A stretch of DNA of 23,179 nucleotides from a virus, in the IMG/VR virus record IMGVR_UViG_3300004192_000008, positions 1 through 23,179 of that record. One strand, 5' to 3'. Shown piece after piece: positions 1 through 23,179 of the stretch. The notes beneath the pieces were generated by a model. The model saw nothing but the letters and a program-made list of their open reading frames with translations, made no database searches and was not told the origin of the DNA. Positions within the stretch are counted from its first letter, which is position 1. The number at the start of each line of letters is the position of its first letter. The translations under genes were made by a program, and so were the position numbers.

Positions 1-626
1 ACTTTGGTAGCAATCACACCGTCAGGTTCGATTAACTCAAACGTGGCTAGTACTTCACCTGTATCAGTCGTTTTGCCTTCGATAAACTTAGGTGAGACTA
101 ATTGGCCAACAAGCTTGTTAACGTCTTTGCCTTTACCTGCAATGTGTTCATCGTCTGATTTAACAAACACGCGTGCACCTTCAAATAAAGGCACAGCCTC
201 ACGCAAGACTGAGTCTGGGTAATAGTTGTTATTGCCGCTTAAGCCAGCTTTGATCACGCGGATTAGCCATCTACCAGAACTAACATCGCCTTCAGCTTCA
301 ATAAAAACTTGATCGCCTGTAAGCTTTGCAGCACTTAAAGCCTCTTTCAAAGCAACGTAATCTGTTTTAACTTCAAGCGGCTCACCTAATACAACAGTGT
401 TGTCAGTAGTGATGGTGTAATTGAATTTGTAGAGATGGCCTTTGTCTGTATTTACTACTACGCTATCTGGATAAACCGCTTCAAGGTTTACCCAGCGACC
501 TGGCTCAGTAGGATAAAAGCGTGAATTCAGTACGCCGCGCAATAGCTCAATGACAGCGCGGTATTCACTGACAGCTTCACGCAGCAGCACGTCACCAGTT
601 AAACCTTGTTTTGGAATATTGTTCAT
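1..626 (-). CDS. Prohead-protease-like head protein, N-terminal part (runs off window)
   Basis: An open frame of 208 complete codons starts at ATG 626 and is still open at base 1. The first ~90 residues form a domain with GRWVNLEAVYPD and a GHLYKFNYTI segment. The part after residue ~115 (GRWLIRVIKAGLSGNNNYYP, then LREAVPLFEGARVFV and a DDEH stretch) resembles phage prohead proteases, where 'PLFEGxxVF' is followed by the catalytic His region. This is family resemblance judged by eye. The active-site Ser lies outside the window or cannot be assigned. It follows the 156-residue Ala-rich gene by nine bases, so both probably come from the promoter at 1161-1205. It could also be a scaffold/protease fusion like Mu gpI. 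Confidence 0.6.
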   Translation of the reverse strand, partial: MNNIPKQGLTGDVLLREAVSEYRAVIELLRGVLNSRFYPTEPGRWVNLEAVYPDSVVVNTDKGHLYKFNYTITTDNTVVLGEPLEVKTDYVALKEALSAAKLTGDQVFIEAEGDVSSGRWLIRVIKAGLSGNNNYYPDSVLREAVPLFEGARVFVKSDDEHIAGKGKDVNKLVGQLVSPKFIEGKTTDTGEVLATFELIEPDGVIATK

Positions 627-635
627 GACGGTTAG

Positions 636-1106
636 TTACTTTTCGCCTGTGAATTTGTGACCGTCTTTGGTCACAACCGTCACGCTGTCACCATAGTCTT
701 TAAACGCTAAGACTTCATCAGCACCGATTTCAACTTCTTTAGTGGTTGGGTCTGCGCCTTTTTCTTTTGGCGGCACAATGACTGTGCGGGTAACTAGATC
801 TGCGGCCTCTGCAGCTGTGAGTTCTTCGGCAGATCCCCGTACAAAAGCAGGCTTTGCATATTCTAATTTTTCTGCAACAGCATCTGCTACTGCAGTATTA
901 AATGTAGCTTCAAACTCACCTCTTAAAGTAGTTATTATTTCAGCTTTAGCAGCTTCTAACTGCTCTGCAACAGCAGCTGCTACTGCAGCATCAAATTCTG
1001 CTTTTGCAATAGAAGCATCAACTACACCAGCCCCTTCATTACCTGCACCTGTTTTTTGATCAAGCTTTGAATCACCTGATTCAGTATTTTGTTTTTTATC
1101 AGCCAT
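636..1106 (-). CDS. Ala/Glu-rich scaffold-like phage protein, 156 aa
   Basis: Unrecognised by family. The protein is acidic and Ala-rich. Residues ~37-54 and ~64-85 are two copies of one helical unit (EFDAAVAAAVAEQLEAAK versus EFEATFNTAVADAVAEKLEY), likely coiled coil. The C-terminal ~60 residues look beta-rich, ending in a VTVVTKDGHKFTG segment. The start has a good ribosome site (AGGAG about 9 nt upstream of ATG 1106). It is the first gene after the candidate late promoter at 1161-1205 and lies directly upstream of the prohead-protease-like gene. A role in head assembly, such as scaffold or head completion, is inferred from position and composition only. Confidence 0.7.
   Translation of the reverse strand: MADKKQNTESGDSKLDQKTGAGNEGAGVVDASIAKAEFDAAVAAAVAEQLEAAKAEIITTLRGEFEATFNTAVADAVAEKLEYAKPAFVRGSAEELTAAEAADLVTRTVIVPPKEKGADPTTKEVEIGADEVLAFKDYGDSVTVVTKDGHKFTGEK
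871..988. repeat. 25-bp direct repeat pair inside the Ala-rich gene
   Basis: Bases 871-895 and 964-988 are the same 25-mer with one mismatch (TCTGCAACAGCA then T or G, then CTGCTACTGCAG). They encode the two Ala-rich helical units of the 156-residue protein. The high nucleotide identity suggests a recent internal duplication or gene conversion. Confidence 0.8.
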
Positions 1107-1130
1107 CTGATTAGCTCCTAAAATTGATTA

Positions 1131-1144
1131 AACTTAATTAAGTT
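1131..1144. repeat. 14-bp perfect palindrome in 5' leader
   Basis: AACTTAATTAAGTT is a perfect palindrome between the candidate late promoter (1161-1205) and the start of the 156-residue gene. Function unknown. It could be an operator, or chance in AT-rich DNA. Confidence 0.4.
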
Positions 1145-1160
1145 GAATAATGTAGGTGCA

Positions 1161-1205
1161 AGAATAGCTAGTTGTGGTGCGGGTTTCTTTTAACGCGTGT
1201 TAAAA
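1161..1205 (-). promoter_or_regulatory. Candidate activator-dependent late promoter (head genes)
   Basis: An 18-bp palindrome, TTTTAACGCGTGTTAAAA, occupies 1188-1205. Exactly 21 nt downstream on the minus strand lies TATTCT (1166-1161), a weak -10. The same arrangement occurs before the endolysin gene (11011-11055), with 20 of 22 bases identical across the palindrome and flanks. The lack of a -35 and the dyad upstream of the -10 fit Mor/C-type activation known from Mu. The activator would be the Mor-family protein at 21945-22313. That assignment is inference. Confidence 0.6.
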
Positions 1206-1221
1206 CTTTGAAGGGTGAATA

Positions 1222-1267
1222 ATCTGCCTTAGCAGATAGATTTATTGATAAGCCAAGCGCTGGCTTA
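1222..1267. terminator. Two hairpins at a late transcription-unit boundary
   Basis: ATCTGC-CTTA-GCAGAT (1222-1237) and TAAGCCA-AGCGC-TGGCTTA (1249-1267) are perfect stems of 6 and 7 bp. They lie between the end of the MuF-like gene and the promoter at 1161-1205. Neither has a proper T tract, so intrinsic termination is doubtful. RNA processing or factor-dependent termination is possible. Confidence 0.4.
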
Positions 1268-1285
1268 AATGATAATTAACTTAAT

Positions 1286-2152
1286 TTAAATCGTTGATCT
1301 AACTTTTGAAACATAACCTGAAGGTGTGATTGGCTGGCTAAAATCTACTTTTGGAATAGAAGCGCAGCCGCAATTGATAGTTTCTGAAGCTGGTGCTGCA
1401 GGATCATGCGGATACATCATGCGAATAGCATTGCCACCTTTGCTTGCAGGTATTAAAAACGGCTCATTCACTGGCACAGTTTGGCCGTTTGCAAGATTAT
1501 GATTTAAACGTGGGTGCAACTTACCGCTTCGTAGCCACTGCTTTTGCATTGGTATGCCTGCATCACTGGCCTGCTGCATACGCTCATGGCTGGCCTTTGA
1601 AAACACGCGTCCAAGCTCAGTACGCACAATAGTAGTGGCGCGTTTTTTAGACGGATCACCCAGAACATCTTTTACACGCCGAATTGCATCACCTGGTGAT
1701 TGAGCTCCAATGACAACCAAACCTAACTCACTATTGATTTTATTAGCGCCTTGCACGCCAATATCTTTAATGCGATCCGTCATAAAAGCACGCATGGCAT
1801 TAAGCTGGCCAGCATCCAAATGTGGTAATGCAGCACTAATACTTGCCGCAGCCAATGGCTTATCAACTAAATCAGCACCAGCCTGCCAGCTTTCACCTGC
1901 AGCGCTGCCAATTGTGTTGCCAGCCGCATCACCATACTCTTTAAGCATACGCGTAATTTCAAACTGCAGATCAGGTAATGACCAGCGCTGATAATCCGTA
2001 GGTTGATTTTGCAAGGTGACAATAATCTGTGCCTGGGCAACTTTAAGCAAACGCACAATCTCATCACGCGTGTTAGCCTGAATACGCGTTTTACCTTTTA
2101 ATCCTGCTTTTAAAGCCTCATTGAAGGCTTTTTTCTTTTCGTTTTCAGTCAT
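1286..2152 (-). CDS. MuF / SPP1 gp7-type head morphogenesis protein
   Basis: A protein of 288 residues. The N-terminal half is helical. From residue ~170 the hallmarks of the phage Mu F-like (SPP1 gp7) domain follow: IVRTELGRVFSKA, a K-x-W-L-R segment, H-P-R-L-N-H, then MYPHDPAAPASE and a closing I-N-C-G-C motif (inCxC is typical). Such proteins are minor head proteins at the portal vertex and may be ejected with DNA. In Mu-like phages the gene normally directly follows the portal gene; here a two-gene fibre cassette separates them. ATG 2152 has no clear Shine-Dalgarno and lies 7 bases after the upstream stop, so translational coupling is likely. Confidence 0.88.
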   Translation of the reverse strand: MTENEKKKAFNEALKAGLKGKTRIQANTRDEIVRLLKVAQAQIIVTLQNQPTDYQRWSLPDLQFEITRMLKEYGDAAGNTIGSAAGESWQAGADLVDKPLAAASISAALPHLDAGQLNAMRAFMTDRIKDIGVQGANKINSELGLVVIGAQSPGDAIRRVKDVLGDPSKKRATTIVRTELGRVFSKASHERMQQASDAGIPMQKQWLRSGKLHPRLNHNLANGQTVPVNEPFLIPASKGGNAIRMMYPHDPAAPASETINCGCASIPKVDFSQPITPSGYVSKVRSTI

Positions 2153-2159
2153 GGTTGAA

Positions 2160-4649
2160 TTAATAAAACGGCAGTATAGGTGGCTTAGCTAAGAATGCTG
2201 CTTCAGTTTGGGCAGCCACAACTAATGCTGAAGTGTAATTTGTAACTCTGGTTAGTTGTCCAATAATAGCTATTTTATCAGCAACAAGATTTGATTTTTG
2301 TGGGTTAACAACATCACTTGATATTTGACAGACTGCAAAGGTTGTTCCAGTGTAATCCACAATCATGCCACCATAATCTTGAAGTGCTTTAGCTAATATC
2401 AAACCCTCTGCGGTAAGTCCGAGTGAGTTTAAATCTACTGCTTTTGGTATGGCATACATCTCACCCATTTTTGAGTAACCGAAGTATCCTGTGGCTGCAA
2501 TGCTATCTGCTGTAAAACATGGCCATTGTGATTGCAACCCAACTCGGTTATCACCACTAGGAAATCCAATTGCAATAGTTGAGCCCGTAGAAGTCACTGT
2601 CACTTCATTAACTGTTACTGTTGTGTAACCTGTACTCGCATCAAAAGTTGCAGCAATACTGTTATGAACACTGTATTGAGTACCATCCACTGAGTTGGTA
2701 TTTACTGTGGCTGAGTGTCCAAAAAGCGTTCCTGCAGTAAACATTTGACTGTAATCAATCGCGTCATAAGTTGCGCTTATTGGTTTTATTACAAATATCG
2801 AACCACCCGCATTGGATGTTGCAGAAACTACCGAAAAAGTAGTAGCCCGTAACATTACACCCGATGCCTGCATTCCAACAACATGGTCAATAAGACCTGC
2901 ATCAAGTTGTGCTTTGGTTACTAAGCCACCGTGAGCCGGTAAACCGCCAGCACGATGAAAATGCTGATAAGCGTAACCAGATATCGAAGAGTTAATTATT
3001 GTTGTACTTGTCCAAGGGTAAAACTTCTTAGACATACCTTTACCATAAATGTCAGCGGTATAAAGTGTATTTGCTGAGTGCATGTTATCTTGATTGTTTA
3101 GACCAGATGCCACGCATTTCCAAGTAATTGTACCGTCAACAACTGTATTATTAATGATTGTAGGCCATACAGGCTCGGTTGAACCTGTCACCCCTGAGCC
3201 ATTAGCTGAGTATCTAAATCCGTTCTGCACAGTGGCAGTAGGGAATACAACATTTCCACTACTAAAAGCTTTTGATGCCGACCAAGGCATATCAGCATTT
3301 TGCGCACATGTCCATGTAACAGCACCATCTACTGTTGATCCGCCAATAACAGTATTCCAAGCTGGCTCAGTTGCACCACATGCACCAGCAGCGCCATTGT
3401 TAGTATAGCGATATACTTGCAAAGCTTTGTTTGTTGGCAGTACATCATGCCCAAACTGCTCAACATAGCCATTCGCCACCCATTTTTGAGGCAAGAAATG
3501 ATAACGCCCCATTTCAAATACAAATCTATTATCCTGCGTTCTCAGACAGGTTATCCTGTCTGAGCTTTGGCCTGTGACTAAACCTAATGCAGGTAACTTA
3601 AACCTAAAGTAACAATCGGTAGAAGCATAGGTAGCCGCTTTGTCATAAGGAAAAAATGGAATAGGCACATTTGAACGGATTCGACCAGTAGCTACATTAT
3701 TGATTCTTAAATTTGATACCGCATGACTTACGTCATAGTTGTTAATTGGAATACCATCACCTGATTGTCCACCTACCCAAAAGTAATTAGTAGTTGATCC
3801 GCTTTTTAATTTCTTACCCGCGTATTGGTCACGAACATGTTGAGTGGCAATATCTGTCGCTGGATTGGCGTATGTTGCGCTATTTGATAGCGGCGTATTC
3901 CAAAAGCTGTCAGCGGAAAAAGGTGTAATTCTAGGGTCTCGATATGTAGTACCACCTACAGGCATGGTATTTTGAACTACAGTGTAAGTAGCCTTCGCAT
4001 TTGCCCCATCCACAAATACTTTTTTACCAGACTGACCTGTAAACGTATAAAAGAATTTAATGGTTAAATCGGATAGTAGATTTAACAATCTCACATAACC
4101 GCCGCTGGCGGTGGTTACGCCTATTCCGCTTTTTACTATTAAAATACTTGTATCTTCCGCTGTCATCTCTAAGGTAACAGTTTTAGATGTTAGGGATGTG
4201 GCGGTATAAGTAAAATCAAAAACACTTGTTTGGTTGAAGTTGTCAGTTATTTGCAAACGACCAGCACCATTAAAAGTCGCTGGAACATTGGATGCGTCCG
4301 TGCTTGTAATTGGAATTGTGACAATGACTTTATTATTGTGGACTAATGTTCCGCCTGGTATTGTTACACGCCATAATTCTTTTAACGGGTCTACGAAGGA
4401 TGCATTTGTGTAAGCATCAGTGAGGAACCCGCCGTTCATTGTGATGCCGTTAATAATCGTACCTTGGGGTAAACGATACCCCCATATTCCAGCCCCATTG
4501 TCAAACTTTTCAAAAGTTAAAGGATTTGGCAGATATCTGTTGTCTGTATAAGTTGCACCTCGATCATAATTTGAAACGCCTCGATAAGGCGAATGTCTAT
4601 AAAGCGCCCCTCCAGATGCAGCTGCTATCATTGCAGTCATTTTATTCAT
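2160..4649 (-). CDS. Large fibre/tail-spike-like surface protein, 829 aa
   Basis: Rich in Ser/Thr/Asn and Gly, with predicted beta structure throughout. Two tandem copies of a phage fibre repeat lie near residues ~415-450 and ~480-512 (ATEPAWN..STVDGAVTWTC and STEPVWP..TVVDGTITWKC). Repeats of the form 'tG.tEPxWp..g.tv.DG.vtW.c' are common in tail fibres. A second region has PFSADSFWNTPLS (~residue 241), AYQHFHRAGGLPAHGG (~555) and LAKALQDYGGMIVDYTG (~750). I associate these three landmarks with secreted carbohydrate-active or adhesin proteins, but no catalytic residues can be assigned. It starts at ATG 4649 after AGGAG. It probably binds or processes a host surface polysaccharide. Its place between portal and MuF genes is unusual for a receptor-binding protein. 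Confidence 0.7.
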   Translation of the reverse strand: MNKMTAMIAAASGGALYRHSPYRGVSNYDRGATYTDNRYLPNPLTFEKFDNGAGIWGYRLPQGTIINGITMNGGFLTDAYTNASFVDPLKELWRVTIPGGTLVHNNKVIVTIPITSTDASNVPATFNGAGRLQITDNFNQTSVFDFTYTATSLTSKTVTLEMTAEDTSILIVKSGIGVTTASGGYVRLLNLLSDLTIKFFYTFTGQSGKKVFVDGANAKATYTVVQNTMPVGGTTYRDPRITPFSADSFWNTPLSNSATYANPATDIATQHVRDQYAGKKLKSGSTTNYFWVGGQSGDGIPINNYDVSHAVSNLRINNVATGRIRSNVPIPFFPYDKAATYASTDCYFRFKLPALGLVTGQSSDRITCLRTQDNRFVFEMGRYHFLPQKWVANGYVEQFGHDVLPTNKALQVYRYTNNGAAGACGATEPAWNTVIGGSTVDGAVTWTCAQNADMPWSASKAFSSGNVVFPTATVQNGFRYSANGSGVTGSTEPVWPTIINNTVVDGTITWKCVASGLNNQDNMHSANTLYTADIYGKGMSKKFYPWTSTTIINSSISGYAYQHFHRAGGLPAHGGLVTKAQLDAGLIDHVVGMQASGVMLRATTFSVVSATSNAGGSIFVIKPISATYDAIDYSQMFTAGTLFGHSATVNTNSVDGTQYSVHNSIAATFDASTGYTTVTVNEVTVTSTGSTIAIGFPSGDNRVGLQSQWPCFTADSIAATGYFGYSKMGEMYAIPKAVDLNSLGLTAEGLILAKALQDYGGMIVDYTGTTFAVCQISSDVVNPQKSNLVADKIAIIGQLTRVTNYTSALVVAAQTEAAFLAKPPILPFY

Positions 4650-4650
4650 C

Positions 4651-5088
4651 TTAAACTCCTGACAACAAATACTCGTCAGCTACCGCTGTTGGAGTTAGGG
4701 ATACAATACCGTTTGAAGATGAGCGCGTGATAACATTATTCACCACACCATTTATTTTTACGCCACCTGTTGCGGTTATAGTAAAACTGCCTGCTGATGG
4801 CGGGGTAAAAAATACCGTAGGTGCAGGGGATAAAGCTGCGCCAAGTGTAAAAACTAACCCTGTTGTACTTGGTTGTAAGTTTTTTCCGTCATCTGTAATA
4901 GCGATCAGTCTTGATGCATTTACTACTTCATTAGTGACCCCACCTGTGCCACCACCTAAGCTGACAGGATCATCATTCGCACCAATCACCCAGCTCAAGC
5001 CATCAGCCGTCCGTCTAGGGAATCTTTCCAATAACCAGTTATAAGCATCACCTGATAATGCTGCGCGTACTCGTTGTAAATCAAACAT
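4651..5088 (-). CDS. Fibre-associated structural protein, 145 aa
   Basis: The first ~45 residues are a polar head with a WLLERFP helix. A Gly/Thr linker (GGGTGGVTNEVV) leads to a beta-rich domain with SRLIAITDDGKNL, STTGLVFTLGAAL and FTITATGGVKINGV segments. This layout is often seen in the C-terminal parts of phage fibre, collar or decoration proteins. It lies one base upstream of the 829-residue spike gene, whose Shine-Dalgarno overlaps its end, so the two are likely made together and may interact. It starts at ATG 5088 after GGAGAAATAGAA. A base or anchor for the spike is an inference. Confidence 0.65.
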   Translation of the reverse strand: MFDLQRVRAALSGDAYNWLLERFPRRTADGLSWVIGANDDPVSLGGGTGGVTNEVVNASRLIAITDDGKNLQPSTTGLVFTLGAALSPAPTVFFTPPSAGSFTITATGGVKINGVVNNVITRSSSNGIVSLTPTAVADEYLLSGV

Positions 5089-5099
5089 TTCTATTTCTC

Positions 5100-6590
5100 C
5101 TAGTCTTCAAGTATTGGATCAGTGAACACATCTTCAGCTGCAGTTTTTTCAGCTGCAGTTTTGGCATTCTTCAATTCTTCAGCTGCATCAATTTCAATGC
5201 CTAGCCTGCCTGATATCGCATTGATTAATTTAATGGCTGTTTCTTCTGTGATTAAGCCTTTTTCAACGCCCATTGCAGCACCCACAACAACTTGTTGGAA
5301 AGCTGCTGCGTATTTGCTGGTGTCTTTTGCGGTCATTTCTGGGAATATGGCTTCAACCTCAAAGGCGGCATCTTCCAGATCAGGCTCGCTCTTACTTTTG
5401 GCTAGGCATGCCTGACGCAGCACATAGATACCTATGCTTTCTAAAATGTGCTTAATGGTTTTTTGGCGCATGGCAAACATCTTGAAGGTTGGCTCGCCCA
5501 TCTCGGCACCTACAGCACGGTTCACGTTGCCGCCACCGCCAAACCAATGTTCTGCTATGGTGGCGCCGCCTAATACATGGTTACGGAATAGGCTTGCGCT
5601 TTGTGTAGAGTCGTGTGCATTAAGCTGCGGTGTAACGGCTGTCCATTTTTCAGAATCGTTATGCACGCGAGTTGAACCAGGTGCGGGTGGGTGAATACCT
5701 TTGGCACGCTGCTTAACTTCTTCAGGTGTAGAGCCTTTAAGCTCAACATCCCAAATAAATGCACGTAAGAACTGCGCACGATCTAACTCACCGAATAAAA
5801 ACTGATCATAGCCATCTAGCCAGTCAGCCTGTGCTAACAGGTCTGAACGGCCACGTGAACCATTGCTTAAATCATTTATTTTGAAATAGAAAGCCTCGCC
5901 ATCAGTAAAGGTTTTTCTGATCTCTTGCGTCTTGATTGAGAAAACATCCTCTGGACCATTTACTATTACGCTATAGCGCCTTGCAACACCTTTGCGGTCT
6001 TTGCAAGTCACTATGCCAATTGGTTGTTCTGAGTTGTCAGGGTCTTTCACCACAGTTTCAATTAAAGCAGGGTCGATATAGCCAAGACGAACATGGCCAG
6101 TATGCTCATTCACAAATGCTGGATATAATTGTTCTCCAAATAGCGCTAGCTCACGGGCTTTTTTCGTGAGCTTCATATCCATCTGGTTAATTGGATCACG
6201 CCAGAATCGTTTTAAAATAGCCAGATTAGCTTTATCATCGCAATGCAGTCTGACGCCTTCACCCAATATATAACCCAGCGGCAATTCAATTAAACGATTC
6301 GCTAACAGGTTCACTTCCCATAAATACAAGGCAGTTTCACGCATGCGCTTTTGAGTGATTGGTGATAAGTCACGTTTGGTATCGCCAGTGAGTGATCGCC
6401 AGTTTTCTTCATCAGCATCAATCGTGGTGCCGTAAGCTTCACGCATTGATACTTCGTTAGCAGTGGAAATAGCAGCAATTTTCTCTTGCGCTTCACGTAA
6501 TGCAGTCTCGGCTACATCAGCACGCATCGATGCCAACAACGCATCTTGCTTACTTTTACCGCCTAAACCTAAAATATTTGCAATTCTCAT
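5100..6590 (-). CDS. Phage portal protein
   Basis: A protein of 496 residues, the usual size for a portal subunit (the ring through which DNA is packaged and ejected). The N-terminus is coiled (residues ~20-45). The core holds the segments LLANRLIELPLGYILGEG, KARELALFGEQLYPAF, GYIDPALIETV and GSRGRSDLLAQADWLDGYDQ, which match the general portal pattern of a wing region followed by a crown/stem. The C-terminal ~40 residues are Glu/Lys/Ala-rich. It directly follows terminase large and precedes head genes, as expected. It lacks obvious signs of the DUF935 (Mu gp29) type, so it may belong to another portal family. ATG 6590 is preceded by AGGGA. Confidence 0.85.
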   Translation of the reverse strand: MRIANILGLGGKSKQDALLASMRADVAETALREAQEKIAAISTANEVSMREAYGTTIDADEENWRSLTGDTKRDLSPITQKRMRETALYLWEVNLLANRLIELPLGYILGEGVRLHCDDKANLAILKRFWRDPINQMDMKLTKKARELALFGEQLYPAFVNEHTGHVRLGYIDPALIETVVKDPDNSEQPIGIVTCKDRKGVARRYSVIVNGPEDVFSIKTQEIRKTFTDGEAFYFKINDLSNGSRGRSDLLAQADWLDGYDQFLFGELDRAQFLRAFIWDVELKGSTPEEVKQRAKGIHPPAPGSTRVHNDSEKWTAVTPQLNAHDSTQSASLFRNHVLGGATIAEHWFGGGGNVNRAVGAEMGEPTFKMFAMRQKTIKHILESIGIYVLRQACLAKSKSEPDLEDAAFEVEAIFPEMTAKDTSKYAAAFQQVVVGAAMGVEKGLITEETAIKLINAISGRLGIEIDAAEELKNAKTAAEKTAAEDVFTDPILED

Positions 6591-6720
6591 GCGTAGTCCC
6601 TATTGTTAATGGCTCTAAAAACGCTTTATAAAACTTTATACGGCGTTTTAAAGCCCACCTTGCGGCATGAAGCTGTGCCTTGGTTAAATAATCGCTTCTA
6701 GCGCGTTCTTGTGCGTTCAA
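6556..6720 (-). CDS. Possible 54-aa ORF bridging terminase and portal (doubtful)
   Basis: From TTG 6720 an open frame reads through the otherwise empty 107-base gap to a TAA at 6556-6558. It overlaps the ends of both neighbours in another frame. The product is very basic (for example RWALKRRIKFYKAFLEP). Many phages carry a tiny head-tail joining gene here, but the start codon is weak, there is no clear ribosome site and the overlaps are long. It is kept only because the gap is anomalous in a tightly packed operon. Confidence 0.2.
   Translation of the reverse strand: MNAQERARSDYLTKAQLHAARWALKRRIKFYKAFLEPLTIGTTHENCKYFRFRR
6611..6655. repeat. Long imperfect inverted repeat between terminase and portal genes
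   Basis: The arms GGCTCTAAAAACGC (6611-6624) and GCGTTTTAAAGCC (6643-6655) form a 12-13 bp stem with one mismatch and one bulge. The AT-rich loop is 18 nt. On the minus strand the 3' arm contains a T5 run, so it could be a weak attenuator or processing hairpin just upstream of the portal gene. Confidence 0.5.
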
Positions 6721-8218
6721 ACATATTGCCGTGCTGCCTGCCTAGCATTCTTGCAGGGAGGTAAGCATTCATATCTGATTCAATTGATTCACCTGCAGCT
6801 GGCTGACCTTCTTGTCTTGTTGCTGCCCAAGCTAACAAACCTGCAATTGCAGTATCGCCATGTCGCTGACCGCCATCTGAACCTTTGTCATGACCGTCAT
6901 CAACTTTAGGTCTGCCTTTATCCAAAACTACGCGGCGGTGATCGGCGATGATGTCTTCAGACGCAGGGATCAAAATAGACTTATCTTCATAAGCAACTTT
7001 GTAAGGTGGAAAATTCAGGGCATACCATGTTTGGCTAAGCATCACGCATTCAACTCTAGCAACGCCAAATTTTTGCAATGCAGCTTCGGCATGTGATTGG
7101 CCGTTACCACGCGCATCGAACTTGGCATGGTGAAGTAATGGCAAGTTTTCCATTACATAGAACAAAATAAGCTGCTGCACATCAAATGGAATACGGCGCA
7201 GCTCTAATACAAACTGTGTTTTCCATAAAGAAGGCGTCACTTGTTGTAAAACCCAGATAACTGAAAGGTCACCGCTACGTCCAAAGTCTTGGCCTAATAC
7301 CGTGCGGCCATTGCCAGAAATCATATCTATCACTGGCTTAATGGTATCTATAAGCCAAGTTTTAGCTTCAGTCAGCCTTCTATCGTCAAGCATCCATTCA
7401 AGTGGCTTGCTGTATCTAATGACTGGGATTGATGCATCTTGGCAGCGCTCTAGTAACGTGCGAGGGATATAAACACCAGAGCCAGCACTAGGAATTACGT
7501 CTAGCTCTTCATCTGCTTTTGAACCATAAAACTCATAGATTTTATTGCGCCAGGAATCAGCATCTTTCGACTCCATTTTTTCGCCCATCACTAGCTTTAC
7601 ACGTTCATATAAGCCAAGACGAACAGCATCATCAAAAGTTGTTTTGTGAAGTGAGTAAGCAAACTTTCCTGCACGAATATCTTTAACCAATAGGTTAAAA
7701 GGGTTGTCTTCACCGTTATGTGAAGACAGCACACGGACTTTACCGCCCCAGATAAGCATCGCTAAAGCTGCTTTTAATAAGCCCTCTAGGTCATCATGGA
7801 ACGCGGCCTCATCAATCGTTACCTTACCTTGTTTACCTCGGATAGAACGCGGCCTGCTTGATAAGGCCAAAATTTTAAAGCCACTGGCAAAGTCTATGCG
7901 GAAGGTTTTAATATTCTTCGTATCACCATTTTCATCAGTATCTTCAAATACACATTCATTAATTTCACCTGCAGCAAAGTTAAAAGCTTTTGCCCACATA
8001 GCACAGTCTTCAATGTACTCACGTGTCATATCTTCTGAGTAACCGATATAAAGCGAATCCTGACCATTTTGTATAGCTGAAGTTAAAACGGAATCGGAAG
8101 CATCGCACCAGGACGCACCAATACGGCGAGATTTTTCCCAAACAGCAACAGGTGAGTTATCGCTCACCCATTCTTGTTGATAGGATAATAGAACAACTGG
8201 AGCGACATTCTCACTCAT
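6698..8218 (-). CDS. Terminase large subunit (Mu gp28-type)
   Basis: A DNA-packaging motor of 506 residues. ATPase part: a Walker-A-like EKSRRIGASW (28-37) and Walker B VTIDEA (133-138), preceded by SSRPRSIRGKQG. Nuclease part: GQDFGRSGD (309-317), FDARGNG (367-373) and RHGDTAIA (452-459) supply the acidic residues expected of the RNase-H-like headful or replicative nuclease. The length is normal for Mu-like terminases. Its ATG overlaps the stop of the small subunit gene (ATGA), so the two are translationally coupled. The last residues (RTRTR) are basic. Confidence 0.93.
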   Translation of the reverse strand: MSENVAPVVLLSYQQEWVSDNSPVAVWEKSRRIGASWCDASDSVLTSAIQNGQDSLYIGYSEDMTREYIEDCAMWAKAFNFAAGEINECVFEDTDENGDTKNIKTFRIDFASGFKILALSSRPRSIRGKQGKVTIDEAAFHDDLEGLLKAALAMLIWGGKVRVLSSHNGEDNPFNLLVKDIRAGKFAYSLHKTTFDDAVRLGLYERVKLVMGEKMESKDADSWRNKIYEFYGSKADEELDVIPSAGSGVYIPRTLLERCQDASIPVIRYSKPLEWMLDDRRLTEAKTWLIDTIKPVIDMISGNGRTVLGQDFGRSGDLSVIWVLQQVTPSLWKTQFVLELRRIPFDVQQLILFYVMENLPLLHHAKFDARGNGQSHAEAALQKFGVARVECVMLSQTWYALNFPPYKVAYEDKSILIPASEDIIADHRRVVLDKGRPKVDDGHDKGSDGGQRHGDTAIAGLLAWAATRQEGQPAAGESIESDMNAYLPARMLGRQHGNMFERTRTR

Positions 8219-8757
8219 GCGCTAATACCTAATATTTGCTGACGAATCATATTGACTGCGTCTGGTGTTAGACCGCCTTTTTTAGCCATTTGCGCTACTG
8301 AGTCTGCTGCAAGTTTCGTTTTCTCTTTGATTGAAATCTGATGTTTCTTAGCATTGATACTTGCGCGACTTAATTCAGCAATACTCTTAGCTGCACCCGC
8401 CATCATCTTCAATCTTGTTTCAGGGCTTGAGCTATCATCAGCTTCTTGTAGCTGCACTAATACGTCAAACACTTCACTTTGCACCATTTGAATAATGGAT
8501 GATCCTAATAAATCGGCATCATCTGGAGCTGCTTCAGAAATAGCAAGCGCGGCCTGTGTGCTAGTCTTGATTGCCCTTAATTTGCTTTCAAGCTTCTGAC
8601 CGTAACGGTGAATGCTACTTTTACCAATATCAAACCCACGCTCTTTTAGCGTAGTTTCAAGTAAGGTGTAGCCACTAAAGTTGCCGTCAGCTAATGCCTT
8701 ATCAAGCCAAGATTTGACTTCAAGCGGCAGCATTTCAACTGAGCTACGTTTAGCCAT
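8215..8757 (-). CDS. Terminase small subunit (DUF3486, Mu gp27-type)
   Basis: A protein of 180 residues. The N-terminal pattern is that of DUF3486: SSVEMLPLEVKSWLDKAL, then 'LLETTLKERGFDIGKSSIHRYG', a helix-turn-helix-like DNA-recognition part. A long helical region follows, with MMAGAAKSIAELSRASINAKKH. The small subunit recognises DNA for packaging and loads the large subunit. I chose ATG 8757, which overlaps the upstream stop as TAATG. An earlier TTG at 8763 is possible but less likely. The end overlaps the terminase large start. Confidence 0.88.
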   Translation of the reverse strand: MAKRSSVEMLPLEVKSWLDKALADGNFSGYTLLETTLKERGFDIGKSSIHRYGQKLESKLRAIKTSTQAALAISEAAPDDADLLGSSIIQMVQSEVFDVLVQLQEADDSSSPETRLKMMAGAAKSIAELSRASINAKKHQISIKEKTKLAADSVAQMAKKGGLTPDAVNMIRQQILGISA

Positions 8758-9065
8758 TACCAATACTTCTTAGGACGTGCGATACCAGCATCGCAACCCA
8801 CGGTATATTCAACAACATCAACACCATCACGCGTTAATTCTGCATGCCAGATTGCTGTATCTTTACCAATGATTGAGACAAGGCCGCGGTCTGTCAGATA
8901 ATCCAATTCAAGACGCAACTCCCTACCTGTTACTTGACCTTGAATATCATTTACAACATTGAGCATCAAACCCTCATTAGCACCAATTGGGCGTGCTGAG
9001 TTTAAGGTTTCTAAAATCAACCAGCGCAGCTGCTCACGTTTTTGTTTTTCCATATCAATTATCAT
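8757..9065 (-). CDS. Small winged-helix-like protein (VpaChn25_0724-type)
   Basis: A protein of 102 residues, with REQLRWLILETLNSARPIGA, then 'GQVTGRELRLELDYLTDRGL' and IIGKDTAIWHAELTRDGVDVVEY. This is a winged-helix pattern with a terminal wing, ending in KKYW. Proteins of this type sit next to the terminase small gene in many Mu-like phages (Mu gp26 position, VpaChn25_0724 family). Their function is not established; packaging or late regulation is suggested by position. ATG 9065 is preferred because GGGGG lies six bases upstream. The stop overlaps the terminase small start. Confidence 0.75.
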   Translation of the reverse strand: MIIDMEKQKREQLRWLILETLNSARPIGANEGLMLNVVNDIQGQVTGRELRLELDYLTDRGLVSIIGKDTAIWHAELTRDGVDVVEYTVGCDAGIARPKKYW

Positions 9066-9067
9066 CT

Positions 9068-9448
9068 TTAGCCCCCAACTCTTAATGCATCAATTTTTGC
9101 AGCCAGCGCATCCAGCTTGCTGTGAATTACAACCTCTTGCCTTATCGCGTCTTCACGTCTTAAATACTGAATAGGCAGGGCGGCTTTCAGCTCTAACAAT
9201 TCGCGCTCTACAGTACGCCAACCATCGCCTTCAGATTTAATTGCGTGCTCAAGTGCTTTAAAGCGCTTGTCTAAAGCAGCTTCACGCTCAGTACGCAAAT
9301 CTTCCTGCCCCTTAAATCGCTGATCAAGCTGATCTGTAAACTGTTTAACTATGATGGTGATCAGTGCCCAAGCAGCAGCAAACAATGCACCTATTAGCGC
9401 GCCAGTCATCATGACCAGCTGCCAAAAATCTATTTGAATCACATTCAC
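9068..9448 (-). CDS. Membrane-anchored coiled-coil protein (Mu gp25-position), 126 aa
   Basis: The N-terminus is a hydrophobic segment (residues ~8-34, LVMMTGALIGALFAAAWALI) followed by a charged helix (~36-80) likely to form a coiled coil, then a second helical stretch. I chose GTG 9448: it overlaps the TGA of the zinc-finger frame upstream (GTGA) and has AGAGGGG 6 nt before it. A start at 9490 would overlap the upstream gene by over 40 bases. Small membrane proteins of this form lie between lysis and packaging genes in Mu-like phages. Function is unknown. Confidence 0.7.
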   Translation of the reverse strand: MNVIQIDFWQLVMMTGALIGALFAAAWALITIIVKQFTDQLDQRFKGQEDLRTEREAALDKRFKALEHAIKSEGDGWRTVERELLELKAALPIQYLRREDAIRQEVVIHSKLDALAAKIDALRVGG

Positions 9449-9658
9449 AGCAAACCCCTCTTTTTTTGTTTTTCGTAATACTCTTGGCAATCAATACAAC
9501 GTGTAATGCCTTTAATCGCTGCGCTCTTTTGGAATTTTGTCGCCACAATCTTCACAGTGGTTAAGCGTTACTTTTGGATTTTGTTTCCGCTGGTAAGAGA
9601 TAGCAGCGTTGCGTGCTGCCATCTCAATGAGTTGTGCGTCATCTTCAAATTTACTCAT
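9445..9658 (-). pseudogene. Frameshifted C4-type zinc-finger protein (TraR/DksA family)
   Basis: ATG 9658 opens a 48-codon frame with CEDCGDKIPKERS that stops at 9512. The next frame continues with AIKGITRCIDCQEYYEKQ and ends at TGA 9445. Together they reconstruct the TraR-type finger C-x2-C-G-x2-IP-x5-AIxG-x3-C-x2-C. The join is at ~9515-9522. Restoring one lost copy of the pentamer GCAGC (minus strand, 9518-9522) would give IPKERSAAIKG with the family's normal spacing. A 5-bp repeat-slippage deletion is therefore the simplest explanation. In DksA-type proteins the finger lets the protein bind RNA polymerase. The start overlaps the Rz stop (ATGA). A sequencing error cannot be excluded. Confidence 0.75.
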
Positions 9659-10314
9659 TGCGGCGCTACCAATTCATTACTCTCATTTACTGAATCAGGC
9701 GGGGCGGCAATAGGGGAGGTTGGTATTACACCGCCAGTGGCAGTTTCCACCTCACTTCCTAAAGTAAGTGCTGTGAGAGAGTTCTCTTGTCGGTCTGCCT
9801 CAGCAATATCAATACACAGATTTAGTTTTTCGGCGGTGGCGTCGCACTCGCTGGCGAAGGTGATAAGAAATTCACTAGCCGCTGGAGAAAGTTCGGCTGT
9901 TTTTTCTTGAGCTGGGCGGGGAGCGGTGCCAAGTGTGTTTGTATCACTGCCGCAGGTTGAACTTTGCTTGGTGGGGATGCGCAGCTGCTGAGCCCCAGAA
10001 GCCACACGGTTAATAAGATTACTAGTAGTAGTTTGTGCATCGTCGTTTCTCTTTTCAAATTGCTTAGTAAATTCATTTTGTTGTACTACTTTTTGATGCT
10101 CAACTTCACGAACTTGCGCTATTAATTCAAAGTTACGTTTTGCCAGTTTTGCCATTGATGCATTTTCAGCAGATACATTGCGATCATGTTCAGCTGATAC
10201 GCCAGTGTCATAAATGAAATAAAGCCCCGCTAATATCACAGCTGCTAAAAGTACATAAATTAATGTAGTTTTTAGCCAGCCTGGTATCACTAAGTCAGCT
10301 AACCATTTAGTCAT
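9655..10314 (-). CDS. Rz: Inner-membrane spanin, Rz-like
   Basis: A protein of 219 residues with an N-terminal transmembrane anchor (~14-35, LKTTLIYVLLAAVILAGLYF) followed by a long periplasmic coiled coil (~50-100, EVEHQKVVQQNEFTKQFEKR) and a low-complexity tail. The segment RVASGAQQLRIPTK followed by Cys is typical of Rz-like proteins. Together with the nested Rz1 it would fuse inner and outer membranes at the end of lysis. Its ATG overlaps the stop of the membrane protein upstream, and its stop overlaps the zinc-finger start. The tail after residue ~130 is longer than in lambda Rz (153 aa). Confidence 0.85.
   Translation of the reverse strand: MTKWLADLVIPGWLKTTLIYVLLAAVILAGLYFIYDTGVSAEHDRNVSAENASMAKLAKRNFELIAQVREVEHQKVVQQNEFTKQFEKRNDDAQTTTSNLINRVASGAQQLRIPTKQSSTCGSDTNTLGTAPRPAQEKTAELSPAASEFLITFASECDATAEKLNLCIDIAEADRQENSLTALTLGSEVETATGGVIPTSPIAAPPDSVNESNELVAPQ
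9822..10040 (-). CDS. Rz1: Outer-membrane spanin lipoprotein, Rz1-like, nested in Rz
   Basis: A protein of 72 residues read in another frame entirely within Rz. ATG 10040 follows AGAGAAACGACG. The signal sequence MHKLLLVILLTVWLLGLSSC carries a lipobox with lipidated Cys20. The mature part is short and Pro-rich (SPPSKVQPA, SPSPASATPPPKN), as in Rz1. An embedded reading frame is the classic arrangement for two-component spanins. An in-frame ATG 12 codons earlier would spoil the signal peptide, so it is rejected. Confidence 0.85.
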   Translation of the reverse strand: MHKLLLVILLTVWLLGLSSCASPPSKVQPAAVIQTHLAPLPAQLKKKQPNFLQRLVNFLSPSPASATPPPKN

Positions 10315-10529
10315 TCTTTAACTCCATATTTAAGGCCAATGAGTTTGCTTGCGGCACCATGAACTGTTAATGTGCCTAGATAAATAACCCAAATTTCACC
10401 TGTGGCTGTGCCCATGTAGCTCATCCAGCAAAAAGCTACAGTGGCTGATAGGTAAGCAATGTTTGTCCATAGCTTGGTGTGAGAGAGTCCGCCAGTGACC
10501 TCATCTTTAACGAGATCACTTAGTTGCAT
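10311..10529 (-). CDS. Small two-TM phage membrane protein, holin candidate
   Basis: A protein of 72 residues with a polar N-terminus (MQLSDLVKDEVTGGLSHTKL) and two hydrophobic segments (~24-43 and ~49-65). I chose ATG 10529, which overlaps the end of the endolysin gene by 14 bases. An upstream non-ATG start at 10559 would lengthen the overlap. The endolysin has no signal peptide, so a pore-forming holin is needed for its release. The position between endolysin and Rz supports this role. The family resembles small Mu-like prophage membrane proteins (DUF2644-like), which I cannot confirm. The stop overlaps the Rz start (ATGA). Confidence 0.7.
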   Translation of the reverse strand: MQLSDLVKDEVTGGLSHTKLWTNIAYLSATVAFCWMSYMGTATGEIWVIYLGTLTVHGAASKLIGLKYGVKE

Positions 10530-11004
10530 TGACAGGCTCCAAGAATAAGAAGCGCTCAAGCTGACGGCGTTTTAATAGACCGTCATTAGCAACGGCTTTA
10601 CCGTCTACGTGTTCATACTTCCATTTGAGAAATTCATTTGCAGCGCCAGCACGATCACCAGCTTGCAGCTTTTTGAGTAAGGTTGAGCCGTCTAATGCAC
10701 CGCAGCCCAAGTTAATGCAGAAGCTAACCAATGCATCAAACTCATTTTGATTAAGCGGCTTGCCTTTGATTTTGTTAGGGCTGAGTACAGCATTGATAAA
10801 TAATTCAGGAATGGCTAAATCAGCATCAAATAACTCATAGGCCTTCTGCAATGTGATTGCGGCGCCAAAGTTTTCATTCTTCTTGATGCGGTGACCTATG
10901 CCAATAGTAGGATATCCAGCCGTGCAAAGATAAGGCTTAAGCCTAAGCCCTTCGCGCTGCTGTATGAACTTCTTGCCTAGTGGTGAGGTTGTTAGATTTG
11001 ACAT
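10516..11004 (-). CDS. Endolysin, GH24 (T4-type) lysozyme
   Basis: A muramidase of 162 residues. The catalytic Glu18 (QQREGL) is followed by Cys27 and Thr33 in the motif YLCTAGYPTIGIGH. This E-x8-C-x5-T triad is the phage variant of the T4 Glu-Asp-Thr set. Further on come NQNEFDALVSFCINLGCGAL and a C-terminal LLKRRQLERFLF. There is no signal peptide or N-terminal anchor, so it depends on a holin. It is the first gene of the late lysis/packaging operon. ATG 11004 has GGGGG only one base upstream and lies about where the predicted promoter would start RNA, so the message may be leaderless. Confidence 0.92.
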   Translation of the reverse strand: MSNLTTSPLGKKFIQQREGLRLKPYLCTAGYPTIGIGHRIKKNENFGAAITLQKAYELFDADLAIPELFINAVLSPNKIKGKPLNQNEFDALVSFCINLGCGALDGSTLLKKLQAGDRAGAANEFLKWKYEHVDGKAVANDGLLKRRQLERFLFLEPVNATK

Positions 11005-11025
11005 GCCCCCATTATGTCGGGGGCA
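11004..11025. repeat. Inverted repeat covering the endolysin start and -10 region
   Basis: TGCCCCC (11004-11010) and GGGGGCA (11019-11025) form a perfect 7-bp stem with an 8-nt loop. The predicted -10 CATAAT lies within the loop, and the endolysin ATG begins in the 11004 arm. It could be an operator or a structure that hides the start codon on any read-through RNA coming from the repressor side. Confidence 0.55.
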
Positions 11026-11055
11026 AGGGTTTGGTTCTTTTAATGCGTATTAAAA
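11011..11055 (-). promoter_or_regulatory. Candidate activator-dependent late promoter (lysis operon)
   Basis: The palindrome TTTTAATGCGTATTAAAA (11038-11055) is followed exactly 21 nt downstream on the minus strand by CATAAT (11016-11011), which matches the -10 consensus at five of six bases. The copy at 1161-1205 has the same spacing. It precedes the endolysin and therefore the whole lysis, packaging and head operon. Activation by the Mor-family protein at 21945-22313 is inferred by analogy to Mu Mor/C. Confidence 0.65.
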
Positions 11056-11061
11056 CTTAAG

Positions 11062-11763
11062 TTAATTGATTTTTTGTGCTCCGAAGAAGTATCCGAGCTC
11101 TTTACTAAATGATGCAAAGTATTCCACTCCATTAATAGCGCGAGTGATTTGCTTTCCATTTCCAACTTCAACTGATTTTTGCAATAATTCTAATGCAGTT
11201 TTATTAGCTTCTTCTGTGTTTAAACTTTCATCTAGTGATCTAAAAACTACCTGCGAAAGCAACATCATATTTATCCCAGATTTGGTTGTGCCGTCACCCC
11301 TAGATATACTGATTACACCATCAAACTTGCCATTCTTAGTTGATGAAATTATTAAACTACTATTATTGTTCAACTTGATATTTGCTGTATTTTTAACTTC
11401 GCCAGACTTTAATTCAATATTTTTAAGCCTGAACTCTGCGCCCACTCCTATTGCAGCCCTATTAAATCTATCCTGATATTCATCTATAGTCATATCAAAA
11501 CTTGGCTCCATCTTACTCACCACTTTGTTTTTTGAACTCTCATCCTCAATTTCAATTTTTGCATTTGGATTAATTTCTAAGGCTAATTTCTTCGCCTCAT
11601 TAACAACTGCTACTTGTAGACCATTGCATTCGCGACCAGTATCAGCGGTAGACATATCTGCCATAGCCTTAGCACAACGCTCTTTGGGTCCATTTGAATC
11701 TATTTGCGGACTACATCCCATCAATATAATTAGAATAATTAATCCCGTTAATACACTCTTCAT
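11062..11763 (-). CDS. Unrecognised lipoprotein, probable lysogeny-expressed cargo gene
   Basis: A protein of 233 residues with a short signal peptide (MKSVLTGLIILIILMGC, lipobox ending at Cys17) and Ser at +2, which fits outer-membrane sorting. The mature part is polar and shows no domain I recognise. It has a KLNNNSSLIISSTKNGKFDG stretch and a helical C-terminal half. AAGGGAATTT precedes ATG 11763. The gene follows the repressor by 24 bases on the same strand, so it is probably transcribed in the lysogen. Lysogenic conversion or superinfection exclusion is a reasonable guess from this position, but nothing in the sequence proves it. Confidence 0.75.
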   Translation of the reverse strand: MKSVLTGLIILIILMGCSPQIDSNGPKERCAKAMADMSTADTGRECNGLQVAVVNEAKKLALEINPNAKIEIEDESSKNKVVSKMEPSFDMTIDEYQDRFNRAAIGVGAEFRLKNIELKSGEVKNTANIKLNNNSSLIISSTKNGKFDGVISISRGDGTTKSGINMMLLSQVVFRSLDESLNTEEANKTALELLQKSVEVGNGKQITRAINGVEYFASFSKELGYFFGAQKIN

Positions 11764-11787
11764 AAATTCCCTTTATTTCATCAATTA

Positions 11788-12414
11788 TTATTTTAGTTTA
11801 GATTTTGTAATTGCTAGTATTAAAGTTTCTACAGCACTCTTTTCTTTATCTGATAGTACTCTAAACCCACCCATTAGCGCTTGTTCGCGCTCAGTCAAAT
11901 GGTTATAAATTATAGTTTCCTGCTGAACATTTTGATTTAACTCTACTTTATTTTCATAAGGCGTATTTTCACTGCGCCCATAAAGCAATGTATCTATATC
12001 AGTAGAATATTCTTTAGCAAAAGCCTTTAGAAACCAATATGGAATTTTTCCATCTTTAATCCACTTACTTACCGTTCCAGTAGGCAGGTTAAGCACATCG
12101 TCAGCAATTGGAGCATAAAAGACAGGCTCTACAATTCTTACCATTCTATTAATAACTTCAGTTACAAATTCCCATACCGAAGGAAAGCTGCGCCCAAAAC
12201 CTTCTTTGAATATATCGCCCTCACCGATTGTTAACCACTCTGGGTTCAGGTGCAGTTTATGCACCAATAAATTCAGGTCATCACCCTTAAAACCGTCCAC
12301 TCTACCTGAAGATATATTCTTAATTCGCTGAAGCTTAATGCCAGTGTAGTCTTCTAAATCAAGCTGATTCATCCAACAAGCATCGCAAATTAATTTTATT
12401 TTATTTATTTTCAT
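11788..12414 (-). CDS. Repressor-like protein with two HTH-like domains and no protease domain
   Basis: A protein of 208 residues. Residues ~8-65 (LICDACWMNQLDLEDYTGIK, then LNPEWLTIGEGDIF) form one CI-like HTH unit. Residues ~80-145 (VLNLPTGTVSKWIKDGKIPY, then WFLKAFAKEYSTDIDTLLYG) form a second of the phage CI HTH type. The C-terminus LTEREQALMGGFRVLSDKEK resembles repressor tails. There is no S24 peptidase domain, so RecA-driven self-cleavage is unlikely. I chose ATG 12414 because AAGGGG lies 6 nt upstream; an earlier ATG at 12456 adds a Cys-rich leader. It diverges from the early operon and probably represses it from the inverted repeats at 12429-12467. Confidence 0.8.
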   Translation of the reverse strand: MKINKIKLICDACWMNQLDLEDYTGIKLQRIKNISSGRVDGFKGDDLNLLVHKLHLNPEWLTIGEGDIFKEGFGRSFPSVWEFVTEVINRMVRIVEPVFYAPIADDVLNLPTGTVSKWIKDGKIPYWFLKAFAKEYSTDIDTLLYGRSENTPYENKVELNQNVQQETIIYNHLTEREQALMGGFRVLSDKEKSAVETLILAITKSKLK

Positions 12415-12507
12415 AGATACCCCTTGCAAAGTGCATTTATTGCACTTACAATTCATTACATCGAATTACGAATTATTTCAAATCTCCACTTTTGAGAACA
12501 AAAAAAA
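12415..12507. promoter_or_regulatory. Divergent repressor/early control region with two inverted repeats
   Basis: IR1 is AAGTGCA-TTTAT-TGCACTT (12429-12447), a perfect 7-bp dyad just upstream of the repressor ribosome site. IR2 is AATTC-N8-GAATT (12450-12467), followed by another GAATT at 12470-12474. These are good operator candidates for the repressor or a Ner-like protein. Promoters in both directions must lie here or very near, but I see no convincing -35/-10 pair. Confidence 0.65.
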
Positions 12508-12771
12508 ATGAAGATGTTAACCAAAGAAAAAAAAGATAAGCCCTACACTCCTACCGAAATTAAGGGTGAGTTTGCCGCATACGGCGTTACCGTTAGTTCA
12601 TGGTGTATTGAGAACAATCTACATAGATTAACTGTCGTTGATTTGCTTCGTGGCAAACGAATGGGCATACGTGGTGAAGCGCACCGTGCGGCAGTAATGC
12701 TTGGCCTTAAGCCTGATCCAATCACTAAGCATATCAATCATCCTTTCAAATTAGAAAAGTTAGCAGCATGA
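12508..12771 (+). CDS. Small DNA-binding regulator, BcepMu gp16 family-like
   Basis: A protein of 87 residues. After a Lys-rich start come an 'EFAAYGVTVSSWCIENNLHR' helix pair, LTVVDLLRGKRMGIRGEAHR and AAVMLGLKPDP. This matches the W-x-n-N...V-x-x-L-x-G...RG-x-x-H-x-x-A-V-x-LGLK pattern of the phage-associated BcepMu gp16 family. As first gene of the early operon, facing the repressor, it occupies the place of Mu ner and probably represses early or repressor transcription. ATG 12508 is preceded only by a weak GAGAAC and an A9 run. Confidence 0.8.
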   Translation: MKMLTKEKKDKPYTPTEIKGEFAAYGVTVSSWCIENNLHRLTVVDLLRGKRMGIRGEAHRAAVMLGLKPDPITKHINHPFKLEKLAA

Positions 12772-12866
12772 ACTTGTTAACTAGCCTGCATTTTGCACCC
12801 ATGCAAATCACTTGCATAGCGCAAAAACATGATTTTGTTTCTAAACCAACATCAGGAGGCATTTAG
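12768..12866 (+). CDS. Possible 32-aa coupling ORF
   Basis: ATG 12768 overlaps the previous stop (ATGA), and the frame runs 32 codons to TAG 12864-12866, five bases before the next gene. The Shine-Dalgarno of the next gene (AGGAGG) lies within its last codons. No own ribosome site is visible and the peptide matches nothing I know. It may simply deliver ribosomes to the next start, or be spurious. Confidence 0.3.
   Translation: MNLLTSLHFAPMQITCIAQKHDFVSKPTSGGI
12792..12817 (+). promoter_or_regulatory. Overlapping TTGCAT/ATGCAA inverted repeats
   Basis: TTTGCA-CCCA-TGCAAA (12792-12797 with 12802-12807) and ATGCAA-ATCAC-TTGCAT (12801-12806 with 12812-12817) are perfect 6-bp dyads sharing one arm. 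The second has the same 5-bp spacer as IR1 at 12429-12447, so this may be a second operator or an RNA switch element. Confidence 0.4.
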
Positions 12867-12870
12867 AAAA

Positions 12871-13341
12871 ATGGCCCGTAATTGGAATCGCGTAATCCCG
12901 CGCAATACTCTTGAAGCAATTAGGCTTTGTAAAGATTATGCCAAAGAAAAGAAGAACTTATCTGTAGAGCGCATTGCAGACCTGATGGGCGTGACTGCTG
13001 ACACATTATACGGGTGGTTAGGTAACGGCAAAATGCATGCCTCTCTTATTCAATCTTATGAGCATATTTGTGGTTGCACCTTTATTAGCGATCACCTCGT
13101 TCATAGCCAAGGCAAGCTTGCTGTAAAAATACCATCAGGCCGTGCACTTCAAGACACTGATTTACTGCAAATGCATAAAAGCTTTTCACAAACAATGGCT
13201 TTGCTAGCTGGGTTTTATGACGGCAAATCAGACGCCACAGAAACACTGAATGCAATTACAGATCACATGCAGGTTTCAGCTTGGCACCGTGCAAACGTAC
13301 AAAAACATGATCAACCTGAATTAGATTTTGAGGAGGCCTAA
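12871..13341 (+). CDS. Early regulator with HTH (transposable-phage family), 156 aa
   Basis: Starts MARNWNRVIPRNTLEAIRLC, a form I associate with early proteins of BcepMu/B3-like transposable phages. Residues ~32-56 (LSVERIADLMGVTADTLYGW) are a clear helix-turn-helix, followed by a 'YEHICGCTFISDHLV' segment. The C-terminal half is helical and ends SAWHRANVQKHDQPELDF. ATG 12871 is chosen because a perfect AGGAGG lies 11 nt upstream; an in-frame ATG at 12829 has no ribosome site. Its stop overlaps the next start (TAATG). It probably acts on early or replication control; the target is unknown. Confidence 0.75.
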   Translation: MARNWNRVIPRNTLEAIRLCKDYAKEKKNLSVERIADLMGVTADTLYGWLGNGKMHASLIQSYEHICGCTFISDHLVHSQGKLAVKIPSGRALQDTDLLQMHKSFSQTMALLAGFYDGKSDATETLNAITDHMQVSAWHRANVQKHDQPELDFEEA

Positions 13342-13646
13342 TGGCTAAAACAGCAACCAACCAGTCAGGCGAAAAGATACTAGACGTACTTAATGTGCTG
13401 TTGCGTAATTTTACAATAGGCTTAACGCCAACTGAGCTAACTAAAGCGACAGGCTTAAGCGCTAGCAACATCACGCGCTACATCAATACGCTTGAAGGCA
13501 AAGGCTTTGCAGAACGCATTACAGACACAGGCCGTATTCGCGCCAGCCATAAGATTGCACAACATGCTGTCACGATTATGCGTGATTTGCAACAAGCTGA
13601 AAGTCGTATTCAAGAGTCACTAAAACGTATTACACGGGAGATATAA
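13341..13646 (+). CDS. IclR-type winged-HTH DNA-binding protein, 101 aa
   Basis: Residues ~9-75 show the IclR N-terminal winged helix: KILDVLNVLLRNFTIGLTPT, then ELTKATGLSASNITRYINTL and EGKGFAERITDTGRIRASH. There is no IclR effector domain, and the rest is a short C-terminal helix. It has its own AGGAGG and overlaps the previous stop by one base. Placed just before DUF3102 and the transposase, it is probably an early transcriptional regulator. Confidence 0.75.
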   Translation: MAKTATNQSGEKILDVLNVLLRNFTIGLTPTELTKATGLSASNITRYINTLEGKGFAERITDTGRIRASHKIAQHAVTIMRDLQQAESRIQESLKRITREI

Positions 13647-13649
13647 ACA

Positions 13650-14681
13650 ATGGCACGTCAAAAACAAGAATATCCTGCAATTACTCCTGCGCTAACGGAT
13701 GCAGATACACCTGGCCTACCAGCAATGGCAGCAGCACTAAATCAAGAAGTGATCGCAGCACAAGATGCCAACGATAACGCCCAAGCAGTGGCTAAACAAC
13801 TTGGTTATGAAGGTGTAATGACTGTCGGCGCATTAGAAGATGAGATTCGCTTCTATCAGCGCCGTACAGCAGAAGCTTGCTTGGAGCTAGGCAAACGCTT
13901 GCTTATATTAAAAGAATTGTCAGCGCATGGAGAGTTTGCTAAGCGTATTGAATTGCTAGGTTTTTCTAAAAGCTCATCACATCGATTCATGCAAGCAGCT
14001 TTTAAATTTTCCAAAAGTGCCAATTTGGGACTTTTGGCTGAAAAACTCGGAAGCCAATCGAAACTGCTTGAATTAGTCACGATGGACGATGAAGACATTC
14101 AGCAACTAGCCGATGGCGAAACGGTGCGCGGCTTAAGCTTAGATGAAATCGACACCATGACTACATCGCAACTTAAAGCAGCATTGCGCGAGTCAAAATT
14201 AAATTATGACGCACAAGGCAAAGTACTTGAAGAAAAGAACGTAGCAAACGACAAATTAGCCACTGCGCTAAATGCACGTGATAGCCGAGTTAAACAATTA
14301 TCACCTGATGAAGTGGCTAAAGAATTGCGCAGCCAAGCAGTTGTTGATGGCTTTGCAGCCGAGCATGCCATACAACACCAGTTAGGTGCTACGTTTAAAG
14401 CCCTTACCGAGCATTCACTTGATAACGGTGGCGATCATAAACAATTCATGCTTGGCTTAGTCACGCAGATTGAGCTTGAGTTACTTAAAGTGCGTGAAGA
14501 GTTTAACTTGTATGGCGAAATTACCACCGACCAAACGCCAGACTGGATGAAGCCAGACGCAGATGAAGCTTTGTTAAAAGTAGAGGCTGAATGGGATGCA
14601 AAAATGAACTCTCCCGAGTGGGCTAATCACCCAGCTGCAATTGCACACAAGGCGAATAAATCAAAAGTGTCTGTGAACTAA
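13650..14681 (+). CDS. DUF3102-type phage protein, 343 aa
   Basis: Residues ~60-125 contain the DUF3102 landmarks: EIRFYQRRTAEACLELGKRL, LLILKELSAHGEF and LLGFSKSSSHRFMQAA, a KfrA/ParB-like helical DNA-binding arrangement. A predicted coiled coil (~165-215, LKAALRESKLNYDAQGKVLE) follows, then a helical region and a TPDWMKPDADEALLKV tail. Such proteins occur just upstream of the transposase in BcepMu-like phages. The exact role is not known. GGGAGATATAAACA precedes ATG 13650. Confidence 0.75.
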   Translation: MARQKQEYPAITPALTDADTPGLPAMAAALNQEVIAAQDANDNAQAVAKQLGYEGVMTVGALEDEIRFYQRRTAEACLELGKRLLILKELSAHGEFAKRIELLGFSKSSSHRFMQAAFKFSKSANLGLLAEKLGSQSKLLELVTMDDEDIQQLADGETVRGLSLDEIDTMTTSQLKAALRESKLNYDAQGKVLEEKNVANDKLATALNARDSRVKQLSPDEVAKELRSQAVVDGFAAEHAIQHQLGATFKALTEHSLDNGGDHKQFMLGLVTQIELELLKVREEFNLYGEITTDQTPDWMKPDADEALLKVEAEWDAKMNSPEWANHPAAIAHKANKSKVSVN

Positions 14682-14685
14682 TACC

Positions 14686-16434
14686 ATGAGCGCCGCGATG
14701 AACGAACGTTTAGTTGAAATTGCACAGCAAGCTAGGCTGGCACCATTTGGCACTAAAGAAGCGGTTTATACCGCAGCTTGCCAAGAGCTTGGTTTAACAC
14801 GTGCAACTTTATTACGCAAACTTAAAACGGTAGCCTATTCTGCACCGCGTAAGCAACGTGCAGATAAAGGTGAAACTAGCGTTTCTCATACGGATGCTCA
14901 AAAAATTGCCGCTTATATTCAAGCGCATACCCGCCAAAATGGTAAGCAGATTATGACGCTTGAGCATGGCTTAGAGGTATTGCGTAGCAATCGTGAAATT
15001 AATATTGATGGCATAGATGAAGAAACAGGCGAAGTTAGCTTGTTGGCGATATCAACTGTACGCCGCGCTTTGAAAACTTATGGTTTAGATGTTGAAACTT
15101 TAAACGCACCAGCGCCAGCGGTGCAGATGGCAAGCAAACATCCAAACCATTTATGGCAAATTGATGCTTCAATTTGTGTGCTGTATTACCTGCCAAAATC
15201 TGGGTTGCAAGTGATGGAAGAATCAGTGTTTGAAAAGAATAAACCTGAGAACTTTAAAAAAGCCGAATTGGATCGCGTATGGCGCTTTTTAGTAGTGGAC
15301 CATTGCAGCGGTTCTATTTATGTAGAGTATGTATTTGGCGGTGAGAACACAGCCAACCTGATTAGTATTTTCTTAAATGCGATACATCAGCGCGATGGCA
15401 AGCCGTTTTACGGCGTGCCTTTATGCCTGTATATGGATGCTGCCAGCGCCAACAAAAGCTCTACATTCCGCAATTTGTGCCGCAGCTTACAGATAGATTT
15501 AGCCCATCACTTACCCGGTAACTCACGCGCTACTGGTTCAGTTGAAAAGGCGCAGGATATTGTAGAACGTCAGTTTGAATCATGTCTAAAGTCTATTCAT
15601 ATTACTTCGATTGAGCAGTTAAACGAGGTAGCAAGACGCTGGATGGCAAAATTTAATGCTTACGCAATTCATAGCCGCCACCAAATGACGCGCTATGGTG
15701 CTTGGCTAAAAATCAAAGACGCTCAACTACGCATAGCGCCAGCGATTGAGTTGTGCAGAGAGCTGGCACGCAGCGCACCGATTGAGCGCACTGTGAGTAA
15801 TTACCTCACGATTGACTTTAAAGGCGCTGAATACGATGTGAGCCATATCCCTGAAATTCACGTGAATAAAAAGGTTTTAGTTTGCGTTAACCCATACCGC
15901 GCCAACGCTGTGCAAATTGTGCAAGTGGGTGAAGACGGACACGATAAATTCTTTGTGGTTGAGTCAGCTAAAAAAGGTGAGTTTGGCTATTACGAAACCG
16001 CTAATGTATATGGTGAAGGCTACGCCCGCCACGCTGAAACAACCGCAGAAAAACAAAGCAAACAGCTTGATCAGTTAATCACTGGTGAAACTAAAGAAGC
16101 AGACGTTCAAAAAGCCTTACGCAGTAAAAAATTACCATTCGATGGTCGCATTGACGCATTCAAACCGATGGATGACTTTATTGCACCAACCTTTATGCCA
16201 CGCCGTGGCACTGCGCTCAACGTGCCTGATTTAGCAATGCCTGAAATCAAACCACTTTCACTCATTGAAACCAAAATGCGCCTTCGCCCAATATTGGGTT
16301 ATGCCCTTACGGCTGAACAAAACACGATGCTCAAAGAGGCTTACCCAAATGGCGTGATGGAAGACCAATTGATTCAAGTAGTAGAAATGCTAGAGAACAA
16401 AGCTAAAGCGCCAAGATTGGTAGCTGTCGGCTAG
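14686..16434 (+). CDS. DDE transposase, MuA-type (integration and replicative transposition)
   Basis: A protein of 582 residues. It begins with a small HTH region (~20-50, LGLTRATLLRKLKTVA). The RNase-H-like core carries Asp160 (LWQIDAS), Asp251 (LYMDAAS) and Glu287 (TGSVEKAQ). The last two are separated by 35 residues, the DD35E spacing. A Mu-transposase beta-barrel-like part (~365-430, YLTIDFKGAEYDVSHIPEIH) follows, and the C-terminal region should bind the B ATPase. It is shorter than MuA (663 aa), mainly at the N-terminus, so an enhancer-binding domain like MuA's may be absent. ATG 14686 has a poor ribosome site; Met5 is an alternative. It is expected to bind the repeats at 22811-22889. 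Confidence 0.95.
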   Translation: MSAAMNERLVEIAQQARLAPFGTKEAVYTAACQELGLTRATLLRKLKTVAYSAPRKQRADKGETSVSHTDAQKIAAYIQAHTRQNGKQIMTLEHGLEVLRSNREINIDGIDEETGEVSLLAISTVRRALKTYGLDVETLNAPAPAVQMASKHPNHLWQIDASICVLYYLPKSGLQVMEESVFEKNKPENFKKAELDRVWRFLVVDHCSGSIYVEYVFGGENTANLISIFLNAIHQRDGKPFYGVPLCLYMDAASANKSSTFRNLCRSLQIDLAHHLPGNSRATGSVEKAQDIVERQFESCLKSIHITSIEQLNEVARRWMAKFNAYAIHSRHQMTRYGAWLKIKDAQLRIAPAIELCRELARSAPIERTVSNYLTIDFKGAEYDVSHIPEIHVNKKVLVCVNPYRANAVQIVQVGEDGHDKFFVVESAKKGEFGYYETANVYGEGYARHAETTAEKQSKQLDQLITGETKEADVQKALRSKKLPFDGRIDAFKPMDDFIAPTFMPRRGTALNVPDLAMPEIKPLSLIETKMRLRPILGYALTAEQNTMLKEAYPNGVMEDQLIQVVEMLENKAKAPRLVAVG

Positions 16435-16443
16435 AAAGAATTT

Positions 16444-16498
16444 CGCCCAATGTGCGCTAACACATTGGGCGAGGGTTGCACTGCAAAGTGCGTTTTTT
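16444..16498 (+). terminator. Two hairpins with T6 tract between transposase and ATPase genes
   Basis: CGCCCAATGTG-CGCTAA-CACATTGGGCG (16444-16471) is a perfect 11-bp stem. It is followed by GCACT-GCAA-AGTGC (16478-16491), then G and T6 (16493-16498), an intrinsic-terminator layout. Termination here would reduce B relative to A, or act as an attenuator within the early operon. Confidence 0.7.
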
Positions 16499-16519
16499 AA
16501 ACAAGCGAGGTAAGTATAA

Positions 16520-16579
16520 ATGAAAAATTTAACGAGCACAAAACTCGGAGGCGAATATGTCAGCGCTTCTTCAATTTAA
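16520..16579 (+). CDS. Leader ORF (19 aa) overlapping the B-type ATPase start
   Basis: ATG 16520 has a GAGG 9 nt upstream (16507-16510) and encodes MKNLTSTKLGGEYVSASSI before TAA at 16577-16579. The frame runs over the Shine-Dalgarno (16546-16551) and start codon (16557) of the ATPase gene. It may control ATPase translation by coupling or occlusion, as upstream frames do in antisense-controlled phage operons. Its translation is not proven. Confidence 0.45.
   Translation: MKNLTSTKLGGEYVSASSI
16542..16551 (+). promoter_or_regulatory. ATPase gene Shine-Dalgarno, complementary to downstream RNA element
   Basis: AACTCGGAGG includes the ribosome site (CGGAGG, 5 nt from ATG 16557). It is the exact reverse complement of 20437-20446, the loop region of the structured RNA between gam and the HU gene. 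This is a candidate antisense target. Confidence 0.5.
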
Positions 16580-17783
16580 TGCAGCGGGATACGCCTATAT
16601 GCCAATCAAACTAAAAGCAATCTTAATGCGCTATGGCATTAAACAAAACGACTGGTGCAAGGCAGTGATTCAAAGTAGTGGCATGTCATTAAGCCTTAGT
16701 GCTGGTGCGCAAGTCATTAACTGGGATACATGGCCTAAAGCTACACCAAAGGCATCTATTGTCGCTCAAACAGAAACCTACTTGCGCAGTGTTGGCGTGC
16801 CTGAAGCTGAAATTTCACTGGCTTGGAATGTAGATGAAACAGACGGCCTACGCAATGGACACCCCGCAGGTGTTCATGTAGGCCAATACCCACGCGCAGT
16901 AATAGAAATTGACCCAATTGGAGAACCTGAAATGCTTTCACCCAACGCAAAAAAACATTTTTCAATATTTCGCGATCCATTTAAAGATGAAGTGAACTCT
17001 GCAGATGATGTTTACACAAGTCCTGACATTCGCTACATCCGTGAGGCAATGTTTACCACTGCAAAACATGGTGGCTTGCTTGCAGTAGTTGGTGAATCTG
17101 GTGGTGGTAAAAGTGTATTACGCCGCGATTTAATCGAACGAATTAATCGCGATAAAGAGCAGATTGTGATTATTTTCCCAAGAACGATTGATAAGTCAAA
17201 TTTGAATGCGGGCAGTATTTGTGAGGCGATTATAAAAGATTTGCAGCCTGAATCTAAGCTCCCACAAAGTTTAGAAAGCAAAGCACGTATCGTTGAAAAA
17301 ATACTTAAGGCAAGTGCTGAAGTCGGCACTAAGCATGTATTAGTTATTGAAGAGGCTCACGACATTACCATTCAATGCATGAAGTATTTAAAACGTTTTT
17401 GGGAGCTAGAAGATGGCTTTAAAAAACTGCTCTCAATCGTGCTAATTGGTCAGCCTGAATTAATGGATAAGTTAAATGAGGCAAAAAATCCTAATGCGCG
17501 TGAATTCATTCGTCGCTGTGAAGTTGCACAGCTGGTGCCACTGGATCGTAACCTTGAAGATTACCTAGATTTCAAGTTTGGCCGAATCGGCGTTGACCTA
17601 AATAAAGTGTTTGAAAATAATGCTTTTGAGGCCATTCGTAGACGCCTAACAAAGAGTGAAAACGGCCGTGTGATCTCACACCTAAACCCATTGATGGTGA
17701 ATAACTTAGTCACTAAAGCACTCAATCTTTGCGCTGAAATTGGTGAAGACAAACTCAGTGCTGAAGTCATTAGTAAACTTTAG
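16557..17783 (+). CDS. AAA+ target-selection ATPase, MuB-type
   Basis: A protein of 408 residues. An N-terminal HTH-like part (~17-62, KLKAILMRYGIKQNDWCKAV) leads to a FSIFRDPFKDEV segment as in ExeA-type AAA ATPases. Walker A is GESGGGKS (179-186) and Walker B is VLVIEEAH (261-268), followed by LLSIVLIGQPELMDKL and an arginine-rich FIRRCEV element. In transposition this ATPase coats target DNA, attracts the transposase-DNA complex and gives target immunity. At 408 aa it is larger than MuB (312 aa). It is separated from the transposase by the terminator-like hairpins and leader ORF, so its expression is probably controlled separately. Confidence 0.92.
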   Translation: MSALLQFNAAGYAYMPIKLKAILMRYGIKQNDWCKAVIQSSGMSLSLSAGAQVINWDTWPKATPKASIVAQTETYLRSVGVPEAEISLAWNVDETDGLRNGHPAGVHVGQYPRAVIEIDPIGEPEMLSPNAKKHFSIFRDPFKDEVNSADDVYTSPDIRYIREAMFTTAKHGGLLAVVGESGGGKSVLRRDLIERINRDKEQIVIIFPRTIDKSNLNAGSICEAIIKDLQPESKLPQSLESKARIVEKILKASAEVGTKHVLVIEEAHDITIQCMKYLKRFWELEDGFKKLLSIVLIGQPELMDKLNEAKNPNAREFIRRCEVAQLVPLDRNLEDYLDFKFGRIGVDLNKVFENNAFEAIRRRLTKSENGRVISHLNPLMVNNLVTKALNLCAEIGEDKLSAEVISKL

Positions 17784-17792
17784 GAGTAGATC

Positions 17793-17987
17793 ATGAAAAC
17801 ATTTTCAGTATGCCTTTTGTTAGCAGTTATTGGATTAAATGAATACCTGTCTTATGCGCTCTCAACTAAATATAAAGCTGAGGCAGAAGCAAGATTGATT
17901 GCCTTTAAACACCAGCCTCATAAATGTGAGTTCACATTAGATAACGTCACTCACGAATACCCTAATTGCAAAATATTGGAGAACTAG
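17793..17987 (+). CDS. Small exported or membrane-anchored protein, 64 aa
   Basis: Residues 1-23 (MKTFSVCLLLAVIGLNEYLS) form a signal peptide or single anchor. The remainder is polar with two Cys residues (KCEFTL and PNCKIL) that could pair in the periplasm. TAGGAGTAGATC precedes the start, nine bases after the ATPase gene. No family is recognised. Confidence 0.65.
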   Translation: MKTFSVCLLLAVIGLNEYLSYALSTKYKAEAEARLIAFKHQPHKCEFTLDNVTHEYPNCKILEN

Positions 17988-17989
17988 CC

Positions 17990-18193
17990 ATGACACGCAA
18001 CGATAAAACTTGGGCGCAAGTAAATCGCAAAACACCGGTGCTAGGCAATAAGCCAAATGAGACAAGATACTCGTTTCCACCAATCACTTACTTAAACAAG
18101 CAAAACAATGTGCTGCGTTTTTGTAAAGCTGTACACATATATTTAACAACCTTTTACAGCTGGAAAAATAGCTGGCATGCGGCTGCGAGATAG
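17990..18193 (+). CDS. Unknown small basic protein, 67 aa
   Basis: ATG 17990 follows TTGGAGAACTAGCC; the upstream gene's stop lies two bases before. The product begins MTRNDKTWAQVNRKTPVLGN and has an aromatic middle (RFCKAVHIYLTTFYSWKNSW). No domain is recognised. It belongs to the run of closely spaced small early genes between the ATPase gene and gam. Confidence 0.55.
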   Translation: MTRNDKTWAQVNRKTPVLGNKPNETRYSFPPITYLNKQNNVLRFCKAVHIYLTTFYSWKNSWHAAAR

Positions 18194-18195
18194 TC

Positions 18196-18564
18196 ATGAC
18201 AACTAATAAAAAAGAACAGCCAAAATTAACTGTATTGGACACTGTAAATAACTACTTTTACATGCACCAAGAGCAAGCGATCAAGGCTTCTGATTTGAAA
18301 TCATTAATGCTTGAAATTGGCTCACCAGTGAAATCGGCAGTGCAACAAATTGGCTTGCTAGTTAAGCGTGGCGATGCGGTTTGTGTTAGACCAGGTGGCG
18401 GTCAACGTGCATCAACTTACAAAGCAACGCCAAGCATTAAATTCATTACGGAATCAAAACGCACTCGTGTATTTGAAAGAAGAGTGGGCTTGATGGATGA
18501 CTTTAAAACACCTGAAGGCGTATTGATGCTGCAAAACATTGTGATGAAAGTGCAGCATGTTTAA
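18196..18564 (+). CDS. Unknown early protein, 122 aa, possible winged helix
   Basis: The central part (LTVLDTVNNYFYMHQEQAIK, then SDLKSLMLEIGSPVKSAVQQ, IGLLVKRGDAVCVRPGGG and STYKATPS) has the helix-helix-helix-wing order of a small winged-helix DNA-binding protein. The C-terminal 40 residues are basic. The gene begins two bases after the previous stop and overlaps the next small gene by eight bases. The function is not recognised. Confidence 0.65.
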   Translation: MTTNKKEQPKLTVLDTVNNYFYMHQEQAIKASDLKSLMLEIGSPVKSAVQQIGLLVKRGDAVCVRPGGGQRASTYKATPSIKFITESKRTRVFERRVGLMDDFKTPEGVLMLQNIVMKVQHV

Positions 18565-18700
18565 AACTACTCATACAGCCAAAGCACGGCTCACACGTTC
18601 AAAGCTAGAGAGCATGCGTAAAGCTAACTTGCTGCTAGATAGAACTGCTAACTCTAGCTTTATGTGGCGCAAGCACTTTGCAAAGGCTGAAATGCTATGA
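18557..18700 (+). CDS. Unknown small basic protein, 47 aa
   Basis: ATG 18557 lies inside the end of the previous gene, and its TGA (18698-18700) overlaps the next start as ATGA, which supports a real, coupled gene filling an otherwise empty 130-base gap. The product is strongly basic (KARLTRSKLESMRKANLLL, then WRKHFAKAEML) and predicted helical. No family is recognised. Confidence 0.6.
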   Translation: MFKTTHTAKARLTRSKLESMRKANLLLDRTANSSFMWRKHFAKAEML

Positions 18701-19287
18701 AGCTCACTTGCCCAAACTGCTACGAAACAATAAGCCTAGCCGCTTTAATTGAGCATGATGCTGCACGTGAGGCTATCAAGCTAGCACTTGAGTTTCCTGC
18801 GCCTTTGGGCAAGCAGCTTATGCAATATGCCAGCCTGTTTAAACCAGCACAGCGTGCGCTCAGTATGGATAGGTTCAGCAGCATATTGAATGAATTGCTA
18901 CCAATGATTCAAGCGGCACAAATTGAACGTGGTGGCAGAGCATGGCCAGCACCGCAAGCATATTGGCAACAAGGTTTTGAAAGCATGTGGTTAGGCCGTG
19001 ACAAGCTCACATTGCCACTGAAAAGCCACGGTTATTTATTGGAAATAATTTCAGGCTTTGCCAATAAAGCCGAAGGCCAGCAAGAGCGTAAAAGTGAGCA
19101 AGGTCGCAAGTATGGTGAAGTGATGACTGGTGGTTACATTACACAGGCAGCAAAAGCAGCACATGGTGTTGTTGATCACGTGACTGAGCCTACCAAGGTG
19201 ATCGGTAATAAGGTTGCCAAAGGTGAAGCTAAAGTGAATCTACGTGACACATTAAACAAGATGACTGGAAAAAATCATGCTGAGTAA
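18697..19287 (+). CDS. Unknown early protein, 196 aa
   Basis: Begins MKLTCPNCYETISLAALIEH with one CxxC pair, a possible half metal site. The middle is helical and contains RGGRAWPAPQAYWQQGFESM and LPLKSHGYLLEIISGFANKA. The last third is Lys-rich. Proteins of this build are frequent in the early operons of transposable phages but have no assigned function that I know of. It starts in a 4-base overlap with the 47-residue gene and overlaps the next gene by 11 bases. Confidence 0.65.
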   Translation: MKLTCPNCYETISLAALIEHDAAREAIKLALEFPAPLGKQLMQYASLFKPAQRALSMDRFSSILNELLPMIQAAQIERGGRAWPAPQAYWQQGFESMWLGRDKLTLPLKSHGYLLEIISGFANKAEGQQERKSEQGRKYGEVMTGGYITQAAKAAHGVVDHVTEPTKVIGNKVAKGEAKVNLRDTLNKMTGKNHAE

Positions 19288-19588
19288 ATTTATCACAGTG
19301 ATGCAAAACCATATAGGTCGTGACTTAGGAATCAGAGGTGAAGATTTAGCGGATGCTTTAAACACAACAACTCGTGAATTACGCACCTTAACCGACTTAG
19401 TGATAGATGAAGGCATTTTACTCTGCAGCCATCCAAGCTATGGCTACTGGATAGCACTCAATGCAGAAGAGCTAGAAGCCACTTGTCAGTTTCACCGTAG
19501 CCGTGCGCTTCATGAATTGGCTAAAGAAGCAAAACTCAGAAAAATTGGACTGGCTGATCTACTTGGCCAGTTGCATTTAAGGACTTAA
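19277..19588 (+). CDS. Winged-helix-like early protein, 103 aa
   Basis: The segments GRDLGIRGEDLADALNTTTR, ELRTLTDLVIDEGILLCSHP and SYGYWIALNAEELEAT give a clear winged-helix order ending in a wing with Tyr-Trp. The C-terminal helix holds HRSRALHELAKEAKLRK. It is probably a DNA-binding protein of the early operon. The start lies in the end of the previous gene, so expression is likely coupled. Confidence 0.65.
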   Translation: MLSKFITVMQNHIGRDLGIRGEDLADALNTTTRELRTLTDLVIDEGILLCSHPSYGYWIALNAEELEATCQFHRSRALHELAKEAKLRKIGLADLLGQLHLRT

Positions 19589-19590
19589 TT

Positions 19591-19845
19591 ATGACTTTAT
19601 CAGATCAAATGGAAGATATAGAAAATAGCGTTATTGCAGCTAGAGAATGTGGCGATAACATCGAAAAAATGATGGGGCTGATGGCAGATACAACTGACGA
19701 AGCTAAATTAATTTTTTGGCAAATATTTTTAGCAGAGGCAGCGGCTACTGCTGTTAAACAAATAAGCCCACAAACAACTTTTATTATTTTAAATAGCTTG
19801 ATTTCAGCCATACAAGAAAAAGAAATCAATACCAAATTTCACTAG
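19591..19845 (+). CDS. Unknown acidic small protein, 84 aa
   Basis: The segments MTLSDQMEDIENSVIAAREC, GDNIEKMMGLMADTTDEAKL and AEAAATAVKQISPQTTFIIL suggest an acidic, all-helical protein. AAGGAC lies nine bases before ATG 19591, and eight bases separate it from gam. No family is recognised. Confidence 0.6.
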   Translation: MTLSDQMEDIENSVIAARECGDNIEKMMGLMADTTDEAKLIFWQIFLAEAAATAVKQISPQTTFIILNSLISAIQEKEINTKFH

Positions 19846-19853
19846 GAGAAATC

Positions 19854-20375
19854 ATGACACCACTTATTAATATAGAACAAAAAGCCAAGCACTTTAGTAA
19901 GCGCCGTGCAGTTTTAGTACAACGAGTAATGATACTTAACGCTGCAATTGATCAGTTAAAACGCAAGCACTTGGCTGACATTAAAGAATCAGTAAATGAA
20001 ACATCTGAGGCACTAGCAGAGCTTAATTCTCTATTAGAAAAATCACCCAACCTATTTGTGAAACCTCGCACCATTGTTTTTCACGGCATAAAAGTTGGTT
20101 TCCAAAAGCAAAAAGGCAAGATTGAAATTAAAGATGAAGCCAAGACTATTTTACTCATCAGAAAACAGTTACCTGAACAGGCTGATTTATTAATCTCAAC
20201 CAAAGAATCTGTAAGCAAAGATGCACTGGCTAATGTAGCTGTGGCAGAACTAAAACGCATTGGTTGCAATGTGATTGCTGACACTGATGTAGTCGTCATC
20301 AAACCTACAGATAGTGAAGTAGATAAATTAGTAACTGCACTATTAAAAGAAGTGACTGAAGAAGTAACAAATTAA
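19854..20375 (+). CDS. gam: Gam-like host-nuclease inhibitor / DNA-end-binding protein
   Basis: A protein of 173 residues. The N-terminal coiled coil (~10-60) is followed by KPRTIVFHGIKVGFQKQKGK, the recognisable Gam block, then KTILLIRKQLPEQADLLIST and a KESVSKDALANVAVAELKRI segment with a closing GCNVIADTDVVVIKP. Mu Gam is a Ku-like protein that coats linear DNA ends and protects them from RecBCD. Length and order of elements agree with the family. AGGAGAAATC precedes the start. The RNA element at 20381-20470 follows directly. Confidence 0.9.
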   Translation: MTPLINIEQKAKHFSKRRAVLVQRVMILNAAIDQLKRKHLADIKESVNETSEALAELNSLLEKSPNLFVKPRTIVFHGIKVGFQKQKGKIEIKDEAKTILLIRKQLPEQADLLISTKESVSKDALANVAVAELKRIGCNVIADTDVVVIKPTDSEVDKLVTALLKEVTEEVTN

Positions 20376-20380
20376 TCGTT

Positions 20381-20470
20381 GACTACCCAAGCTGTGAGTG
20401 GGGCTAATAACCGCAGCAGACTGTGATGGTGTTACTCCTCCGAGTTACCCTTTCCACCAGGCGCAGTCGA
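20381..20470 (+). ncRNA. Two-hairpin structured RNA, C4-antisense-like candidate
   Basis: Hairpin 1 pairs GCTGTG (20391-20396) with CGCAGC (20412-20417) around AGTGGGGCTAATAAC. Hairpin 2 pairs GACTGTG (20419-20425) with CGCAGTC (20462-20468), then TGGTG (20427-20431) with CACCA (20455-20459), topped by ACTC-CTCC-GAGT (20434-20445). Base composition is GC-richer than the surroundings. The compact double-hairpin resembles C4 antisense RNAs of P1/P7 and CI RNA of P4. Those act by pairing over about 9-10 nt with a ribosome site. Here CCTCCGAGTT (20437-20446) is complementary to the ATPase ribosome site at 16542-16551. It lies in a read-through position between gam and the HU gene, so processing from the early transcript is likely. 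Confidence 0.55.
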
Positions 20471-20505
20471 TTTACCTTTTTTATACTTATATATAGGAGC
20501 TTCAA

Positions 20506-20787
20506 ATGAATCAAGCAGACTTAGTAGCAGCAATCGCAACAAGCAATAATCACCAAGGTGTTTCAAAAACTTCAATTAAATTTGTATTAGATCAATTAGG
20601 TGAGGTTACTCAAAAAACTTTAAAAGCTGGCGGCGATATCGCTTTACCAGGCATTGGTAAATTCTCAGTAAAAAACCGTGCAGCACGTATTGGTAAAAAT
20701 CCACGCACTGGTGAAGAGCTTCAAATTGCAGCAAAAGTGGTACCGCATTTTAGTGCTGCTAAAGCGCTTAAGGATGCAGTAGTTTAA
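20506..20787 (+). CDS. HU-like histone-like DNA-binding protein
   Basis: A protein of 93 residues, HU/IHF size. Helical N-terminal half (MNQADLVAAIATSNNHQGVS); the arm region GKFSVKNRAARIGKNPRTGE (51-70) contains the DNA-intercalating Pro66, and the C-terminal AAKVVPHFSAAKALKD is characteristic. HU and IHF bend DNA during Mu transposition and enhancer binding, so a phage-coded copy next to gam suggests supply of its own architectural factor. TATAGGAGC precedes the start. A hairpin at 20805-20828 follows. Confidence 0.93.
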   Translation: MNQADLVAAIATSNNHQGVSKTSIKFVLDQLGEVTQKTLKAGGDIALPGIGKFSVKNRAARIGKNPRTGEELQIAAKVVPHFSAAKALKDAVV

Positions 20788-20804
20788 GACTGAAACTCTC
20801 ATTT

Positions 20805-20828
20805 ATAGCCCGTTAACAAATGGGCTAT
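20805..20828 (+). terminator. Hairpin after the HU-like gene
   Basis: ATAGCCCGTT-AACA-AATGGGCTAT forms a 10-bp stem with one G-U pair, 18 bases after the HU stop. No T tract follows directly, so termination is uncertain. It may instead stabilise the upstream RNA. A 150-base non-coding gap to the next gene suggests a unit boundary. Confidence 0.45.
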
Positions 20829-20936
20829 GGAAGATGGTTTTAATCAGGAATCTAAAGTGGGAATTTTGTTATTTTTAGTTTTTTTATGGGCAATTTTTGA
20901 AGGGCACCCTTGGGTTGCTCTCTTCATTTTTATTGG

Positions 20937-21239
20937 ATGTATCAATTGAAAATACTTCACTTAACTTTAGATAAGTATTGGTTTGACATGATAGCCAGTG
21001 GCGAAAAAACTGAAGAGTATCGCGAAATTAAACCGCATTGGATTAAACGATTACACATCAGAAAATACGACGTTATCAGCTTTAGAAATGGTTATAAAAA
21101 AGATTCTCCAAAAATGACAATAGAACTTCTAGGAATACGTTCTGGAGCTGGCCTAACACACTGGGGCGCTCCTAGTAACTCTGATGTATATATTTTGCAA
21201 CTTGGCAAAATATTAACCAACAACAAGGAATTGCTATGA
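20937..21239 (+). CDS. ASCH-domain protein, 100 aa
   Basis: The run LKILHLTLDKYWFDMIASGE, then KTEEYREIKPHWIKR, YDVISFRNGY and a late WGAP motif with VYILQLGKI match phage ASCH-domain proteins, a PUA-like beta-barrel thought to bind RNA or modified nucleotides. The exact ligand is not known. ATG 20937 is taken as start; TTG 20946, eight bases after a GGA, could be used instead. It overlaps the next gene in ATGA. It could affect translation or counter host defences, but no evidence for either is in the sequence. Confidence 0.8.
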   Translation: MYQLKILHLTLDKYWFDMIASGEKTEEYREIKPHWIKRLHIRKYDVISFRNGYKKDSPKMTIELLGIRSGAGLTHWGAPSNSDVYILQLGKILTNNKELL

Positions 21240-21499
21240 CTAAGTTAATTCCAATTGGTACACGAATTATATTTACTAAAGACCTTACTGAAGGTGCAAA
21301 TGAAGATCATCCAGCATGTATTTATGCACGTAAAAATGAAGGCGGGGAAATTGTAGGGTATGGCTGTAGCGAAGGATATTGGGTTACATGGGATGCTTGG
21401 CCTCATAAGTTTGGAGCTTCAGCAGATGAATTTACAGTTGCCAACCCAATTGCATCTGGCTTAGATAGAAACACCGATGGATGTATTGGACAGCCATGA
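21236..21499 (+). CDS. Unknown small protein, 87 aa
   Basis: Beta-rich, with PIGTRIIFTKDLTEGANEDH, CIYARKNEGGEIVGYGCSEG and YWVTWDAWPHKFGASADEF, reminiscent of small SH3-like barrels of phages. No family is recognised. It overlaps the ASCH gene and the GemA-like gene by four bases each, which indicates a coupled set. Confidence 0.6.
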   Translation: MTKLIPIGTRIIFTKDLTEGANEDHPACIYARKNEGGEIVGYGCSEGYWVTWDAWPHKFGASADEFTVANPIASGLDRNTDGCIGQP

Positions 21500-21948
21500 C
21501 TAACACAGCTAAAAAATTCACACCACGCAATAACGATCTAGCTATGATCCACATCGCTAAAAAAGATCTTGGCCTTGATGATGACACCTACCGCGATATG
21601 CTTTGGACTGTAGCGCGTGTACGCAGCTCTAAAGACTTAGATTTCTCTAGCCGCATCAAAGTACTTGAGCATTTAAAGTCACGTGGTTTTAAGCCTAAAC
21701 CAGCCGCTAAGACCAAACAAAAAGCGCCACTATCTAATGAGCCACAACATAAGATGATTCGTGGTCTATGGCTTGAGCTGCATGCGGTAGGCACAGTATT
21801 AGACCCATCAGAACTAGCCATCTCACGCTTTATTAAAAATCAAACCAAGATTGATCGGATTGAGTGGCTATCAACAGCACAAGCCAGTCAAATCATTGAA
21901 CGCTTAAAACAATGGTTAGCCAGGGCAAATAAAAAGGTTGCATCATGA
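21496..21948 (+). CDS. gemA: GemA / Mu gp16-like regulatory protein (DUF1018)
   Basis: A protein of 150 residues. LAMIHIAKKDLGLDDDTYRD and MLWTVARVRSSKDL near the N-terminus and HKMIRGLWLELHAVGTVLDP with 'IERLKQWLAR' later are the marks of DUF1018. In Mu the equivalent (GemA) modulates host gene expression and DNA topology. ATG 21496 overlaps the previous stop (ATGA) and is preferred to 21481. It directly precedes the Mor-like gene, as in Mu. Confidence 0.85.
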   Translation: MTNTAKKFTPRNNDLAMIHIAKKDLGLDDDTYRDMLWTVARVRSSKDLDFSSRIKVLEHLKSRGFKPKPAAKTKQKAPLSNEPQHKMIRGLWLELHAVGTVLDPSELAISRFIKNQTKIDRIEWLSTAQASQIIERLKQWLARANKKVAS

Positions 21949-22313
21949 TGAGAAAATTAAGATTAGTTTCTAAACCTTCTAAATCATTAGCGCCTGAGTA
22001 TCTAGCAGACTTGCTAGATCATTCAAAAAACATCATGGTTAAAAATGGTATTGATGCAGAAAAGTCTAAAAAGATTGCCCATGATATCTGTGAGCAAATG
22101 TGCTCAGAATGGGGCGGTCAGAACATATACTTTGCGTATGGCTTACGCATGAAGTTATCTGAGCGTGACCTTAAAATTTATCAAGAGTTTAAAGGTGATA
22201 ACCACGCCGAGTTAGCGCGTAAACATAAAACAACACTTCAATCTATCTACCGCATTATTGCCACTGTAAGAACAGAAGAAATTGCACGTAGACAAGGTAG
22301 TTTGGATTTATAA
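21945..22313 (+). CDS. mor: Mor-family transcription activator (middle/late switch)
   Basis: A protein of 122 residues. The dimerisation part LADLLDHSKNIMVKNGIDAE, then EKSKKIAHDICEQMCSEWGG and QNIYFAYGLRMKLSERDLKI, followed by the HTH 'HAELARKHKTTLQSIYRIIA', is the standard Mor/C pattern. Mu Mor and C bind dyads upstream of -10 elements lacking a good -35 and recruit RNA polymerase. I see no second C gene in the window, so this protein may serve the dyad promoters at 1161-1205 and 11011-11055 directly. It starts in an ATGA overlap with gemA; a second ATG follows immediately. Confidence 0.9.
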   Translation: MMRKLRLVSKPSKSLAPEYLADLLDHSKNIMVKNGIDAEKSKKIAHDICEQMCSEWGGQNIYFAYGLRMKLSERDLKIYQEFKGDNHAELARKHKTTLQSIYRIIATVRTEEIARRQGSLDL

Positions 22314-22319
22314 TAAATC

Positions 22320-22538
22320 ATGAGAATATTTACTAGATCAAACGCAAAATTTAAACGTATGTCTAAACGCAGACAAAAAAATAGTGCTCTATATTCTTTG
22401 TTTGCGCTTCCTAAAATTTCCACTCCTAATGCAGTTGATGTTAAGAGCTTTATAAATAGCAGAGCTTGGCTGGCTGAAGTAAGCGGTGTAGTTAGCAATG
22501 TTAATGAGCTTAAAGACTCATTCATAATTGAGCGTTAA
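22320..22538 (+). CDS. Unknown basic small protein, 72 aa
   Basis: The N-terminal half is very basic (RSNAKFKRMSKRRQKN) and the rest mixed helical. No clear Shine-Dalgarno. It lies six bases after the Mor-like gene. No family is recognised. Near the phage end, such genes are usually accessory. Confidence 0.5.
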   Translation: MRIFTRSNAKFKRMSKRRQKNSALYSLFALPKISTPNAVDVKSFINSRAWLAEVSGVVSNVNELKDSFIIER

Positions 22539-22547
22539 TAATTAATC

Positions 22548-22760
22548 ATGACTGAATATCTATTAATTGGCGGTGCTGGTAATGGTCAAAAGCTAACCAT
22601 TAAGTTTGGTGTAAGTATCTTGTATAGATGCCCTGACACTGGAATAGATTATCGCTATAAGCTAGGCTCTTACTCTTATTTGGATCGTCAATTTAATGTT
22701 GGCATTTTCGATGTAACAGAATCTGAAATTATTGCTGCTATTCGTAAGTTCGCAATGTAA
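22548..22760 (+). CDS. Unknown small protein, 70 aa
   Basis: Last gene before the right end. Beta-strand-like segments (EYLLIGGAGNGQKLTIKFGV, then ILYRCPDTGIDYRYKLGSYS) with a C-terminal helix (ESEIIAAIRKFAM). No family and no strong ribosome site seen. Spacing (nine bases) and strand agree with the early operon. Confidence 0.5.
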   Translation: MTEYLLIGGAGNGQKLTIKFGVSILYRCPDTGIDYRYKLGSYSYLDRQFNVGIFDVTESEIIAAIRKFAM

Positions 22761-22810
22761 TTTTTGAGTCCTTTTTTATTTGCGTATATTGCAATAGTCT
22801 TTCATTTTAA

Positions 22811-22889
22811 CTTCCCGTCTTATCCCAGTTAGTTTCGTTTCTTCCCACTTATCTCAATCTTAGTTATATATTTATCTCAGTTCTCATCA
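22811..22889. repeat. Prophage right end with transposase-site-like repeats
   Basis: Three copies of one motif: CTTATCCCAGTT (22819-22830), CTTATCTCAATC (22848-22859) and TTTATCTCAGTT (22871-22882). The first two are each preceded by CTTCCC (22811 and 22841). The innermost-to-end spacing puts the last copy 7-18 bp from the terminus, as for end-type transposase sites in Mu. The end itself reads CTCATCA, CA being the standard 3' end. The region from 22761 to 22810 is AT-rich and shows no gene. Confidence 0.75.
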
Positions 22890-22949
22890 GACAGCAAAGC
22901 TCGTGCTACTCATTAACAAGCAAACGATTACTAATAATCTTTTCAACAT
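22887..22949 (-). pseudogene. Host gene for an exported protein, cut by the prophage after its signal peptide
   Basis: AAAAGGAGATTGATCGT precedes ATG 22949. The frame reads MLKRLLVIVCLLMSSTSFAV, a complete Sec signal peptide with a cleavage site after SFA. It then meets TGA at 22889-22887, which is the first three bases of the phage end. The remainder of the gene must lie beyond the unseen left end of the prophage. Its identity is unknown. It lies 63 bases downstream of cdsA on the same strand. Confidence 0.7.
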
Positions 22950-23012
22950 ACGATCAATCTCCTTTTACATGATGCAATTTTTAAAGTTTGCCATCTAACA
23001 ACATTCGCCATA

Positions 23013-23179
23013 TCAATAGTGCAGATAATACACAAAATGAAAAAACAATGGCGCGGTATAGGTCAGGCTATCAACACGGTCAAGAATACCACCGTGACCT
23101 GGAATCAGATTACCTGTGTCTTTGATGCCCAAGTCACGCTTGACCGCTGAAATACTCACATCACCCACAAAACCAGCCA
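23013..23179 (-). CDS. cdsA: Phosphatidate cytidylyltransferase, C-terminal part (runs off window)
   Basis: The last 54 complete codons are visible. [20 protein letters not shown] followed by [10 protein letters not shown] is the CDP-diglyceride synthase signature (S-x-x-K-R-x4-K-D-x-G-x2-x-P-x-H-G-G-x-x-D-R-x-D). The end is a hydrophobic helix ([15 protein letters not shown]). The enzyme makes CDP-diacylglycerol from phosphatidic acid and CTP in the inner membrane. It is host chromosomal DNA and marks the outer side of the prophage junction. Confidence 0.95.

Follow-up and report, generated by a model that had tools for sequence, protein, structure and literature searches.

A conserved pseudoknot and hairpin RNA of tailed phages in the gam-HU gap of a Mu-like prophage

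The gap between the gam and HU genes of a Mu-like transposable prophage encodes an RNA that belongs to a widespread and as yet unnamed family in tailed phages. In this RNA, a pseudoknot is joined by a 1-nt linker to an interrupted hairpin whose apical loop is free. The window, as the term is used below, is the whole stretch of DNA analyzed, a 23,179-base virus record from IMG/VR. The structure has the topology of the put RNA of phage HK022, is supported by covariation, and recurs in dozens of unrelated phages, in six of them directly before terminase genes. By analogy with put, the element may act in cis as an antiterminator. Whatever its action, it represents a conserved phage RNA family.

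Architecture of the element and the surrounding prophage

The gene upstream of the element (19854 to 20375, plus strand) resembles Mu gam (PF07352; E = 2.7e-6, slightly below the curated cut-off), and 10 nt separate its stop codon from the first strand of the element. The downstream gene (20506 to 20787, plus strand) encodes an HU-family protein (Pfam Bac_DNA_binding; E = 1.3e-27), which places the gam-HU gap at 20376 to 20505. The prophage further carries a transposase gene with an rve domain (14686 to 16434), a MuB-type AAA ATPase gene (16557 to 17783), and, 3' of HU, GemA and Mor genes. At its right end (22760 to 23179), homology to the related locus L015 stops at about position 22884, after short repeats (TTATCTCA), and the DNA beyond is that of the host, where the minus strand carries the C terminus of a CdsA-like gene (CTP_transf_1). 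The record therefore represents an integrated prophage with its right junction. Two other hairpins were observed in the window: a terminator-like one with a T-run between the transposase and ATPase genes (16477 to 16500), which has counterparts in L014 and L015, and one directly 3' of the HU gene (20802 to 20831; 12087 to 12116 in L015), which is conserved with a pair change and has a weak T tail. Another gap 3' of a gam gene (L012, 4369 to 4500) is also G+C-rich and structured-looking and is devoid of the pseudoknot motif.

The 5' half of the element is a covarying H-type pseudoknot, in which helices S1 and S2 are interleaved. On the plus strand of the window, the 5' strand of S1 (CCC, 20386 to 20388) is followed by an AA linker forming loop 1 (20389 to 20390), the 5' strand of S2 (GCUGUG, 20391 to 20396), the trinucleotide AGU (20397 to 20399), the 3' strand of S1 (GGG, 20400 to 20402), an A-rich loop 3 ending in AAUAAC(C) (20403 to 20411), and the 3' strand of S2 (CGCAGC, 20412 to 20417). 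The AA linker is invariant in the family, as are AGU and the AACC of loop 3, even if the latter two are left free in the search pattern. A single A (20418; alignments A2 and A3) links the pseudoknot to the hairpin P3 (20419 to 20468), which comprises 7 bp (20419 to 20425 with 20462 to 20468), an internal loop of A opposite GG (20426 and 20460 to 20461), 5 bp (20427 to 20431 with 20455 to 20459), and a variable apical loop. A first-pass annotation had described the gap as a 6-bp hairpin followed by one of 7+5+4 bp, and both are borne out by the fold; the first of them is S2, one helix of the conserved pseudoknot, which had been overlooked. The folding energy of the gap (−30 kcal/mol) is no better than that of shuffled sequences (−28.9 kcal/mol; z = −0.3), so that energy alone is no evidence for the element.

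Covariation, distribution, and gene context of the family

Successive scans of viral contigs with loose patterns returned 39, 100, at least 120, and again at least 120 stretches, and among the fetched loci at least 86 distinct phage members were counted, sharing the motif NNNC-AAG-N-CGUG-AGU-GNNN-..AACC-NCGNC-AG. The CCC/GGG helix S1 of the window is replaced in other phages by GGAC/GUCC, CCGC/GCGG, ACUC/GAGU, or GCC/GGC. Compensatory changes were found in S1, S2, and P3, with 91 to 96% pairing compared to 29 to 50% in slid controls; in an alignment of 13 sequences, 91.5% of the cells pair, compared to 78% after shuffling and 36 to 49% after sliding. As a safeguard against circularity, a dereplicated set was drawn from a scan that left loop 3 free and, apart from a fixed first C-G pair, put no pairing constraint on S1. 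Pairs 2 and 3 of S1 and pair 14-38 of S2 form in all 33 sequences of this set that carry AACC, where shuffling leads to an expectation of about 15 to 18, and each of these pairs is represented by three to five pair types. The 18 sequences without AACC from the same scan behave like chance matches. G-U pairs are common in S2, which fits a structure at the RNA level.

The hairpin is shared as well. The exact P3 architecture (1-nt linker, 7 bp, internal loop of the A x GG type, 5 bp, and variable loop) is present in 31 of 82 members (0.2 expected by shuffling), and a stem of at least 6 bp occupies the P3 position in 72 of the 82 (15 expected). Among the five closest sequences, compensatory changes affect four pairs of P3. 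One locus (L036, 3547 to 3609) has a pseudoknot variant with an extra hairpin inside loop 3.

In the window and 16 member loci (17 sources in total), no Rfam family matches the element, and the only hits above the curated cut-offs are tRNAs outside the element in the 16 loci. The pattern is absent from 369 gammaproteobacterial genomes, and a single clear member (L072) was detected in 399 genomes of the phylum. Searches of a phage collection with four members yielded no convincing match in named phages, and no paper describing the pseudoknot motif was found in a literature search.

The members, which stem mostly from metagenomic viral contigs with mechanical gene and terminator calls, are intergenic and lie on the coding strand. 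A long reading frame ends within 60 nt upstream in 51 of 86 members (control, 17%), mostly 4 to 14 nt before S1. The genes downstream are diverse and include those for HU, helicase, terminase, tape measure, tail completion, and GemA. A terminase gene lies a short distance downstream in six unrelated phages (small subunits of five PHROG families and one large subunit). One member (L040, 1338 to 1377) is located directly 3' of a bAvd-like gene (PF22296), which belongs to a family associated with diversity-generating retroelements.

A marine lineage (L081, L090, L118, L134, and relatives) displays the order HNH gene, pseudoknot RNA, strong terminator, and helicase gene. The terminator (−15 to −20 kcal/mol) begins about 55 to 65 nt after the 3' strand of S2, and the helicase start follows at about 110 to 124 nt. 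As terminator and start codon are so close, there is no room for a promoter between them, and read-through is needed for helicase expression. The loop of this terminator, UACCUCUCUC, is conserved. Terminators near the 3' side of P3 were also found in L034, L066, L107, and L127; the excess right behind P3 is mainly that of one lineage, and no overall enrichment was seen over 3 kb downstream (0.24 versus 0.22 terminators per kb).

Possible modes of action

Sense orientation and tight spacing suggest that the element would be made within a longer transcript, between two successive genes. On the model of HK022 put, the folded nascent RNA would stay on the elongating RNA polymerase, which would then read through pauses and terminators that lie farther along the early or late operon. 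In the window, the element would thus help the polymerase to transcribe HU, GemA, and Mor and to proceed towards the end of the phage. Antitermination in cis would account for the location on the sense strand, the variety of genes downstream, the position before terminase genes, the adjacent terminators, and the free apical loop, and we tentatively favor this put-like action, giving it a nearly even chance. It is possible, with the balance leaning modestly against it, that the family as a whole constitutes a class of RNA-only processive antiterminators, widespread in tailed phages but so far undescribed, which would need no N or Q protein and would be placed at the head of late operons as well as within early ones. 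If so, many phages would rely on a nascent RNA rather than on an antiterminator protein to drive long operons, and the class would offer a testable answer to the question of how phages that lack a recognizable N or Q turn on their late genes.

A different role would be that of a stand-alone small RNA, originating at the 3' end of the preceding gene or terminated at the terminator that follows, and binding ribosome sites of other phage or host genes through its variable P3 loop. Several observations are consistent with it: the apical loop varies fast on a fixed scaffold and often contains CUCC, an anti-Shine-Dalgarno-like run, several loci have a terminator right behind P3, and the loop in the window includes a 10-nt match to the ribosome site of the MuB-type (B) gene. 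However, this match is not maintained in the closest relatives, P3 is not directly followed by a terminator in the window, and the gene that comes next in the helicase lineage would have no promoter. A small RNA is, in our view, unlikely.

Rather improbable, too, is a cis-acting leader of the next gene, in which the P3 loop would mask the Shine-Dalgarno sequence or the pseudoknot would sense a ligand or protein. The element lies about 60 to 150 nt before the next start, and the loop often has CUCC while many of the next genes have GGAG. However, the pairing of a loop with its own downstream site is no better than that of foreign loops (P = 0.08, with GC content as a confounder), the site is constant in the helicase lineage while the loops vary, and the downstream genes are too diverse for one ligand. 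Masking had been suspected from L002 and L029, where a UUUUCC loop is accompanied by a GGAAAG site, and was rejected on the basis of the own-versus-foreign loop comparison and the helicase lineage.

The first-pass annotation had interpreted the gap as a C4-like antisense RNA that represses the MuB-type ATPase. The complementarity on which it relied is exact: CCTCCGAGTT (20437 to 20446, plus strand) is the reverse complement of AACTCGGAGG (16542 to 16551, plus strand) in the Shine-Dalgarno region of the ATPase gene. The second-best of 19 ribosome sites matches the element over 7 nt, and shuffling yields a 10-nt match to any of the 19 in 1% of cases for the element and in 0.3% for the loop; the complement is unusual, but it was chosen after the fact. 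It lies in the apical loop and its short stem, and no part of the RNA is less conserved than this loop. In L014 and L015, the ATPase is 87 to 90% identical to that of the window and the element 85 to 89% identical at the nucleotide level (the HU genes are less similar, with 64 to 66% at the protein level), but the 10-nt complement is reduced to 5 nt (L014) and 4 nt (L015) when each element is compared with its own B ribosome site, and the loop of the window matches the B ribosome sites of these two loci over 5 nt. The apical loops of the next relatives, L002 and L029, lack CUCC. Furthermore, a 181-nt stretch gave no match to the Rfam C4 model (RF01695) even at E ≤ 10, genuine C4 RNAs have a different fold with a long stem around two hairpins, and most family members reside in phages with a non-Mu-like gene neighborhood. 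Because there is no C4 match, the fold differs, and the complement decays while the element stays conserved, the antisense interpretation fails and is very improbable. What stands is that the gap encodes a structured phage RNA, with a covarying pseudoknot; its proposed C4 likeness and ATPase target do not. Finally, a DNA-level recombination or protein-binding site is hardly credible despite the abundance of palindromic DNA in phages, given the G-U pairs in S2 and two helices that interleave as in RNA pseudoknots, and chance resemblance is excluded by the uniform pairing of the 33 AACC sequences.

Comparison with known phage RNAs

Like the element, STAXI (RF01728) is a pseudoknot associated with phages and mobile elements (PMC2864571). 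STAXI, however, repeats its pseudoknot two to three times, whereas the family has a single one; membership was rejected, as the STAXI model matched neither in the window nor in the 16 loci and a genome search gave no match. C4 antisense RNA (RF01695; P1/P7 c4) is likewise a phage RNA located between genes, with variable loops, and is processed by RNase P to an RNA of about 77 nt (PMC5320573). In contrast to the pseudoknot and hairpin of the element, a true C4 RNA found in a bacterial genome (L161) is a 17-bp stem enclosing two hairpins, the C4 model contains no pseudoknot, and the target pairing of the element is conserved in neither L014 nor L015. A tRNA-like reading of P3 as an RNase P substrate (7+5 bp, followed by a purine or ACC) was suggestive only and was dropped; ACC is not general and is missing in the window.

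Most documented cases of RNA-only antitermination are from HK022 and a small number of lambdoid relatives. H-type pseudoknots with a short loop 1 and an A-rich loop 3 are common, and the likeness to put may consequently be generic. The put RNA of HK022 (putL and putR) is also annotated in HK75 and HK639, and searches with putL and putR recovered essentially only lambdoid relatives. Cryo-electron microscopy has shown put to consist of a 5' duplex (3-7/15-19), a minor-groove third strand (21-25), AA, a second helix, one base, and an interrupted stem II, and as a nascent RNA it resides on the zinc-binding domain of the polymerase β' subunit and suppresses pauses and terminators (PMC9378689). This order was also read from the sequences of HK022, CobraSix, HK639, PdC23, S9-5, phiEt88, and UPF_BP1. 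A lone descriptor match at 9884, in antisense orientation to the late genes, was rejected as an unconvincing second put-like copy in the window.

Several features set the family apart from put. The AGU between S2 and the 3' strand of S1 has no counterpart in put, S2 has 6 bp instead of 5 bp, and the linker is an A where put has the critical G35; at the base of S2, an A opposite an A is possible in place of the purine mismatch A9-G35. The stem II core GGCGGG..GGCAAU is missing from the family, put lies near early promoters whereas the family element is located within or at the head of operons, and the family covariance model (R1) does not detect HK022 put. As the model misses put, put-specific bases differ, and simple pseudoknots look alike, the proposed antiterminator is described as put-like only. 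Nevertheless, the order S1, AA, S2, S1', A-rich loop 3, S2', one nucleotide, and interrupted stem II is shared by the element. Both RNAs measure about 70 to 85 nt and lie on the sense strand of phage operons, S1 varies by compensation in known puts as well, and the loop 3 sequence UAAACC of put is close to the (U)AAAACC of the family. The element is put-like in its architecture and is not termed a put.
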